A DNA stretch of 64,000 nt, taken from Thermosediminibacter oceani DSM 16646. Its GTDB lineage: Bacteria; Bacillota; Thermosediminibacteria; Thermosediminibacterales; Thermosediminibacteraceae. The notes beneath the pieces were generated by a model. It did not search any database. It saw only the letters and a list, made by a program, of their open reading frames with translations, and was not told the DNA's origin. A program made the position numbers and the translations under genes. The stretch spans positions 1,488,001 through 1,552,000 of the forward strand of contig NC_014377.1 in NCBI RefSeq assembly GCF_000144645.1. The letters run 5' to 3'. Of this stretch, positions 1 to 64,000 are shown piece after piece. How positions within the stretch are numbered: position 1 is the first letter of the stretch; every line of letters starts with the position of its first letter.

Positions 1-5
1 CAGGC

Positions 6-50
6 AAGCACCGCTTTTTGGCTGTGTATCCAAAAATCGGTGCTTTTTTT
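6..50 (+). terminator. Intrinsic terminator of a gene left of the window
   Basis: Arms AAGCACCG-CTTTTTGG (6-21) and CCAAAAAT-CGGTGCTT (30-45) pair around an 8-base loop, and a T run follows to position 50. The T run lies on the plus strand, so it ends a transcript entering from the left edge. Confidence 0.85.
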
Positions 51-64
51 CCTTATAATAGCCT

Positions 65-849
65 TTATGTATGATCGGTGTATTTCCACCATATTATCGT
101 CAATGCATAGCAAACTATACAAGTAAAGGCCAATATCAAATAACTCCATATATTCAATAGACTTTTAAACTCGCCGAGAGCACCGCTGTATAAACCGGGA
201 ATTAACCATGGAAAATAATATCGTATATTGGTAATCGCGATAAACTGATCCAAAATCAAAGTTAACACTAAAAAACCTAAAGGTGCTAAATAACCTTTAC
301 TCCACAATGCAAAAAAAGAAATCGGTGTACCTAAGGCCATAGCTAATAGAGCGGTGATAAAATAGGTCTTGAGGCTTTCATAGAAAACTCCATGCTCCCA
401 ACCGTTAAGTTCAATGCTCTCCCTATTAAAAGTCCCAAAATTAAATTAGAGATTGTTAGGCCAGAGCACCAGACAAAATAAACAAAAAATTTCGCATTTA
501 ATATCTTATCACGAGAAACCGGCAATGAGAGTAAATCCCTCACCGTTCTGTCCACGTACTCCCTTCCAAAGATATAACTTGCAACAAAACCGAATACTAT
601 TATTCCTCCAAATCCCACTACTTGCGATAAAAAAGAAAAATAAGAATTCCAATCGGCAGAAAAAGTCAGTATAGCGGCTTTAGCACTTATAATTCCTAAT
701 TTATGAGTTAATATTGGGTTTTGCAAAATTATTATTATAAGGCAACCCATAATGGGCCCCAAAGCAAAAGCAGCAAAACTAACCCATATTGCGTTCGAGT
801 GCTTTAGTTTCAATAGTTCCGCAATAAATGCTCTTTTTAGCCCCTTCAT
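65..849 (-). pseudogene. ABC-2 type permease, split by a frameshift
   Basis: This is the membrane subunit of a small ABC exporter. The first part (849 down to 343) starts MKGLKRAFIAELLKLKH, typical of ABC-2/bacitracin-type permeases, and has about four hydrophobic segments. The second part (340 down to 65) is in another frame and supplies the remaining segments. The second frame stays open upstream to about position 420, so the frame change lies between roughly 343 and 430. It directly follows the ATPase gene. Either the gene is dead or the sequence has an indel error; the partner ATPase has the same problem. Confidence 0.75.
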
Positions 850-852
850 ACA

Positions 853-1726
853 TTAACCCTCCTCGTTGCTTATGGTTCTTATGAAGAAGGATTCCAAATC
901 CTCTTCAAAAACATATAAGGTTCTTGGAGGCAAACCGGCATTAACCAACCTTTACAAATAATTTCAGGATTACTTATTGCTTTGTAATCGTATATTTCAA
1001 TCATACCTTCATCATTAATACTTGAAAAAATACTATTATTTAGCAATTCTACAGCTTTCATATTATCACGAGTTTCTACTATTAATTTCTTTAAAACCTG
1101 TTGCTCTAATTGTTCCGATTCTAATTCTTTAATAAGCCTGCCCTTATGTATTATGCCGATTTTTGTGGCCAATTTAGCAATCTCGCTTAAGATATGACTG
1201 GAAATAAAAATAGTGGTTCCTCGTTTAGAAAGCTCTACAAGTATCTGCCGAATCTCTATAATCCCCGCTGGATCCAATCCATTCATAGGTTCGTCTAAAA
1301 TGAGTAGTTTGGGTTCATGCATTAACGCTTTTGCTAATCCCAATCGCTGTAAATTGCCCAACGATAGATATTTGGCCTTAGTATTTCGATAATCCGAGAG
1401 CTTTAATCTTTCAATAACGTTGTCTATTAACTTGTTATCGGTTAATTTTCTTAAATGAAGATACACTTCAAGGTTTTCTCTAACCGTAAGGTTAGGATAT
1501 GAATGAGTGGTTTCGACTAAGTATCCCACATTATTCCCAAACAGCAACACAGTCCCCTGTGTTGGCTTTATCATTCCGAGTAACATTCGTATCGCAGCAG
1601 TTTTTCCGGCGCCATTTAACCCTAAGAAACCATATATTTCTCCAGGTCCTTTTTAAATGAAATATTATTAACCGCAATCAAATTCCTAAATTTTTTTGTC
1701 AAATTATGCACCTCGATTACTTTCAT
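853..1726 (-). pseudogene. ABC exporter ATP-binding subunit with two frameshifts
   Basis: Reconstructed from three frames. The start ATG at 1726 has a GGAGG site 9 bases upstream and reads MKVIEVHNLTKKF. In a run of five A near 1650 the frame changes to one carrying Walker A (GLNGAGKTAAIR), signature (LSLGNLQRLGLAKAL), Walker B (LLILDEP) and the H-loop (FISSHIL). Near 940 the frame changes again to give the normal tail ending ESFFIRTISNEEG, with stop TAA at 853-855, 3 bases before the permease ATG. The bacitracin/lantibiotic-type exporter family is likely. The open part alone (1586-879) lacks Walker A and would be inactive. The start overlaps the TetR gene by 23 bases. Confidence 0.8.
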
Positions 1727-2339
1727 TTTTCAATCCTCCATTCCAATTGTCATTCCCCTTAAATATCTGTTCTGCCAATCCCGTAACCAACAGCTTTATA
1801 GCTTCGTGATAGTATTCACCTATTTGTTTTTCATACAATGCTGTAACAAAAATCGCTCTTAAAGCTGCCGAAATAGTATCGATATTGCCACACTCCTCGA
1901 TTTCCAATACTTTTAACAGGTTTTTTATAAATATAGAATCAAAAGAGTGATGTTTTTTAATCACTTCATCCGGCAGCTTTCTCAAAATAATCTCCATTTC
2001 ATTGCTTTGGATAAGATTAATCAAAGAAGAATTTTTTACGAGCATAAGAGCTTTAAAAATAGCATCAATAAATTTGGTTTTAGGGTCAGAATCTTTTTTA
2101 GACAGATTTTCCATTAATTGACTGAATATTGCGTTCTGAATCTTTTCTACAACTTCAAAAAATAACATATCTTTTGAACTGTAGAATATATAAAACGCTC
2201 CCTTTGAAATTCCTGCCATTTTAGTGAGATGTTCAACGCTGGTTTTCTTAACTCCATATTTTTGCAAACAATCTTCAGCTGCGGCTATTAATCTACTCTT
2301 AATTAGAGTTTTTTCTTTTTCAGAAAACGCAGCAGGCAT
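1704..2339 (-). CDS. TetR/AcrR family transcriptional regulator
   Basis: A one-domain repressor of about 211 residues: an N-terminal helix-turn-helix (around residues 10-55, with KYGVKKTSVEHLTKMAGISK and GAFYIFYSSKDMLF) followed by an all-helical ligand-binding part. I chose ATG at 2339 (MPAAFSEKEK) over the upstream ATG at 2387 because AAAGGAGG lies 9 bases before it and because a longer start would run into the operator. It is the first gene of an operon with the ABC exporter and overlaps the ATPase start. A perfect palindrome lies just upstream, so it most likely represses its own operon until a toxic compound binds. Confidence 0.92.
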   Translation of the reverse strand: MPAAFSEKEKTLIKSRLIAAAEDCLQKYGVKKTSVEHLTKMAGISKGAFYIFYSSKDMLFFEVVEKIQNAIFSQLMENLSKKDSDPKTKFIDAIFKALMLVKNSSLINLIQSNEMEIILRKLPDEVIKKHHSFDSIFIKNLLKVLEIEECGNIDTISAALRAIFVTALYEKQIGEYYHEAIKLLVTGLAEQIFKGNDNWNGGLKNESNRGA

Positions 2340-2360
2340 TATATGTGCCTCCTTTAAAAT

Positions 2361-2389
2361 ATATGACCATTTTATATTTATGGTCATAT
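2361..2389. promoter_or_regulatory. TetR operator palindrome
   Basis: ATATGACCAT (2361-2370) and ATGGTCATAT (2380-2389) form a perfect 10-9-10 inverted repeat between the promoter -10 box and the ribosome site of the TetR gene. Position and symmetry are as expected for an autoregulatory TetR-family operator. Confidence 0.8.
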
Positions 2390-2416
2390 TGTATCATTTT
2401 TCGTATAAAATATCAA
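2388..2416 (-). promoter_or_regulatory. Promoter of the TetR-ABC operon
   Basis: On the minus strand, -35 TTGATA (2416-2411), a 17-base spacer and -10 TACAAT (2393-2388). The -10 box overlaps the end of the TetR palindrome, so a bound repressor would cover the start site. Confidence 0.7.
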
Positions 2417-2534
2417 CGAATAACTTGCACTGCCGGGTATCACAACAATATAACCTGCGAATCAACTGTATAAAAAAATCAGGCCGGGATAAAAATATCC
2501 TTAAACAACGATAATAAAAGATTGGAGCAGAACC

Positions 2535-3515
2535 ATGATTTCTACCGTGAATCCCAACCTAGATGATATCCCTCAGATATCTAAGGAAATGAAGCTCATT
2601 GAAAATGAATTAATGCGGGTCATCGAGGAAGGCGATGAATCGATCCGCGGTATACTGAAAGACTTCTTTGCCGGTGGAAAGCGGCTCAGGCCCAAGCTGG
2701 TACTGCTTTCAGGACTTTGCTTTTCTCCTGTAAACACGAAAATGATCTATTCGGCCGTAGCCGCTGAACTAATACATACCGCTTCCCTGATACACGATGA
2801 CGTGATAGACCGGTCGGATTACAGACGGAACCGCCCCACGATAAATTACGTTTACGGCAACCATACGGCAGTCCTTGCCGGCGACTACATATTCGCTAAA
2901 GCTTTTGAAGTGCTCTGCAGACAGAACCTGAATCGGTGTATGGGGTACTTGGTCGAGGCCATCCAGGAGATGTGCACGGGCGAGATCATACAGGCTCGTG
3001 AGAGTCCGGACTTAACGGTTGATGAAGATCGCTATTTTAGAACCATAGAGAAAAAAACGGCATCGCTCATCGCAGCCTGCTGCAAATCAGGCGCCGACTG
3101 CGGTAAAGCCGATGAGGTGCAGATAGAAAAAATGGGACTTTTCGGCCTCTATCTGGGTTACGCTTTCCAGATAGTCGACGACATCCTGGATATAACCGGC
3201 GATACAAGCGAGATGGGGAAGCCCGTAGCTCACGACTTGGAAGAGGGAAAAATAACCCTTCCCTATATATACTTTTTGCGGGACAGGGTGTGGGAGGCAA
3301 AATACCGGTATACCCTGATGGAAAGAAACCTTGCGACAGATATGAAGTACCAGATTATCCGTGATCTCAAGCATTCGGGTGCCATCACGAAAGCATATGC
3401 AAAGGCCGAAGAATGCGTTAAAAAGGCCAAAGAAATCTTAAACGAACTCCCTGATTCGATTTATAAGCAAATACTGGCGGACCTTTCCGAGAAGGTAATG
3501 TTAAGAAAAAGATAA
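2535..3515 (+). CDS. Polyprenyl diphosphate synthase (heptaprenyl-type, large subunit)
   Basis: A trans-isoprenyl diphosphate synthase of 326 residues, the normal family length. It condenses isopentenyl diphosphate onto an allylic diphosphate to give a long-chain prenyl diphosphate in the cytoplasm. The GGKRLRPKL motif is at residues 47-55, the first aspartate-rich motif DDVID at 88-92 and the second, DDILD, at 215-219. It resembles HepT/component II; chain length cannot be read from sequence and the small HepS partner is not nearby. Its stop codon abuts the stop of the DUF2600 gene on the other strand. The product could feed that terpene synthase, the UbiA enzyme at 39.3-40.2 kb, or quinone and carrier lipid synthesis. 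Confidence 0.9.
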   Translation: MISTVNPNLDDIPQISKEMKLIENELMRVIEEGDESIRGILKDFFAGGKRLRPKLVLLSGLCFSPVNTKMIYSAVAAELIHTASLIHDDVIDRSDYRRNRPTINYVYGNHTAVLAGDYIFAKAFEVLCRQNLNRCMGYLVEAIQEMCTGEIIQARESPDLTVDEDRYFRTIEKKTASLIAACCKSGADCGKADEVQIEKMGLFGLYLGYAFQIVDDILDITGDTSEMGKPVAHDLEEGKITLPYIYFLRDRVWEAKYRYTLMERNLATDMKYQIIRDLKHSGAITKAYAKAEECVKKAKEILNELPDSIYKQILADLSEKVMLRKR

Positions 3516-4574
3516 TCAAAGCCTGGCTGTTTTTCTAAGCCTGCAACAAAAGCCGTGCATCAGCTTGGCATAAAATCCGCAGCGGTTTAAAAGCTCCGCC
3601 GTTAAGGGCTCGCGCCCGCCGGTAAAGGCTTTTGGGTCCGAGAGGTACATGGCCATGAGGCCGTCCACGACCGTGGTATGAAAATTTGGGTATCTTAATT
3701 TTGCCGATTCTTCCAGGGAATTTTGGTAAAACAGCTTCAACCGTTCTAAACACTTTATCCTGTTTTGGTAGTAACTAACGAAATTAAGGTCGCCGCCATC
3801 CTTATCCTCATCCAGGTCGATGTAGTAGTCTAGCAGGATATGCAGGCCGCAGATCCAGGGAAAATACGATTGAAATATTTTCCAGGCCTCAAGGTTATCC
3901 AGTTCCGGATCGGCAGCCGCCGCTACTAACATAAAAATTCCCAGCGTAGAACCGGCGGCTGCGGAAAACTCCCACCCGCTGATTTCGGGGAAGTAATCCA
4001 GGTAGTTGCTGAACCAACCGGCCATTCTGCACTCCCTGATTTCCGGCGCCAGGTGTTTGTATACCTGCAGATCCGAGTAAAGCCTTGCCAGAAAGAGAAT
4101 CTTCTCCCTTATTACAGTATAAGAGGGCAGAGTGGATATAAATTTTTTGCACTCGCTGACCAATAACGTAAGGTACCCGCCATCGTTTCTGTAAGGGTAA
4201 TACTTGTAATAATCGTTGTAACTCTCCCCCGGAAGCAGGGCATCGATCATGGCCAGGTGAAGCTGCCTGAAAGCCTTTTCTTCCATGACTCCCGCCCTAT
4301 CGCACAAATTGTCCAGGTAATCGCTAATGGTCTGGTACGACACTATGAAATGCACCATGTCCTTTTGCGAAACACCGGGGTACAGAGCGTATACGCTGCC
4401 GCCCTGACAGTGGAACTTCTTTTCCTTTATGCTCTCCAGTGCCTGATGGCTTAACACCGGATCCGGAATTCTTTCTGCGAGAGTCGTATATTTTTTTAAT
4501 TCCGCATCAACCAGCGGGAATATTCTGTTCACAAACTTGTATAGAAGGCTGAAACGATAAAAGCACTCCTTCAA
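3516..4574 (-). CDS. DUF2600 (YtpB-like) terpene synthase
   Basis: A 352-residue all-helical protein of the DUF2600 family, whose Bacillus subtilis member YtpB makes tetraprenyl-beta-curcumene from a linear prenyl diphosphate. Family features visible are HCQGGSVYALYP (about residues 55-66) and the acidic stretch TISDYLDNLCDRAG (about 82-95), a likely metal-binding motif, plus LLDYYIDLDEDKDGG nearer the C terminus. The start is TTG at 4574, preceded by a G run. It is tail-to-tail with the polyprenyl synthase, with no spacer, which supports a substrate-supplier relationship. The product would be a C35-type terpene; this is inference from the family. Confidence 0.8.
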   Translation of the reverse strand: MKECFYRFSLLYKFVNRIFPLVDAELKKYTTLAERIPDPVLSHQALESIKEKKFHCQGGSVYALYPGVSQKDMVHFIVSYQTISDYLDNLCDRAGVMEEKAFRQLHLAMIDALLPGESYNDYYKYYPYRNDGGYLTLLVSECKKFISTLPSYTVIREKILFLARLYSDLQVYKHLAPEIRECRMAGWFSNYLDYFPEISGWEFSAAAGSTLGIFMLVAAAADPELDNLEAWKIFQSYFPWICGLHILLDYYIDLDEDKDGGDLNFVSYYQNRIKCLERLKLFYQNSLEESAKLRYPNFHTTVVDGLMAMYLSDPKAFTGGREPLTAELLNRCGFYAKLMHGFCCRLRKTARL

Positions 4575-4731
4575 AGTTACAGCCCCCCGACAGGTGATAT
4601 TCTATTTCCTAGTATTTACCATTACAGGATTAAATATGATTTGTTTTTAAAACTTTACAGCAGAATCATAAAAAAGAAGTTTTAATTCAATAATATAAAC
4701 TGTAAAATCAAGACTCAGGAGAGTGTTTCCA

Positions 4732-6918
4732 ATGTTGAAAAGACAGGTCGCTTTTTTCCTCCTAATATTTACTCTTCTGTTTTTTTCATCCCCCGTCGCC
4801 GCGGATACCGGTGCTTCCCACCGGTTGGCTGTAATGATCGTTCTCGACCGTATAAACCTTGAGGACCTGAACGGTGATTATCCCAACATACGCGGACTTA
4901 TGGACCGGGGCGTCGCTGGCCTAATGAACATAAGGACTGCTAGGAATTACGATCCAGCCAGCAGCTACCTTACTCTCGGAGCGGGAACCAGAGCCCATGC
5001 CGGCGGCAAAGGCAAAAAAGCTCTGATGGCCTTCGAAGCGTATGAAACGTCAGACGCAGGCAGCGCCTTTGAAATGTACACCGGTGTTACCGCTGCCAAA
5101 AGTGATATCGTTCAGCTAGATATTCCTGCCATAATTTCGGAAAACAAAAAACAGGATCACGAGATAATACCGGGACTTCTGGGGGAGCTTTTAAAAAACA
5201 ACGGTATACCCGTATCAATCCTGGGTAACGCGGATACGCCTTTGGAAAAAAACAGGCTTGCGGCACTAATAGCAATGGATACTAGTGGTGTAGTAAACTC
5301 GGGGTATGTGGGGAGTGATATCAACAAAAAAGATAGCAAAAGCCCTTTTTTCGTAAAAACCGACTATGAAAAACTTTACGCAAAGTTTATTGAATTAAAA
5401 GCAAAAGGCGGCCTTATAGTAATCCATCTGGGCGATACCGTCAGAGCTAACGACTGTATTAACCTCGTCACTCCGAAAATGTACGAATACCACCGTAAAA
5501 AGGCCCTGAAGGATGCAGATGAATTCATCGGAAGGGTGGCAGCGGCTTTGGACCTAAAAAAAGACCTGTTGATGATCGTGACGCCCTTCCCATCCCACCA
5601 GGGGTATTCTGAACGTAAGCTACTCACTCCGTTCATAGCGGCCGGCCCCAAGATGGACCCGGGCCTTGCGCGATCCGCCACCACCCGCCGTCCCGGTATA
5701 ATCTCCAATATTGACATAGCTCCAACTGTACTTGATTTTTTCCGGATCCCGGTGCCGGCGGTTATGCTGGGCAATCCCATAGAAAGTATAGATTTTTCAG
5801 GGGCCTACAATTTCCTCCTCGATACCAACCGTAAAGCGGTTAATACATATATTCAGAGGGCTTATCTTATAAAGCCGTATGTAGCCATGCAGATAGCTGT
5901 CTCCATAGCATTTCTGCTTTTAATTTATTTTAAAAAGAACTGGCTTGCTTTCGCAAAGCCCTTTATCCTTGCAAATATGGCGGTACCGCTGGTTTTCCTT
6001 GTACTTCCGTTACTCCCGGGGGAAACTTTATTTTACAGGTACGCCTGGACCTTTATCATCTCTACGGCAGTAGCGTCAATCGGCATGAGATTTAAAAGTA
6101 CCCTTGGCGCTATTACTTTTATAAGCCTGCTCACCGCATCGGCAATAACCGCCGACCTGTTATCCGGTGCACGGCTTTTAGGAACTTCGGTATTGGGACA
6201 TGACCCTATAGCGGGTGCCCGCTATTACGGCCTTGGTAACGAATACGAGGGCGTACTCATAGGATCTACGACCATCGGTATTACCGCCATGCTTGACGAA
6301 ATTAAAATTAAAAATCGCCTTACGTCGCTCGCAGTTAGCCTTTTCGTTTTCGGCTCGGTCTTTTATCTCATATCATCCCCGTTTTTTGGCAGCAATGTGG
6401 GTGGAGCCATCAGCGCTTACGGAGCCTTTTTGACCACTCTGCTTTTGCTCTCCGGCTCGAGGCTTAACCTGAAGACCTTCGGAGGCATTGGCGCCGGGAT
6501 GGCGCTCATGCTGGCACTGTTGTTTTTCTTGGCAACCGTAGTAGGACCTCCCAGTCATATCAGCCAGACGGTGGCCTTGGTGAAAGAAAATGGAATCAAT
6601 CCTGTATTCTCCATCGCAACGCGTAAACTCTCTATGAACTACAGGCTGTTTAAGTACACACCTTGGACTCGGGTATTGATCACAACCATTGCGGTCATAA
6701 TTTCCCTTTCCTTTAGACCCCCCGATACCATGAAAAAAATATTTAGTAGGTACCAACAACTTTACGCCGGATTTGCCGGCGCCAGCATCGGTTGCATTCT
6801 GGGGTTTATTTTCAACGATTCGGGCATCGTAGCAGCAGGAACCATGGCGATTTTTCTGGGGTTGCCGGTTTTGCTGCTGATAGCCGAAGAAATAACAGTT
6901 CACCGGCAGGTCGATTGA
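4732..6918 (+). CDS. Membrane protein with extracytoplasmic alkaline-phosphatase-like domain
   Basis: A protein of 728 residues. A signal/anchor helix covers about residues 4-23. It is followed by a domain of about 340 residues with the core of the alkaline phosphatase superfamily: MIVLDRINL, LIVIHLGDTVRAND, LLMIVTPFPSH and SNIDIAPTVLDFF. The C-terminal half (about 380-728) has eight or more hydrophobic segments. ATG at 4732 is preferred over GTG at 4723 because AGGAGAG lies 8 bases upstream of it. The glycosyltransferase gene starts one base after the stop, so the two are co-translated. This suggests processing of a surface glycan or a lipid-linked sugar. I cannot identify the nucleophile, so it may also be a structural homologue without activity. 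Confidence 0.75.
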   Translation: MLKRQVAFFLLIFTLLFFSSPVAADTGASHRLAVMIVLDRINLEDLNGDYPNIRGLMDRGVAGLMNIRTARNYDPASSYLTLGAGTRAHAGGKGKKALMAFEAYETSDAGSAFEMYTGVTAAKSDIVQLDIPAIISENKKQDHEIIPGLLGELLKNNGIPVSILGNADTPLEKNRLAALIAMDTSGVVNSGYVGSDINKKDSKSPFFVKTDYEKLYAKFIELKAKGGLIVIHLGDTVRANDCINLVTPKMYEYHRKKALKDADEFIGRVAAALDLKKDLLMIVTPFPSHQGYSERKLLTPFIAAGPKMDPGLARSATTRRPGIISNIDIAPTVLDFFRIPVPAVMLGNPIESIDFSGAYNFLLDTNRKAVNTYIQRAYLIKPYVAMQIAVSIAFLLLIYFKKNWLAFAKPFILANMAVPLVFLVLPLLPGETLFYRYAWTFIISTAVASIGMRFKSTLGAITFISLLTASAITADLLSGARLLGTSVLGHDPIAGARYYGLGNEYEGVLIGSTTIGITAMLDEIKIKNRLTSLAVSLFVFGSVFYLISSPFFGSNVGGAISAYGAFLTTLLLLSGSRLNLKTFGGIGAGMALMLALLFFLATVVGPPSHISQTVALVKENGINPVFSIATRKLSMNYRLFKYTPWTRVLITTIAVIISLSFRPPDTMKKIFSRYQQLYAGFAGASIGCILGFIFNDSGIVAAGTMAIFLGLPVLLLIAEEITVHRQVD

Positions 6919-6919
6919 A

Positions 6920-8035
6920 ATGCAGAAGATAAAACTCCTAGAACTGGTCCGGGACTCCGAAGGTGGCATGAAGCGCCACGTGGAACAGCTCCTTTGGGGT
7001 CTCGATAAAGCTAAATTCGACATATTCCTCGCCCTTTCGGACGACAACCCGGATACCTGGAATCTGGAGAAATTAAACGTAAAAGTCCACAGCATTAAAC
7101 TGGGGGACCGTCGAAGCCCCATAGCGGTGGCAAGATCCCTCTTCGACATCGTCAGGCTTCTCAAAAAAGAAGGGATTGAAATAATTCACGCCCACGGGTT
7201 GGCCGCGGCTATAATCGGCACTACTGCCGCCCTCGCCGCCGGTACCCCCTTCATCGTAACAACGGTTCACAATTTCCCGAAGGAAAATTTTATAAACCGC
7301 GCTGCCGGACATTTGTTGAGGCGCAATCACAAAATTATAACCGTGTCGCACCGTATGGCCCGAGAGATCAGCAGGATGTGGGCAATTCCCACGGAAAAAA
7401 TCGAAGTTATATACAACGGCATAGATCCGCATCTTATAGCAAAATACACCGGAAGCAACGGTGAATGCCGGCAAAAACCCGTTGCGATTCTGAACATATC
7501 CCGTCTCATCCCGGACAAGGGAGTTGACGTATTTCTTAAGGCCTGCGCCATCCTGGTCGAGAGGCTTTCCAACGACGGTATAGAGGTAGTCTTTTATATA
7601 GCCGGTAACGGCCCTCTCGAACGGGAGTTAAAAAATTTAGTATCGAACCTGAGACTGGAAGGAAGGGTGAATTTCCTGGGGTTCTGCCGGGATATATACC
7701 GCATAATGCAAAATTCGGATATGCTGGTGCTCTCCTCGCGCAGCGAGGGTTTGAGCCTTTCACTGCTGGAAGCCATGGCCATGGGAAAACCGGTCATAGC
7801 CACCGACGTTGGAGGAAATCCGGAAATAATAAGACACGGAGTAACCGGCATGCTGGTGCCGCCCGACAACCCCCGTGCCCTTGCTGAAGCCATGGAATAC
7901 GTTATAAAAAACCCCGGTGATGCGGAAAAAATGGCCCGTACAGCCTGCCGAACGGTAATGGAACGCTACACCCATGAGCACATGATAGAGGCCGTGCAGA
8001 ATCTTTTAATTTCCTTGGTAAATCAAAGTGGATAG
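6920..8035 (+). CDS. GT4-family glycosyltransferase
   Basis: A cytoplasmic or peripheral retaining glycosyltransferase with two Rossmann-like domains (GT-B fold), 371 residues. The N-terminal acceptor domain has DSEGGMKRHVEQLL (family loop GG-x-RHV). The C-terminal nucleotide-sugar domain has SRLIPDKGVDVFLKA and the EX7E motif in SRSEGLSLSLLEAMAMG (about residues 277-293). The start is separated by one base from the stop of the phosphatase-fold membrane protein, so the two are expressed together. Sugar donor and acceptor cannot be told from sequence; cell-surface or lipid-linked glycan synthesis is likely. Confidence 0.9.
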   Translation: MQKIKLLELVRDSEGGMKRHVEQLLWGLDKAKFDIFLALSDDNPDTWNLEKLNVKVHSIKLGDRRSPIAVARSLFDIVRLLKKEGIEIIHAHGLAAAIIGTTAALAAGTPFIVTTVHNFPKENFINRAAGHLLRRNHKIITVSHRMAREISRMWAIPTEKIEVIYNGIDPHLIAKYTGSNGECRQKPVAILNISRLIPDKGVDVFLKACAILVERLSNDGIEVVFYIAGNGPLERELKNLVSNLRLEGRVNFLGFCRDIYRIMQNSDMLVLSSRSEGLSLSLLEAMAMGKPVIATDVGGNPEIIRHGVTGMLVPPDNPRALAEAMEYVIKNPGDAEKMARTACRTVMERYTHEHMIEAVQNLLISLVNQSG

Positions 8036-8183
8036 AACTTTGTTAATCCTCCCTGAAGGGCGTAAAACATTCCCGATTGTCCGTAACGGGCATTATTTGA
8101 TTTATGAAAATATTTTTTTAAGACATCGTGTTACGTTTTCTTTATTATATGTTACTCATAAAGTTTTCAAGGTGGTATGTATA

Positions 8184-8502
8184 ATGCAAGATAAAATCAA
8201 AGACATCGTTGCCGCGGGCCTTTTTACGCGATACGGTATTTCCTCATGTTGAAGACAAGCAAAAATGCGTAAAAAAAACCGCCTCCCTGTTGAATCCGGG
8301 AGGCAGGCTGGTTATATGTCATTCGGAAAGCCGGGAAAAAATTAACGCCGTTCACCGGTCGGCAGGCTCACCCGTGTCCCATCATCTTCTCCCGCTCGCG
8401 GACGAGGTAGCCTGCTACATGAAGCAAGCCGATCTTGAAGTAATACATTCGATCGACAATGAGGGCATATATGCAGTCATCGGTTTCCTGCCCGAATCAT
8501 GA
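8184..8502 (+). pseudogene. Class I SAM-dependent methyltransferase remnant with internal deletion
   Basis: The piece from 8184 reads MQDKIKDIVAAG, like the N-terminal helix of a common clostridial methyltransferase. Near 8215 it joins, out of frame, a C-terminal part (FPHVEDKQKCVKKTASLLNP, then GGRLVICHSESREKIN) that matches the end of the same family. The whole SAM-binding glycine-rich core, about 90 residues, is missing. It ends inside the 3' end of the pyrophosphatase gene on the other strand. An internal deletion is the simplest reading. Confidence 0.65.
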
Positions 8503-10125
8503 AAGAGAATTTATAGCTGATATGATCCTCGGGATAACCTGCTTTTTTCTGGAAACAACACCGGGCAGTAAGAAGCTGTATCCAGCAAAATCCACACCGA
8601 AAGCCTTTTTAATTAGTTCATCATGATTACCCTCAAACAGACACTCGGAAGATTCATTGATTATATCCGTCAGCATAAGGAGCAGGAAGTCGTACTCCCT
8701 GTCGGCCCTCAGTTTTTCCATGAATTGTATCAGGCGGTTTTTGAGGGGTTCCGAGGCATTACTAAAAGTATTCACCTGGCTTACGCCAAATTTGAAGTCT
8801 CCTACTTTAAACTCTTTAAAATCGGTAAAAAATATCTCTTCTTCGGTTTTCCCCTCCAGAGATGTCCCCGCCTCAAACATTGCCCTTCCGAATTTTTCAA
8901 TTTCTATACCGGCTATGCCGGCGAGTTTTTTTGCCGCTCTTACGTCTTCGTCGGTACACGTGGGCGATTTAAATATGAGGGTATCCGATAATATGGCAGC
9001 GCACATCAGGCCTGCTATTTCTTTTGATGGCACAAGGTTCTTTTCTTCATAGCATCTTAAAATTATAGTCGCAGTGCAGCCTACGGGCCGGTTTGTGAAT
9101 ACGATGGGTTGTTCGGTCTCAAGACCCCCTAATCTGTGGTGGTCTATGATTTCCAGGATATTCGCCTGTTCGATTCCTTCTGCAGACTGAGACTTTTCAT
9201 TATGGTCAACTAGTATTACGTTTTTTCTGGGATAATCCTTTATGTGGTGCCTTGCCAGCATACCCACGGGCCTCTTCCGGCCGTCCAGAACAGGGAAGCT
9301 TCTGTACGCGTACTTCTGCATTGTTTCCTTAACATCATTAATCGTATCTTCCAAACTAAAAGTGACTAGATCCTGGGTTTTCATGCTGTACTGAACGGGT
9401 ATGCTCTGATTTATCAATTTCATGGCATCAAACGTATCGCAAGGCGCTTTTATCACCGTTACGCCGTTCGCTTTAGCGGCCCTTAATACATCGTCCGTTA
9501 CCTCATGGCTCCCTGTGACTACAAGGATTTTTATTCCGCCTTTGACAGCCATGAGTTGAACATCTTTCCTATTGCCAGCTATCAATATATCGCATTCTTT
9601 TATGCGGCTTTGGATATCGTCTATCTGCATGTCCGCCACAAAAATATTCCCGCTGAATACCTCTTCTTTCAAGACGAGAACTTCGCCTTTCAAGGTTTCT
9701 GCAATATTTTTTACAGGTACTTTATATTGGGAAAAATCTAATGAAGATTCTAAGTAGGTCTTTGAAATGTCCCCCAGCGTAGCAAGGCCCAGAAATTTAC
9801 CATCGTCATCCACTATGTTTATCGTCCCGGCGTTATGCTTAATCATCATTTCCCTGGCCTGAAAGATTGAAGCATCTTTATTTACATTTACTGGCTCATC
9901 AAACTGTATATCGGATACTTGTGTGTAAACATTTTCTATAAGCCGGGGAACGGTTACGCCGAAATAGTCCAGAACATATTGCGTTTCTCTGCTGACCGCG
10001 CCTAATCTAGCGGGAATGTAATTGTGGCCTTTTTCAGTGAGATTTTTGAAATCACTGTATGCAATTGCAGAACAAATTGAATCGGTGTCCGGATTTTTAT
10101 GTCCGAATATATATACGTCGCCCAT
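8497..10125 (-). CDS. ppaC: Family II manganese-dependent inorganic pyrophosphatase with CBS and DRTGG domains
   Basis: A 542-residue cytoplasmic enzyme that hydrolyses pyrophosphate (EC 3.6.1.1). The DHH catalytic domain starts with GHKNPDTDSI (residues 8-17), and the DHH box is DHHRLGG (around residue 335), after VDHNEKSQS. Inserted between are a first CBS motif (about 70-125), a DRTGG domain (about 140-240) and a second CBS motif (about 245-305). In characterised CBS-PPases this insert inhibits with AMP/ADP and activates with ATP or diadenosine polyphosphates. The DHHA2 domain follows. Length is typical of the CBS-DRTGG-CBS subclass. It lies downstream of the decarboxylase subunit genes on the same strand, with a 70-base gap. 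Confidence 0.95.
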   Translation of the reverse strand: MGDVYIFGHKNPDTDSICSAIAYSDFKNLTEKGHNYIPARLGAVSRETQYVLDYFGVTVPRLIENVYTQVSDIQFDEPVNVNKDASIFQAREMMIKHNAGTINIVDDDGKFLGLATLGDISKTYLESSLDFSQYKVPVKNIAETLKGEVLVLKEEVFSGNIFVADMQIDDIQSRIKECDILIAGNRKDVQLMAVKGGIKILVVTGSHEVTDDVLRAAKANGVTVIKAPCDTFDAMKLINQSIPVQYSMKTQDLVTFSLEDTINDVKETMQKYAYRSFPVLDGRKRPVGMLARHHIKDYPRKNVILVDHNEKSQSAEGIEQANILEIIDHHRLGGLETEQPIVFTNRPVGCTATIILRCYEEKNLVPSKEIAGLMCAAILSDTLIFKSPTCTDEDVRAAKKLAGIAGIEIEKFGRAMFEAGTSLEGKTEEEIFFTDFKEFKVGDFKFGVSQVNTFSNASEPLKNRLIQFMEKLRADREYDFLLLMLTDIINESSECLFEGNHDELIKKAFGVDFAGYSFLLPGVVSRKKQVIPRIISAINSLS

Positions 10126-10195
10126 AACTTACCCCTATTTCTCTTAACTTTTTTACATTATTATACTCCAAACACAGAGAATGTCAAGATCAGAG

Positions 10196-10342
10196 TCAGT
10201 TTCGGGCATCCGCCGGGATTTTATTATCTCGCGGAAAGAGTTTTATCATTAATTTTATCATAACATAAAAGAGTGATATAGCGGTAAATACGCCGGCCAT
10301 GCCTATTACCATCAACCGTAATGTCTCAAAAAAAACCTCCAA
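10196..10342 (-). CDS. oadG: Sodium-pump decarboxylase gamma subunit (OadG-like)
   Basis: A short gene of 48 codons starting at TTG 10342 with AAAGGAGG 7 bases upstream. The product begins LEVFFETLRLMVIGMAGVFT and has one membrane helix (about residues 9-30), followed by a basic tail (MIKLFPRD). This is the OadG/MmdD-type gamma subunit, which holds the membrane complex together. It sits 18 bases after the beta subunit gene, as in other sodium-pump decarboxylases. The usual acidic and proline-rich tail of longer OadG proteins is absent. Confidence 0.75.
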   Translation of the reverse strand: MEVFFETLRLMVIGMAGVFTAISLFYVMIKLMIKLFPRDNKIPADARN

Positions 10343-10360
10343 CGGAATTCCTCCTTTATC

Positions 10361-11464
10361 TTATTTTACCAGTGTAAGGATTAAACCGCCCGCTATAATG
10401 GAGCCTAACTGTCCCGCCACGTTAGCACCTACTGCCTGCATCAGCACAAAGTTTGACGGATCTTCCTGCTGTGCCAATTTCTGAATAACTCTGGCGGACA
10501 TGGGAAACGCAGATATACCCGCTGCTCCGACCATGGGATTTATTTTATTTTTGAGGAAAAGGTTGAGGATTTTTGCGAATATGACACCGCCGGCGGTATC
10601 AAAGATAAACGCCACCAGGCCCATAGCTATAATCAGCAATGTCGAGGGGTTTAAGAACTGTTCTGCGGTCATTGTTGAACCAATGGTAATTCCAAGAAGA
10701 AGCGTAACAAGATTTGCCAGTTCGTTCTGGGCCGCTTTGGAAAGCCTGTCCAAAACACCGCATACACGAATTAAATTGCCGAACATTAAGGAACCGACGA
10801 GGGCCACGCTTACGGGAGCAACTATTCCTGCTATGATGGTAATGACTATGGGGAAGAGAATCAAAACCGTTTTTGAAATTTTTACGTTAAACTCCGGTTT
10901 CATACGAATTTTTCTCTCAGCCGAAGTTGTCAGCAATTTGATAACCGGCGGCTGAATGATGGGAACCAGGGACATATAGGAATAGGCCGCTACCGAAATA
11001 GGGGCCAGTAAATGCCGTGCGAATTTGGTAGCCACGTAAATCGAAGTGGGACCGTCAGCCGCACCTATTATTCCAATAGATGCCGCCTCTTTAAGATCAA
11101 ATCCAAATAAAGCCGCCATGGCCATGGTAAAGAATATGCCGAACTGGGCCGCAGCACCGAAGAAAAGCATGAAGGGTTGCTGCAGAAGGGGAGTAAAGTC
11201 GATCATGGCTCCCACGGCGATAAATATCAACACGGGAAATAGTTCTGTCAGTATTCCTGCTTTAAATAGTAATGTCAAAAAACCTTCATCGCCTATTGCC
11301 GAAGAAAAAGGGATGTTAGCCAGAATTGCACCGAAGCCAATGGGCAGCAAAAGCATTGGTTCGTACTCTTTTTTAATAGCTAGATAAATAAGAACACCAC
11401 CGATTAAAAACATTATGACCTGAGATAGTTTTAAAGATAGAATGCCGTACAATAGTTGATCCAT
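10361..11464 (-). CDS. oadB: Sodium-pump decarboxylase beta subunit (OadB/GcdB/MmdB)
   Basis: A 367-residue integral membrane protein with about ten hydrophobic segments. It is the subunit that couples decarboxylation of a carboxybiotin to sodium export. The diagnostic stretch is GIIGAADGPTSIYVATKFA (around residues 134-152), which contains the conserved aspartate of the sodium path. The start ATG at 11464 has AAGGAGG upstream. The gamma subunit gene follows. No carboxyltransferase (alpha) or biotin carrier gene is in the window, so the substrate (oxaloacetate, methylmalonyl-CoA, glutaconyl-CoA or malonate) cannot be named. Confidence 0.93.
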   Translation of the reverse strand: MDQLLYGILSLKLSQVIMFLIGGVLIYLAIKKEYEPMLLLPIGFGAILANIPFSSAIGDEGFLTLLFKAGILTELFPVLIFIAVGAMIDFTPLLQQPFMLFFGAAAQFGIFFTMAMAALFGFDLKEAASIGIIGAADGPTSIYVATKFARHLLAPISVAAYSYMSLVPIIQPPVIKLLTTSAERKIRMKPEFNVKISKTVLILFPIVITIIAGIVAPVSVALVGSLMFGNLIRVCGVLDRLSKAAQNELANLVTLLLGITIGSTMTAEQFLNPSTLLIIAMGLVAFIFDTAGGVIFAKILNLFLKNKINPMVGAAGISAFPMSARVIQKLAQQEDPSNFVLMQAVGANVAGQLGSIIAGGLILTLVK

Positions 11465-11501
11465 TCTCCGTCCTCCTTAGCTACATGTTCATACTGCATA
11501 C

Positions 11502-11530
11502 ATTATACAATTTAACTGTTATCAGAGCAA
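11502..11530 (-). promoter_or_regulatory. Promoter of the oadB-oadG unit
   Basis: Minus strand -35 TTGCTC (11530-11525), 17-base spacer, -10 TATAAT (11507-11502), about 40 bases before the oadB start. The perfect -10 box is the main support. Confidence 0.55.
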
Positions 11531-11664
11531 ACTTAACTAAAATCAGTTTATGGTCATAATTATAGTTTTTCTTGATATTTCATTTTCTTTTACTGCCCAA
11601 GGAGCATTTCATGAATTTATAATTTTAGCCGAATTTCAAAGCTTTAATATACCGCGTTATTATT

Positions 11665-13086
11665 TTATACAGCTCTTTTTGTTTTTTCAGTTAAAAGTCC
11701 CTTTAAGACTTCAAGAGCCTTCTTGAGTTGTAGATCCTCGCGAGACTTAAGCGCCTCATTCACGGCCCCATCAAGAGCTTCCAGCAGTTTTTCGTCGGCA
11801 ATTCCGTTTACTGGGAATCCTTTTTTAGCCTGAAAATCTTCTACCGCCTTTTTGGTCCTTTGCTCGAATACGCCGTCGGGTTCACCATTAAACAGGCCGA
11901 GGAACCGCAGGTGCTGCTGAAGTCCCATAACATCAAGGCCTATGCAGCCGTACTTAAGAGGCCTCGTGGACTTAAGCGGCACGAAATCTTTTGTGGGGTC
12001 GGAGGTATCCTGCTTTACTTCTATATCCGGTACGATGCCGGTCTCGTTTATATCAATCCCGCTGGGCGTGACGTATCTGGCGATGGTAAGTTTTATGCCT
12101 CCTAAACTCCCCAGGTTGATAAGCTGCTGCACGGTTGCCTTGCCAAAGGTCCTCTCACCCACTATTACTCCGGCTTTTCTGTCTTTTATGGCTCCGGCCA
12201 GTATCTCCGATGCACTGGCAGAACCCCCGTTAACAAGCACCACGAGCTTGAAGGGAGAAGGGGCCGAATCGGAGTAATAAGCCCTGGTATTACCGTTTTT
12301 GGAGATAACCTTTACTATGAGCCCTTTGGGCACAAAACGCCTGGCGGTTTCAACGGCCTGATCCAGAAGCCCGCCGGGATTGTTGCGGAGGTCCAGTACC
12401 AATCCTCTGACACCGCTGTTTTTGAAAGCCGCCAGTGCCTTGTCTATGTTTTCTGCGGTATTTTCGTTGAATTCGCTGATTTTTATGTACCCGATGCCCT
12501 TTTCCAGAATTCTGTATTCTATCGGGTTTACCCTAATTATTTCCCGGGTTATATCGAACTTCAAAATCTGCTTTTCGCCTTCTCTAAGAATCCCTACGCT
12601 AACTTTCGTGCCTTCATTGCCCCTTAACAGCTCCGCCACTTCCGAAGTGGTTAATTTGGTCACGTCCTTCCCATCGATTTCCACTATCCTGTCTCCGGGC
12701 TTTATTCCTTTCCTTGCCGCGGGAGAGCCTTCCAGCACAGAAACCACGGTAGTAAAGCCGTCCTTTGTCGTTATAACGATACCTATTCCGCCGAAATTTC
12801 CGCTGGTCGACCGTTCAAATTCCTTCAGTTCTTCGGGCGAAAAATACTCCGAATACGGATCGTTCAGAGAATCGACCATGCCGCGTAAGGCTCCTTGAAT
12901 CAGCTGCAGCCTGTCCACATCGCCGGCGTAGTTTTGTTCGATGAAATCGGAGAGCTTCATCAGGAGATCTACTTCTGGAGGAATGTCTTGCTGACCACCG
13001 GCAGCCAGCACTTCGGGAGAAAAGATATTGAACACGAGAACGGCAACCAGTAAAGCCTGAATCAATTTAAATCTTCTTTTATTCAT
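11665..13086 (-). CDS. ctpA: C-terminal processing protease, S41 family, with PDZ and peptidoglycan-binding domains
   Basis: A secreted or membrane-anchored serine protease of 473 residues. In order: a signal/anchor helix (about 7-27), an N-terminal helical part, a PDZ domain (about 95-175, GGIGIVITTKDGFTTVVSVL), the S41 catalytic domain with NGGSASASEILAG (nucleophile Ser) and GERTFGKATVQ (general-base Lys), and a C-terminal peptidoglycan-binding module (LQQHLRFLGLFNGEPDG). It cleaves C-terminal tails of envelope proteins. The start ATG has TTGGAGGA upstream. It lies 28 bases after the UbiB gene on the same strand and may share its transcript. Confidence 0.95.
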   Translation of the reverse strand: MNKRRFKLIQALLVAVLVFNIFSPEVLAAGGQQDIPPEVDLLMKLSDFIEQNYAGDVDRLQLIQGALRGMVDSLNDPYSEYFSPEELKEFERSTSGNFGGIGIVITTKDGFTTVVSVLEGSPAARKGIKPGDRIVEIDGKDVTKLTTSEVAELLRGNEGTKVSVGILREGEKQILKFDITREIIRVNPIEYRILEKGIGYIKISEFNENTAENIDKALAAFKNSGVRGLVLDLRNNPGGLLDQAVETARRFVPKGLIVKVISKNGNTRAYYSDSAPSPFKLVVLVNGGSASASEILAGAIKDRKAGVIVGERTFGKATVQQLINLGSLGGIKLTIARYVTPSGIDINETGIVPDIEVKQDTSDPTKDFVPLKSTRPLKYGCIGLDVMGLQQHLRFLGLFNGEPDGVFEQRTKKAVEDFQAKKGFPVNGIADEKLLEALDGAVNEALKSREDLQLKKALEVLKGLLTEKTKRAV

Positions 13087-13114
13087 ACCCCTTCCTCCAA
13101 CTATAAAAATTCAC

Positions 13115-14779
13115 TCACATTATACCCGTCTTTATTATGGAAATCAATAGGCCGAACCCCAGTACCCCTGCCAGGACGAAACCCAATATCCCCATAATGG
13201 GAAAGCCCTGAAGGTGGGGACCGGCGTTGGAGCGGATTATCAGTGATGTTCCGATTATCAGCGCCGCAACTATCATGCTGAACACCAGCCTGTTGGTCAT
13301 ACGGTTAAGCTCGAAGGCGAACTTTTCGAGGCCATTGTACTCAAAATCTATCTTTATGCTTTCCCTCTTTACTTTGTCGTATATTTCACCTATCAGGTCA
13401 GGTAAAAGTAGAAGAGACCTGGCCGCTTCACCCAAATTAGCCCTGAGAACTCTGGCCATGTATGGGAGGCTGTACCGTTCTTTCATCAGCTGCTTCACAA
13501 AGGGCCCGGCTATTTTTATAAAATCGAACTCCGGGTAAAGCTGCCTTCCAATGCCGTCGATCGTCAATATAGCCTTGGAAAGCAGTGCGAACCCCGGAGG
13601 TATCTTTATACCATACCTGTTCGCCGTGGCAAAAATTTCGTTAAGGAGTCCCGTCATGTTTATTTCTTTTAAGGTTCTGCCGTAATACCGTTCCAGCATG
13701 TCCTGGACGTCCAGCTGCAGTTCCCCGATATTGCATTGTCTGCCGGCATCTCCGATATCGAGGAGGATATCGACGATTCTCTCTTCATCTCTTTTTACTA
13801 CATTTTTTATAAGATCGGCCATTTTATACCTGGTGTAACGGTCTATCCTGCCCATCATCCCGAAATCTATGAAGGCTATCCTGCCGTCCGGCCGTACCAA
13901 TATATTGCCCGGGTGCGGGTCGGCGTGGAAGAATCCATGCGCGAAAATTTGCTTTAAAATTGCCCTGGCACCCTTTTCCGCTATCTTCTTTCTGGAAATT
14001 CCCATCTCCTCAATCTTATCAAGTTGGTCCACTCTGACACCGCTCACGTATTCTATCGTAAGAACCCTGCGGGTTGTAAACTCCCAGAAAACCCTGGGGA
14101 CATAAACGCTATAGTCCCCCTCAAAGTTTCGCCTGAACCTCTCCACATTCCAGCCTTCCCGGGTAAAGTCCAGTTCCCTCTGCAGAGCATGGGCAAATTC
14201 CTCCACCAGCCCCACCGGATCGTATATGCGGCTTTCCGGGATATGTCTTTCGGCGAGCCTGGCCAGGCTTTGCAGTATATCCAGGTCTGCTTTAATAACC
14301 CGTTCTATCCCCGGTCTCTGCACCTTCACCACAACGCTCTGCCCGCTTTTCAAAACAGCCCTGTGGACCTGGGCTATAGAAGCTGCCGCAAAAGGCTGAG
14401 GTTCAAAAGATGAAAATACTTCCTCAATCCTTATCCCCAGCTCCCTCTCCACCTGCTCCTTTATCCTGTCGAACCCGACGCCGGGAATCCTATCGTGCAG
14501 CTTTTTAATCTCCTCTATGTAATCGGGTGGTATCACGTCGGGCCTGGTGGCCAGAATCTGGCCTAACTTTACGAAAGTCGGCCCCAGCTCTTCAAGCATC
14601 AACCTGACCCTTTCGGGAGCGGTCAATCTCCTGACTTTCCGGTACTTGTCCCCGCTTATCAGGCGGGCAAGTCCGATCCTTTCCAGCAGATATCCAAAGC
14701 CGTACTTCACGATTACGTTGATTATCTCCCTGTACCTTCTGGCGTGAAGGTAGATGGCATTGTGCTGGGTGAGCCGCAA
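13115..14779 (-). CDS. ubiB: ABC1/UbiB-family atypical kinase
   Basis: A membrane-associated ADCK/UbiB protein of about 554 residues. Visible motifs are KLGQILATRPDVIPPDYIEE (KxGQ), AAASIAQVHRA (the alanine-rich nucleotide loop of this family), VVKVQRPG (ATP lysine), FFHADPHPGN (catalytic loop) and FIDFGMMG (metal aspartate). Two hydrophobic helices lie at the C terminus (VFSMIVAALIIGTSLII and GILGFVLAGVLGFGLLI). GAGGAGG at 14794-14788 places the start at TTG 14779 (8 bases) rather than TTG 14785 (2 bases). Homologues support quinone or isoprenoid lipid metabolism; in an anaerobe without ubiquinone the client is unknown. The prenyl synthase and UbiA genes in this window are possible links. 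Confidence 0.93.
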   Translation of the reverse strand: MRLTQHNAIYLHARRYREIINVIVKYGFGYLLERIGLARLISGDKYRKVRRLTAPERVRLMLEELGPTFVKLGQILATRPDVIPPDYIEEIKKLHDRIPGVGFDRIKEQVERELGIRIEEVFSSFEPQPFAAASIAQVHRAVLKSGQSVVVKVQRPGIERVIKADLDILQSLARLAERHIPESRIYDPVGLVEEFAHALQRELDFTREGWNVERFRRNFEGDYSVYVPRVFWEFTTRRVLTIEYVSGVRVDQLDKIEEMGISRKKIAEKGARAILKQIFAHGFFHADPHPGNILVRPDGRIAFIDFGMMGRIDRYTRYKMADLIKNVVKRDEERIVDILLDIGDAGRQCNIGELQLDVQDMLERYYGRTLKEINMTGLLNEIFATANRYGIKIPPGFALLSKAILTIDGIGRQLYPEFDFIKIAGPFVKQLMKERYSLPYMARVLRANLGEAARSLLLLPDLIGEIYDKVKRESIKIDFEYNGLEKFAFELNRMTNRLVFSMIVAALIIGTSLIIRSNAGPHLQGFPIMGILGFVLAGVLGFGLLISIIKTGIM

Positions 14780-14861
14780 ATACAAAACCTCCTCAATCGC
14801 GTTCCATCAGCTAATATGTTAGCACCATGATCCGGAAAATTCAATTTTATGTTTTACAAAT

Positions 14862-14907
14862 AAAAAACACCCGAGCCCGTTTAAAAGCATATCCGGGCAG
14901 GAGTGTT
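14862..14907 (-). terminator. Terminator of the redox protein-TDT transporter operon
   Basis: Arms AACACCCGAGCCCG (14866-14879) and CGGGCAGGAGTGTT (14894-14907) pair with a small bulge. On the minus strand the stem is followed by a T run (14866-14862). Confidence 0.7.
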
Positions 14908-15024
14908 TCACATTTTATAGCCGAAGCTTCTCTATAAATCTCGTTACCCATGGTTACGGGCCCTTCTTTACTTTCGCAAACGCCACAGTTTTCCTGGATT
15001 TATTATTCCCCGAAAAAGCGGATT

Positions 15025-15969
15025 TTAATTTAAAAGCATTCGATCATCCGGTTTCAGTAGGAAAATGGCGTATCTTATCAACACATAAAGGACCATTCCA
15101 ATTGCCCAAAGCTCTGCAAATTTGGTTAAATACATAAAAAGCGGAATTGTCTTTCCCGTTTTTGTTAAAAAAGCGTATGTGCCTTTCATTGCAACGGCGG
15201 TAATGACAAATGGAAATGTTAAGGCCGAATAGCTGGGATAGAATTTTAACTTCAGTATTTTAGGAATATACAGCATCACTGAAATATACATAACCAGCGA
15301 TAATATGCTTAAAAACGCGACCATAGCCATATTTTTTTGCTGGAAAGAATTCAAATAACCAGCCAGGCACAGACTCGCCGGGGCTGAAAAAATAGCAATG
15401 GTTGGCACAGCCGGTTCCGGTATTCCTTTTATTACTACAACCCTGTATATTATTAGCGGCAGTAAAATTAAATAAGATGTGAAGCCGAACCAGAATAGGA
15501 ATCGGCCAAAGTTTGTCATCCCAAATACCGGGGCAGTCACGCTGCCGCAGACGATACCTACGTAGACAATAAAGAAGCTTGGAAAAACTTTTTTAATATT
15601 AAAGTTGAAGATATATTTTTTAGTAAAATAAAGCATCAGTACGGCGTGTAAAGATAAGCCGAGAAGCCATAAGCAGTAAGCCGCCGTATAAAAATAGGGT
15701 TTCATATACGTGGATAAAATCATCAAACTCATGGAAAACGTGGGCATGACGCCGGCAACCACAGGATTTTCGAAGCCCTCTGCCAAGGATTTCGGCACGG
15801 TACACATTTTTACAACGAGCAAAAACATTATAACAGCAGACAAAACGCCAAAAATATTTCTATATACTTCTCCGTAGGACAAAACCAGGTTGCCCGCTGC
15901 TGCTAAAGCCAGCATCAACCCGGCTATCGGAATAGGTGCTTTGTTGATAATCATTTTCATATTTACCAC
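15025..15969 (-). CDS. TDT/SLAC1-family transporter (tellurite-resistance/dicarboxylate type)
   Basis: An integral membrane protein of about 310 residues with about ten helices. The start (PIPIAGLMLALAAAGNL) and the segment VFPSFFIVYVGIVCGSVTAP are typical of the TehA/Mae1/SLAC1 superfamily of anion and dicarboxylate transporters or channels. GTG at 15969 and ATG at 15960 are both possible; GGTGGT lies before the ATG. It starts 5 bases after the C_GCAxxG gene and so is translationally linked to it. The substrate cannot be predicted. Confidence 0.8.
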   Translation of the reverse strand: MVNMKMIINKAPIPIAGLMLALAAAGNLVLSYGEVYRNIFGVLSAVIMFLLVVKMCTVPKSLAEGFENPVVAGVMPTFSMSLMILSTYMKPYFYTAAYCLWLLGLSLHAVLMLYFTKKYIFNFNIKKVFPSFFIVYVGIVCGSVTAPVFGMTNFGRFLFWFGFTSYLILLPLIIYRVVVIKGIPEPAVPTIAIFSAPASLCLAGYLNSFQQKNMAMVAFLSILSLVMYISVMLYIPKILKLKFYPSYSALTFPFVITAVAMKGTYAFLTKTGKTIPLFMYLTKFAELWAIGMVLYVLIRYAIFLLKPDDRMLLN

Positions 15970-15974
15970 CGCGC

Positions 15975-16451
15975 TTATCCTATTCCTCCCATGTTAATTT
16001 TTTGTGCAATTTCCGGATCTTCCAGCAACTTTTCAGCAACCCATGCGGCGACTTCGCCTGTTATTTTAATACAGTGGGCTTTTCTTTCGGGACTGTTAAA
16101 ATCGTAATTTCTCACAAGGACGCGGCAGCATGTGCTTTTATACATACTTTTGATATGGTCGTGCAGCCCAGCGGACATTTGAAACATTTTTTCGTTCATG
16201 GGTTCACCGTGCTTCCTCCCGTAAGCCATGCCAAGGGCCATGGTGCCACCACTGACGGCTCCGCAGAGGCACCCCGACCTGCCAATGCCTATCGGAAAAC
16301 CGGATGCCATTTTTACAACTTCCTCAGGAAACGGCCAGCCGAGCAACTCATTGATGGTGTGTACCACGGCTTCCGAACAAAAAAATTCTCCGCGAGCAAA
16401 ATAACCCTCGGCCTTCTTGCGAATTGATTCAATTAATGCGCTTTTCTCCAC
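15975..16451 (-). CDS. C_GCAxxG_C_C family redox protein
   Basis: A soluble 158-residue protein with the cysteine signature of this family: EFFCSEAV, GRSGCLCGAVSGG, then STCCRVLVR and KAHCIKI. The cysteines are predicted to bind a metal or act in thiol redox chemistry; the exact function of the family is not established. It is the first gene of a two-gene operon with the TDT transporter. In the 157-base leader a perfect hairpin AGCTACC-ACCG-GGTAGCT lies at 16506-16523; I do not know whether it regulates. Confidence 0.85.
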   Translation of the reverse strand: MEKSALIESIRKKAEGYFARGEFFCSEAVVHTINELLGWPFPEEVVKMASGFPIGIGRSGCLCGAVSGGTMALGMAYGRKHGEPMNEKMFQMSAGLHDHIKSMYKSTCCRVLVRNYDFNSPERKAHCIKITGEVAAWVAEKLLEDPEIAQKINMGGIG

Positions 16452-16608
16452 GAAAATTTTCCTCCAATCTTTTTAATATTGACCAACATAGCTTCACAGT
16501 GAATTAGCTACCACCGGGTAGCTGATCCCCCTCTGCACAATTACAATTATATATAAAACTTTCTATAACATAAATAAAACATTTCTATAGTTTCTCATTG
16601 AACTATTA

Positions 16609-16929
16609 TTATTGCAAATAAAAAAGTTCCGGGAAAATTTCCCGGAACATGAATTGGAATTTAATTGACTTTTTTTCAAAAGGATTGGGGCCTTTTTGTT
16701 TTACGGCGGCACAGCGACAATGAAGAGTGTGCCCGCAAGGCTTAGTTATTTCCCGATTGGCGGGATGTTTTCCTCCCGGTTTAACAAAAGAAAACAACGC
16801 TACCGAAGAAGCTCTCATCACTCCACCGCAGTGAACACATATCAGTTCCAATCCCTCTTTGTCTTTATAATCTATTATCACCGAACGCTTGGCATTACAA
16901 TCGCTGCAAACAAAGTCGTATAAAGGCAT
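16609..16929 (-). CDS. fmdB: FmdB-family zinc-ribbon protein, last gene of the cmu-like operon
   Basis: The start MPLYDFVCSDCN with C8-x2-C11 and C32-x2-C35 is the FmdB zinc ribbon, usually a small protein of unclear, perhaps regulatory, role. The reading frame starts 2 bases after the cmuA-like stop. As I recall, an fmdB gene follows cmuA in the chloromethane clusters of aerobic methylotrophs, which strengthens both calls. Oddity: the last 14 or so codons (FMFREIFPELFYLQ) are formed by a perfect terminator hairpin, and the stop codon lies beyond its T run. A frameshift may therefore hide the true stop upstream. Extra cysteines (PCGHTLHCRC) lie at about residues 64-73. Confidence 0.75.
   Translation of the reverse strand: MPLYDFVCSDCNAKRSVIIDYKDKEGLELICVHCGGVMRASSVALFSFVKPGGKHPANREITKPCGHTLHCRCAAVKQKGPNPFEKKSIKFQFMFREIFPELFYLQ
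16619..16648 (-). terminator. Terminator of the cmu-like operon, inside the fmdB reading frame
   Basis: GTTCCGGGAAA and TTTCCCGGAAC (16626-16648) form a near-loopless palindrome. On the minus strand T6 follows. It differs by one base from the hairpin duplicated around the second IS1182 copy (31377-31399). Confidence 0.8.
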
Positions 16930-16931
16930 AA

Positions 16932-18782
16932 TCAGTTGGCCCTTTCTCTTGCAGCAAGATACTCTTTCACTAAAGAAACAGCTGCGTTGGCATCCGAACC
17001 ATATTTGGCACCTATTCGCTCGGCAATCTCCTCATTCATCGCTGCTCCGCCGGTCATCACCAGATACTTGTCGGCTAGACCTTTCTCTTTAAGTAATTGG
17101 ACGGTTTTCTCTGCATAGGTAACCGAGGAGTTAGTCATAACAGATATACCAATGGCTACAGCATTATTGGCTTCTGCCGCTTCTATAAACTGCTCAGGTT
17201 TAACGTTCTTGCCGAGGTCTATAACATTATAGCCATTTGCCTTTAACATAAGAACCACGAGATTTTTGCCAATGTCTTGAGTGTTGCCGCGCACGAGCCC
17301 CATTACAACCGTTTCTTTCTTTCCGGATCCTATGCCTGAGGCTTCCATCAGCGGAGCAAGGATAGCTAATGCCTTTTCCATCGTCTTGGCAGATTTAATC
17401 ATATCGGTCACAAAACGTTCGTTGCGCTCATATAAATCGCCGACCATTTTCATTCCAACGGATAAACCGTTGAATATAATCTGTTGGGGGGTCAAACCGA
17501 GTTCCAAACCTTTTTTGGCCCACTCTACTGCTTTTTCATCATCATATTCCATAACCGCATCCGCCAGGTTGATGTAAACCTCTTCTTCAGGAGTTTTCTT
17601 TACCTCAAGGGTCTTCCGTATTCCCATTCTTACCATTTGATCGTCATCCGTTGAAATTTTGCGCATACCCGGGTGTTTGGGGTGTCCGGGCAAATAAACA
17701 TTACTCAGGTCACCAAGGGCCTCGATGTCTATCGGGTACTTGATTGACGCGCAGGTGTCAATCAACGCGCGTAAATTTTCTTCCGGAACAGTCCAGTCAA
17801 TATCACATCCGGGCATGCAGATAAATCCGCCGTTATACCCCACTTCAGCAACTAGTTTCTTTACTTCCTTGGCAACATCCTCGGGAGTGCCGTGGACTAA
17901 CGTTGAGTATGGGCTAACCGTACCCATTAGTGAAATTTTATCTCCTATAGTACGCTTAGCATGATCTGCTCCGGGGTACATATCACCGTTAAAGTTAACG
18001 GCGCCGGTTGTAACAATGTCGGGCCAAATGGGTTGGGTATAGGTGCATGTATGGAGGAGGCCTATACCGCCGATTTCCTTAATATAAGCGAATAACCTCT
18101 GCTGGTAAGGTAAGCCGAATTCTCTATACATTTCCGGCGGTAGAATATCACAGGAGCAGAATGGGTCAAGGATATTGACGACATCAACACCAGCTTCAAA
18201 CATCATCCGGCAGACATTTTTCACAACATCAAGAGATAGTTCTATAACCTCTTTAGCGAAATCCGGATCTTCAGCCAAATAGGTAAAAAAGTTGTCTGTT
18301 CCGGTAACCATCTGAGCGGTAGTAATCGGACCGCCGACGGGTGTAGCCAGTACATGTGTATCCTTCCAGCCTTCTTTTATAAAGGTTTTTATTTCTTGTT
18401 GAATTGCTCTCAAACGACCTTTATCCGGATTAAAACCATTCTTTAGGTAGTTATCTTTTAAGCGGTAAAAAGCTTCTTTTGTAGGCGCGGGATGTTCAAC
18501 TAATGAAGGTTGTGCATAGGGCAGGTATTCTAATACAGCGCCCAGGTTCTCTACCGGGGTAAACAAGTCGGTTCCGGCAAGCACCACGTCTCCACCGAAT
18601 TTTTGCAGTGCTTTGATTTTTGCTCTGGCCATAGCCTCGCCGTCGAACATAACCTCATCAATTCTAACTCCACCCTCGCGAATGCCCCGTGTCATTAACA
18701 AAGGGTTTACGGGGACCTGATCCGGCAGCTCTTTCATTGTAACTGCCGCAATAACTCTTTCCCGGCTGGTCATCTTTGCCAT
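16932..18782 (-). CDS. cmuA: CmuA-like methyltransferase/corrinoid-binding fusion protein
   Basis: A 616-residue fusion. Residues 1-370 are a UroD/MtaA-type methyltransferase with zinc ligands H244-T-C246 and C326 (MPGCDI). Residues about 400-480 are the helical cap and 490-612 the Rossmann part of a corrinoid-binding module. This order and length match CmuA (about 617 residues), which moves the methyl group of chloromethane to its own corrinoid. The usual DxHxxG-x41-SxL-x(26-28)-GG motif is present with exact spacing but altered residues: NTQDIG (500-505), 41 residues, SVM, 28 residues, GG (578-579). The cobalt-ligand His is thus Gln502. The start ATG has GAGGAGGG upstream. The methyl donor is not proven; other methyl compounds are possible. 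Confidence 0.85.
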   Translation of the reverse strand: MAKMTSRERVIAAVTMKELPDQVPVNPLLMTRGIREGGVRIDEVMFDGEAMARAKIKALQKFGGDVVLAGTDLFTPVENLGAVLEYLPYAQPSLVEHPAPTKEAFYRLKDNYLKNGFNPDKGRLRAIQQEIKTFIKEGWKDTHVLATPVGGPITTAQMVTGTDNFFTYLAEDPDFAKEVIELSLDVVKNVCRMMFEAGVDVVNILDPFCSCDILPPEMYREFGLPYQQRLFAYIKEIGGIGLLHTCTYTQPIWPDIVTTGAVNFNGDMYPGADHAKRTIGDKISLMGTVSPYSTLVHGTPEDVAKEVKKLVAEVGYNGGFICMPGCDIDWTVPEENLRALIDTCASIKYPIDIEALGDLSNVYLPGHPKHPGMRKISTDDDQMVRMGIRKTLEVKKTPEEEVYINLADAVMEYDDEKAVEWAKKGLELGLTPQQIIFNGLSVGMKMVGDLYERNERFVTDMIKSAKTMEKALAILAPLMEASGIGSGKKETVVMGLVRGNTQDIGKNLVVLMLKANGYNVIDLGKNVKPEQFIEAAEANNAVAIGISVMTNSSVTYAEKTVQLLKEKGLADKYLVMTGGAAMNEEIAERIGAKYGSDANAAVSLVKEYLAARERAN

Positions 18783-18882
18783 ACTTGTTCCCTCCTCAAA
18801 TTTTTCATTTGCAAATCTTTTGTATATTTTGGATTATCCGAAAATATCTCACCCCTTTTCCCATAATTTTGTGAACTTTATA

Positions 18883-20049
18883 TTAAAGGGCCGCAATTTC
18901 AGGAAATTCTGCTAATAATGTTTTCTCTATTGCCTCTTCAATGATGTTTCGAACCGGACCAATATTACGCAACTTTTCAAAATCATCGCTGGAGAAATTG
19001 CGGATAAACGCAGCCCCGCGGATAGCTGCAAGCACTTGTTCTGCCGAAGACATGTTGTCGAGGGGACCGGCAATGACCGGTGCACTCTGAGCCAACTCTG
19101 TAATTAATAAGGCGATTCTAGCTTTGTTTTTATTGGCCACGGCTTCGCCCAAAGCACACAGGTCGTTTGATCCGTGCAATATTATGGAAGCGGGCAGTTC
19201 CCGCCGCACTTCCAAAACATCCATCCCTTTAGCTTTGGTATCCAGGTTGATTAACTCGATACCCAATTCTGCTATTTCCTTCAGGATGGGGCGAATAGCT
19301 CCGCAACTGTGAAAACAAATCGCCGCCGGGGTTAACTGTCTAAGCCGGGTCAGCAACGAATGCATATAAGGACGGACTAGATTGCGGAAATCCGATGGAG
19401 AGAAAAACATCCCGTCTTGGTAGCCCAGATCATCGCTGTAAACGATAACATCCGGTTGCTCGGGAAGCGAACTCAACATGTAGTTATATGCCTCAATAAT
19501 AGTTTCCAATGACCAATCCAAGAGGGCTGCAGCCATCTTCCAGTTTTTTTCAGCAATGTCTTCCATAAACCGCCAGGGGTTGCGCAGCATAAAGCTCAGA
19601 TCTATTAGACCCGGGCAAGGAGCATCCGCGATTAAAATGCCTGCCTCTCTAAATTCCGGTTCAACAAGCTGTAATTGGTTCCGCCATTCGGGGTTAGGGT
19701 AATGTAAGATATCCTTGAGCTCTGCATTTTCCAAAGGATGGCTGATTGGTGACAATAAACCTTCGTCCCTTTGCCATTGAACACCGAAAGCGTCAGTAAA
19801 AGCTTCACCGGTTATCACCGGTGGGTCAAATAAAAGACCAGTACGGAGGAAATCAGACCCTAAACGGATACACTCCTTTGGAGCCAAAGGCAAAGTTTCA
19901 TAAATAGGATGTGCCACTGCACCGTCTTCTCGCAAATGCGGAAGGGCACCGGCCTGAATGCCGGTGAGGGATGTTGTTCCGATATCAATTAGCGGTGGAC
20001 CGTTCCACTTTCCGGAAAGCAATTCAGCTAATTTCATCCGGAGTGACAT
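18883..20049 (-). CDS. cmuC: CmuC-like methyltransferase (UroD family)
   Basis: A 388-residue UroD-fold protein. The HxC pair of the zinc site is visible in ICFHSCGAIRP and an acidic patch in YSDDLGYQDG. The partner cysteine seen in MtaA-type enzymes is not evident, so catalysis may differ. I start it at ATG 20049 (MSLRMKLAEL), with GGGAGATGGAG just upstream, rather than at 20085 inside the preceding gene. It lies 14 bases after the MtrH/CmuB-like gene and 100 bases before the cmuA-like gene. CmuC is known to be needed for chloromethane growth in methylotrophs, but its exact reaction is not settled. Confidence 0.8.
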   Translation of the reverse strand: MSLRMKLAELLSGKWNGPPLIDIGTTSLTGIQAGALPHLREDGAVAHPIYETLPLAPKECIRLGSDFLRTGLLFDPPVITGEAFTDAFGVQWQRDEGLLSPISHPLENAELKDILHYPNPEWRNQLQLVEPEFREAGILIADAPCPGLIDLSFMLRNPWRFMEDIAEKNWKMAAALLDWSLETIIEAYNYMLSSLPEQPDVIVYSDDLGYQDGMFFSPSDFRNLVRPYMHSLLTRLRQLTPAAICFHSCGAIRPILKEIAELGIELINLDTKAKGMDVLEVRRELPASIILHGSNDLCALGEAVANKNKARIALLITELAQSAPVIAGPLDNMSSAEQVLAAIRGAAFIRNFSSDDFEKLRNIGPVRNIIEEAIEKTLLAEFPEIAAL

Positions 20050-20063
20050 TACTCCATCTCCCT

Positions 20064-20960
20064 TTATAATTTGAACATATTCCATAAGGGATGATTCTCC
20101 GGTAGTTTTTGCCCGTCTAGTTCCTTAGCCGCAAATCCATAGAATACTTCTGCAGTCCCCGACACATAAACTGCTACTGCAGCCTTCTCAATGATACCGT
20201 AGTGTAAATAGTCTGCACCGGCGGCACGACAGACGGCAAGGGCTGTTGCCAAAGACAAATTTACCCATTCCCTGCCCAACTTTTTCACGCTGGTCCATTG
20301 TGGAAAACAGTTGGAAAAAGCACATCCTGCAGGATAACCGAAACGTTCCCGTACAGCCTGAATTTGCCGGATATTCAAGCCTATCGAAGGTGGGTCCATA
20401 GTGCCTACATCAACAATCGGAGCTTGTACACCAATCTCCTTTAACATAGGGTGATAATAGTTTTCAATCATTTCGCAGGTTCCTTCAGGGGTGGGATTGC
20501 TAACATCGCTAGCAAGAATCATGACAGCAGCGGGGCGGTGCCGGCCAAGTGCTTCCAATTCTTCATCTTCGGTATCCTCGTTGAGTGAAGCATAAATAGA
20601 ACGGTTCAGAATTCCAAGTTTAGCAGCCGCCTCAAGCCCGGCTATACGAGTTTCGGCCTCAGTAGCATTTATTAATAATGGGAGGTTTGTACGCGCACTT
20701 ACGAATTCCAAAAAACGTTCCATAGCCTCAGGTGAAGCTGCAATGATGTCAAAGGCCATTTGAACCCCATATCGCTTACTGAGTTGATTTACACGGTCAA
20801 CCAGTTCCGCCGCACGAGATTGATCAAACTCACCGGCGAAAGGATCAGAAACAATAGAGTGTTTGTCGTAAAAAATACTCCCCACCACTAAACCGGTAGT
20901 AGATCCGAACGGACCTCCTACCATTGCGTCACCAATCTTAATTACGTGACATTCTGCCAA
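20064..20960 (-). CDS. cmuB: MtrH/CmuB-like methylcorrinoid:tetrahydrofolate methyltransferase
   Basis: A TIM-barrel pterin methyltransferase of about 298 residues (MtrH family). Conserved-looking parts are GGPFGSTTGLVVGSIFYDKHSIV, NATEAETRIAGLE and PIVDVGTMDPPS. In chloromethane users CmuB takes the methyl group from CmuA to tetrahydrofolate; in methanogens MtrH uses methanopterin. TTG at 20960 is the best start (AGGAGG 8 bases upstream); TTG 20966 is only 2 bases from it. The ribosome site contains the stop codon of the HPP gene, so translation is coupled. Methyl-tetrahydrofolate would enter the acetyl-CoA or folate pathway, whose genes are not in this window. Confidence 0.85.
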   Translation of the reverse strand: MAECHVIKIGDAMVGGPFGSTTGLVVGSIFYDKHSIVSDPFAGEFDQSRAAELVDRVNQLSKRYGVQMAFDIIAASPEAMERFLEFVSARTNLPLLINATEAETRIAGLEAAAKLGILNRSIYASLNEDTEDEELEALGRHRPAAVMILASDVSNPTPEGTCEMIENYYHPMLKEIGVQAPIVDVGTMDPPSIGLNIRQIQAVRERFGYPAGCAFSNCFPQWTSVKKLGREWVNLSLATALAVCRAAGADYLHYGIIEKAAVAVYVSGTAEVFYGFAAKELDGQKLPENHPLWNMFKL

Positions 20961-20962
20961 CT

Positions 20963-21469
20963 TCAATTCCTCCTTATATTTATTAAAATTACATGAATCA
21001 CCAAAGCCACCAATATCAGGAGTCCCACTCCGAGTAATACCGGCATGATCACAAATCCATAAGAATGATTCGATAAAACAGCCACGAACGCCGTTGAGCC
21101 TCCAGGAGGATGCAATGTATCAGTGAGAATCATTAAATAAAATGCTAGAGTTACAGCAATAGCAATACTCCACCAGGTCACTCCCAAAAACCGGGAAACA
21201 GTTACCCCTACAATAGCAGATATTAATTGCCCTCCCACAACACATTTTACTTTTGACAAGGAAACCGGAGACTCAAATAATACTACTGTAGAACTAGCTA
21301 AAGGCGGAAAAATCAGGGCTGTTTCAAATCGAAATCCCAAATAAGTTATTAAACAAATACCGAGAAAACTTCCTGACATGGCAACTATTAAATAACCAGT
21401 TTTTTGTCCCGACAAATCATTAAATCTATTTTCTAATAGTTTGATTTTAGCAATGATTCGAGCTATCAA
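20963..21469 (-). CDS. HPP-family integral membrane protein, first gene of the cmu-like operon
   Basis: A 168-residue protein with four to five membrane helices and the family signature LHPPGGSTAF (about residues 115-124). HPP proteins are poorly characterised; plant and cyanobacterial members transport nitrite. The start is TTG 21469 with AAGGAG about 10 bases upstream. It is the promoter-proximal gene and its stop lies in the ribosome site of the CmuB-like gene. Co-expression suggests import of the methylated substrate or export of an anion such as chloride; this is only a suggestion from context. Confidence 0.8.
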   Translation of the reverse strand: MIARIIAKIKLLENRFNDLSGQKTGYLIVAMSGSFLGICLITYLGFRFETALIFPPLASSTVVLFESPVSLSKVKCVVGGQLISAIVGVTVSRFLGVTWWSIAIAVTLAFYLMILTDTLHPPGGSTAFVAVLSNHSYGFVIMPVLLGVGLLILVALVIHVILINIRRN

Positions 21470-21566
21470 AAAGAGACAGCTCCTTATGTAAATTTTTGCA
21501 AAAAAAAATGTTATAGAATTACTGAAAGTATAAAAATGTTTGAAAGCATATTATTAATCTAATTTT

Positions 21567-21595
21567 ATTTTAAATCTCATTATATTGTATGTCAA
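21567..21595 (-). promoter_or_regulatory. Promoter of the HPP-cmu-like operon
   Basis: Minus strand -35 TTGACA (21595-21590), 17-base spacer, -10 TAAAAT (21572-21567). The start site would be near 21560, giving a leader of about 90 bases. One TTGTAT element (21585-21590) touches the -35 box. Confidence 0.65.
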
Positions 21596-21689
21596 TATAT
21601 AATATAGTATATATTTTATTATCATTGTATAACTTTGTATAATTGATGAAACATATATTTTGCTTGATATTTTTAATACTTTGTTGTAT
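21585..21689. promoter_or_regulatory. Repeated TTGTAT elements in the divergent control region
   Basis: TTGTAT occurs at 21585-21590, 21625-21630, 21635-21640 and 21684-21689. The middle two are exactly 10 bases apart (one helical turn), and the outer two overlap the -35 of the operon promoter and the -10 of the regulator promoter. They are candidate binding sites of the HTH-MEDS regulator. The region is very A/T-rich, so chance is possible. Confidence 0.4.
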
Positions 21690-21692
21690 CAT
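21664..21692 (+). promoter_or_regulatory. Promoter of the HTH-MEDS regulator gene
   Basis: -35 TTGATA (21664-21669), 17-base spacer, -10 TATCAT (21687-21692), about 49 bases before the ATG. Confidence 0.6.
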
Positions 21693-21740
21693 CTTATTAC
21701 AAATAATTAATTATTACTAATAAGTGAAGCAGTGGTTAAT

Positions 21741-22493
21741 ATGAACGAAGAATTGCTAACTGTAGAAGAGGTATCAAAAATTCTTCGAACAACTCCCAAT
21801 ACAATTTATAGATGGCTAAGAGCCGGAAAGCTCCCCGGAGTCAAACTAGGCAAAGAGTGGCGCATAAGAAAAGAAATCCTTGCGTCAAAACTAAATGAAA
21901 CCAATACCACCAGTATCAGAGGGCAGCGTTTTTGGGATAAAATCGGCCCTCATCGCGGCCACGTTTTGGCGGTTACCCGCGACACAAACGATCTTTTTGA
22001 TCTTGAGGCAGAGTTTTTTAAAAAGGGATTATCCAGAGGATTTAGATTGTTTAAAGGGTGCTGGTGTCAAAAACCCGATGACGTCAGAAGGGAACTGTCT
22101 ATTAGAGGGCTACCTATTGAGGAGCTTGAAGCAAGAAATATCCTTACCATTATCGACCTGACTGATTATTATAATCGTTCAGGGAAAAATGGACCGGTTC
22201 AGATATGGTCGGAGGAGGCAAGAAAAACTTTAGAATTAGGATATAAGACTATGTGGGGTTCAGCTTCCCCTAACCCGCTGTCCTTCGGAGGACATTTTCA
22301 TAACCTTATTGAATTTGAAAGTTCGCTGGATAATGCCCTTAGAAAGCTGCCGGTTGTTGGAATCTGTACCTACTTTTTTGATGATTTTACCGGCGACAAT
22401 TTTATGCGGTTGATTGATTTGATGAACGTTCATTTAAGCGTTATTTTTTACAATAACGGATCGGTGATTTATTTAAAAAATGAACCGGCTTAA
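21741..22493 (+). CDS. HTH-MEDS (DcmR-type) transcriptional regulator
   Basis: A 250-residue protein. Residues about 5-55 are an excisionase/MerR-like helix-turn-helix (LTVEEVSKILRTTPNTIYRW and LPGVKLGKEWRI). The rest resembles the MEDS domain (methanogen/methylotroph DcmR sensory domain): HRGHVLAVTRDTNDLFDLEA, FFKKGLSRGFRLFKG and LPVVGICTYFFDDFTGDNF. DcmR controls dichloromethane dehalogenase in Methylobacterium. ATG 21741 is preferred to GTG 21732; neither has a strong ribosome site. It is divergent from the cmu-like operon, so it probably senses the C1 substrate and controls that operon. Domain assignment is from memory of the family, not from a search. Confidence 0.75.
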   Translation: MNEELLTVEEVSKILRTTPNTIYRWLRAGKLPGVKLGKEWRIRKEILASKLNETNTTSIRGQRFWDKIGPHRGHVLAVTRDTNDLFDLEAEFFKKGLSRGFRLFKGCWCQKPDDVRRELSIRGLPIEELEARNILTIIDLTDYYNRSGKNGPVQIWSEEARKTLELGYKTMWGSASPNPLSFGGHFHNLIEFESSLDNALRKLPVVGICTYFFDDFTGDNFMRLIDLMNVHLSVIFYNNGSVIYLKNEPA

Positions 22494-22546
22494 GGCCAGA
22501 GAACATCCCGATCACCTAGCGCAGTTAAGCTGGCCACAAACACTGA

Positions 22547-22568
22547 AGACGGCCCGGTAGGGCCGTCC
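22547..22568. repeat. Left direct repeat of IS1182-type copy 1 (a terminator hairpin)
   Basis: A 22-base repeat identical to 24164-24185. Its core is the palindrome GACGGCCC-GGTA-GGGCCGTC (22548-22567). Rejoined across the element it is followed by TCAATTTTT, which looks like the terminator of the regulator gene. Confidence 0.9.
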
Positions 22569-22581
22569 CAGCTTGTAGACA

Positions 22582-22620
22582 AAGCCGCTTTTAGGATGCA
22601 TAACCTAAAAGCGGCTTTTT
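22582..22620 (+). terminator. Inward-facing terminator at the left end of IS copy 1
   Basis: AAGCCGCTTTTAGG (22582-22595) and CCTAAAAGCGGCTT (22604-22617) form a perfect 14-base stem followed by T5. It faces into the element, against the transposase, and includes the transposase stop codon. The same structure is at 31416-31454 in copy 2. Confidence 0.8.
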
Positions 22621-24066
22621 GTTGAAGGCGAAGAAAATTTTTAAGAAAAACGAATGTAAAGCGGGGACTGTTGGCGGAAACGTTCCCCGTCTTTTCTTCC
22701 ATAAAGCCAGCTTTTTTAAATTCATGCATGCGAAAAGAAGCGTGAGGTAATGTCCAACTTTCCTCAAGCCTCGTAGATTTGTATAGCGCATGCCATGCTT
22801 TTCCTTCGCATCGGCAAATACCCGCTCGATGGTCTGGCCGCGCATTTTGTATAGTTCTTTACCCCATTGGGTGTGTCTTATATCTTCCGCTATTTCTATG
22901 TAATGCTCCCATATATGCCGAGTTATGATTTTTGTGTAATTTTTACTTTTGGTGCACTGTAGGCGCATGGGACATTTACAGCATATTTGGGGGTTGCTCC
23001 TATATTCCCGGTATCCCGCCCGGTTGGTGGTGCTGTATTCTAATATTTGGTTGTTGGGGCATATGTAACAATCATAATATTCGTCATAGACGTATTCGCG
23101 TTTTTTAAAGTAACCATCTTTGGTCATCGGCCTCTTGTAGGGCATAACGGGAAGCGCTCCTGCCTCAATGATTTCTCTGCATATCCCGGGGGTTTTGTAG
23201 CCTGCATCAACCACTACCGCCTCTATTTTAGAAAATTTATCGTTTACTTCTTGAAATAAATCGGAGAATACCTGGCTGTCATGAACATTTCCAGGTGCTA
23301 TTTTGACACCAAGGACAAAGTTGTTCCGGTCACAGGCTACAGAAGCTGTGTAGGCAAAGCAGCGCTCTTTTTCCCCTTTTTGAAACATCCCACTTTCAGG
23401 ATCTGTGGTGCTTACCCTGACTTTTTTAGAGCTATTTTCTCCTTTGTTGTTATCGTCATCATCATCTTCTTCTTCAAAGGGCTTTTTACCGTTTGCTTCC
23501 CGTTCGGCGTTGATTTCTTTTAAAAGTTCTTCCTTATATTTTTGAGTCCGTTGCTTAGCGACTTTCTCGATATATTTATTCTTATTGGCACTGGCTTTTA
23601 TGTGAGTAGCATCGATAAATACTGCATCTGTTTTAACAAACCCGCATTCTATTGCTTCCATCAACACCCGCTCGAATATCTTTTCAAATAGATCACTTTC
23701 CTTAAACCGCCGTTCATAGTTTTTTCCAAAAGTTGAAAAGTGAGGTATTTTTTCTTGTAATCCATAGCCTAAAAACCAACGGTAAGCTACATTGACTTCT
23801 ACTTCTCTGATGGTTTGGCGCATGGAGCGGATTCCATACAATGCTTGGAGCATGAGTAGCTTAATTAACACTACCGGGTCAATACTAGGTCTTCCTGTAT
23901 TTTCGCTATATAGGTCTTTTACTTCATCATAAATGAAATTAAAGTCGATGCTTTCTTCTACTGCCCTAAGGAGATGGTCTTGAGGTACTAAGCTATCGAT
24001 GCTTACTAATTCTACCTGCTCTATTATTTCTCGATTTTTCTTCGTTAACATTTCATCGCCCCACAA
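22591..24066 (-). CDS. IS1182-family transposase (copy 1)
   Basis: A DDE transposase of 491 residues, full length for the family. The N-terminal part (SIDSLVPQDHLLRAVEESID, SENTGRPSIDPVVLIKLL) and GIRSMRQTIREVEVNVAYRWFLG are typical. Catalytic candidates are FIDATHIKA, VVDAGYKTPGICREI and the YREYRSNPQICCKC zinc-like region, then the glutamate segment QTIERVFADAKEKHGMRY. An acidic linker (EEEDDDDDNN) lies in the middle. The frame is intact, so the copy may be active. The ATG at 24066 lacks a strong ribosome site. Confidence 0.95.
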   Translation of the reverse strand: MWGDEMLTKKNREIIEQVELVSIDSLVPQDHLLRAVEESIDFNFIYDEVKDLYSENTGRPSIDPVVLIKLLMLQALYGIRSMRQTIREVEVNVAYRWFLGYGLQEKIPHFSTFGKNYERRFKESDLFEKIFERVLMEAIECGFVKTDAVFIDATHIKASANKNKYIEKVAKQRTQKYKEELLKEINAEREANGKKPFEEEDDDDDNNKGENSSKKVRVSTTDPESGMFQKGEKERCFAYTASVACDRNNFVLGVKIAPGNVHDSQVFSDLFQEVNDKFSKIEAVVVDAGYKTPGICREIIEAGALPVMPYKRPMTKDGYFKKREYVYDEYYDCYICPNNQILEYSTTNRAGYREYRSNPQICCKCPMRLQCTKSKNYTKIITRHIWEHYIEIAEDIRHTQWGKELYKMRGQTIERVFADAKEKHGMRYTNLRGLRKVGHYLTLLFACMNLKKLALWKKRRGTFPPTVPALHSFFLKIFFAFNKKPLLGYAS

Positions 24067-24124
24067 TATTTTTGTATCTTCTTTAATTTTACTAAAAAGC
24101 TGATGATTTTTGTACTAGCTTTTG

Positions 24125-24162
24125 CAAAAAAAGACTGTCGACAGTTACTTTGTCGACAGTCT
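24125..24162 (-). terminator. Inward-facing terminator at the right end of IS copy 1
   Basis: AGACTGTCGACA (24132-24143) and TGTCGACAGTCT (24151-24162) form a perfect 12-base stem. On the minus strand a T run follows (24131-24125). It would stop outside transcripts before they reach the transposase. Copy 2 has the same structure at 32959-32996. Confidence 0.8.
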
Positions 24163-24163
24163 G

Positions 24164-24185
24164 AGACGGCCCGGTAGGGCCGTCC
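24164..24185. repeat. Right direct repeat of IS1182-type copy 1
   Basis: Identical to 22547-22568, including the full GACGGCCC-GGTA-GGGCCGTC hairpin (24165-24184). CTCAATTTTT follows, completing a plus-strand terminator. Confidence 0.9.
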
Positions 24186-24216
24186 TCAATTTTTATGTAA
24201 CTGTTCTGGGGTTATA

Positions 24217-26067
24217 TTATGATGTTGTTGCCATACTATAGGACCTCAGATTCCCATCTTTATCCAACAATAACCGGACATTTTTTTCTTCCTTATTAAA
24301 GCGGTATGCCCGTCCACCTATCAGTATTAAAGCGTTCTCAAAGGCATGTCCCACGGTAACTACGGCTTTAGGGCCAGTCACTACCCTGGTGGCGGCCCCG
24401 CTTTTGGCCCCCAGCTCTCCCACATGCACATCCCCGCCGGCGTGTATTTCGCCACCGCGAAATACCCCGGATACGGTGACTTTCTTACCGGCCTCTATCC
24501 GGGAAATATAACACCCACTGCCCACCACCCGGACATCGCCGGTAGCTATTACTGTAGAATTGTGTACGCTTGACGCTTCCACATCACTTTCAGTAGATGG
24601 GGTAAAAGCAAAGGCCTGTTCCCATTCCCCAGCTCGTGCCGCCAATGTTTCGATCTCCTGGAGGTCCCGCACAGCCAGCGGGGAACGAACCAGCACACGT
24701 TCGACTTCCCGGACAAACTCTTCCAGGCCTTCAGCGGCCATTCCCAGTGGCATTGTTTCAACCTGCTTTCTAAAGGTACCGGCAGCAGCAGGAAGATGGC
24801 TAAACTTTCCCTCCAACAATAACTTTACCAGGGGGCCGATACCGCCTTTAAGATCGCCTTGCTTGAAGGCCGGGTGTCCCAGCAACTGCCGGATAGCCAT
24901 TGTCATCTCTTGAAGCCCGACCGCCAAAGCATGAACCTGCGGCAACATCCGCTGTAGATGAGTAGGAACTCTTCCTGCGATTATTACCGAAGATAGGATA
25001 TTCCCGCTGATAAGGATGGACCCAGCAGCTTGAACCCTCGCACCGGAGACCAAGCCTCCCACCCTTACATTTCCGTCGGCCTCGACCACCATCCTCTCCG
25101 TCACATTTCCGGTAATTAAGACATCTCCTTTGAAGACAATGTTACCTGAGGCAAGGTCTACATCACCATTATGTACCAACTCAGGTAATACGCTCACCTT
25201 TACCAAGTTGCCCCAGCGGGAGACAGCGGGACGTCCAGAGCGGGCCGCTATAACCCGTTCACCATCCCCGGTAAGCACCGCTCCCTCACCTGCAGAAAGG
25301 ATAAAATCACGTGGCGACGGCGGCAAAATCACCTCACCCTTGACGCTGGTGCCAGGGCGTCCCTGCTCCGGAGGGTGTTTGACAGCAAGGATTTCTCCCG
25401 CCTCCACCGAAGTAAAAACAAAGCGTTTCCGGAAATCCACCGCTTTGTCTTCTTTCGCCACTACCGGCACCTTGGGATTAAGGGGAAAAAGCAATTCTAC
25501 CCGTCCGTCTTTTCCCGGCTCTGCGGGAATACCTCTTGCAACAACCACCTCTTCTTCATCGCAGGATGTAACGGCTCTGAAGCATGCTTCCCAGTCGATT
25601 CCATAATTAATTCCCAGACGGGATAACTCCTGCAATAGTTCATCCCATGTAAGCGGGGGATGTAGTTCTTCCCGCTCCACTACCGATAACTGCAGTATCC
25701 TGGCTGGCGGGAGATCCGGTAATTCCCGGTAAAGTTCTACTGTAGGGCGTACTCTCAAAATCGCTTGTAGGCCATCGGAAGAAACGGTCACAGACCATTC
25801 CCCTTTTCTCATCTCCTTCACCGTCTCCAACTGCACCGTGTCTTTACTGGATACGGGGATGGGTTGAGTGCACTCCCGGCCGTTAATAATAAACCTCACT
25901 CCCGGACAAGGCACCACCACCGGGTAAGGTCCCTCCGGTCTGTGCCGGACAATCAGGCACCCCTGTTTAACCAAAGCATACGGCCCCACCGCTTCTCCTT
26001 TCAAAAAAGCTTTGTTCAATATATCGGCTGTTGCTATTAGGGCATCCCGGGCAATTTCCTCCTTCAT
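24217..26067 (-). CDS. fapA: FapA/DUF342 family protein
   Basis: A 616-residue protein. The central and C-terminal parts have the repeated beta-helix-like glycine pattern of DUF342: GDVDLASGNIVFKGDVLITG, VEADGNVRVGGLVSGARVQA, TVIATGDVRVVGSGCYISRI and GEIHAGGDVHVGELG. The N-terminal part is less conserved. FapA proteins occur near flagellar, chemotaxis or partner-switching genes; in Vibrio FapA is tied to polar flagellar assembly. Here it is the last gene of a signalling operon and lies 19 bases after a STAS gene. AGGAGG precedes the ATG. It may be the output or scaffold of that pathway. Confidence 0.85.
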   Translation of the reverse strand: MKEEIARDALIATADILNKAFLKGEAVGPYALVKQGCLIVRHRPEGPYPVVVPCPGVRFIINGRECTQPIPVSSKDTVQLETVKEMRKGEWSVTVSSDGLQAILRVRPTVELYRELPDLPPARILQLSVVEREELHPPLTWDELLQELSRLGINYGIDWEACFRAVTSCDEEEVVVARGIPAEPGKDGRVELLFPLNPKVPVVAKEDKAVDFRKRFVFTSVEAGEILAVKHPPEQGRPGTSVKGEVILPPSPRDFILSAGEGAVLTGDGERVIAARSGRPAVSRWGNLVKVSVLPELVHNGDVDLASGNIVFKGDVLITGNVTERMVVEADGNVRVGGLVSGARVQAAGSILISGNILSSVIIAGRVPTHLQRMLPQVHALAVGLQEMTMAIRQLLGHPAFKQGDLKGGIGPLVKLLLEGKFSHLPAAAGTFRKQVETMPLGMAAEGLEEFVREVERVLVRSPLAVRDLQEIETLAARAGEWEQAFAFTPSTESDVEASSVHNSTVIATGDVRVVGSGCYISRIEAGKKVTVSGVFRGGEIHAGGDVHVGELGAKSGAATRVVTGPKAVVTVGHAFENALILIGGRAYRFNKEEKNVRLLLDKDGNLRSYSMATTS

Positions 26068-26086
26068 TCACGAACACACCTCCCGC

Positions 26087-26407
26087 CTAAGCGTTGGGAT
26101 TTGCCTTCAATGCTTCCATCACCTGAAAAAAACCTATCACTTCCAGGTCTTCTCGAATAAGATCCGGGATATTAACAATTTTCAGGGTGCGCCCCTTACT
26201 GAAAAAGTGTCTGGCCTGGTTCAGAAGCATTCCCGCCCCGGAAGAATCTATGAACCTAAGTCCCTGCAGGTCTATCTCCACCACTCCCTCCGGCCGACGC
26301 TGAATTTCCTGTTGTAACTGATCCACGTTGCTAAAGTCCAGTTCGCCTTCCACCTCCAGGATTGCCATTCCTTTCTGCTGCCGGACTCTAATCTCCAATC
26401 CTTTCAC
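26087..26407 (-). CDS. STAS-domain anti-sigma factor antagonist
   Basis: A 106-residue protein with the SpoIIAA/RsbV fold. The phosphorylatable serine lies in LRFIDSSGAGMLL (about residues 49-61), after an N-terminal strand pair. A GTG start at 26407 overlaps the phosphatase gene by 20 bases, so the two are translationally coupled. It is expected to be phosphorylated by a HATPase kinase and dephosphorylated by the adjacent phosphatase. The target (sigma factor or other partner) is unknown. Confidence 0.9.
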   Translation of the reverse strand: MKGLEIRVRQQKGMAILEVEGELDFSNVDQLQQEIQRRPEGVVEIDLQGLRFIDSSGAGMLLNQARHFFSKGRTLKIVNIPDLIREDLEVIGFFQVMEALKANPNA

Positions 26408-27113
26408 CCGCCTTTTCCGTCACTTTTATGACAACCAGTGTTACGTCATCCTTTTGAGGAAAACCGCTGGTAAATGTCTCCAGGTCAGATAAAATATTTT
26501 TTCTTATCCTGTCCGCCTCAGCGCCATGGTGAAGACTTACTATCTCTCTCAATCGTTTCTGCCCGTACCTTTGTTCCCCCGGCCCACAGGCTTCCACAAG
26601 TCCATCGGTATACAGCACCACCGCATCTCCGGCAGAAAGAAAAAATTCCTCTACTCCTGACCCAAGGTAATCTTCCAAAAGGCCCAAGGCGACTCCCCTG
26701 CAACGGGCAACTTTCACCTCGCCACCGGATAGAAGAAGGGGAGGGTGGTGCCCTGCATTAACACATGAGAGGCGTCCTGTTATACCGTCGTAACACAGTA
26801 GGCATAGCGAAGCGAAGGCCCCGTATTTCCGCAGTTCATACCCTCCCACCTTGTTTAACCTGCGAACGACTTCAAGAGGATTCGGATTAATCCTGATACA
26901 CTCCAGGAGCATATAGCGGATTGTTTCCATCAGTCTGGCCGCATGGAATCCTTTCCCCATAACATCTCCAATAACAGCAAACACGGTTCTATTATCGCAG
27001 GAAATAAAATCAAAAAAATCTCCCCCGACCTGGCCGGCTGGCAGGCTGCAGCCACTACCTTCCAATCCATAAGCACTTAATATTTTCTCATTTCCTGTAA
27101 TCACTTCTATCAT
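26388..27113 (-). CDS. SpoIIE-type PP2C serine phosphatase
   Basis: A 241-residue protein that is almost only the phosphatase domain. Metal-binding motifs are VGGDFFDFI, IGDVMGKG and DDVTLVVIK. The start ATG 27113 has GGGAGG 8 bases upstream and lies just after the stop of the first STAS gene. It probably removes phosphate from one or both STAS proteins and so switches partner binding. It lacks its own sensor domain, so input must come through another protein such as the PAS-HATPase. Confidence 0.92.
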   Translation of the reverse strand: MIEVITGNEKILSAYGLEGSGCSLPAGQVGGDFFDFISCDNRTVFAVIGDVMGKGFHAARLMETIRYMLLECIRINPNPLEVVRRLNKVGGYELRKYGAFASLCLLCYDGITGRLSCVNAGHHPPLLLSGGEVKVARCRGVALGLLEDYLGSGVEEFFLSAGDAVVLYTDGLVEACGPGEQRYGQKRLREIVSLHHGAEADRIRKNILSDLETFTSGFPQKDDVTLVVIKVTEKAGERIGD

Positions 27114-27114
27114 T

Positions 27115-27441
27115 TTATTCCTCCCTCTCTTCTCCGGCTGGAGCGGTGCTTTGCTCCAGGAGCCTGTCAAGCCCTACCAGCCGCATCACCTCCGCCACAT
27201 CGGGTTGCGGCCTCAAAATCAGCATCTTGCCTCCCTTTTGTCGCCATTCGTTGTTAATGTCCAGTAAACTTTTCAAACCGGTAGAATCAATGAAAGAAAC
27301 ACCTGACATGTCCACCTCCAAGGTGCATTCCCTAATTTTCCCAACAACTTCTTTAAATTGCGCTACTGTTTCTACGTCCAATTCACCGTTCAACACTACC
27401 CGGCATACTCCCCGGGCAACAAAAACTCCCACTTTCAACAA
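27115..27441 (-). CDS. STAS-domain anti-sigma factor antagonist (second)
   Basis: A STAS protein of 108 residues with the phosphorylation site in VSFIDSTGLKSLLD (about residues 48-61). The start is TTG at 27441 or 27438, with GAAGGTG upstream. It lies between the PAS-HATPase gene (33-base gap) and the phosphatase gene (1-base gap). Having two STAS proteins with one kinase and one phosphatase suggests either two outputs or a relay. Confidence 0.88.
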   Translation of the reverse strand: MLKVGVFVARGVCRVVLNGELDVETVAQFKEVVGKIRECTLEVDMSGVSFIDSTGLKSLLDINNEWRQKGGKMLILRPQPDVAEVMRLVGLDRLLEQSTAPAGEEREE

Positions 27442-27474
27442 TCAAATCACCTTCTTTATTGATCTTGTCCGGTC

Positions 27475-28716
27475 TTAACTTATCGCAGGTACAACGCAAA
27501 AGTCCATGGCTAGGGTGGTACCCGACGGTCCAGTATTGAGGTGGAGGTAGTCCGCATAGTAGAGCATCAGGGTAAATCCACACCCCAGGGAATTCTTGGT
27601 TGAATAATGTTGCATCAGTGTGGCCCGGGCCAACTCGCTTTTTTTTATTCCCGGACCTCTGTCCCGAACAATAACCCTGACGGTATCCCCTGCCTGTCTG
27701 GCTTGCCAGCACCCGCCCCCCGCATGTTTCAGAGCGTTAGTCAGCGCCTCTGACAGGCACAGGGCGATCGCGTGCCACCTGCGCCTGTCAATAGAAGGCA
27801 AAAATTTTTGTATTATCCGGCGGGCTTCAGGAATATCATGGGTCTGCCGTACCTCACCCTTGACCAATTCTGTCCCTTCCGATACCACTCTCTCAATCTC
27901 TTCACCATTCGCGAGGTTCAGCCGGCCCCCTGTCACCGCCGCTATAGCCTCCCGGTAAGCCTGCATCTCCCGCCGGTACATCTTTCTCTCCTTTTCAATC
28001 ACCTCGGTTATGTCAAAAGCCAGCAGTCCTCCGCTCTTGTGGTCGAAAGGCACGCCGTGGAGGTCAAACACCCTTTTCCCATCTTCGCTGACGATTAATT
28101 CGCGCCGGTGTTCTGCTTGACGGATAGCCTGACGCATCAGCTTTTCCGCTTCTTCCATGGGCAGGGCCAGGTCAGCTTGACCTGAAAGGTAGCGAAAGCG
28201 TCCCCCTTCGTATTTCATAACCTTCCCCACCTTGAGAGCGTTAATTATTTCGGATTTCTCCACTTCAGCCAGCAGCTTTTCCCTGACAAGGTCCTGAAGG
28301 TGCGCCGGCAAGCGCTTGGTAATCTCCTGAACCAGCTCACCGGCGCTTCCTCCCAACAACTGATATTCCTCCTTGCTGAGACGAAAGGCAGTTTCCTGGT
28401 TCCTGTGGACATACAAGATATCAAAAACATGTACATTATTTTTCCCTTTGAAAGGTACCCCGGCAACCTCAACCCACAAGCCTTCCTGCAGCCTGATTTT
28501 ATACCGACCCGGAATTGGAGCCTCCGTTTCCAGTCCAAACTCCCTGGTACTTAACACTAGAATGCGAGCTGGGTATTGCTTGCCATGCTCATCTTCCAGT
28601 AATATCCGAACAGGCGGCGAAGGCACCCGTCGAAGGGGACCTGCCGGAACAAAATTATTGCATTCCACACAATTACGGTCTGGATGTTTTTTCGCGCATT
28701 CAATACACCGCTGCAT
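27475..28716 (-). CDS. PAS-containing anti-sigma-type serine kinase with N-terminal zinc knuckle
   Basis: A 413-residue protein with several parts. Residues 4-19 hold C-x2-C-x8-C-x2-C, a likely zinc site. Residues about 33-105 may be a PilZ-like or other beta domain (PVRILLEDEHGKQYPARILV). Residues about 145-240 resemble a PAS domain ending in LLAFDITEVIEKER, followed by a coiled-coil linker. The C-terminal part is a HATPase: LSEALTNALKHA (N box), RDRGPGIK (G1) and GCGFTLML (G2). It is the first gene of the partner-switching operon. AAGGAGG precedes the ATG. It should phosphorylate one or both STAS proteins in answer to a signal bound by the PAS or zinc part. Confidence 0.8.
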   Translation of the reverse strand: MQRCIECAKKHPDRNCVECNNFVPAGPLRRVPSPPVRILLEDEHGKQYPARILVLSTREFGLETEAPIPGRYKIRLQEGLWVEVAGVPFKGKNNVHVFDILYVHRNQETAFRLSKEEYQLLGGSAGELVQEITKRLPAHLQDLVREKLLAEVEKSEIINALKVGKVMKYEGGRFRYLSGQADLALPMEEAEKLMRQAIRQAEHRRELIVSEDGKRVFDLHGVPFDHKSGGLLAFDITEVIEKERKMYRREMQAYREAIAAVTGGRLNLANGEEIERVVSEGTELVKGEVRQTHDIPEARRIIQKFLPSIDRRRWHAIALCLSEALTNALKHAGGGCWQARQAGDTVRVIVRDRGPGIKKSELARATLMQHYSTKNSLGCGFTLMLYYADYLHLNTGPSGTTLAMDFCVVPAIS

Positions 28717-28921
28717 TTTTTCACCTCCTTATACCGTAAAATATTACGAGCCACCTTCTCTTTTTTTGTAAAATTAGAGATTACCGAATCATCAATACAA
28801 GATGGAGAAAATGGCTCAGTAAATCGATTAACTATTATATTTTTGATTAAAGAGCACTTGTCGCTTCATTTCGGACCGTAACGACTAACATCGCCCGACA
28901 TCAAGATATCACCTGAAAAAT

Positions 28922-29908
28922 TTACACAAACCACTTTCCGTATTTACTTTGTTGAAATATCAATCCCCTCGGTAAATCATTGCCAACAACTGCTATTAAT
29001 GCTTCTACGATCTCCGGATCAAATTGGGTTCCACCGCATCTTTTCAATTCTTTGCATGCTTCAACAACGGTCATCTTTTTCCGATAAACCCTATTTGAGG
29101 TCATCGCGTCAAACGCATCAGCTACCGCAATTATCCGCGCCCCCAAGGGTATATTTTTACCCTCAACTTTTATCTCGGGATATCCATTGCCATCAAAATA
29201 TTTATGGTGATAAAGCACGTTCTCCGCCAGCTGCTGAAACTGCGGAACATGAGCCAATATTGAAGCACCTATAATCGGGTGTCTTTTTATTTCGTACCAT
29301 TCACTTTCAGTGAGAGGTGATTTCTTGTTGAGTGTAGATTCTCTAACACCGATTTTCCCGATATCATGGAGAAGGGCCGAATAATATACTTCATTTACTT
29401 CTGAAGAAGACAACCCCATAAAGCAAGCAATTTTTCGAGCGATTTCTGCAACATTTTTCGAATGGTTATACAAAAAGTCATCTTTTGCTTCAATAGCATT
29501 AACTAAAGCACTCAACATTTTGGTGTGAACTTGTTCAACTTCTTCACTTTGACTTTTAACAAATCTACTACTGCTGATTAATTCAACGAGCATTGTTCTA
29601 AACTGTAAACCCGCCGTATAAACCAGCCCAAAAACTATCGGATAAAGCACAGATCCATATATAGCAAGATTTCCGGAACGCTCTTTTAAATGAATATAAA
29701 AAGATAAAAAGATAAACACCGGCAGGCAAGCCCAGCTCCACTTTCTAGGAAAGCTTATAGCGGTTAGAAAAATAAGTATTATGTAGAAAACTGGCGAAAA
29801 TATGATAGAATCCGGCTCTACGAAATAAACCAAAAAAGCGGTCGATACAAGCGTAAAAACTATAACTCTTGTCTTTGCTTCATAACTCCATTTTGAAAAT
29901 AGTCTCAT
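28922..29908 (-). CDS. Membrane HD-GYP domain phosphodiesterase
   Basis: A 328-residue protein. Residues about 12-105 hold four to five membrane helices with no recognisable sensor. Residues about 130-300 are the HD-GYP domain with LLHDIGKIGV (HD pair) and HHKYFDGNGYPE (GYP), plus VADAFDAMTSNRVYR. These motifs are complete, so cyclic di-GMP hydrolysis is likely. It lies upstream of the partner-switching operon on the same strand with a 205-base gap, but base composition is more A/T-rich than that operon, so separate control is likely. Confidence 0.9.
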   Translation of the reverse strand: MRLFSKWSYEAKTRVIVFTLVSTAFLVYFVEPDSIIFSPVFYIILIFLTAISFPRKWSWACLPVFIFLSFYIHLKERSGNLAIYGSVLYPIVFGLVYTAGLQFRTMLVELISSSRFVKSQSEEVEQVHTKMLSALVNAIEAKDDFLYNHSKNVAEIARKIACFMGLSSSEVNEVYYSALLHDIGKIGVRESTLNKKSPLTESEWYEIKRHPIIGASILAHVPQFQQLAENVLYHHKYFDGNGYPEIKVEGKNIPLGARIIAVADAFDAMTSNRVYRKKMTVVEACKELKRCGGTQFDPEIVEALIAVVGNDLPRGLIFQQSKYGKWFV

Positions 29909-30389
29909 AAAAATCCCCCTACTATAAAAAAAATAGAGGTGTTGCTTTTTTTAAAATTCGACAAATTTTTTAATCTTGTACAACGATCTTTTAGGATTAT
30001 TGACCTGAAAATATAGGTAATTTTTACTATTGTATACACATTTATACTATATACTAAAAGTAATACAAAATTCAATTCTTCCGGACGCCAGGATTGTAAC
30101 AATTTTCATCATCATTCATCACAATTTTTATAGTCACCCATAAAACTTTTATCATTATTGATTGAATTATGTCGAACTTTCTTTTTTAGTATTGTCATAA
30201 ATAAAAAGGTGACAGCGGTAATATTTACAGCTGTTTTTTGAACATAAGATAATGTTGTACGAATTGAATAAAAAATTTCCGTTGATTCTCCTGATTATTA
30301 ATAATAAGGTACTTTTGTGACTTCAATGAAATACATCAACTGCAGTTATATTATGCTAGGCACTATTAATTCGATTACGGGGGTGTGCA
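29909..30389. other. Intergenic region without a convincing gene
   Basis: A/T-rich control region between the divergent HD-GYP and LuxR-type genes. A weak hairpin ACAGC...GCTGT followed by T6 lies near 30212-30237. I see no convincing promoter or RNA gene. Confidence 0.5.
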
Positions 30390-31373
30390 ATGCTAAATAT
30401 ACTTCTTATAGATCCCAACAATGAGAGAAATTCTAAAATGTTAAAGAAAATAAGACAGATGGGCCATAGAGTAAAAGGATGCAGAAATTTTTATGAAGCG
30501 GTTCAATTGTTGAAGGAGGATAATTTTGATGCGATTATAGAGAGGGTAATTCCCTCCGACCTTTACATAACGAATTGTTCACCACTTTATTTCGATTATA
30601 ACAAGAGCAAGTATATAGCCCATTATATAGGAGACGGTGAAAGTGCTGCAAATAAAGAATTTTTCGAAATAGTTACCAAATTAGCCTTTACGAACCTTAC
30701 CGAAGTGAAAGACAATATTTTTTTATTTGCCGACAAGAATCTAGACGTTATGATAATCGAACCTACGACAATTTTGCGTATAGGGCTCAAGGCGATAATA
30801 GAGAGCACCTTTTTTTTAAATTATGCTGGTGAGGCGAAGACGGCATGTGATGCCGTCCCCTTGTTAGAAGAAATACACACAGATGTTATTCTGATTGGGG
30901 TAAACTTGAAAGATGATAAGGAGGTCGACGCATGTAAACTGATTAAAGTTCGGCATCCTAATATGAGCATTGTAATTTTTTGCAACATTGAAGAGCAGGA
31001 GATAGCATTTCCATATATTAAAGATTGGGCGGATGCTATTTTGCTTAAAAGTTGCGACAAAACCGATCTAATATATGCAATAACAAAAGTAGTCCAAGGC
31101 GGAAAATTTATCGATACAAAAATTGTTAAAGAACTGCTTGCGAAGCCCAATAGCGAGGTTGGTAAAAACCCGCTAAATCTTTTAACGGCCCAGGAACAAA
31201 AGGTTTTTTACGCGCTGGCTTTAGGAAAAACCAACAAGGAGATAGCTAGTGAACTGTATTTATCGCCGGCAACAGTAAGAAATTATGTATCAAAGATTCT
31301 GCGCAAACTTAATTTACCTAACAGGTCTGCTGTGGTATCGTATGCGATGAAAAATTTATATATTCAAAGATAA
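30390..31373 (+). CDS. LuxR/NarL-type regulator with degenerate receiver domains
   Basis: A 327-residue protein. Residues 1-80 (NILLIDPNNERNSKMLKKIR) and about 118-235 (DVMIIEPTTILRIGLKAIIES) both resemble receiver folds, but the second has ILIGVNLKDD where a phospho-acceptor Asp is expected, and the first has no clear acceptor either. Residues about 265-325 are a LuxR helix-turn-helix (LTAQEQKVFYALALGKTNKE and IASELYLSPATVRNYVSKIL). It may therefore act without phosphorylation or bind a ligand. It stands alone, with no kinase nearby, next to the HD-GYP gene. Its stop TAA at 31371-31373 runs into the terminator hairpin used by IS copy 2. Confidence 0.85.
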   Translation: MLNILLIDPNNERNSKMLKKIRQMGHRVKGCRNFYEAVQLLKEDNFDAIIERVIPSDLYITNCSPLYFDYNKSKYIAHYIGDGESAANKEFFEIVTKLAFTNLTEVKDNIFLFADKNLDVMIIEPTTILRIGLKAIIESTFFLNYAGEAKTACDAVPLLEEIHTDVILIGVNLKDDKEVDACKLIKVRHPNMSIVIFCNIEEQEIAFPYIKDWADAILLKSCDKTDLIYAITKVVQGGKFIDTKIVKELLAKPNSEVGKNPLNLLTAQEQKVFYALALGKTNKEIASELYLSPATVRNYVSKILRKLNLPNRSAVVSYAMKNLYIQR

Positions 31374-31402
31374 AAAGTTCCGGGAAAAATTCCCGGAACT
31401 TT
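31374..31402. repeat. Left direct repeat of IS1182-type copy 2 (a terminator hairpin)
   Basis: A 29-base repeat identical to 32998-33026. Its core GTTCCGGGAA...TTCCCGGAAC is flanked by AAA and TTT, so it works as a terminator in both directions between the convergent LuxR-type and peptide-binding protein genes. Confidence 0.92.
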
Positions 31403-32997
31403 CAGCTTGTAGACAAAGCCGCTTTTAGGATGCATAACCTAAAAGCGGCTTTTTGTTGAAGGCGAAGAAAATTTTTAAGAAAAACGAATGTAAAGCGGGG
31501 ACTGTTGGCGGAAACGTTCCCCGTCTTTTCTTCCATAAAGCCAGCTTTTTTAAATTCATGCATGCGAAAAGAAGCGTGAGGTAATGTCCAACTTTCCTCA
31601 AGCCTCGTAGATTTGTATAGCGCATGCCATGCTTTTCCTTCGCATCGGCAAATACCCGCTCGATGGTCTGGCCGCGCATTTTGTATAGTTCTTTACCCCA
31701 TTGGGTGTGTCTTATATCTTCCGCTATTTCTATGTAATGCTCCCATATATGCCGAGTTATGATTTTTGTGTAATTTTTACTTTTGGTGCACTGTAGGCGC
31801 ATGGGACATTTACAGCATATTTGGGGGTTGCTCCTATATTCCCGGTATCCCGCCCGGTTGGTGGTGCTGTATTCTAATATTTGGTTGTTGGGGCATATGT
31901 AACAATCATAATATTCGTCATAGACGTATTCGCGTTTTTTAAAGTAGCCATCTTTGGTCATCGGCCTCTTGTAGGGCATAACGGGAAGCGCTCCTGCCTC
32001 AATGATTTCTCTGCATATCCCGGGGGTTTTGTAGCCTGCATCAACCACTACCGCCTCTATTTTAGAAAATTTATCGTTTACTTCTTGAAATAAATCGGAG
32101 AATACCTGGCTGTCATGAACATTTCCAGGTGCTATTTTGACACCAAGGACAAAGTTGTTCCGGTCACAGGCTACAGAAGCTGTGTAGGCAAAGCAGCGCT
32201 CTTTTTCCCCTTTTTGAAACATCCCACTTTCAGGATCTGTGGTGCTTACCCTGACTTTTTTAGAGCTATTTTCTCCTTTGTTGTTATCGTCATCATCATC
32301 TTCTTCTTCAAAGGGCTTTTTACCGTTTGCTTCCCGTTCGGCGTTGATTTCTTTTAAAAGTTCTTCCTTATATTTTTGAGTCCGTTGCTTAGCGACTTTC
32401 TCGATATATTTATTCTTATTGGCACTGGCTTTTATGTGAGTAGCATCGATAAATACTGCATCTGTTTTAACAAACCCGCATTCTATTGCTTCCATCAACA
32501 CCCGCTCGAATATCTTTTCAAATAGATCACTTTCCTTAAACCGCCGTTCATAGTTTTTTCCAAAAGTTGAAAAGTGAGGTATTTTTTCTTGTAATCCATA
32601 GCCTAAAAACCAACGGTAAGCTACATTGACTTCTACTTCTCTGATGGTTTGGCGCATGGAGCGGATTCCATACAATGCTTGGAGCATGAGTAGCTTAATT
32701 AACACTACCGGGTCAATACTAGGTCTTCCTGTATTTTCGCTATATAGGTCTTTTACTTCTTCATATATGAAACTAAAGTCGATGCTTTCTTCTACAGCTC
32801 TAAGGAGATGGTCTTGAGGCACCAGGCTATCGATGCTTACTAATTCTACTTGCTTTATTATTTCTCTATTTTTCTTCGTTAACATTTCATCGCCCCACAA
32901 TATTTTTGTATCTTCTTTAATTTTACTAAAAAGCTGATGATTTTTGTACTACCTTTTGCAAAAAAAGACTGTCGACAGTTACTTTGTCGACAGTCTG
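31403..32997 (-). mobile_element. IS1182-family insertion sequence, copy 2
   Basis: A 1595-bp element of the same length, ends and orientation as copy 1 (22569-24163). Visible differences are a handful of bases, mostly near the transposase N terminus. It is flanked by a perfect 29-base direct repeat, different from that of copy 1, so the two copies inserted independently. Confidence 0.93.
31425..32900 (-). CDS. IS1182-family transposase (copy 2)
   Basis: A 491-residue protein, full length, and identical to copy 1 except for about four residues near the N terminus (IIKQVELV for IIEQVELV; FSFIYEEV for FNFIYDEV). The reading frame is intact. The near identity points to recent transposition or to gene conversion between copies. 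Confidence 0.95.
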   Translation of the reverse strand: MWGDEMLTKKNREIIKQVELVSIDSLVPQDHLLRAVEESIDFSFIYEEVKDLYSENTGRPSIDPVVLIKLLMLQALYGIRSMRQTIREVEVNVAYRWFLGYGLQEKIPHFSTFGKNYERRFKESDLFEKIFERVLMEAIECGFVKTDAVFIDATHIKASANKNKYIEKVAKQRTQKYKEELLKEINAEREANGKKPFEEEDDDDDNNKGENSSKKVRVSTTDPESGMFQKGEKERCFAYTASVACDRNNFVLGVKIAPGNVHDSQVFSDLFQEVNDKFSKIEAVVVDAGYKTPGICREIIEAGALPVMPYKRPMTKDGYFKKREYVYDEYYDCYICPNNQILEYSTTNRAGYREYRSNPQICCKCPMRLQCTKSKNYTKIITRHIWEHYIEIAEDIRHTQWGKELYKMRGQTIERVFADAKEKHGMRYTNLRGLRKVGHYLTLLFACMNLKKLALWKKRRGTFPPTVPALHSFFLKIFFAFNKKPLLGYAS

Positions 32998-33026
32998 AAA
33001 GTTCCGGGAAAAATTCCCGGAACTTT
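32998..33026. repeat. Right direct repeat of IS1182-type copy 2
   Basis: Identical to 31374-31402, whole hairpin included. It lies 5 bases after the stop of the peptide-binding protein gene and serves as that gene's terminator. Confidence 0.92.
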
Positions 33027-33031
33027 ATAAT

Positions 33032-34661
33032 TTATTTTCCGCCTTCTATTGAAGCATAAATAAAATCCGGATCGGAACCGCTCGAGAAGGTTCTGACGAG
33101 GTCTTTTACGTAGTCCTTCTTCACCCACATCTTTTCTCGGAAGTAGAGGGGAACTACAGCGCCCTTTTCGAGCAAGTACTTTTCAGCCTCGAACATTATT
33201 TCATTTCTCTTTGCAAAGTCGATCTCATTCTTTGCCTTCTCGCATAACTCGTTATATTTTTCATCGGTCCAGCCGCTGTTGATCATACCTTCGCTCAGGG
33301 TCCAGTAATCAAGATAAGTCATCGGATCGTCGTAATCGGGGCCCCAGCGGGTAATCATAACCTCATATTCGCCGGTTTTCATTCTTTGCAGCCTTTCTTT
33401 AAATGTCACCGTTTTTATAGATACGTTTATGCCCAGATTTCTCACAAGCATATCCTGAATTGCTTCAACGCCATCCTTTGTCCCTGAGCTATCGTCAACC
33501 ATTAATTCAATATTTATCTTGGATGGACCGGTAATTCCATATTTCTTCATTGCCTCATTCAGAAGTTCTTTTGCCTTTGATACATCTGCGTTTTTGGGAT
33601 AAAACTCATAGGGGTATTCTTCTGCAAATTTCTTTTCGAGGCCGGACATAGTGGGTGGAATGTACCTGGTAGCCGGTTTTGAAACACCCTTAAAGGCCAT
33701 ACTAATATAATTTTCCCTGTCGATTGCAAAACCTATAGCTTTTCTGAAATTCTCATCGGCGAGTATGGGTTTATCCTCGTTCTTCATATTGAATCTTATA
33801 AAATACTCGTAACTATCCATATATGTCAATCCGTTGCCATCGCTTCTCACCTTATCCACCATTGTCATCGGAACATCAGCAAAGTCGAGTTCGCCGTTTT
33901 CAAACATCTGATAGGCGGTGTTGGGATCTGTTATTATCAATATCCTGACAGTATCCAGTTTTATCTTATCCTTGTTCCAGTAATTAGGATTCTTCTCAAG
34001 AACAATTTCCTGTTCGTGCTTCCATTCTTTTATGATGAAGGGCCCGTTGTAGGCCATTTTATCCGCATCGGCAGCATATTTTTGTCCATACTTTTCCACA
34101 AAATCCCTTTTTGATGGCATAAAGGATATGAACCCCAATAGGCTTTCAAAATATTTTGTAGGAGATTTAAGTGTGATTTGAAGTGTTTTTCTCATCAAGA
34201 GCCTTTACACCCACCTGATTCGGATCTTTTATTTTTCCCGTATTGTATTCTTCTCCATTTAAAATATAATAAGCTTGATAGGCGTATCCGGAAGCCAGTT
34301 TCGGATCAAGAAGCCTTTTTATGGAATATTCGAAGTCATAGGCCGTCACTTTGGAACCGTCGCTCCATTTGGCATCCCTTAAATAAAAGGTATATACTCT
34401 TTTATCTTCGGATACCTCCCATTTTTCCGCCATACCCGGATAAATTTTCCCGTCGTAATAGCGCACCAACCCTTCAAATACCGCATTACCTACTATGATT
34501 GAATACTGATCGGTTGCCAACTGAGGATCCATATTTGGCGGTTCCGATGTAATTGAAAAAACCAGTTCATTAGATGATTTTGTAGCAGTATCAGAGCACC
34601 CCGTCAAAATACCCGCTACTATTAACATTGAAAGTAAAAGAGCTATCAATTTTTTAAGCAT
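33032..34661 (-). pseudogene. Oligopeptide-type ABC transporter binding lipoprotein with one frameshift
   Basis: The N-terminal part (34661 down to about 34190) has a lipoprotein signal ending LTGCSD (Cys22) and the SBP_bac_5 start (ITSEPPNMDPQLATDQYS, WEVSEDKRVYTFYL). In a run of five A near 34190 the frame changes, and the rest reads on from TLQITLKSPTKYFESLLGF to the normal C terminus. Removing one A would join them into a protein of about 540 residues, the usual length. The gene stands alone, without permease or ATPase genes. It may be a pseudogene or a homopolymer error in the sequence. Confidence 0.8.
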
Positions 34662-34870
34662 AAAATCCCCCCTTATAAATATAAAAAAATATTCATAAAT
34701 ATATTGTTTGAAATTCTATCATACTTTTTCCATTTATGTCAATGCTGAATTTTATTAAATTCTGTATACAATATCAAATTTAAATTGAAACCCACCATAT
34801 TTACGTTTGAAATATTTTCATGGAGGGATGCGGTGTGCTGAAATAATAATAGAATGGCTGCTGTCACAAC

Positions 34871-34950
34871 AAAAAAATGATCCACCCCCTGGTGAAATAT
34901 CTCCTTCCGAAACCTGCTTAAAAGGTCGGAGGGAAACAGGGGATGGATCA
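34871..34950 (-). terminator. Long structured terminator of the alcohol dehydrogenase operon
   Basis: TGATCCACCCCCTG (34878-34891) pairs with CAGGGGATGGATCA (34937-34950), 13 of 14. Inside, CCTTCCGA pairs with TCGGAGGG (34926-34933) and ACCT with AGGT. On the minus strand T7 follows (34877-34871). It is far longer than a plain terminator. The rest of the gap 34662-34992 is A/T-rich and holds no gene that I can support. Confidence 0.65.
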
Positions 34951-34992
34951 TATTCGTGTAAAAGGCGGTGGAACCAATTCAATATGGAAGAT

Positions 34993-36144
34993 TTAATAGT
35001 TCTCATACATATTATTTAATATGTCAACAACTTCCTGCTTGTTCAGCTCCCTGGGAACAAAATTATAACACGGATCTTTGAATATCATATCAACGGTATC
35101 AATTAAATCTTCTTTTGATATTCCCAGTTGCCTTATGGATTTTACCTTAAGTTCTCTTATAAATTTTCTAATAGCTTCAGCTACAATTTCTCCTATTTCT
35201 TCATCGCTTTCACTACCGGTAAAGGATATTCCCATCGCTTCACCGACAACCTTGACTTTTGAAGCATCTATCCCCGCCGCGTACTTCATCACCTCGGGCA
35301 GGGCCAATGCGCACGCCACCCCGTGAGTTACGTGAAACTTTGCCCCTATAGAATGGGCGATCGCATGCCCCAAGTGGACCAGAGCATCGTTGAAGGCAAT
35401 ACCGGCAAAGTTGCTCGCCAACAACAGGTTGCCCCTTGCCTCGATGTTTGCGCCGTCTTTGACAGCCACGGGCAGATATTTCATTATTCTCCTTATCGCA
35501 TCCGAAGCCAGAAGCTCAGATTTGGGATTGGGCACTTTTGCCGTAATAGCTTCTGCCGCATGGGCGAAGGCATCCATTCCCGTATGCACCGTGGCTTCAG
35601 GGGGCACGGTAATTGTCGCTTCCGGATCCAATATACCCAAAGAAGCTGCTCCCAACACCGAGTTTTTCACATTATTTACGGTATCCGTTATAACGGCCAC
35701 ATTGGTGCTTTCGCTTCCCGTTCCGGCAGTGGTTACCACCATGACGACCGGCACACCTGGCTTGTAAAAAGGATTCCCGAAGTACTGGTTTATGGGAGGA
35801 GGGTTGTTTATCAAAATATTTATCGCTTTAGCGGCATCCATGGCACTTCCTCCGCCTATGGCCACTATCCCATCTACCTTTTCCGCCCTCGCTACTTCTC
35901 CTCCCCGGTTTACGATATAATCCGGCGGCTCGGGTATCACTTCGTTGAATTCGACCAGTTTTATTCCTGCATCTAACAAACTTTTCTTGCACTTTTCATA
36001 GATTTCGCTTTTTGCCACATGCTTGCCCGATACGACCATCACTTTAGTGCATCCGAGTTTCTTAACCTCTTCTCCCAGCAAGGTTGCGGTTCCTCTGCCG
36101 TAGATTATCGGGCAGAGCTGGGCATACCTTGCATAATTTACCAT
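34993..36144 (-). CDS. Iron-containing alcohol dehydrogenase
   Basis: A 383-residue group III alcohol dehydrogenase that interconverts an alcohol and an aldehyde or ketone with NAD(P)H. The nucleotide-binding GGGSAMDAAKA is at about residues 96-106, and TTAGTGSE follows. Metal ligands are expected in GMDAFAHAAE and in HLGHAIAHSIGAKFHVTHG. The start is ATG 36144, with GGGAGGG 7 bases upstream. It lies 19 bases after the flavin oxidoreductase gene and forms an operon with it. Substrate specificity cannot be told. Confidence 0.93.
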   Translation of the reverse strand: MVNYARYAQLCPIIYGRGTATLLGEEVKKLGCTKVMVVSGKHVAKSEIYEKCKKSLLDAGIKLVEFNEVIPEPPDYIVNRGGEVARAEKVDGIVAIGGGSAMDAAKAINILINNPPPINQYFGNPFYKPGVPVVMVVTTAGTGSESTNVAVITDTVNNVKNSVLGAASLGILDPEATITVPPEATVHTGMDAFAHAAEAITAKVPNPKSELLASDAIRRIMKYLPVAVKDGANIEARGNLLLASNFAGIAFNDALVHLGHAIAHSIGAKFHVTHGVACALALPEVMKYAAGIDASKVKVVGEAMGISFTGSESDEEIGEIVAEAIRKFIRELKVKSIRQLGISKEDLIDTVDMIFKDPCYNFVPRELNKQEVVDILNNMYENY

Positions 36145-36163
36145 TTTTATCCCTCCCATAATA

Positions 36164-38128
36164 TCATAAGTTGTAGGCAGCCGTAAAGCCAGATTCCATG
36201 GCGTTCCTTATTTTCCCAACTTTTTCTGCATCTCCCAGCACAAATACTCTGTCAAAAGCTTCTTTTATTTCATCGACAAGCCCCGTATTGGGGATTCTCC
36301 CAAGAGATAGCACAATATAATCGAACTCATAGTCCTCGTTTTCTCCGGTTTTGGTATTTTCAAAAACGACTTTATCTTCGTCTATCTTAACCAGCTTGTG
36401 TTTTGGATATAATTTCACTTTGAAAGATTCCAAATGCCCCAATACTTCTATTAAATTTTGGAAGTAAAGTCCAGGCCCAATTTCGTCAGCCATTTCGAAT
36501 ACGCTGACATCGTTGCCGCCGGCAGCGAGATAATGGGCTGTCTCCAACCCGGTCATTCCAGAACCCACGACCGCCACTTTTTTATTGCTCAACTTCACTT
36601 TCCCGCTCAGTATATCCTCTGCCGTCAGGACATTTTTCCTTTCAATTCCCGGAATGGATTTTGGTATTATCGGATTTGAACCCTGCGCAATGAATACTGC
36701 GTAAGGATTGAGTTCTTTCAAGCTCTCTACGGTAGGTATCGCATTGTACCTTATTTCAACCTTTGCCTTTTCTACCTGGGTTTTCAAGTAATCTATAAGC
36801 CAGTTGATCTTTTCCTTTTTGGGCGGCTTATTCGCAAGTTGCAACTGACCACCCAATTTATCCGTCTTTTCAAATATCACGGGTTTATACTTTCTCTTTG
36901 CCAGAATCCTTGCCGCTTCAAGTCCCGCCGGCCCTGCGCCAATTATAGCCACAACCTTTCCTTCTCCATCTTCTTTAAACTCATTCAATTCCCATTCTCT
37001 TCCGCTCTGTATATTAATGCTGCACTGACTCGGTATACCGGTTAAATCAGCGTTTATAAGCGTTTCCATACAGTAAAGGCACGATATGCACTTCCTTATT
37101 TCATCTATTCTTCCGTCTCTAGCTTTATTGGACCATTCAGGATCGGCGAAATGCTGTCTTGCCGAACCTGCAAAATCAATCTTCCCTTCTTTAATCATTC
37201 GATCGGCATATTCCGGATCCCTAAACACCGAAACACCTATGACGGGTATATTTACTGCTTTCTTTACGGTTTCAGCCAAATGTATCTTCCATCCTTGTTC
37301 AAAGGAAGAAGGTTCCCAGGACACATTCATAGTCTCGTATATGCCGCAGCTGATATCCAGCGCATCCACACCCAGCTCTTCCAGCCTTTTGGCTATTTTA
37401 ACGCTTTCTTCAAGGTGAAGCCCTTCTTCCGGAAGGCCCACCCTCCCTAAAAACTCGTCCACAGTCAACCTGACCAACAGCGGAAAATCCTTGCCGCACT
37501 TTTCCCTAATACCGGTGACTATCTCCTCTAAGAATCTCATCCTGTTTTCAAGACTTCCGCCGTATTTATCGGTCCTCTTATTCGTATAGGGGCTCAAAAA
37601 CTGATTTATCAAATATCCATGAGCGGCGTGGACCTCAACTCCATCAAAACCTGCTTTTTTGATCCTTACTGCGGCATCTACGAATTTATTCACCATTTCC
37701 TCTATTTGCTCGATGGTCATAGCTTGCACCGGCTGCCGCACCACTTTACACTCCACATCACTGGGGGCCATCATGGGCATGTTGCCGTTTATAGCAGAGA
37801 TCCCTTGTCTTCCCGGATGATAGATTTGGACTACTATTTTGCCGTCGTATTTATGGACTTCGTCGGCCAAAGCTTTGAGGCCCGGTATGAATCTATCATC
37901 GTAAACGCATATCTGCCTGGTGTTTCCCTTACCCCTTTCGTCAACCACCGTGCATTCCGTAATGATAAGGCCAACTCCACCTTTTGCCCTCGCCCCATAA
38001 AAATGTATATCCCTTTCCGATACGGTTCCATCGTTATTGGCCAGTGCATTGCCCATAGCCGTGAAGACAATCCTATTTTTGGTCTCCATCGTGCCTATTT
38101 TCCCTTTGGAAAATAAACTGTCGAACAC
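36164..38128 (-). CDS. NADH:flavin oxidoreductase (2,4-dienoyl-CoA reductase / OYE type)
   Basis: A 654-residue iron-sulfur flavoenzyme. Residues 1-340 are an FMN-binding TIM barrel of the old yellow enzyme family. CISCLYCMETLINADLTGIP and then QCSIN give the 4Fe-4S cysteines (about 343-375). GAGPAGLEAARIL starts the FAD part and VGSGMTGLETAHYL the NAD part. FadH, BaiCD/BaiH and trimethylamine dehydrogenases share this layout. It would reduce a C=C bond of an unsaturated acid, acyl-CoA or enone. The start is GTG 38128 with GGAGGAGG upstream. It is divergent from a LysR gene and upstream of the alcohol dehydrogenase. Confidence 0.92.
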   Translation of the reverse strand: MFDSLFSKGKIGTMETKNRIVFTAMGNALANNDGTVSERDIHFYGARAKGGVGLIITECTVVDERGKGNTRQICVYDDRFIPGLKALADEVHKYDGKIVVQIYHPGRQGISAINGNMPMMAPSDVECKVVRQPVQAMTIEQIEEMVNKFVDAAVRIKKAGFDGVEVHAAHGYLINQFLSPYTNKRTDKYGGSLENRMRFLEEIVTGIREKCGKDFPLLVRLTVDEFLGRVGLPEEGLHLEESVKIAKRLEELGVDALDISCGIYETMNVSWEPSSFEQGWKIHLAETVKKAVNIPVIGVSVFRDPEYADRMIKEGKIDFAGSARQHFADPEWSNKARDGRIDEIRKCISCLYCMETLINADLTGIPSQCSINIQSGREWELNEFKEDGEGKVVAIIGAGPAGLEAARILAKRKYKPVIFEKTDKLGGQLQLANKPPKKEKINWLIDYLKTQVEKAKVEIRYNAIPTVESLKELNPYAVFIAQGSNPIIPKSIPGIERKNVLTAEDILSGKVKLSNKKVAVVGSGMTGLETAHYLAAGGNDVSVFEMADEIGPGLYFQNLIEVLGHLESFKVKLYPKHKLVKIDEDKVVFENTKTGENEDYEFDYIVLSLGRIPNTGLVDEIKEAFDRVFVLGDAEKVGKIRNAMESGFTAAYNL

Positions 38129-38213
38129 TTTTTTCCTCCTCCCCTTCTTGCGCGTTTGTTATAGTGAGAACTTTAGCTTTCCATCTAATATTTTAATTAT
38201 CTTCATCCCCCTT

Positions 38214-38235
38214 GTATAACGCAAAACTGTTGTAT
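38214..38235. promoter_or_regulatory. Possible LysR-type binding site
   Basis: ATAAC (38216-38220) and GTTGTAT (38229-38235) form an interrupted dyad in the gap between the divergent LysR and flavin oxidoreductase genes. Placement fits a LysR box; the match is loose. Confidence 0.3.
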
Positions 38236-38345
38236 CAGCCACAACCTTTTATTTATAGGCCTGCCCCCCTTGCAAATATTCTTGCCCTTTGCCCTTAATT
38301 TGTGTAACATGATTATAGACCTCATCCAATACAGGGTGATCGTAT

Positions 38346-39242
38346 ATGGATATAATTTCTCTTAAATATTTCGTAAAGGTGTGCCAGAATAACAGTTTTA
38401 CCAAAACTGCCAAGGAACTTTTCATCACCCAACAAGCCTTGAGCAGGAGGATAAAAAATCTGGAAAGGGAAATCGGAGCACCCCTTTTTAACAGAAATTC
38501 CCGCGGAGTCGTCCTTACCGAGCTCGGTAAGTATATCCTGCCGAAGGCAGAAGCTCTGGTTAAAAACTACGAGGACTTCATTACTGAAGTAAACAATAAA
38601 TTAAACAAAGAAAAGGTAGGGATAAAAATAGGCTTTGCCCCGGGAACCTTACAAATTTTGGGTGTCAAAGAAATAATTGAATTCGAACAGACATACAATG
38701 ATATAGAAATTCATATAGCAGAATTTTCTGATATAGACTGCGAATCGAACGTATTAAACGGCAATCTGGATTTGGCTTTAACGGTTAAACCGAGAGATCT
38801 GAGGAATTTCAAATATTATCATTTAATAAAGGAAAACCTCATTGCCATAGTAAACAAAAAAAATCCTCTGGCATCCAAAAAAAGCGTGAAATTTGAAGAC
38901 CTCAAAAATGAAAAATTCATTCTTCTAAATGATACATTTCGCATTCAGCGGGTTATTCTGGAACATTTCAACAAGGCTGGATTTGCCCCGAATGTTTACT
39001 TTAAATCCAGCCATGATTTAAAAGTCGCCTACGATTTCGTCGAATTAAATAAGGGGATATTCGTTTTTGTGGATAAGCTCACCCATGTTGAAAAATACAA
39101 TAACATACGCTGCATACCCATCGACGAACCTACTGCATTTTGGGATGCAGGATTTATAGTAAAAAAGGACGCAAAAATAAACAACGCTGCAAAAAAATTT
39201 ATGAATTACTTTCTCGTCAGATATAATAAAGATACAATTTAG
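38346..39242 (+). CDS. LysR-family transcriptional regulator
   Basis: A 298-residue protein of normal LysR length. Residues 1-60 hold the winged helix (IISLKYFVKVCQNNSFTKTAKELFITQQALSRR). The rest is the periplasmic-binding-like effector domain. The gene is divergent from the flavin oxidoreductase-alcohol dehydrogenase operon, which it probably controls together with a small effector. ATG at 38346 is the only good start; the upstream ribosome site is weak. Confidence 0.9.
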   Translation: MDIISLKYFVKVCQNNSFTKTAKELFITQQALSRRIKNLEREIGAPLFNRNSRGVVLTELGKYILPKAEALVKNYEDFITEVNNKLNKEKVGIKIGFAPGTLQILGVKEIIEFEQTYNDIEIHIAEFSDIDCESNVLNGNLDLALTVKPRDLRNFKYYHLIKENLIAIVNKKNPLASKKSVKFEDLKNEKFILLNDTFRIQRVILEHFNKAGFAPNVYFKSSHDLKVAYDFVELNKGIFVFVDKLTHVEKYNNIRCIPIDEPTAFWDAGFIVKKDAKINNAAKKFMNYFLVRYNKDTI

Positions 39243-39263
39243 AATTCCACTATTTGAAAATAC

Positions 39264-39295
39264 GGCCGGGTCGAACTCATTTTTGCAACCCGGCC
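39264..39295. terminator. Hairpin between the convergent LysR and UbiA genes
   Basis: GGCCGGGT (39264-39271) and ACCCGGCC (39288-39295) form an 8-base stem that spans the UbiA stop codon. T runs on both sides are poor, so termination may be weak. Confidence 0.5.
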
Positions 39296-40221
39296 ATAAT
39301 AGTCAAAATATAAACAGCATTTATCAGGACAAAATTCTTAACCGACAAGACAAAAGTATCCTTTTTAGTCTGCTTTTCACTGAATTTTTTTACGTTTTTA
39401 TATACGGGTAAAACGGTCATTATCGCCGCAGCGGAAAATACAGGAATAATCTTCAGCCCTATCGAGACGATAATGAAAAGATAAATTACGCCGTATAGAA
39501 ATTTAAAAAGCTTGATGGCACTACTTTTCCCTATGTAAACAGGCAGGGTATACCTTTTATTTTTAATGTCATCCTCAATATCGCAGATATTGTTTGCCAG
39601 CATAATATTCGCGATGCCGTTTACAGCGGGCACCGAAATCATAAAAATTTTAATTACTTCTAATATATTGACACTTACACTCAGCACATCTCGATTCAAT
39701 GTAATTTCCACTATGCCCTGGTCAAATACGTGAATGTACACCGAAAGAAATACGATGACAAACCCCATAAAAAAACCCGAGAAAATCTCTCCCAACGGCA
39801 TCCTCGATATGGGTAACGGTCCGAACGTATAAAAAATTCCGACCATGAAGGATATAACACCTATAATCAGAACGACTACATCGGTATTTAGATATAGTAG
39901 CAAACCGAAAACAATAGCTATCAGTATCAATAAGACTATTGTCAATCTAACGGTACTTTCCTTAATCCCGTAACTGACGATAGCATTATGTTTTTCATAA
40001 TTATAACCGCAGGTCACATTAGCCTTTTTATAATCAATGTAGTTATTTATAGCAGTTGTGGCCATATCAATTGAAAGCAGCGATATTAACATTAAAAAAA
40101 AGTTTTTCAGGTTAAAACTATTATAGCGGTAAACACTGTAAGTGGCTCCTAGAAAAAAAGGTATAATACTTGCTGCCTTTGTCCGTATTTCCACCAGCTC
40201 TAAGAAACTCTTTAAAGGCAT
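39277..40221 (-). CDS. UbiA-family prenyltransferase
   Basis: A 314-residue membrane protein with eight to nine helices. The first aspartate-containing motif is AINNYIDYKK (about residues 57-66) and the second NNICDIEDDIKN (about 207-218). The family moves a prenyl chain onto an aromatic ring; MenA (menaquinone) is the closest general type. No menaquinone genes lie nearby. AGGAGGG precedes the ATG. It is A/T-rich compared with neighbours. The long-chain prenyl donor could come from the synthase at 2.5 kb. Confidence 0.88.
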   Translation of the reverse strand: MPLKSFLELVEIRTKAASIIPFFLGATYSVYRYNSFNLKNFFLMLISLLSIDMATTAINNYIDYKKANVTCGYNYEKHNAIVSYGIKESTVRLTIVLLILIAIVFGLLLYLNTDVVVLIIGVISFMVGIFYTFGPLPISRMPLGEIFSGFFMGFVIVFLSVYIHVFDQGIVEITLNRDVLSVSVNILEVIKIFMISVPAVNGIANIMLANNICDIEDDIKNKRYTLPVYIGKSSAIKLFKFLYGVIYLFIIVSIGLKIIPVFSAAAIMTVLPVYKNVKKFSEKQTKKDTFVLSVKNFVLINAVYILTIMAGLQK

Positions 40222-40422
40222 TTAAACCCTCCTATACTTAAAATGTAGAAACAAAGTCAAACTCGCTGATGTTACACCACCTACCTCTAAATCCAGAATG
40301 CAGGTTCTTCTACTATTTATTTTACAATAACACCGGCCAAGCGGATATAACACGTTGTCCTCTCTTATATTGACAATGAACCCGCCTCCCTCCATTCCTA
40401 ATAATACATTATCAAAAAGCAT

Positions 40423-40775
40423 ATTTTAATACTTACGGATCAAGAACTTCTATAACTGATGGGCATTTTCTCGCCTCCCATAAAGTTTTTATTATATGTA
40501 GCATACGTTATCTCCTTCAAGGTTGTGTCTGTAAACGGTCAATAAATCCACAAATGATCACGAAAAAATCTAAAAACAACACAGGAATAACAGATTGTGA
40601 ACGGCTCTGCCGGCTATACAGAGGATTTTACAAACTTAACATAATAAAGAAGCAGGTATTAAATTTCATGCATACAATGAACTGTAAAGTAAATCAAAAC
40701 TTTATACCATTTTACAAAGAAATGATAAAACTTGACCGTGCGATCTTATACCTATATGGAGGGAGGGGTTATTAT
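40423..40775. other. Leader and control region of the multicopper oxidase gene
   Basis: An open frame runs through it from 40554 in phase with the oxidase, but the ribosome site at 40759-40768 places the start later. A CATACAAT at 40671-40678 resembles a sporulation sigma-E -10 box, but I find no matching -35. Nothing else is evident. Confidence 0.4.
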
Positions 40776-42359
40776 ATGGCTCCAAAACTTGAAAAATTTA
40801 AAGATCCGTTGCCGGTTCCAAAATTTATCCGTCCTGTAGGAACAAAAAACGGCATACCTTACTATGAATTGGAAATGACAGAATTTTACCAGAATCTTCA
40901 CAGTGATATGCCAGACACAAGAGTCTGGGGATATGAAAATAGCTACCCCGGCCCGACAATCGAAGCTTATAAGGGGCAGCCCATTTATGTTAGATGGATT
41001 AACAGGCTCCCGGAAAAACATTTTCTACCCATTGACAAAACAATTCATGGCGCTAAGGATAATCCGGAAGTGCGAACCGTAGTCCATCTACATGGTCTGA
41101 ACGTACGGCCTGACAGTGACGGATTCCCTGATGATTGGTTTACTCCGGGGAAATCAGCACTGTATTATTACCCTAACAAGCAACAGGCGGCTACTCTATG
41201 GTACCATGATCACGCCGTAGGCATTACAAGGCTTAATGTCTATGCAGGCCTGGTGGGTCTTTACCTGATTCGAGATGAGCGTGAAGAACGCTTGAACCTT
41301 CCTTCAGGAGAGTATGAAATTCCGTTGATCATTCAGGATAAGGATTTTAACGACGACGGATCATTATCTTATCCTGCTCCTAATAATAATGGAGTAGAGC
41401 CGTCTATTGTCCCGGGGTTCTTTGGAAATTATGCCCTTGTTAATGGAAAGGTATGGCCTTACCTCGTTGTGAAGCCAAGGAAATATCGGTTCCGCATATT
41501 GAACGGATCTAATTCGCGTAGTTATAAATTACGGTTTTCCGGGGAAGCCGGGCGGATTTTGCCGGCATGGTATCAGATAGGCACTGACGGAGGATTCCTG
41601 GAAAGGCCCGTAAAGCTTGACTCTCTATCGCTTCAGCCAGCCGAACGCGCTGATGTAATTGTTGATTTTACAGGTCTGGAAAATCAAACCTTTACCCTTA
41701 TTAACGAAGAAATACCTCCTTTCGGCCCTCCACTTCCAGAAATTATGCAGTTCAGAGTAAGCGGTACTCCTGTAAAGGATAACAGCAGTCTGCCTTTAAT
41801 ACTGAACAGAATAAAACCGCTCCCGGTAAAAAAGGCAAAGCAAAGGAATATTGAAATCGTCGTTGGACAGGATGAGCTTGGCAGATTCATGTTTATGCTT
41901 GAAAACAAAAAATGGACGGATCCTGTCACAATAAAAACAAAATTGGGAAATGTGGAGGTATGGAACATCATCAACACGGCTGCAGCTGCCCATCCTATAC
42001 ACGTCCATCTGGTTCAGTTCCAGATTTTGAACCGGCAGCCTTTTGATGTCCAGGAATATACAGCAACAGGCACCCTTAAATTTATAGGTCCTCCGGTCCT
42101 ACCGGATGAAAACGAAAAAGGATGGAAAGATACCGTAAGGGCCGAACCGGGACATGTAACCAGGATTATAGCACGTTTCGGTGACTTTACCGGAATATAC
42201 CCGTTTCACTGCCATATCCTCGAGCATGAAGACCACGAAATGATGCGCCCATTTGAAGTATTCAAGCACAAATCCGGAGGCAAAGATAAAAAAGATTCTG
42301 AGGAAATTCACACTGTTAAACCGGATACGAAAGCGGATAAGGAAGAACCTGCAAAATAA
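40776..42359 (+). CDS. cotA: CotA-like multicopper oxidase
   Basis: A 527-residue three-domain laccase. All copper motifs are present: HLHGLN (type 2/3), WYHDHAVG, HPIHVHLVQF, and HCHILEHEDHEMM, which holds the type 1 Cys, His and axial Met. There is no signal peptide, as in the spore-coat laccase CotA of Bacillus (about 513 residues) and bilirubin oxidases. I start it at ATG 40776 (MAPKLEKFKDPL) because GGAGGGAGGGG lies about 8 bases upstream. The lysine-rich C-terminal tail is extra. An oxygen-using coat enzyme in an apparent anaerobe may serve spore pigment or oxygen protection. Confidence 0.92.
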   Translation: MAPKLEKFKDPLPVPKFIRPVGTKNGIPYYELEMTEFYQNLHSDMPDTRVWGYENSYPGPTIEAYKGQPIYVRWINRLPEKHFLPIDKTIHGAKDNPEVRTVVHLHGLNVRPDSDGFPDDWFTPGKSALYYYPNKQQAATLWYHDHAVGITRLNVYAGLVGLYLIRDEREERLNLPSGEYEIPLIIQDKDFNDDGSLSYPAPNNNGVEPSIVPGFFGNYALVNGKVWPYLVVKPRKYRFRILNGSNSRSYKLRFSGEAGRILPAWYQIGTDGGFLERPVKLDSLSLQPAERADVIVDFTGLENQTFTLINEEIPPFGPPLPEIMQFRVSGTPVKDNSSLPLILNRIKPLPVKKAKQRNIEIVVGQDELGRFMFMLENKKWTDPVTIKTKLGNVEVWNIINTAAAAHPIHVHLVQFQILNRQPFDVQEYTATGTLKFIGPPVLPDENEKGWKDTVRAEPGHVTRIIARFGDFTGIYPFHCHILEHEDHEMMRPFEVFKHKSGGKDKKDSEEIHTVKPDTKADKEEPAK

Positions 42360-42407
42360 TTTCCCCCTAATTCCGGCCTCAAATGCATACCTCTTTCAGT
42401 TAGCAAT

Positions 42408-42470
42408 GCAGGCTAATGTGATCCGAGAGCGGACGCTTGCGGCCGCTTCTCGGTCATTGGCCTGCTTTAT
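42408..42470 (+). terminator. Terminator of the multicopper oxidase gene
   Basis: GCAGGC (42408) to GCCTGC (42465) closes a long imperfect hairpin with the inner arms CCGAGAGCGG and CCGCTTCTCGG. TTTATTTGTTC follows on the plus strand. Confidence 0.75.
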
Positions 42471-42475
42471 TTGTT

Positions 42476-43828
42476 CTATGTCTTTTTGATCAATGCCACG
42501 CACTCCACGTGATGTGTGAAAGGGAACATGTCTACGGGTTGTACTAATTCGGTCCTGTATCCCCTATCTTCTAAGTACCTTAAGTCTCTCGCAAGAGTAG
42601 CGGGATTGCACGATACGTATACCATGCGGGGAGGATTCATTTTTACGGCCGCATCCAGTAGCTTTTCATCACACCCACGCCTGGGCGGATCCATCACTAT
42701 TACATCGGCTCTAATACCCCGTTCAACCAGCTGGGGCATTACTTCTTCAGCCGCTCCTTCAATGAATTCTACATTTTCTATTCCGTTCAATAAAGCGTTA
42801 TTCCTGGCATCCATTACAGCCTGGGGTACAACTTCGATGCCGTAAACCATCCTTGCCTTCCCGGCCAAAAACAAAGTTATTGTACCTATACCGCAGTAGG
42901 CATCGATAACGGTCTCTTCGCCCGTAAGCCCGGCGTATTCCATCACTTTTTTATAAAGTACCTCCACCTGCACCGGGTTAACCTGGAAGAAGGAGTTGGG
43001 CGAAAGGGTGAATTTTATTTCTCCTATAAAGTCGATAATATGAGGTTCGCCGTAGACCAGTATATTTTCATCGCCCATAATCACATTTGTCTTCTTCGTG
43101 TTAACATTAAGATAAACGCTTTTAAGGCCTTCTACGTTTTTCTCCAACGCGCCGAGTAGCTCCCTTAAATGAGGCACTTCCCTTCCGTTAATTACCAGCA
43201 CCACCATTACTTCACCGGTTTTGGCCCCTATTCTGGTCACCACGTGTCTGATAAGCCCCTTGTGGTTTATCTCGTCGTAAATCGATACCCGGAATTTTTC
43301 CATCCAATCCCGGACCACCTCTGCCGCCCGCCAGCTCAGTTCGTGCTGGATAAGACAACCTTCTATGGGGACCAGGTCATGGCTCCTCTTCATGTAAAAT
43401 CCTAATGCGGGCCGGTAGTCCTTCTTCCCCACCGGATACTGGGCTTTATTTCTATATTTCCATGGATCTTCCATCCCGATGGTATCAAACACTGTCGTGT
43501 ATATTCGGCCTATCCTCTCGAGGCTGTCCCTAACCTTTTGCGTTTTAAACTCCAGCTGCCCCTTATACGACAGGTGCTGGAGAGAGCACCCACCGCACTC
43601 GTCAGCATGGGGACACCGGGGGATGATTCGATCGGGCGACGGGGATATGATCTCCTCCGCCCGAGCTATAGCGTAGTTTTTTGAAACCTTTTCCACTACC
43701 GCCAGAACCCTTTCACCCTTTAACGCCCCTTCGACAAATACCGCAAGGCCGTCTACCCTCCCCACCCCCTGTCCTTCATGGGCCATGGCGGTTATATCTA
43801 TTGCGATTCGATCTCTTTTTTTAAGCAT
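42476..43828 (-). CDS. rlmD: 23S rRNA (uracil-C5)-methyltransferase, RlmD/RumA family
   Basis: A 450-residue SAM-dependent enzyme. Residues 1-58 are a TRAM domain (IAIDITAMAHEGQGVGRVDG). CPHADECGGCSLQHL holds the 4Fe-4S cysteines (about 73-87). The SAM site is VIDAYCGIGTITLFLA, and the catalytic cysteine lies in MVYVSCNPATLARDL. Several Clostridia have more than one member, with specificity for U1939 or U747. It stands 26 bases after trmL and probably shares its transcript. Confidence 0.93.
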   Translation of the reverse strand: MLKKRDRIAIDITAMAHEGQGVGRVDGLAVFVEGALKGERVLAVVEKVSKNYAIARAEEIISPSPDRIIPRCPHADECGGCSLQHLSYKGQLEFKTQKVRDSLERIGRIYTTVFDTIGMEDPWKYRNKAQYPVGKKDYRPALGFYMKRSHDLVPIEGCLIQHELSWRAAEVVRDWMEKFRVSIYDEINHKGLIRHVVTRIGAKTGEVMVVLVINGREVPHLRELLGALEKNVEGLKSVYLNVNTKKTNVIMGDENILVYGEPHIIDFIGEIKFTLSPNSFFQVNPVQVEVLYKKVMEYAGLTGEETVIDAYCGIGTITLFLAGKARMVYGIEVVPQAVMDARNNALLNGIENVEFIEGAAEEVMPQLVERGIRADVIVMDPPRRGCDEKLLDAAVKMNPPRMVYVSCNPATLARDLRYLEDRGYRTELVQPVDMFPFTHHVECVALIKKT

Positions 43829-43854
43829 CCCACCACCGCCTGTTAAATTTTATT

Positions 43855-44337
43855 TTATTTCCCGGAAGGGCCTTTTATTTTCAAGCCTTTAAAATTGTTC
43901 TGCCTCAGGGCCTCATAAAGTACTATAGCCGCAGCATTAGAGAGGTTCAAAGATCTGGCATCATCGACCATCGGTATCCTTACGCATCTTTCCCAATTGG
44001 CCTTTAGAAGTTCGAGGGGCAGGCCTGCGGTTTCTTTTCCGAACACCAGGTAGCTGCCCGGCTCGTAAATTACGTCCGTATAGCATTTTTCAGCTTTTGT
44101 CGTTAAAAAAAACATCGGCATACCCCGGTTTTTTTCTTCAAACTCGCTGTAGTTCGAGTAATACCTTACGTCCACCAGGTGCCAGTAATCCAGCCCGGCT
44201 CTCTTCAGGTACCTGTCTTCAAGGGAAAATCCCAGAGGGCCCACAAGGTGAAGTACCGCCCCCGTAGCAGCGCACGTCCGGGCGATATTTCCGGTGTTCT
44301 GTGGGATTTCCGGTTCTACCAGCACAATATGGAACAT
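43855..44337 (-). CDS. trmL: tRNA (cytidine/uridine-34-2'-O)-methyltransferase TrmL
   Basis: A 160-residue minimal SpoU-family enzyme with a knotted SAM site. Motif 1 is EIPQNTGNIARTCAATGA (about residues 9-26), motif 2 YLVFGKETAGLP (about 100-111) and motif 3 RIPMVDDARSLNLSNAAAIV (about 122-141). It methylates the wobble ribose of certain leucine tRNAs. GAGGCGGTG lies before the ATG. It follows the PHP phosphatase gene by 15 bases. Confidence 0.95.
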   Translation of the reverse strand: MFHIVLVEPEIPQNTGNIARTCAATGAVLHLVGPLGFSLEDRYLKRAGLDYWHLVDVRYYSNYSEFEEKNRGMPMFFLTTKAEKCYTDVIYEPGSYLVFGKETAGLPLELLKANWERCVRIPMVDDARSLNLSNAAAIVLYEALRQNNFKGLKIKGPSGK

Positions 44338-44352
44338 CTCACACCGCCTCTT

Positions 44353-45174
44353 TTAAATTTTGTACTGAAGTCTTTTCCTTTTTTCGAAATAGCACAATCT
44401 ATTAAAACCGTAAGATTTCACATATTCCAGCGCCCTGCCAAAATCCCTGCCCACATCTTCAGGCCTGTGGGCATCGGAATTGATCATGACGGGAATTTCA
44501 TACTTTTTCAGGTGACTCATAATGGCCGGTGACGGGTAAATCTCGCCAACGGGTTTCCTAATACCAGCGGTACTGATCTCGGCACACACATCCGCCCTCC
44601 GCATTGCAGCGGCTACTTTTTCGTAAACCGGTGTAAGATCCTTTACTGTCACATGACCGAAAACTTTTATCACGTCTATATGGGCTATAATGTCAAAAAT
44701 GTCCGACTCTATGGCTTTTACAAGCACACCGAAGTATTCCTTATGGGTTTCGTACACATCTCTGATCTCCCACTCCCGAATATAATCCGGATTGTCGAAT
44801 CCGAAATCGCCCAGCCAGTGGACCGAACCTATCACATAGTCAAAGGGGTATTTTAAAACAAAATCCCTTATTTCCCCTTCCCATTCCGGTATATAATCTA
44901 CTTCGATTCCAAGCTTTACCGGGAGCCCTTCGCTTTTGGCCTTTTCAACGACATCAATATACCACTCTATATCTTCGGTGGCCCTTTCTTCGTGCCATTT
45001 ACCCCTTGAGCCGCTACTTCGCCACAAGTGCTTCGCCTGGATAAACCTGTAGCAGTGCTCTGAAAAGCCCACTTCCTTAACGCATCTTTTTGCACCCTCT
45101 TCCAGAAATCTCTTCATCCATTCGATTGTATAAGGTCCCCGTTCCAGGTGTACATGGTAATCCCTCAGCTCCAT
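44353..45174 (-). CDS. PHP-domain phosphatase (histidinol-phosphatase-like)
   Basis: A 273-residue metal-dependent PHP phosphoesterase. Metal ligands are seen in DYHVHLE (residues 5-11), FSEHCYRF, GIEVDY, GSVHWLG, IAHIDVI and INSDAHRPEDVG. HisJ/HisK of histidine synthesis share this layout, but no other his gene is nearby, so the substrate is open. ATG 45174 is chosen because GGAG lies 8 bases upstream; GTG 45183 is the alternative. Confidence 0.85.
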   Translation of the reverse strand: MELRDYHVHLERGPYTIEWMKRFLEEGAKRCVKEVGFSEHCYRFIQAKHLWRSSGSRGKWHEERATEDIEWYIDVVEKAKSEGLPVKLGIEVDYIPEWEGEIRDFVLKYPFDYVIGSVHWLGDFGFDNPDYIREWEIRDVYETHKEYFGVLVKAIESDIFDIIAHIDVIKVFGHVTVKDLTPVYEKVAAAMRRADVCAEISTAGIRKPVGEIYPSPAIMSHLKKYEIPVMINSDAHRPEDVGRDFGRALEYVKSYGFNRLCYFEKRKRLQYKI

Positions 45175-45242
45175 TTTCCTCACTCCGCACCGGGTCTTTC
45201 CCCGCAGTTGTCTATCACGAATTCAATTATAGCATATTTCCA

Positions 45243-45785
45243 TTATGTTGAATAAAAAAACAGCGGATTTCTCCGCTGTTCGGGGTATGACTTAAGGAAG
45301 TGTTCACTTTGCAAAAAGTCACTGGTTAGTTTTGTAATTTTTCTCACAAATCTACTTATCCTGGTATTTTTAGATTCATCAAAAAGCTCTATGGGGCTAC
45401 CTTCTTCAACTATTTTTCCACTTTCCATAAGAATGACTCTATCTGCAACATCCTTTGCAAAGTCCATTTCGTGAGTAACAATTAGCATTGTCATATGGCA
45501 ATTATTACTTCCAAAACTTCTCCCACAAGTTCAGGGTCAAGGACCGAAGTAGGTTCGTCCATCAATATTATTTCTGGCTCCACTGCTAAAGCTCTAGCAA
45601 TTGCAACCCGTTGCTGCTGTCCGCCTGATAGCTTAGAAGGATATAAATGCTTTTTCTCTTCAAGTCCTACCTGTTTAAGATATTTCATAGCAATTTTTTC
45701 AGCATCAATTCTTCTCATTCTTTTAACCGTTATCAGCGGCTCCATAATATTTTCCAAGGCAGTTTTGTTAGTTAAGTCCATATAA
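45243..45785 (-). pseudogene. Polar amino acid ABC transporter ATPase, truncated and frameshifted
   Basis: The first readable part starts at about 45785 with [20 protein letters not shown], then [15 protein letters not shown] and [20 protein letters not shown], and is thus missing about the first 85 residues including Walker A. Near 45490 the frame changes to [20 protein letters not shown] and on to the C terminus. The break point coincides with the IS256-like remnant at 45790-46096. No permease or binding-protein gene is adjacent. This gene is dead. Confidence 0.85.
45254..45280 (-). terminator. Terminator of the truncated ATPase gene
   Basis: AACAGCGGA (45259-45267) and TCCGCTGTT (45272-45280) form the stem; T7 follows on the minus strand (45260-45254). 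Confidence 0.75.
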
Positions 45786-45789
45786 TTGT

Positions 45790-46096
45790 GTAAAATGGAT
45801 GTATTAGAATCTGGATTTGAAGATGTCATAGCGGTATTAGAGTTTCCCGAGCGGTATAGGAAAAGACTTCGAACTACAAACGGGAAAGAAGCGGCTAAAC
45901 GAAGAAATACGCCAAAGTGCAAGGTTCAAGGATCTTTCCAAACCGTGAATCAGCCATTCGTCTAATTGGATCATTACTTATGGAACAGGACGAAAAATGG
46001 GCTTCTGGAAAAAAATACTCAGATATGTCCGAATACTTTGAGTGGCAAAAAGAAAGCTCGAAAAAAGTAAAGGAAAAGGTGGTTTCGATAAGTTAA
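45790..46096 (+). mobile_element. IS256 (Mutator)-family transposase remnant
   Basis: Read in three frames: [20 protein letters not shown] and RTTN; then [12 protein letters not shown]; then RIFPNRESAIRLIGSLLMEQ and DEKWASGKKYSDMSEYF, with stop at 46094-46096. These match the C-terminal end of IS256-type transposases, interrupted by at least two frameshifts. The rest of the element is gone. Its edge is the point where the neighbouring ATPase gene is cut. Confidence 0.8.
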
Positions 46097-46213
46097 CTTT
46101 TATTGCTTAATTCTAACCAGAGGGAATTTTACACAAAAAAATTGGACTTGATCTTCTATATATTTCTATAGTAATTATTCATTTTTTCTTTAATTCTGTG
46201 TTTATCTAGTAAG

Positions 46214-46239
46214 AAAAAAATCGGCGGATTTCTCCGCCG
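46214..46239 (-). terminator. Terminator of the methionine lyase-NhaC operon
   Basis: CGGCGGA (46222-46228) and TCCGCCG (46233-46239) pair, and a T run follows on the minus strand (46220-46214). Confidence 0.8.
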
Positions 46240-46278
46240 TCTATGCTTTTTGTAATTACCTTGTTTTACTTGCAATTT

Positions 46279-47574
46279 TTATGACCTGATCGCCCTAGGA
46301 ATACCGAAGGCTATAGCCGCCAGTGCCATGAACCCAAGCAGATAAGGATAATAGAGGAAAGGCATTATCTCTACCGGTGACAGCTTGGCTATGCTGCCGG
46401 CAAGAAGGAGCTGGGCGCCGTAAGGTATTATACCCTGCCATACGCAGGAAAATATATCGAGCATACTTGCACTTCTTCTTGGATCGACACCATTTTCCTC
46501 GGCCATCTTTTTGGCCATGGGGCCGGTAATAACGATTGCCACGGTGTTGTTCGCCGTGCATATATCGGCCACCGAAACCAATGCGCCTATACCCAATTCG
46601 GCGCCCTTGCGGCTTCTTATGCGGCGGCTTATGAAGTCAAGCAGGTAATCTATACCGCCTTCTTTCGTGATCATAGCGGCAAGGCCGCCGATCAGCAGTG
46701 AAAGAATAAATATCTCCTGCATGGTGCCGAAGCCCTCGTACATTTTCTGCGTAAAAGAGATGAGGGTAAAACTTCCATCGGCAAGGCCGATAGCTCCCGC
46801 AAGTATTATTCCGATGAGCAGCACCAGAAACACGTTCATCCCCATTAATGCCAGCACTAGCACTGAAACGTAGGGTAATATTTTAATAAAATTATACTCA
46901 AGGCCCTGCGGGATCTGACCCGTTATCCCCGTAAAAGCAAGTAAAGCTATTGTTATCAAAGCCGCCGGCAGGGCGATCTTGAAGTTCATGATAAACTTGT
47001 CCTTCATAGCGCAGCCCTGGGTCCTGGTGGCGGCTATGGTAGTATCGGATATCATGGACAAATTATCTCCGAACATGGCACCACCTACCACGGTACCTAC
47101 AGCTACTGCTAGAGGTATCTGGGCTTTTAATGCCATGTCCACCGCTATCGGGCATACCGCCGCAATCGTGCCCATGGAAGTTCCCATTGCCGTGGACACA
47201 AAGGCCGATATTATGAATAAACCGGGTAGTATCATATTAGGAGGAATCACGGAGAGTCCGAAGTTAACTGTCGAGTCTACTCCGCCCATGGCGTTTGCCA
47301 CGGTAGAAAAAGCTCCCGCTAAAAGGTATATCATGCACATTATTATTATATTTGAATCTCCAACTCCGCTGATGAAACTTTCCATCTTTTCATCAAGGGA
47401 GCCTTTAAAAAGGATAAAAGCAACGGTGATACCTGCAACTGCTGCCACTGGCGATGGAAGCTGGTAAAAGGCAAATTCTACGCCTTTGCTGTTGAAATAA
47501 ATCCCGCTTCCCAGGAAGAGCGCGAGAAATACTGCAAGGGGTAATAGAGCAAGAGGGTTTTTACCGCTTTTCAT
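46279..47574 (-). CDS. NhaC-type sodium/proton antiporter family transporter
   Basis: A 431-residue membrane protein with about eleven helices. Family signs are STAMGTSMGTIAAVCPIAVD and GGAMFGDNLSMISDTTIAA. Biochemically known NhaC-family members include a sodium/proton antiporter and a malate/lactate antiporter, and a subgroup (MetT) has been proposed to import methionine. It lies 24 bases after the methionine gamma-lyase gene and shares its sigma-54 promoter, so a methionine or product transporter is a reasonable inference. Confidence 0.85.
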   Translation of the reverse strand: MKSGKNPLALLPLAVFLALFLGSGIYFNSKGVEFAFYQLPSPVAAVAGITVAFILFKGSLDEKMESFISGVGDSNIIIMCMIYLLAGAFSTVANAMGGVDSTVNFGLSVIPPNMILPGLFIISAFVSTAMGTSMGTIAAVCPIAVDMALKAQIPLAVAVGTVVGGAMFGDNLSMISDTTIAATRTQGCAMKDKFIMNFKIALPAALITIALLAFTGITGQIPQGLEYNFIKILPYVSVLVLALMGMNVFLVLLIGIILAGAIGLADGSFTLISFTQKMYEGFGTMQEIFILSLLIGGLAAMITKEGGIDYLLDFISRRIRSRKGAELGIGALVSVADICTANNTVAIVITGPMAKKMAEENGVDPRRSASMLDIFSCVWQGIIPYGAQLLLAGSIAKLSPVEIMPFLYYPYLLGFMALAAIAFGIPRAIRS

Positions 47575-47598
47575 CTCTAACTCCTTTCTAAATGAGCT

Positions 47599-48804
47599 TT
47601 AGGCCCCGGTTGAAAATCCATCTTTTAACCCCTTCTGCACCTTTTCAAGGGCTTGATCCAGGTCTCCAATTATATCCTCCACATCCTCTATACCAACGGA
47701 CAGTCTAACCAGACCGTCGGTTATTCCGGCCTTCAGCCTCTCCTCCCTAGGAACGGGGGAATGGGTCATAGATGCTGGATGCTGGATCAGAGAATCGACA
47801 CAACCGAGGCTTACAGCCAGCGTTATCATTTTTACACTGTTCATCAACAGCTTTCCTGCCTCGATTCCGCCTCTGAGCTCGAAGCTTATCATGCCGCCGA
47901 AGCCGTCCATCTGCCGCTTGGCCAGGTCATGCTGCGGATGGGATGGTAAACCCGGATAGTAGACTCTCTCGATCATTGGATGGCCTTCCAGGTATTCGGC
48001 CACCTTCTGCGCATTCTGGCAGTGGCGCTCCATGCGCAATCCCAGAGTTTTCAATCCTCTGATGAGGAGCCAGGCGTCAAAGGGGCCTATTACGCCTCCG
48101 ATATCCTTGAGATACGGCATCTTCATTTCAGTTATCAGGTCTTTCGGGCCGACGATTATACCTCCTATGACGTCACCGTGGCCGCCGATATACTTGGTGG
48201 CGCTGTGGACCACCACGTCCGCCCCATGTTCTATAGGCCTCTGCAGATACGGCGACATGAAGGTATTGTCGACCACCAGCCTTGCTCCGAACTTATGGGC
48301 TATTTCTGCGGCACCTTTAAGGTCAATCAGCTTCAGCGTGGGGTTGGCCGGTGTCTCCACATAAACAACTTTTGTATTGGGTTTCATAGCCTTTTCAAGA
48401 TTCGTCAGGTCAGAAGCATCCGTGAAAGTAACATCTATACCGTATTTGGGTGCCACATGGCTTAAAAAGCTGTGAGTGCATCCGTACAGCGCATCACTTG
48501 CCACCACATGGTCCCCTTGTTTTAACAGGGTAAAGAGCACCGTTGAAATGGCCGCCATACCGGAAGCGGTGGCTATGGCAGCTTCACCGCCTTCGAGGAC
48601 TGCCATCTTTTCTTCAAGTTCCGTTATGGTTGGGTTTCCAAGCCTGGTATATATATAACCTTCTTCCTGGCCTGCAAAACGGCGCGCCCCCTGGTCCACG
48701 TTTTCAAAAACAAAGGTTGACGTCTGATAAATCGGCGTCACGTGGGACCCCGTTACCGGGTCGTGTTTTTGTCCCGCGTGAACGGCTTTGGTATTGAATC
48801 CCAT
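47599..48804 (-). CDS. megL: Methionine gamma-lyase (Cys/Met metabolism PLP enzyme)
   Basis: A 401-residue PLP enzyme. TRLGNPT is at about residue 60, [12 protein letters not shown] at about 187, and the PLP lysine lies in [17 protein letters not shown] (about 205-220). Methionine gamma-lyase splits methionine into methanethiol, 2-oxobutyrate and ammonia; cystathionine gamma-lyase/synthase are close relatives. I start it at ATG 48804 ([12 protein letters not shown]) with CAGGAGGG upstream; a longer frame upstream would run into the sigma-54 promoter. The adjacent sigma-54 activator and transporter point to catabolism, not synthesis. 2-Oxobutyrate could enter the Ior-Ptb-Buk route described below. 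Confidence 0.85.
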
Positions 48805-48844
48805 ATGATTCCCTCCTGTATAAAATTCTTTATTCAATAAAACT

Positions 48845-48860
48845 TGCAAAAACCGTGCCA
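48845..48860 (-). promoter_or_regulatory. Sigma-54 promoter of the methionine lyase operon
   Basis: TGGCACGGTTTTTGCA on the minus strand (48860-48845) matches the sigma-54 consensus TGGCAC-N5-TTGCA exactly. It lies about 40 bases before the lyase ATG. Confidence 0.9.
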
Positions 48861-48889
48861 TTGTTGGAGGGGCTTTTTTAACACCATCG

Positions 48890-48959
48890 TGGTAAAATAA
48901 TTTACCAGCGGGGCGAAAAATGCGGTTATTAACATATCCAATGGTCAATTTTTTTACCG
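48890..48959 (-). promoter_or_regulatory. Activator sites upstream of the sigma-54 promoter
   Basis: A perfect inverted repeat TGGTAAA-ATAA-TTTACCA is at 48890-48907. A looser copy TGGTCAATTTTTTTACCG is at 48942-48959. They lie about 30-100 bases upstream of the promoter and fit enhancer-type binding by the neighbouring AAA+ regulator. Confidence 0.6.
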
Positions 48960-48960
48960 T

Positions 48961-50547
48961 TTAATCGAACCAGCGAGCTTCTTTTTTTATCCCGTAATTT
49001 TTCATCTTGTTCAACACCGTAGCGTGGGTCACACCCAAAAGCCTTGCCGCTTCCCTCACGCTCCTTGAGTTTTCCAGTGCTTCAAGAATCGCCTTCTTTT
49101 CGACTTCCGCCACCACTTCTTTCAGGCTCTTGAAGGCTTTCCCGCTACCCCGCGGGGAACCCGGCGACTCGTTGAATTCCTCTTCTTTTAAAATAAGGTG
49201 TTCCGTCCCGATGACTTCGTCGTCGCACAGGTTCATGGCCCTCTCTATGACATTGGAAAGCTCCCTCACGTTTCCCGGCCAGTCGTATTCCATAAGCTTT
49301 TTCATCGCATCGGGGCTTATATTCGAAACCTTTTTGTTCATCTTCTGGCTCAGTTTCTTTATAAGGTGCATGGCCAAAAGCGGAATATCTTCCTTCCTTT
49401 CTCTGAGCGGCGGTATGAAGACGGGGATCACGTTGAGCCTGTAATAAAGGTCTTCTCTAAACTGGCCGTCCCTCATCAGCTTCTCCAGGTTCCTGTTCGT
49501 AGCAGCTATTATCCTCACATCCACCGGGATTTCCTCATTTCCCCCCACCCTCCGGATTTTGCCTTCCTGGAGCACCCGGAGCAGTTTGACCTGCAGGTGG
49601 GTTGAAAGTTCCCCTATCTCGTCGAGGAATAGCGTACCCTTGTCGGCATATTTAAACAGCCCCTGTTTCCCGCCCTTTTTTGCTCCTGTAAAAGCTCCTT
49701 CCTCATAACCGAACAGTTCGCTTTCCAGCAGCGTATCGGGTATGGCGGCACAGTTTACGGCCACAAAGGGTCTATCGCGCCTCGGGCTTGCCATGTGGAT
49801 GGACCGGGCGAAAAGCTCCTTGCCGGTCCCGCTCTCCCCTCTTATGAGTACCGTGGAGTTTCCCTTTGCAGCAATTTTTGCTATTTCCTTGACCTTTCTG
49901 ATTTTGTCGCTTTCTCCCAGTATCTCGTCGAAGGTTATCATGGCCGGCTGGGTAAAGGAGTAAACCAAGTTCATGACGCTCTCTATATCCTGCAGTGACG
50001 CCACGGCTCCCACCGGATTCCCGTCCTCGTCCAGGATGGGGCGGCCGGAAGTGATATAATGGCTTTTGGACTTTTCGCTGTTCAGCACTATCTCCACATT
50101 ATCGTAGCTTTCTCCGGTTTTTACGGTCCTGAGCATGGGTAAATTCGGTGATAGTATTTCGGATATCTGCTTACCAACAGCTTCCTGTGCCCTTATCTTG
50201 AGTATTTTTTCAGCCGCAGGATTGAATGTGGTTATTATACCGTTTTTATCGATGGCAATTATACCCTCACTGGTCGCATCGAGGACAGCTTTAATCTTTT
50301 TTTCCCTCTCCTCCTGGGGCAGCAGCTTTATTTCATCTACTTCGAGGACATCTTCTTCCAGGAGGAGCTGTTTTTTTAAAAAATCGAAGGAAAGCGAGTC
50401 GTTTTTTTCGATTTTTAACCAGGCATACCCCGGGCCAACTTCCATAGCCTTGAGGTTTATGCCGTACCTATAAAGAATCTTCAAAATATCAAGGGCCATA
50501 CCGACCCTGTCCCTGGTCTTCACCATGAAGCGAAGTGTTTCCATCAT
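48961..50547 (-). CDS. Sigma-54-dependent activator with ACT and PAS domains
   Basis: A 528-residue TyrR/RocR-like activator. Residues 1-75 resemble an ACT domain (MVKTRDRVGMALDILKILYR), residues about 82-200 a PAS domain (GIIAIDKNGIITTFNPAAEKI), and residues about 215-440 the AAA+ domain with GESGTGKE (Walker A), EEGAFTGA (the sigma-54 contact loop) and [11 protein letters not shown] (Walker B). A Fis-type helix-turn-helix ends the protein (SVREAARLLGVTHATVLNKM). ACT domains usually bind amino acids, so methionine or a related amino acid may be the signal. It lies upstream of the lyase operon with the sigma-54 promoter between them. Confidence 0.92.
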   Translation of the reverse strand: MMETLRFMVKTRDRVGMALDILKILYRYGINLKAMEVGPGYAWLKIEKNDSLSFDFLKKQLLLEEDVLEVDEIKLLPQEEREKKIKAVLDATSEGIIAIDKNGIITTFNPAAEKILKIRAQEAVGKQISEILSPNLPMLRTVKTGESYDNVEIVLNSEKSKSHYITSGRPILDEDGNPVGAVASLQDIESVMNLVYSFTQPAMITFDEILGESDKIRKVKEIAKIAAKGNSTVLIRGESGTGKELFARSIHMASPRRDRPFVAVNCAAIPDTLLESELFGYEEGAFTGAKKGGKQGLFKYADKGTLFLDEIGELSTHLQVKLLRVLQEGKIRRVGGNEEIPVDVRIIAATNRNLEKLMRDGQFREDLYYRLNVIPVFIPPLRERKEDIPLLAMHLIKKLSQKMNKKVSNISPDAMKKLMEYDWPGNVRELSNVIERAMNLCDDEVIGTEHLILKEEEFNESPGSPRGSGKAFKSLKEVVAEVEKKAILEALENSRSVREAARLLGVTHATVLNKMKNYGIKKEARWFD

Positions 50548-50610
50548 TCCGGCATCACCCCTTTCTACCTCTTCTTAATTGTACAAAAAATCAGCCCCGA
50601 ATTCCATGCC

Positions 50611-50640
50611 AAAAAAAGGAGCTGCGAAAATCGCAGCTCC
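50611..50640 (-). terminator. Terminator of the MetP-MetS operon
   Basis: GGAGCTGCGA (50618-50627) and TCGCAGCTCC (50631-50640) form a perfect 10-base stem with a 3-base loop, and T7 follows on the minus strand. The stem begins right after the metS stop codon. Confidence 0.9.
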
Positions 50641-50742
50641 TTATTTGGTCTGGTGCTTCACCAGACTGCTCATCGTGACGAAAACCCCAGTTATTATAAA
50701 GACCCATGCAAAACCTAAGAAAAACAGCGCTCCACCGGACAT
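50641..50742 (-). CDS. metS: MetS-like small subunit of the sodium symporter
   Basis: A 33-codon gene starting at ATG 50742 with GGGAGG 8 bases upstream. The product starts MSGGALFFLGFAWVFIITGV and is a single membrane helix with a short polar tail (KHQTK). Small MetS proteins follow MetP transporters and are needed for methionine/alanine uptake in Corynebacterium. It starts 15 bases after the symporter stop and ends at a terminator. Confidence 0.8.
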   Translation of the reverse strand: MSGGALFFLGFAWVFIITGVFVTMSSLVKHQTK

Positions 50743-50757
50743 ATTTTACGCCTCCCT

Positions 50758-52335
50758 TTAGGCTTTTACGCCTTTTTGTGCTTGGGCTTTTCCGTAATTT
50801 TTCTGAATTGAATAGTAGGATTGGAGGAAGCCCAAGATAAATATTCCTACCAACAACATACGCGCGCCCTGCACCCAGGGTACCAACTGAGGTGTATTTT
50901 CTACAAAACTGGGCACCCATTTGAAGTAACCCTGCTGGATATAGCTTATCGTGCTTAGGATGAGCAATATAGCTGTCGCAACCGGCGTGACGTATTTTAT
51001 CATGAAGCTGAAAATTCCATTGGGCACCTTCCACCAGCTGCCCCTGTTTATTTCTTCCAGACAGTTTTTCGGACCGAACATCCAGCCGGCGACAAGGGCC
51101 TCTAATAAACCTACGACTACCAGCAAGTAAGTTCCTACCCAATTGTCAAGCTCGGTGAGGAACGCCAAATCGCCGGTCTTGGTCAAAATGGGTTCAAGTG
51201 CTGAAGGCAGACCAACAATGATGTAGAGCGCGAAGACCACAAGAGCAGCTGTCTTTCTCTGTACTTTGAGGTCTTCTTCCAGTATTGCTATCAAGTAGTT
51301 GTACATGGCTATGGCCGAAGTGTAACCGGCAAAGAACAGCACCAGGAACCAGAAGGCACCGAAAAATTGGCCAGCCGGCATCATGCGGAACACGTTGGGA
51401 AGGGCGATAAACGAAAGCCCGGGGCCGCCTGCCACACCGTCAGGGCCCAGGAAGGTATACGCTATCGGAATGGCTATGGTGCCTCCCAGGATGACTTCCG
51501 CAAATTCATTGAGGAATATCATCGACGTAGCCGAGAGCACTATATCCTCGTCGGGTTTCATATACGAGGCGTAGTTCTGAATGATACCCATGCCAAGGGA
51601 AAGGGTAAAAAATATTTGGCCCGCTGCAGCCAGTGCTGCTTGCCAGTTAAGGGCCTCCCATTTAGGTGTCCATAAGAAGTCAAGACCTTTTATCGGCGAC
51701 CAGTCAGGGTTTACCGGAGACCCCAGGGTTAACGTTCTTACGATGAGGATTAATCCGAACACGTAAAGGAGCGGCATCATTACTTTAGCCCATGCCTCGA
51801 TACCACCCTGGACACCCCTGCTGAGAGCATACGCTAGGAGTGCAAGTGCTATTACCCAGAACAGTATAGACGTAACCGGATTTTGGATATAGCTTACGAA
51901 AACCTCGGCTGTGGGCTTGGTGGCATCCATGTATCTGCCTGTCAGGGAAAGGTAAGTGTAACCGAGAGTCCAACCGATTATCTGGATGTAATATGAGTTA
52001 ACCAGTGTTGTCACCGCAAAAACCAGCATTCCTATAATAGCGCCCATTATAGCTGCTTTCGTATGACCAATCCTTTCTCTTGCCAGCAGGTAAGTCGAGC
52101 AGCCCATGGTACCGTGACCGTATCTGCCTCCGTAGCGGCCCTGCATCCATTCCACATACATGAGAGGTATACCTATTAGTAAAAGTGAAGCAAAGTAAGG
52201 AATCATGAATGCGCCGCCGCCGTATTTGGCAACCTGGTAGGGGAACCGCCAGAAGTTGCCGAGACCTATGGCATTCCCCGCCATAGCAAGAATGAGTCCG
52301 AGCTTAGTCCCCCAATTCTCTCTGTCTTCCGTCAT
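50758..52335 (-). CDS. metP: Sodium:neurotransmitter symporter family amino acid transporter (MetP-like)
   Basis: A 525-residue LeuT-fold transporter with about twelve helices. The first helix holds the sodium/substrate motif GNAIGLGNFWRFPY (about residues 20-33), and ASLLLIGIPLMYVEW follows. With the small MetS-like protein this is the methionine/alanine import type. The NSS family takes up hydrophobic amino acids with sodium. It lies between the methionine-lyase unit and the branched-chain catabolic operon, so it may supply their substrates. It has its own sigma-A promoter. Confidence 0.9.
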   Translation of the reverse strand: MTEDRENWGTKLGLILAMAGNAIGLGNFWRFPYQVAKYGGGAFMIPYFASLLLIGIPLMYVEWMQGRYGGRYGHGTMGCSTYLLARERIGHTKAAIMGAIIGMLVFAVTTLVNSYYIQIIGWTLGYTYLSLTGRYMDATKPTAEVFVSYIQNPVTSILFWVIALALLAYALSRGVQGGIEAWAKVMMPLLYVFGLILIVRTLTLGSPVNPDWSPIKGLDFLWTPKWEALNWQAALAAAGQIFFTLSLGMGIIQNYASYMKPDEDIVLSATSMIFLNEFAEVILGGTIAIPIAYTFLGPDGVAGGPGLSFIALPNVFRMMPAGQFFGAFWFLVLFFAGYTSAIAMYNYLIAILEEDLKVQRKTAALVVFALYIIVGLPSALEPILTKTGDLAFLTELDNWVGTYLLVVVGLLEALVAGWMFGPKNCLEEINRGSWWKVPNGIFSFMIKYVTPVATAILLILSTISYIQQGYFKWVPSFVENTPQLVPWVQGARMLLVGIFILGFLQSYYSIQKNYGKAQAQKGVKA

Positions 52336-52390
52336 AAAAACCCTCCTTTAATATGTAAATGTATACCAATGTATATTTATAATTTATTAG

Positions 52391-52419
52391 ATTATACATT
52401 AAAGAAATGCAATTTTCAA
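52391..52419 (-). promoter_or_regulatory. Promoter of the metP-metS operon
   Basis: Minus strand -35 TTGAAA (52419-52414), 17-base spacer, -10 TATAAT (52396-52391), about 55 bases before the ATG. AATGTATA repeats lie in the leader. Confidence 0.7.
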
Positions 52420-52488
52420 TATGTTATTCACGTGTTTCAATTATAATATTTTTATAATATTCTGAAAGATTAAGGTAAAAAAATAATG

Positions 52489-53070
52489 TTAACCGTGGAG
52501 CTCCCACCCTCTATTAAAAGCATCTATATTTATTTGGGCGAACCGGACAGGGACTACTTCTTTAATAACTTCCATAAAGGACTGTTTTGACCAGTCCATA
52601 ACCCTGGCCAGGACGCCGACCAGCACCATGTTTTGGGCTCTAACTTCGCCGCATTCCCGCGCTATATTGACAGCATCAACAACTATTGTGTTTTTCACCT
52701 CGGATTTGAGCCTTTCAATGATGTCCGGCGGGTACTCTGCTTTTCCCGTAAGCACCGAAGCCGGCGGCAGTTCCAGGTCGTTTACGATCAGCGTGCCTTC
52801 GGGCGAAAGGTACTCTATATACCTTACCGCCTCGAGCTTCTCGAAGGCCAGGAGCACATCGGCCCCGCCTTTTTCGATGAGGGGAGAGTAGACCCTCTCG
52901 CCGTATCTGATCTGTGTGATCACGCTGCCCCCGCGCTGTGCCATGCCGTGAACTTCTGACATTTTTACATCGTATCCCTGGTTCACGAGCGCTGTTGTTA
53001 TGACTTTGCCCGCCAGAATGTTACCCTGGCCTCCGACTCCGGAAATGAATATGCTCTTTACAGTCATCAC
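52489..53070 (-). CDS. iorB: Indolepyruvate ferredoxin oxidoreductase, beta subunit
   Basis: A 193-residue gamma-domain subunit of the 2-oxoacid:ferredoxin oxidoreductase family. GVGGQGNILAGKVITTALVN is at about residues 11-30, and EVHGMAQRGGSV follows. It works as a complex with IorA to oxidise aryl or branched 2-oxo acids to acyl-CoA, reducing ferredoxin. The ATG overlaps the iorA stop (ATGA), so the subunits are coupled. Last gene of the operon. Confidence 0.95.
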   Translation of the reverse strand: MMTVKSIFISGVGGQGNILAGKVITTALVNQGYDVKMSEVHGMAQRGGSVITQIRYGERVYSPLIEKGGADVLLAFEKLEAVRYIEYLSPEGTLIVNDLELPPASVLTGKAEYPPDIIERLKSEVKNTIVVDAVNIARECGEVRAQNMVLVGVLARVMDWSKQSFMEVIKEVVPVRFAQINIDAFNRGWELHG

Positions 53071-54821
53071 TCATCACCCGCCTTTTCTATTGCACCGAAG
53101 GGGCAGACCTGAACGCATACGGCGCAGCCAACACAGTTTATGGGGTTTATGAATATAACGTCTCCCCTTACCTGTATAGCAGGGCACCCCAACCTTAAAC
53201 ACATCCTGCACCTTCTGCACTTTTCCTCACTTATGGTGTAGAGCCCTTTGGGGCCTTTGCCCTTCAGCAGGGCGCACGCCCTCCTGGTGATGATAACGCT
53301 GGGACCTTCTTTGTACTCCAGGGCCTTTTTCACGGCATCCTTCACGGCCTTAAGGTCGTAGGAGTCCACCACCGATACGTTTTCCACGCCTATGGCCCTG
53401 CAAATAGCTTCAATGGACACTGCGGGAGCCGGTTCTGCCTTGATGTTGTATCCGGTGCCCGGGTGGTGCTGGTGTCCGGTCATGGCGGTGATACTATTGT
53501 CAACAATGATGTTTATTGTATTGCTGCGGTTATACACAGCATCCATCAGGGAAGTAATACCCGAGTGCAGGAATGTGGAGTCGCCTATTACGGTGATGAC
53601 AGTGGCGTCCTTCCCGTTAATCTCGAAGGCCTTCTTGAAACCGTGACCCATGCTTATGCTGGCACCCATGCAGAGGATGCTGTCGATGGACTCCAGAGGA
53701 GGTAGCACTCCCAGGCTGTAGCACCCGATGTCGCTGGTCACCACGGCCTTCATTTTTTTCAGCACGTAGAAAACCCCTCTGTGAGGACATCCCGGGCATA
53801 GCACCGGCGGCCTCGGCGGCACGGAAGTATACTGTTTGAAGGCGGGAGTAACCTTTTCCCCCTTCAGCGCTTCCCTTATGATTTCCGCGCTGAGCTCGCC
53901 GATCTCCGGTATGAGCTCTTTGCCCCTGACCTTGAATCCCATAGCCCTGATTTGGTTTTCCAGATAGGGGTCGAGCTCCTCGACCACGTAGACTTCTTTT
54001 ACCCGGGACACGAAACCGGCGATAAGCTTTTTGGGCAGGGGGAAGGTCATCGTCAGCTTCAAAACGCTTACTTCGTCACCGAAAACCTCTTTGACGTACT
54101 GGTAACTGATGCCGCTGGTGATAATCCCAACCTCGTAACTCTTTCCCCACTCCACCCTGTTGTACGGGAATTTTTCGCTGTATTCTTCCAGGGCTTTAAG
54201 CCGTTCCTTCAGGATTAACCTTCTCTTGCGGGCAAAACCCGGAATCATCGAGAATTTCTCGGGATTTTTTTCATAGGGCTTGATGTCCGCTTGTTGCCTC
54301 TCACCGATCTGGACCACGCCGCGGCTGTGGGATATGCGGGTGGTGGTCCTGAAAAGCACCGGAGTGTCGAACATCTCGCTTATCTTCAGGGCTTCGCCCA
54401 CCAGGTCTTTTGCTTCCTGGCTGTCGGAGGGCTCCAGCATGGGGATTTTGGCAAAGGGTGCAAAATTTCTGTTGTCCTGTTCGTTCTGAGAACTGTGCAT
54501 ACCGGGATCGTCGGCGCTGACTATTACAAGGCCGCCGTTGACGCCGGTATAAGCAAGAGTAAAAAGAGGATCTGCTGCCACGTTCAGGCCCACGTGTTTC
54601 ATGGAAACTATTGCCCGGGCTCCGGCCATAGATGCCCCGGCGGCAGCCTCCAGGGCTACCTTTTCGTTAGGAGCCCATTCCGAATAAATCTCGCTGTATT
54701 TAGCTATATTTTCCAGGATCTCGGTGCTGGGAGTACCGGGATATGCCGATGCAAAGGTAACACCGTACTCGTAAGCACCGCGCGCTATGGCCTCGTTCCC
54801 TGTAAGGAAGACCTTTTTCAC
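53067..54821 (-). CDS. iorA: Indolepyruvate ferredoxin oxidoreductase, alpha subunit
   Basis: A 584-residue TPP and iron-sulfur enzyme. The N-terminal pyrimidine-type domain starts LTGNEAIARGAYEYGVTFAS, with YPGTPSTEI. The TPP-binding part includes GCPHRGVFYVLKK and GDSTFLHSGI...DNSITAMTGHQ. Two 4Fe-4S motifs lie at the C terminus (CRRCRMCLRLGCP and CVGCAVCVQVCP). It converts aryl 2-oxo acids from Phe, Tyr and Trp (and perhaps branched ones) to acyl-CoA, CO2 and reduced ferredoxin. GTG start at 54821 overlaps the ptb stop (GTGA). Confidence 0.95.
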   Translation of the reverse strand: MKKVFLTGNEAIARGAYEYGVTFASAYPGTPSTEILENIAKYSEIYSEWAPNEKVALEAAAGASMAGARAIVSMKHVGLNVAADPLFTLAYTGVNGGLVIVSADDPGMHSSQNEQDNRNFAPFAKIPMLEPSDSQEAKDLVGEALKISEMFDTPVLFRTTTRISHSRGVVQIGERQQADIKPYEKNPEKFSMIPGFARKRRLILKERLKALEEYSEKFPYNRVEWGKSYEVGIITSGISYQYVKEVFGDEVSVLKLTMTFPLPKKLIAGFVSRVKEVYVVEELDPYLENQIRAMGFKVRGKELIPEIGELSAEIIREALKGEKVTPAFKQYTSVPPRPPVLCPGCPHRGVFYVLKKMKAVVTSDIGCYSLGVLPPLESIDSILCMGASISMGHGFKKAFEINGKDATVITVIGDSTFLHSGITSLMDAVYNRSNTINIIVDNSITAMTGHQHHPGTGYNIKAEPAPAVSIEAICRAIGVENVSVVDSYDLKAVKDAVKKALEYKEGPSVIITRRACALLKGKGPKGLYTISEEKCRRCRMCLRLGCPAIQVRGDVIFINPINCVGCAVCVQVCPFGAIEKAGDE

Positions 54822-55726
54822 GATTTCTCACCCCGTTTTATAAGGCATGCAAGAGTAATAGACATTAGCTTTGACACCGGCGAATCCGCTCTAGAAGAAA
54901 GTACTACAGGAGCTTTTGCCCCTACCACTACGCCGGCCATGTGGCCCCCCGCCAGGAAGGTGAGGGATTTGCCCAGGGCATTTCCCGTCTCTATATTGGG
55001 TACAAGGATGAGGTCGGCCTTCCCCGCGACGGGGCTTTTTATGCCTTTATGGGCCGCCGCCTCTTCGCTGACGGCGTTGTCCAGAGCCAGGGGGCCGTCA
55101 ACCAGAGCCCCTCTTATTTGCTTCCTTTCCGCCATTTTGGCCAGGATGGCGGCATCCACGGCCGACTGCATCTTGGTGGAAACGGTTTCCACTGCCGAAA
55201 GAAGCGCCACTTTCGGCTCGCTGTAACCGATTGCCCTTAGCGCGTTGATGGCATTTTGGAGGATTGCGGCCTTTTCTTCCAGAGTGGGCGCGATGTTAAC
55301 GCCGCCGTCGGTTATGAAAAGTATTCTTTCGAAATTGGGTATCTCGAAGGCGGCCAGGTGGCTCAGGAGCATACCGGTCCTAAGCCCGAAATCGGGATTC
55401 AGCACCGCCCTCATGAAGGCCGCCGTGTCCACGAGGCCCTTCATGAGTACATCGGCCCGGTTTTCATAGACCAGTCGCACTCCTACCATAGGCGCTTCCT
55501 TCGCAGGACAATCGATTATTTCTATATTTTCAAGGGAAAAGCCTATTTTAGAAGCTTCCTCCCGGATCTTTTCTTTTTCTCCTACCAGCAACGGTTCTAT
55601 AATACCCTTTTCGTAAGCGTCCTTTACAGCTTCCAGCACGGGGGCATCGGCAGCCTGTACGACGCTGAGCCGAACGGGCGGAAGGTTTTTCAGCCTCTCC
55701 AGCATTTCGCCGAAATTTCTCATCAT
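54818..55726 (-). CDS. ptb: Phosphate butyryltransferase (acyl-CoA phosphotransacylase)
   Basis: A 302-residue cytoplasmic enzyme of the Pta/Ptb family. It swaps CoA for phosphate on butyryl-, isobutyryl-, isovaleryl- or similar acyl-CoA. Family signs: DVLMKGLVDTAAFMRAVLN, FITDGGVNIAPTLEEKA and DGPLALDNAVS. It stands between butyrate kinase and iorA, joined by a 2-base gap and a 4-base overlap. Here it passes acyl groups made by IorAB to the kinase. Confidence 0.95.
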   Translation of the reverse strand: MMRNFGEMLERLKNLPPVRLSVVQAADAPVLEAVKDAYEKGIIEPLLVGEKEKIREEASKIGFSLENIEIIDCPAKEAPMVGVRLVYENRADVLMKGLVDTAAFMRAVLNPDFGLRTGMLLSHLAAFEIPNFERILFITDGGVNIAPTLEEKAAILQNAINALRAIGYSEPKVALLSAVETVSTKMQSAVDAAILAKMAERKQIRGALVDGPLALDNAVSEEAAAHKGIKSPVAGKADLILVPNIETGNALGKSLTFLAGGHMAGVVVGAKAPVVLSSRADSPVSKLMSITLACLIKRGEKS

Positions 55727-55728
55727 TC

Positions 55729-56808
55729 TTATTCACCTCCCCCGTAATCCAGTACCTTCTCGCGCCCGGTCATGACCCTACACGCGGCTTCAGCTAGTGC
55801 CTTCATCTCCTCTTCGCCGGGCACTCTTTCTACAGGGGCTATGAATTTAACCCTGTCGGCTATACATTCGCTGATGTAATCGGATTTGGCTATGCCTCCG
55901 GTAAGAATTATAAAGTCCACATCGCCTTTTAATACCGTCGCCATCTGGCCTATACACTTGGCTATTTGGTAAACCATCGCCTCCAGTATGAGGGCAGCTT
56001 TTTTATCGCCGCTCCTTGTTCTTTCTTCAACTTCTCTTATATCCTTCGTTCCGAGATACGAATATACCCCGCCTTCCTGGATAAGTCTTCTTTTCAGCTC
56101 ATCTTTCGTAAACCTGCCGCTGAAGCAGAGGTCTATCAGCTCTAGGATCGGCAGCCCCCCTGACCTTTCCGGGGAAAAGGGGCCCTCGCAGTTGGCGCTC
56201 TCCACATCTACCATCTGTCCCCTTCTTATGGCACCTATGGAAATCCCGCCGCCCAGGTGAGCCACAATGAAATTGAGCTCACCTGGGTCTTTTCCGAATT
56301 TTTCAGAGACCTTATATATAACCCGTCTGATGTTGAGCGCGTGGGACAGGCTCTTTCTCTCGATTCCGTCGAGCCCCGAAATACGCGCCACATCTTCCAT
56401 TTCATCCACAGAAACCGGGTCGACTATATAAGCCGGGATACCCTTTTCAGCACCGATGCGATGAGCTATAAAAGCAGCCACATTGGAGGCATGCTCTCCG
56501 GCCACGGCATCCTTTAGGTCCTCCAGCATGAGGTCGTTTATGCGGTAGGTGCCTGCTTTGACTGGACGCAAAATGCCACCTCTGGCCACCACCACGTCTA
56601 TTTCATCCAGGCTATAGCCCCTGGCTGCAAGAGCGTTTAATATCGCTTCGTAACGGTAGCCTTCTTGTTCTATGACATTTTTGAATTTCTTCAATTCTTC
56701 ATAATCGTGGACTATATTTTCCGTGAAAACCTCTTCTTCACCGTGAAAAATCGAGATCTTCGTGGATGTGGATCCGGGGTTTATTGCGAGTATCCTAAAC
56801 TTTTCCAT
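55729..56808 (-). CDS. buk: Butyrate / branched-chain fatty acid kinase
   Basis: A 359-residue acetokinase-family enzyme. ILAINPGSTSTKISIF (residues 5-20) is the phosphate-binding start, FIVAHLGGGISIGAI the central motif and FIILTGGIAKSDYI the adenosine part. It makes ATP from acyl phosphate, releasing a free short or branched acid. The start ATG has AGGAGGG upstream. It forms the energy-conserving step of this operon. Confidence 0.95.
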   Translation of the reverse strand: MEKFRILAINPGSTSTKISIFHGEEEVFTENIVHDYEELKKFKNVIEQEGYRYEAILNALAARGYSLDEIDVVVARGGILRPVKAGTYRINDLMLEDLKDAVAGEHASNVAAFIAHRIGAEKGIPAYIVDPVSVDEMEDVARISGLDGIERKSLSHALNIRRVIYKVSEKFGKDPGELNFIVAHLGGGISIGAIRRGQMVDVESANCEGPFSPERSGGLPILELIDLCFSGRFTKDELKRRLIQEGGVYSYLGTKDIREVEERTRSGDKKAALILEAMVYQIAKCIGQMATVLKGDVDFIILTGGIAKSDYISECIADRVKFIAPVERVPGEEEMKALAEAACRVMTGREKVLDYGGGE

Positions 56809-56816
56809 ATGCCCTC

Positions 56817-57908
56817 CTATCTTTTTACATAATTGGTCTTCAGTCTACCTATAACTTCTATGCGCTCTTCGGCAAGCCTGTCAGCAACCTTGTGGGGCGG
56901 TACATTTTGCTCCTTGCTTATGGTAAATATCTTAAGCAGGATATCGTAAATGCCCTTCGCTTTCATCATCACCCGCTCATGCCTCTTTTCGTCATTTTTG
57001 AATTCCAGTTCATCGGCAACCTGGATGAGGCCGCCGGCGTTTATCACGTAATCCGGGGCGTACAGGATTCCCTTTTCATGCAGCGCATCACCGTGTCTGG
57101 GCTCGAGCAGCTGGTTGTTGGCAGCCCCGGCCACGATCCTGCACTTTAACCTGGATATGGTGTCATCGTTGATGATGCCGCCTCTAGCGCATGGAGCGAA
57201 TATGTCGCATTCCACGTCGTATATCTTTTCGGATTCTACTACTTCCACATCCGGGTATTTTTCCTTTACCTTGTTTATATTTTCCTCGCTTATATCGGCA
57301 ATGATTACCTGAGCTCCTTCTTCCTTAAGGTAACCTACCAGCACCCGTCCTACCTTGCCAACGCCCTGGATTGCTACTTTCAGCCCTTTCAGCGAATCGC
57401 TGCCGAATACTATTTTGGCCGCAGCTTTCATGCCATTGTACACGCCGTAGGCGGTGGGAACAGCCGAATTGCCGCTTCCGCCGTATTCCTCGGGCAGGCC
57501 CACCATGTAATCGGATTCGCGGCTGGCATAAACGAAATCCATACCGGTGGTCCCCAAGTCGGTGCCGGTATAGTACCTGCCGCCGAGGGTCTGAACGAAA
57601 CGCCCCAAGGCCCTGAAGAGCGCTTCTGACTTGTCCTTCTTCGGGTCACCGATTATTACCGTCTTACCGCCGCCGAAATTGTTATCCGAGACGGCGCACT
57701 TGTAGGTCATACCTTTTGCCAGGCGCATGGCATCTATCAGAGCTTCGTCTTCGGTTTCGTAAGGCCACATACGGCAGCCTCCGAGGGCTGGGCCCAAAGT
57801 CGTGTCGTGAATGGCTATTATGGCCTTTAGGCCTGTGGTCTTGTCGTAATTGAAGATTATCTGTTCAAAACCGTGTTTCTCCATTTCCTTGAAAATATCT
57901 ATTTTCAC
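56817..57908 (-). CDS. bcd: Leucine (branched-chain amino acid) dehydrogenase
   Basis: A 363-residue NAD-dependent Glu/Leu/Phe/Val dehydrogenase. The substrate domain has GPALGGCRMWPY and LAKGMTYKCAVSDNNFGGGK (catalytic Lys region), and the NAD domain starts VAIQGVGKVGRVLVGYL. It deaminates leucine, valine or isoleucine to the 2-oxo acid. The start is GTG 57908 with AGGGAGGG 7 bases upstream. It is the first gene of bcd-buk-ptb-iorA-iorB, driven by the sigma-54 promoter just upstream. Confidence 0.93.
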   Translation of the reverse strand: MKIDIFKEMEKHGFEQIIFNYDKTTGLKAIIAIHDTTLGPALGGCRMWPYETEDEALIDAMRLAKGMTYKCAVSDNNFGGGKTVIIGDPKKDKSEALFRALGRFVQTLGGRYYTGTDLGTTGMDFVYASRESDYMVGLPEEYGGSGNSAVPTAYGVYNGMKAAAKIVFGSDSLKGLKVAIQGVGKVGRVLVGYLKEEGAQVIIADISEENINKVKEKYPDVEVVESEKIYDVECDIFAPCARGGIINDDTISRLKCRIVAGAANNQLLEPRHGDALHEKGILYAPDYVINAGGLIQVADELEFKNDEKRHERVMMKAKGIYDILLKIFTISKEQNVPPHKVADRLAEERIEVIGRLKTNYVKR

Positions 57909-57949
57909 AGAAAACCCTCCCTAAGTAGAATTTTTCGACATAACTAAAA

Positions 57950-57965
57950 AGCAAGAAAGATGCCA
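57950..57965 (-). promoter_or_regulatory. Sigma-54 promoter of the bcd-buk-ptb-iorAB operon
   Basis: TGGCATCTTTCTTGCT (57965-57950, minus strand) fits TGGCAY-N5-TTGCW with correct GG and GC elements, 42 bases before the bcd start. Confidence 0.88.
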
Positions 57966-57995
57966 CCGCGAAAAAACCTACCGGGAGGGTTCAAT

Positions 57996-58085
57996 TGTGT
58001 ACTTTTGTTCTCTTTATCTGTATACTTTTGTTCGCATCTCTTTAAAATACCCCTGCACCGAAGGTAATGGTGTATACTTTTATTC
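57996..58085 (-). promoter_or_regulatory. Three repeated activator sites of the bcd operon
   Basis: TGTGTACTTTTGTTC (57996-58010), TGTATACTTTTGTTC (58019-58033) and TGTATACTTTTATTC (58071-58085). The three 15-base direct repeats differ by one or two bases and lie 30-135 bases upstream of the sigma-54 promoter. They are likely enhancer sites of the adjacent BkdR-like regulator. Confidence 0.75.
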
Positions 58086-58123
58086 ACGTTTTATTCGAAT
58101 CATCGGATTTATCCTGCAATTTA

Positions 58124-59512
58124 TCAATCTTCCAACAACTTCATTTTCTTGTAAAGGGCTCGCCTGGTTATTCCCAGGTCTTTTGCTATTGCCGTTTTGG
58201 ATTTTTTCTTGTTCAGGAAAAATTTCAGGACTTTCGCTTCGAACTCTCTTTTCACCTGGTCCCAAGTCTTTCCCTTGACGCTGACGACAATATCGCCGTC
58301 GGACAATTGGCGCAAAAAACCGTGATTATCCACCAGATCCGGTAGATGCTCGGGTTTAATCTCCTTTTCGGATATATCCATATTTATCATGGCACGGCTT
58401 ATGATGTTTTCCAATTCTCTCACATTTCCCGGCCAGTCATACGACATAAGAATTTCCAAAGCCTTTTTAGAAATCGAGTTTATACCCCGTCCGTATTTTT
58501 GGTTGTACTTTTTTATTATGCTATTGCAGAGCAGGGGTATATCTTCCTTCCTCTCTCTCAGCGGAGGTATTGTTATCTTGATCACATTCAGGCGATAGTA
58601 CAGGTCCTGCCTGAAATTTCCCCGCCGCACCTCTTCCTCCAGGTCTCTGTTGGTGGCGGCTATAACCCTCACGTCGACTTTCTGGGGTACCGTGCTGCCT
58701 ATCCTGAGCACCTCCTGCTCCTGCAGTACCCTGAGGAGCTTGGCCTGCGCCTGGAGGCTGAATTCGCTGATTTCGTCCAAAAATAAAGTGCCGCCGTCAG
58801 CCTGCTCGAAATATCCCTTTTTACCGTGCCTCAGAGAACCAGTGAAGGCGCCTCCCTCATAACCGAAGAGTTCGCTCTCCACCAGTTCTTTATTTATTGC
58901 AGCGCAGTTTACCCTCACAAACGGCCCTCCGGCCCTGGGGCTCATGTTGTGGATGGCGTGGGCGAAAAGCTCTTTTCCGGTACCGCTTTCTCCCACGAGC
59001 AGCACGGTGGCAGAAACGCCCGCACAGGCTTTCGCCTCTTCCTTAGCCTTCAGGATCTTTTCGCTGTTTCCCAGAATGTCGTCCAGAGTATATTTTGACT
59101 CGAGGCTGCGGAGTATCCTGTTCTTGTGCTCCAGCTCCCTGCTCAACCGCTTTATCTCCGATATGTCGTGCATGACGCCAACGCTCCCCACTAATTCCCC
59201 CTGGATGTAGATGGGTTTGGCGCTGCATAGCACCTCCCTTTTGTCGGGCCCCACCCGCCGCAAGAGGTTTACAAACTCCCTGCCCTCCCGGATGGATTTG
59301 ATGAGCACACTGTCCCTTTCCGCTATATCTATATCGGCCGGCTTTCCAACCACATCCTCATCCGAAAGCCCGCTTAAGTTCTTGTAAGCCTGATTCACCA
59401 TTATGCAGTTCCCGTCCCTGTCAGCCACCATTACGGCATCGGGAATCATTTCGATAATGTTTTTCAGAAGATTTATCACGTATTCCGCTTCACCTTTTAG
59501 AGAGGGAATCAT
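58124..59512 (-). CDS. Sigma-54-dependent activator with PAS domain (BkdR-like)
   Basis: A 462-residue activator. A PAS domain covers about residues 15-125 ([20 protein letters not shown]), AAA+ about 140-375 with [19 protein letters not shown] (sigma-54 contact loop) and [11 protein letters not shown], and a Fis-type HTH at the C terminus ([19 protein letters not shown]). ATG 59512 ([11 protein letters not shown]) is chosen because GGGGGG lies about 8 bases upstream; a longer frame exists. It is directly upstream of the sigma-54 operon and on the same strand, like Bacillus BkdR with its branched-chain operon. Confidence 0.92.
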
Positions 59513-59589
59513 CAAAAAGCCCCCCAACAAAGATATTATGTGATATAATAAATTATAACAAAAAATTCGGAAAACCTGGAGGTAATATT

Positions 59590-60285
59590 TTGGCAAACGA
59601 AGTATTTCAAACGCTTATATCCATTGAAAAATGGGCAAACTCCGCCGACATCCCCGCATATACCCGGACCAGGATAAAAAAGGAACTGGAAAAGGCCAAA
59701 GAGCGCTATCGGGATTTCGAACCGGGCGGCATAACAAACGGCGAACAGAAAAGGGTATACGAAGCCCTTGTAAAAAAGGGCGATGATCTGGTCAAAAAGC
59801 TGAAATCCAGAAAAAGCGAAATGAAGGATCCGGTTTATTCCTACCTGCGATACGCCAACGCAGCCTACTTCGATTTCAAGAACGCCCTGGCCCCGCTAAG
59901 TACCGGGATTCGTTTATTCGCCCTTACATCGGCCTTGTTCATAGCTCTTTCGCCTCAATTCCTGGGGGCAGCATTTTCGCTGGTCTTTCTGGTACCCATA
60001 TTCCTGGGACTAAACGCCCTTAAAAAAAGGAGAGCCGTGGGCTACACCCTGGCGATGCTCTTACTGCCCTTGGCTTTCGCGGTGTCGGCCTTGTGGCTGC
60101 GTTTCGGACACAGGGTGATGGTCGACTACCAGGCGGTGCTTTTGGAAACAGTAAAAGCCACGGGAAAATCCCCCGAGGCTGCGCGCCTTTTAATAACGGT
60201 ACCGCCGGTGCTTTCCCTCCTACTGCTTTTTGCCGCAGGTTACATGGCATACCAGCTAACTAAAGCCAAAGATATGCTCATATAG
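59590..60285 (+). CDS. Membrane protein of unknown function
   Basis: A 231-residue protein I do not recognise. Residues 1-95 are helical and charged ([37 protein letters not shown]), and residues about 105-225 hold four membrane helices. The start is TTG 59590 with GGAGGTAAT upstream. It is divergent from the BkdR-like gene and ends at a terminator. The layout suggests a cytoplasmic N-terminal coil with a membrane anchor. Confidence 0.75.
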
Positions 60286-60310
60286 GCTGAAAACCTCCTT
60301 TAAAAAGCAA

Positions 60311-60340
60311 CAACCCGGGCCCTATGCCCGGGTTGTTTTT
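60311..60340. terminator. Bidirectional terminator
   Basis: CAACCCGGGC-CCTAT-GCCCGGGTTG (60311-60335), T5 after it on the plus strand, and an A-rich stretch before it. It serves the convergent membrane-protein and glnQ genes. Confidence 0.9.
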
Positions 60341-60347
60341 GTATAAA

Positions 60348-61070
60348 TTACAGGATCTTACCTAAAAAATCCCGCGTCCTTTGATTTTGGGGCCTTTCAA
60401 AAATTTCTTCGGGTCTACCCTCTTCGACTATCATCCCCTCATCCATAAACATAACCCTGTCGCCCACTTCCCTGGCAAACCCCATTTCGTGGGTGACCAC
60501 CACCATGGTCATGCCCTCAGCAGCCAGGTCTTTCATGACATCCAGTACTTCCTTTATCATCTCCGGGTCCAGGGCTGATGTGGGCTCATCGAATAGCATG
60601 ACCTTCGGGTTCATGGCCAGGGCCCTGGCTATCGCAACCCTTTGTTTTTGCCCGCCGGAGAGCGAGGAGGGATAGCATCCGGCCTTGTCGGCGAGGCCGA
60701 CCCGGTTTAACAGCTCCATAGCCCTTTCCTGCGCTTCTTTGGGATTCACTCCCCTTACCTTGACGGGGGCCAGGGTGATGTTTTCGATGACCGTTTTGTG
60801 GGGAAAGAGGTTAAATTGCTGGAATACCATCCCCACATCCTGCCTTATCTTATTTATATCGGTACTGGGGTCCATCAGAGATTTACCTTCGATTCTTATC
60901 TCACCGCTGCTCGGTTTTTCTAAAAGGTTCAGGCACCTCAAAAAGGTGCTCTTACCAGACCCGCTGGGGCCTATGATGACTACTACTTCGCCTTTATCTA
61001 TTTTGGTGCTGATGCCCTTTAATACCTCCTGCTTTCCGAAACTCTTGTGTAAATCCTTTACCTCAATCAC
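60348..61070 (-). CDS. glnQ: Polar amino acid ABC transporter, ATP-binding subunit
   Basis: A 240-residue ATPase of the PAAT family: [18 protein letters not shown] (Walker A), [15 protein letters not shown] (signature), [14 protein letters not shown] (Walker B) and [12 protein letters not shown] (H-loop). It overlaps the permease gene by 8 bases. With the permease and binding protein it forms a complete importer for a polar amino acid such as glutamine, or possibly cystine or arginine. Confidence 0.95.
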
Positions 61071-61725
61071 CGGCCGCCAGCCTCCTTTCCAGCACCCCTA
61101 ATATCCATGAAAAACCCAGCGTCATGATAAAGTAAAAGGCCGCGGCGGTCAAATAGGGCTCGAAGGGCTTGTAAGTATTGCCCGCCACTATCTGGGCCGC
61201 TCTCGTAAGTTCAGAAAAACCTATGGTCGTAGCCAGCGATGAATTTTTCAGCAATGTTATGAACTCGTTTCCAAGGGGCGGTATCATTTTCTTAAAAGCC
61301 TGCGGCAGGATAATATACCTCATGGCCTGGGCGTGGGACATGCCAAGGGATCTGGCCGCTTCCATCTGGCCCCGGTCTACGGCCAGGATGCCCCCCCTGA
61401 CTATTTCGGCCACGTAACCGCCGCTGTTTATCCCCAATGCCAGTACCGCCGCCGTAAACTCGGGTATGGTAAAACCCAAAATCTGGGGAAGCCCGAAGTA
61501 GAATATGAGCAGCTGGACGAGAAGGGGAGTTCCCCGGATAACCTCCACATAAGCGCTGCAGATAAATTTTAGTATAAATACCCGGGACATTTTCCCCATT
61601 CCCACGAAAGTGCCTATAAATATTCCTATGAGTACGGCGAGTAACGTAATTTCAATAGCTGTCAGGGCTCCCTTGAAAAATAGGTTAATGTAAGGTAGAA
61701 CTATCGAAAAATCGAGATTGGTCAA
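61063..61725 (-). CDS. glnP: Polar amino acid ABC transporter, permease
   Basis: A 220-residue HisM/GlnP-type permease with five helices. The coupling-helix region is [20 protein letters not shown] (about residues 141-160), and [18 protein letters not shown] is typical of the family. It lies between the binding protein (32-base gap) and the ATPase. One permease suggests a homodimer in the membrane. Confidence 0.95.
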
Positions 61726-61757
61726 TTCCCTTCCCCTTTCGGAAAAAAAACTTTAAA

Positions 61758-62594
61758 TTAACTGGCAGGTTTATAGTCTACGAACCACTCTTTAACAAGC
61801 CGGTCGTATTCACCGCTGTCCTTCAGGTCTTTAATTACCTTGTTTACGACATCAAGGAGTTTTTGGTCTTCCTTGCGGATAACCACAGCTTTTGCCGCAT
61901 CGTCCAGAGGTTCTCCCGCCAATTCAAGCTTATCCGGGTTGTTTGTGACAAAAGCCTGGGCCACGGGAAGGTCGACTATTACCGCTTCAACCCTCTTGTT
62001 CATCAGGTCCAGCACGGCGGCGCCAACCTTGTCGAACTGCTTCAGTTTTGCACCCTCTATCTTCTTTGCTATTTCCTCACCTGTAGTGCCCAGCTGCACT
62101 CCTATGGTTTTCCCATTGAGGTCTTCTTTGCTCTTGACGCCGCTGCCTTTATACGTGATGATCTGTTGACCCCCATCTATGTAGGGATCCGAGAAGTTTA
62201 CGCTCTTTAATCGCTCTTCGGTTATGGTGAAACCGGCTATGCCCAGGTCAACGGTTTTGCTTAAAACAGCCGGAATTATACTTTCGAAAGCCATATCTTT
62301 TATCTCCAGGTCGACGCCCAGTTCCTTCGCTATGGCCTTAGCGATGTCAATGTCGAAGCCTACGATTTCGTCTTTACCTCCGGTAACCTGGTGGAACTCA
62401 AAGGGCGGATAATCGGCACTGGTACCGATGACAAGCTTCCCTGCCTTTTTGATCTTATCTACCGTATCCTGCTGCTCAACCTGACTGCTACCCGCATCCT
62501 GCGAAGCCTTCTGGCCGCACCCGGTTACACCAAGAACCGCGGCCGTTATGAAAACCAGAATGAACAGTGTCAAAAAAAACTTCTTCGTTGCCAT
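61758..62594 (-). CDS. glnH: Polar amino acid ABC transporter, substrate-binding lipoprotein
   Basis: A 278-residue SBP_bac_3 protein with a lipoprotein signal (residues 1-26, lipobox VTGCG). LVIGTSADYPPFEF, VGFDIDIAKAIAKEL and KTVDLGIAGFTITEER are typical. It binds an amino acid outside the membrane. First gene of the three-gene operon. Exact ligand unknown. Confidence 0.93.
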   Translation of the reverse strand: MATKKFFLTLFILVFITAAVLGVTGCGQKASQDAGSSQVEQQDTVDKIKKAGKLVIGTSADYPPFEFHQVTGGKDEIVGFDIDIAKAIAKELGVDLEIKDMAFESIIPAVLSKTVDLGIAGFTITEERLKSVNFSDPYIDGGQQIITYKGSGVKSKEDLNGKTIGVQLGTTGEEIAKKIEGAKLKQFDKVGAAVLDLMNKRVEAVIVDLPVAQAFVTNNPDKLELAGEPLDDAAKAVVIRKEDQKLLDVVNKVIKDLKDSGEYDRLVKEWFVDYKPAS

Positions 62595-62633
62595 CTTTGA
62601 CCCCCCAACTTCTCATCAGTTAAACTAGGTATA

Positions 62634-62662
62634 ATTATACATTAATGCGTATAATTTTTCAA
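62634..62662 (-). promoter_or_regulatory. Promoter of the amino acid ABC transporter operon
   Basis: Minus strand -35 TTGAAA (62662-62657), 17-base spacer, -10 TATAAT (62639-62634), 40 bases before the ATG. Confidence 0.75.
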
Positions 62663-62694
62663 TACATTATTTATTAACTTTTATTGAATATGAC

Positions 62695-62725
62695 AAAAAA
62701 ATAAAAGGCCCGGTTTTTCCGGACC
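62695..62725 (-). terminator. Terminator of the zinc-ribbon gene
   Basis: GGCCCGG (62707-62713) and CCGGACC (62719-62725) pair with one G-U, and TTTTATTTTTT follows on the minus strand. Confidence 0.75.
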
Positions 62726-62741
62726 CCTGCTTTCCCTTTAA

Positions 62742-63047
62742 TTATATTTCATTTTCTACCCGGTGTTTCTGGAAGCACTCGCTGCAGTATACGGGCCTGT
62801 CGTTTCTCGGCTTAAAGGGAACCTTTGTTTCTGCACCGCAGTCCGCACACACAGCATCGTATAGAGTCCTCTGGCCCTTCTTCGCGCCGAAGTCCCTCCT
62901 GCTGGCTTTTCTTGCGTCGCGGCACGGCTTGCAGCGGCTGGGCTCGTTTTCAAAGCCCTTTTCTGCGTAGAATTCCTGTTCGCCTGCTGTAAAGACGAAC
63001 TCCTTCCCGCAGTCTTTACATACTAATACCTTGTCCTGGAATGCCAT
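62742..63047 (-). CDS. Small protein with two zinc ribbons
   Basis: A 101-residue protein with two CxxC pairs in an N-terminal zf-trcl-like unit (VCKDCGKEFVF and SRCKPCRDARKASRRDF) and two in a C-terminal CxxC unit (VCADCGAETKVPF and VYCSECFQKHR). Such proteins are common in Clostridia; no function is established. The ATG at 63047 follows GAGGGG by 8 T/A bases. The leader holds a riboswitch-like structure that can hide this start codon, so translation is probably regulated. Confidence 0.85.
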   Translation of the reverse strand: MAFQDKVLVCKDCGKEFVFTAGEQEFYAEKGFENEPSRCKPCRDARKASRRDFGAKKGQRTLYDAVCADCGAETKVPFKPRNDRPVYCSECFQKHRVENEI

Positions 63048-63203
63048 TAAAAAAACCCCTCACTTTGAATTAAGATTATTTTCTGGCATTCCTTAGCTGA
63101 CCTGGTCATACCCTCTTTCGCCGCACTTGCAGGTGAGACCACCCGAGGGAGTCGCTTTGCCCGCGGCCGGCATCGACTTTCAACCACAGACCTAAGTAAT
63201 GCC
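63038..63203 (-). ncRNA. Candidate riboswitch or structured leader RNA of the zinc-ribbon gene
   Basis: On the minus strand, GGCATT-A-CTTAG (63203-63192) pairs with CTAAG-G-AATGCC (63096-63085) as a closing helix, extended inward by CTG/CAG and TGGT/ACCA. Inside are AGTCG/CGACT with TGCC/GGCA, CCCTC/GAGGG and a possible loop-loop contact GCCGC/GCGGC. The 3' arm GGAATGCCA (63092-63084) is also fully complementary to TGGCATTCC (63046-63038), which covers the start codon of the gene. The closing helix and this 9-base helix cannot form together. I do not recognise the class. Confidence 0.65.
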
Positions 63204-63260
63204 TATTGTTAATTATATACCTGGAAAATAAAAAAAGCAAGAAAAATTTAGGATTATTTT

Positions 63261-64000
63261 TTAGGTTATAGAGGAGACCCATTGCTTGCAACCGTTATTG
63301 GCAATGTCCGTTATGAATCGCACGAAGCTTTCTTTGCTAAATCTATAACTTTTATTTAAATTCAATTCTACCATATTATCCCATCGTTCGATTTCCTTTA
63401 CAGCATTTTTACAATCCATTTTCCTAAAAGGATACAAGTAAAAATATTCTTTTTCTTCTTTAGTGAAAATTATAAGTATTTTACAGTGTTCTTTAAAAAC
63501 ATCCTCCAATAATTCATTAAAAGACAGGCATTGGCCGTATCCAATATATCCATAAACATTATCACCCGACTCTTTAGAGAATGTTTTTTCCTCTATGAAA
63601 ATAGAGTTTGGAAGTAGAAAATCTATATCTGTCATGGAAAAACCAGCACCTAAATTTTCCCTAAAAAATTTACTAAACGGAGACGATTCTTCGCTACCTT
63701 TTGCCGATGAACATACATACGGGCATACTGTTTTCGTCAAAATAAATCTTTTAAAATCCAAAAAGCTTAGTTCTCTTTCTTCACCATAAAAGTTTTTTAA
63801 GTAAATCTTTTTCTGTTTTTCATCCAAAAATAAAATATACGACCTATGCAAAAAAATATCGTTAATACTGTTTTTAATATATGTAAAATCTTTTTCATTA
63901 AATTCCGCTTTACTTAGTGCCTCTAAAAATATTAAATATCTTGTGTTTACTTTACTATTGTATTTTTTTCTACACGTTATAAAATAAATGTTTTTCTCAA
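63261..64000 (-). CDS. Uncharacterised protein, possible PD-(D/E)XK nuclease (start beyond window)
   Basis: The frame is open to the right edge, so the true start is not seen; the readable part is about 246 residues, beginning EKNIYFITCRKKYNSKVNTR. A stretch TDIDFLLPNSIFIEEKTF followed by GYIGYGQCLSFNELLEDVF has the D...ExK...Q pattern of restriction-like nucleases. The rest is lysine-rich and A/T-rich, unlike the neighbours, which suggests acquired DNA. I recognise no specific family. It lies about 60 bases upstream of the structured leader. Confidence 0.6.
   Translation of the reverse strand, partial: EKNIYFITCRKKYNSKVNTRYLIFLEALSKAEFNEKDFTYIKNSINDIFLHRSYILFLDEKQKKIYLKNFYGEERELSFLDFKRFILTKTVCPYVCSSAKGSEESSPFSKFFRENLGAGFSMTDIDFLLPNSIFIEEKTFSKESGDNVYGYIGYGQCLSFNELLEDVFKEHCKILIIFTKEEKEYFYLYPFRKMDCKNAVKEIERWDNMVELNLNKSYRFSKESFVRFITDIANNGCKQWVSSIT

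Follow-up and report, generated by a model that had tools for sequence, protein, structure and literature searches.

Thermosediminibacter oceani carries a probable anaerobic form of the chloromethane-utilisation system, linked to a MEDS-domain regulator and an HPP membrane protein

We consider it probable that a gene cluster of Thermosediminibacter oceani DSM 16646 represents the chloromethane-utilisation (cmu) system in its anaerobic (Bacillota) version, which would transfer methyl groups to tetrahydrofolate (THF) under MEDS control, with proposed halide export by an HPP-family membrane protein. The cluster lies in a stretch of 64,000 nucleotides (the window, to which all coordinates refer) of a 2,280,035 bp genome assembled as a single contig. 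Its core has been published since 2014, when Nadalig et al. named Toce_1532-1535 a cmu cluster (PMC4197683), and it has been known since then that this thermophilic anaerobe of the deep sea holds genuine relatives of the aerobic chloromethane genes. T. oceani is one of the five anaerobic cases given there, beside Thermincola potens, Desulfotomaculum alcoholivorax, Desulfurispora thermophila and Desulfomonile tiedjei. The initial annotation of the window, which described the cluster correctly, was unaware of that publication. The regulator, the operator and the recruited HPP protein of the anaerobic loci appear to be unreported.

Gene content and identity of the Cmu enzymes

Five genes lie on the minus strand in the order HPP (20963-21469; TM_HPP E=4.6e-38), cmuB (Toce_1535, 20064-20966; an MtrH-family methylcorrinoid:THF methyltransferase, MtrH E=1.8e-47), cmuC (Toce_1534, 18883-20085; URO-D E=3.8e-11), cmuA (Toce_1533, 16932-18782; URO-D, B12-binding_2 and B12-binding) and an fmdB-like zinc-ribbon gene (Toce_1532, 16609-16929). 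Assignments are backed by Pfam and NCBIfam profiles; the FmdB-like protein, which scores under the cut-offs of both, is a homologue of the FmdB proteins encoded at other cmu loci. HPP and cmuB overlap by 4 bp and cmuB and cmuC by 22 bp, while 100 bp separate cmuC from cmuA and 2 bp cmuA from fmdB, which points to one transcription unit. Other Bacillota loci show this order too, so it is not due to chance. These genes, their coordinates and their order had all been given in the initial annotation, as had a MEDS-domain regulator on the opposite strand, and they stand. The order cmuB-cmuC-cmuA-fmdB that it gave for aerobic methylotrophs is also correct, and its apparent strict anaerobe is indeed one, T. 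oceani.

Two further minus-strand genes downstream encode a C_GCAxxG_C_C redox protein (15975-16451) and a SLAC1/TehA-family anion channel (15025-15969). Their membership is doubtful, and they were rejected as parts of the system because they occur there only in two Thermosediminibacter species, T. oceani and T. litoriperuensis. Across 12 anaerobic cmu loci, no other conserved neighbours were found except antisense open frames.

The 616 aa CmuA protein (URO-D 6-345, B12-binding_2 406-475, B12-binding 491-601) has the expected architecture of about 615 aa, in which an MtaA-like UroD domain is fused to a C-terminal corrinoid domain. It scores 413.5 bits with TIGR01463 (mtaA_cmuA), whose cut-off is 235.4, and is 67-69% identical over its full length to the functionally proven CmuA of Methylorubrum extorquens CM4 and Hyphomicrobium sp. 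MC1. GNTQDIGK replaces the DxHxxG corrin motif in all 25 CmuA proteins compared, other corrinoid proteins having GDLHDIG where CmuA has NTQDIG. The same 25 proteins share an HxC...MPGC zinc motif and all have the same residue at 171 of 350 N-terminal positions. In the CmuA tree the T. oceani protein groups with aerobic CmuA, distant from two MtaA-like T. oceani paralogs; the Bacillota clade (support 100/100) sits beside aerobic CmuA, with the root within CmuA unplaced. The initial annotation had named branching with non-halide methyltransferases as the outcome contrary to its reading, and the tree gives no such placement. Judged from sequence, by its identity, domain order, zinc and NTQDIG motifs and tree position, this is a true CmuA. 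The MtaA-like T. oceani proteins failed as an outgroup, their branches being saturated (length 10). Consequently, we make no claim on whether transfer went from anaerobes to aerobes or the other way.

The MtrH-type CmuB, whose gene adjoins cmuA, is 62-71% identical to aerobic CmuB, where at least 60% was required. CmuC, encoded between cmuB and cmuA, has a UroD fold, with a top Z of 24.3 for UroD and 23.7 for 4ay8, an M. mazei methyltransferase, and retains HxC without the third zinc ligand. The aerobic clusters of MC1 and of plasmid pCMU01 of CM4 share gene order, CmuA architecture and motifs with T. oceani. However, paaE, hutI, metF2, purU and folD are linked to aerobic loci and to none of the 12 anaerobic ones, whereas the aerobic loci examined are without the MEDS regulator, HPP and ATACAAT operator, all three of which T. 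oceani has.

Methyl-halide:THF methyl transfer under the MEDS regulator is the most likely function suggested by these sequences. CmuA would take the methyl group of a methyl halide (CH3Cl, CH3Br or CH3I) onto its own C-terminal Co(I) corrinoid, freeing the halide, and CmuB would pass it from the corrinoid to THF. According to work cited by Nadalig et al., transfer from chloromethane to THF is established for the CM4 pair (PMC4197683). For neither T. oceani nor any other cmu-carrying anaerobe did we find a published growth or enzyme report involving methyl halides, nor did we find a functional test of cmu genes in anaerobes after 2014.

The methyl donor might instead be a non-halide, such as methanethiol, dimethyl sulfide, methanol or a methoxylated compound, to which the anaerobic clade would have switched. 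In its favour, the Bacillota CmuA branch measures 0.35 changes per site and carries about 25 clade-fixed differences, part of them in the N-terminal domain, and Acetobacterium dehalogenans handles chloromethane by an unrelated system, Cdm (PMC13222342). Cdm is likewise an anaerobic corrinoid-dependent chloromethane methyltransferase leading into an acetogenic route; unlike cmu, it comprises three separate proteins, CdmB/C/A, and within the UroD superfamily CdmB is placed close to O-demethylases and away from CmuA (PMC13222342). Such a switch is nevertheless improbable in view of the high CmuA identity, which extends to the zinc and NTQDIG motifs, the DcmR type of the sensor and the recruitment of HPP, which suits an ionic by-product. 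Further, T. oceani has separate UroD/corrinoid methyltransferase clusters for other donors.

The MEDS regulator, a predicted operator and the HPP protein

Divergent from the operon, on the plus strand, lies a DcmR-type regulator gene with HTH_17 and MEDS domains (21732-22493; MEDS E=9.5e-23). A MEDS regulator gene adjoins cmu in all 12 Bacillota loci, and none of the 12 host genomes has another full-length MEDS gene. This corrects a first point of the 2014 account, in which an 'excisionase' by the clusters was taken as a sign of mobility (PMC4197683). The arrangement resembles dcmR-dcmA of Methylorubrum extorquens DM4, where a MEDS-sensor regulator is likewise divergent from a dehalogenase gene with a TTGACA promoter. 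There, however, the enzyme is of the glutathione S-transferase type, and the promoter motif GATC(C/G)ATAGCCT is absent from the T. oceani intergenic region. A search for plasmid-borne DcmR relatives gave nothing beyond matches at the HTH level or at 23%.

The operator ATACARTGTTATACAAT is present in 12/12 anaerobic cmu loci and in 0/15 aerobic cmu sequences, and in 11 of the 12 it stands 25 or 45 bp ahead of a consensus promoter. In T. oceani the predicted operator, ATACAAAGTTATACAAT (21624-21640, minus strand), comprises two ATACAAN heptamers at a spacing of 10 bp and is the only site in the genome with at most one mismatch. The predicted sigma-70 promoter of the operon, TTGACA-N17-TAAAAT (21567-21595, minus strand), has its -35 start 45 bp past the operator start. 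At two of the loci, HPP has an operator copy of its own directed towards it. The regulator would sense a small halogenated substrate and act on the operon via the helically phased ATACAAT array before this strong promoter; we infer both the substrate and the direction of regulation.

An HPP gene lies beside nine of the 12 anaerobic cmu loci (binomial p about 3e-9 in an even genome sample). These proteins represent two or more unrelated HPP lineages, a single origin being rejected (p-AU 0.015), so HPP has been recruited repeatedly. The T. oceani protein has a TM_HPP domain (PF04982) and the HPP motif TDTLHPPGG; its predicted model is poor (pLDDT 67), and a Foldseek comparison with solved folds gave no match below E=2.5. 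In aerobes, plasmid clcA2 is strongly induced on chloromethane (PMC5585157), which suggests that halide export matters there. By analogy, we propose that HPP may export cytoplasmic halide as a counterpart of the ClcA-type antiporters.

HPP might instead import or sense something else, such as a nitrite-like anion or the substrate, or be a membrane partner of CmuABC. A nitrite (anion) transporter is the known activity in this family (PMC4137279), the halide role is without residue-level support, and HPP is absent from some cmu loci (L013 and L045). We lean against these alternatives, while regarding them as quite possible, since repeated recruitment from unrelated lineages and an operator of its own in two loci tie HPP to the pathway. 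An importer would also be superfluous, as methyl halides pass freely through membranes.

That the cluster is a functionless leftover of horizontal transfer, now in decay, is very improbable. An IS1182-family transposase gene (22591-24066, minus strand), outside the system, flanks it, and the HPP of T. litoriperuensis is an internally deleted remnant. All open frames in T. oceani are nevertheless intact, the operator and promoter are retained, and the cmu enzymes of the two Thermosediminibacter species are 89-96% identical.

Probable fate of the methyl group and distribution among hosts

The genome of T. oceani holds a near-complete Wood-Ljungdahl set, including a Wood-Ljungdahl cluster, and so has an acetogenic outlet for methyl-THF. 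Methyl-THF would be oxidised via MetVF/FolD/FchA/Fhs or, alternatively, condensed with CO by AcsE/CD/B to acetyl-CoA; we infer this flux. The acetogenic or folate route expected by the initial annotation is thereby borne out at the level of genes, and the genome search that it suggested for the acetyl-CoA pathway and corrinoid reactivation also recovered four RACo genes. All four lie elsewhere in the genome, and no reductive activase was found within the cluster at any of the loci. A second point of the 2014 account is corrected here. The text of that article reports no MetF, and is silent on HPP and the operator (PMC4197683); that MetF was not detected reflects the identity cut-off.

A scan by two peptide patterns found cmuA in 8/398 Bacillota genomes, and this count of cmu loci is a lower bound, as the scan misses more divergent copies. 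It did not recover Desulfomonile tiedjei, for which two clusters are reported, and none of five sampled genomes from other genera of the T. oceani family has cmuA. ACS occurs in 7/8 cmuA hosts versus 105/390 other genomes (Fisher p 7e-4, uncorrected for shared ancestry), and is missing in two of the 12 anaerobic cmu hosts (G276 and L011).

The patchiness of this distribution would also suit a purely detoxifying or scavenging role, in which trace toxic methyl halide is removed without supporting growth. Such a role agrees with our preferred explanation in its chemistry and differs in purpose alone. It gains from the inability of T. oceani to grow on H2/CO2 and its requirement for yeast extract, and from a cluster without the dedicated MetF, FolD and PurU genes that aerobes have. 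The enrichment of cmuA hosts for the acetyl-CoA pathway and the methyl-THF outlet in the genome speak against it, and we treat it as a serious possibility, if not the probable one.

Significance of the anaerobic cmu loci

Sensor, defined operator and linked transporter provide three concrete handles on the function of these loci, and the cmu-linked HPP proteins hint at a role of their family beyond nitrite transport. Chloromethane harms the ozone layer, and a large part of the natural halogen responsible for destroying stratospheric ozone is carried by methyl halides, yet their anaerobic sinks are poorly known. Read jointly, the loci might represent a distinct, self-regulated methyl-halide module of anaerobic Bacillota, in which a MEDS sensor would act on a 10-bp-phased ATACAAT array, CmuABC would supply the Wood-Ljungdahl pathway, and convergently recruited HPP would be a new type of halide exporter. 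We offer this combination tentatively, and it is rather unlikely to hold in every part. If it is true, methyl halides would have an anaerobic sink in subsurface thermophiles that has so far gone unrecognised.

A cmu cluster in an anaerobe

Thermosediminibacter oceani DSM 16646 (genome 2,280,035 bp, one contig) is an anaerobic thermophile of Peru-margin sediment; it converts sugars mainly to acetate, requires yeast extract and shows no growth on H2/CO2 (PMC3035372). The core claim of the initial annotation, a cmu cluster in this organism, is correct but known, since Nadalig et al. 2014 had catalogued cmuBCA here and stressed its presence in an obligate anaerobe as surprising. They gave identities to Methylorubrum extorquens CM4 of 68% for CmuA (Toce_1533), 62% for CmuB (Toce_1535), 35% for CmuC (Toce_1534) and 37% for FmdB (Toce_1532), and left functional testing to later work (PMC4197683). 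We found no functional test of an anaerobe cmu cluster in the literature after 2014, and a 2026 paper on the Cdm system still presents Cmu as a system of aerobic methylotrophs.

The proposed gene set, minus-strand order and opposite-strand MEDS regulator were recovered at 16609-22493. The HPP gene (20963-21469) heads the minus-strand operon, followed by cmuB (20064-20966), cmuC (18883-20085), cmuA (16932-18782) and fmdB (16609-16929), while the HTH_17+MEDS gene (21732-22493) diverges on the plus strand. Gene overlaps and short gaps indicate that HPP-cmuB-cmuC-cmuA-fmdB would form a single transcript.

Reference clusters were those of pJM105, whose cmu genes we take to be those of Hyphomicrobium MC1, and of pCMU01 from M. 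extorquens CM4. Identity of T. oceani CmuA to their CmuA proteins is 69% and 67%, respectively. In an IQ-TREE phylogeny, whose outgroup is too distant to supply a usable root, the 12 Bacillota CmuA proteins group in a single clade (100/100), with 13 aerobic Pseudomonadota and Actinomycetota sequences alongside. With this identity and placement, the CmuA-like protein is of true CmuA type and does not branch with non-halide methyltransferases; the interpretation as a cmu system is supported overall. All 25 CmuA proteins read GNTQDIGK at the corrin-motif position where other corrinoid proteins carry GDLHDIG with the cobalt-binding histidine, and the zinc motif HxC...MPGC is retained. Because approximately 25 positions differ consistently between the Bacillota and aerobic clades, an altered substrate preference of the former is possible on sequence grounds.

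The predicted CmuC model (pLDDT 89) has a UroD/MtaA fold (best Z 24.3 and 23.7), and retains HSC while missing the third zinc cysteine. cmuC occurs in 11 of the 12 Bacillota loci. The exception, HGW-Firmicutes-14 (L013), keeps the MEDS gene, cmuB, cmuA and fmdB and has neither cmuC nor HPP; together with a second Desulfomonile cluster lacking cmuC (PMC4197683), it suggests that cmuC may be dispensable in some loci.

Scanning genome contigs yielded at least 18 cmu loci. Among 398 evenly drawn Bacillota genomes, eight had CmuA (E<=1e-100); the five genomes sampled from other genera of the T. oceani family had none. This patchy occurrence and the IS1182-family transposase adjoining the cluster (22591-24066) suit horizontal transfer. 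Actinomycetota (Pseudonocardia endophytica, Actinomycetospora; L015, L017, L072, L073) encode CmuA (70%), CmuC and a 63% CmuB within one genome, with cmuB not immediately next to cmuA.

The MEDS regulator and a predicted operator

Gene neighbourhoods distinguish the 12 Bacillota loci from aerobic loci, which are marked by paaE, hutI, metF2, purU and folD; none of these occurs in any Bacillota locus. Instead, a MEDS gene adjoins all 12 clusters and is the sole full-length MEDS gene in each host, the only additional matches being one short fragment and one sub-threshold hit.

The T. oceani intergenic region contains ATACARTGTTATACAAT, two heptamers at 10 bp spacing. At least one site matching at 14 or more of 17 positions is present in 12/12 anaerobic loci and, at 14/17, in 0/15 aerobic cmu sequences. 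When the cmu promoter regions were dinucleotide-shuffled 200 times, 0-9 trials scored as high as the real sequence. Allowing at most one mismatch, the T. oceani genome has no site other than that at 21624-21640. Wherever TTGAC is present, sites start 15, 25, 35 or 45 bp upstream of it, the main cmu promoter site lying at 25 or 45 bp in 11 loci; in L045, three sites keep the 10-bp register but a clear TTGACA is lacking. In this register the sites share one helix face, an arrangement known from regulators with cooperative binding to direct repeats. Common descent accounts for part of the conservation among the nearest relatives; the case for an operator rests on the divergent Desulfosporosinus, Desulfotruncus and Thermosediminibacter loci. 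From its exclusive co-occurrence with these sites, we infer that the MEDS protein is their probable binder. The near-consensus cmu promoter makes substrate-relieved repression seem a likelier mode of control than activation.

Repeated recruitment of an HPP membrane protein

HPP genes accompany nine of the 12 Bacillota loci in three arrangements: at the operon head (the window, L010, L046, L047, L048), after fmdB (L011, L012), or beyond the MEDS gene and divergent from it (L014, L024). In L014 and L024 an operator/TTGAC pair is directed at HPP itself, and L046 has separate pairs for HPP and cmuB. HPP occurs in 59 of the 398 genomes, and five of approximately nine HPP genes in the eight cmu hosts of that sample are cmu-linked (binomial p ~3e-9). 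The cmu-linked HPPs belong to three distinct lineages with good support. AU tests rejected one common clade of all nine HPPs (p=0.015) and one uniting the Thermosediminibacter and Desulfosporosinus types (p=0.004), whereas a clade of the Thermosediminibacter and Desulfotruncus types was not rejected (p=0.43). HPP thus entered cmu clusters at least twice.

In T. litoriperuensis the HPP gene (L009 7630-7790) has lost residues 18-135, leaving 1-17 and 136-168, with promoter and cmuB intact. As only this remnant is retained, HPP is useful but not indispensable. Chloromethane dehalogenation frees halide inside the cell, so halide export is the simplest need for HPP to meet, and we tentatively predict this role. 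CM4 strongly induces clcA2, a plasmid-borne gene for an H+/Cl- antiporter, on chloromethane (PMC5585157), and the HPP family has a nitrite transporter among its members (PMC4137279). Downstream of the operon, both Thermosediminibacter species carry a C_GCAxxG_C_C redox protein and a SLAC1/TehA-type anion channel (window 15025-16451); the channel could be a further halide route.

Fate of the methyl group

The metF and acetyl-CoA pathway genes expected to receive the methyl group were both found in T. oceani, where one cluster (genome positions 796000-815500) holds fhs, fchA, folD, metV (DUF5981), metF, acsD, acsC, acsE, acsB and acsV; a CooS-type CO dehydrogenase lies at ~793 kb. That the 2014 paper lists MetF as 'not detected' (PMC4197683) is explained by its 30% identity threshold relative to the CM4 protein. 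Of the cmuA hosts, 7/8 possess ACS, versus 105/390 other genomes (Fisher p 7e-4, uncorrected for ancestry), as do three of four additional named hosts. MTHFR (PF02219) occurs in 10 of 12 cmuA hosts, including both that lack ACS.

Two further T. oceani clusters encode methyltransferases. One (L035, genome 699000-713000) comprises a RACo-type activase gene and three genes of UroD type, two of them full and MtaA-like and the third shorter, with cysK and cystathionine gamma-lyase genes following, and is perhaps a methylthiol route; an IS1182-family transposase lies nearby (L035 1766-3109). The other (L036, genome 779000-795500), near CooS, encodes two corrinoid proteins, a UroD protein, an MFS transporter, a GntR regulator, a pterin-binding methyltransferase and RACo, and is probably another methyl-donor system.

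What appears new relative to the published account is the regulator, the operator, the recruitment of HPP and the link to the Wood-Ljungdahl pathway. Judged from its genes, the T. oceani cmu cluster quite probably functions in the use of methyl halides.
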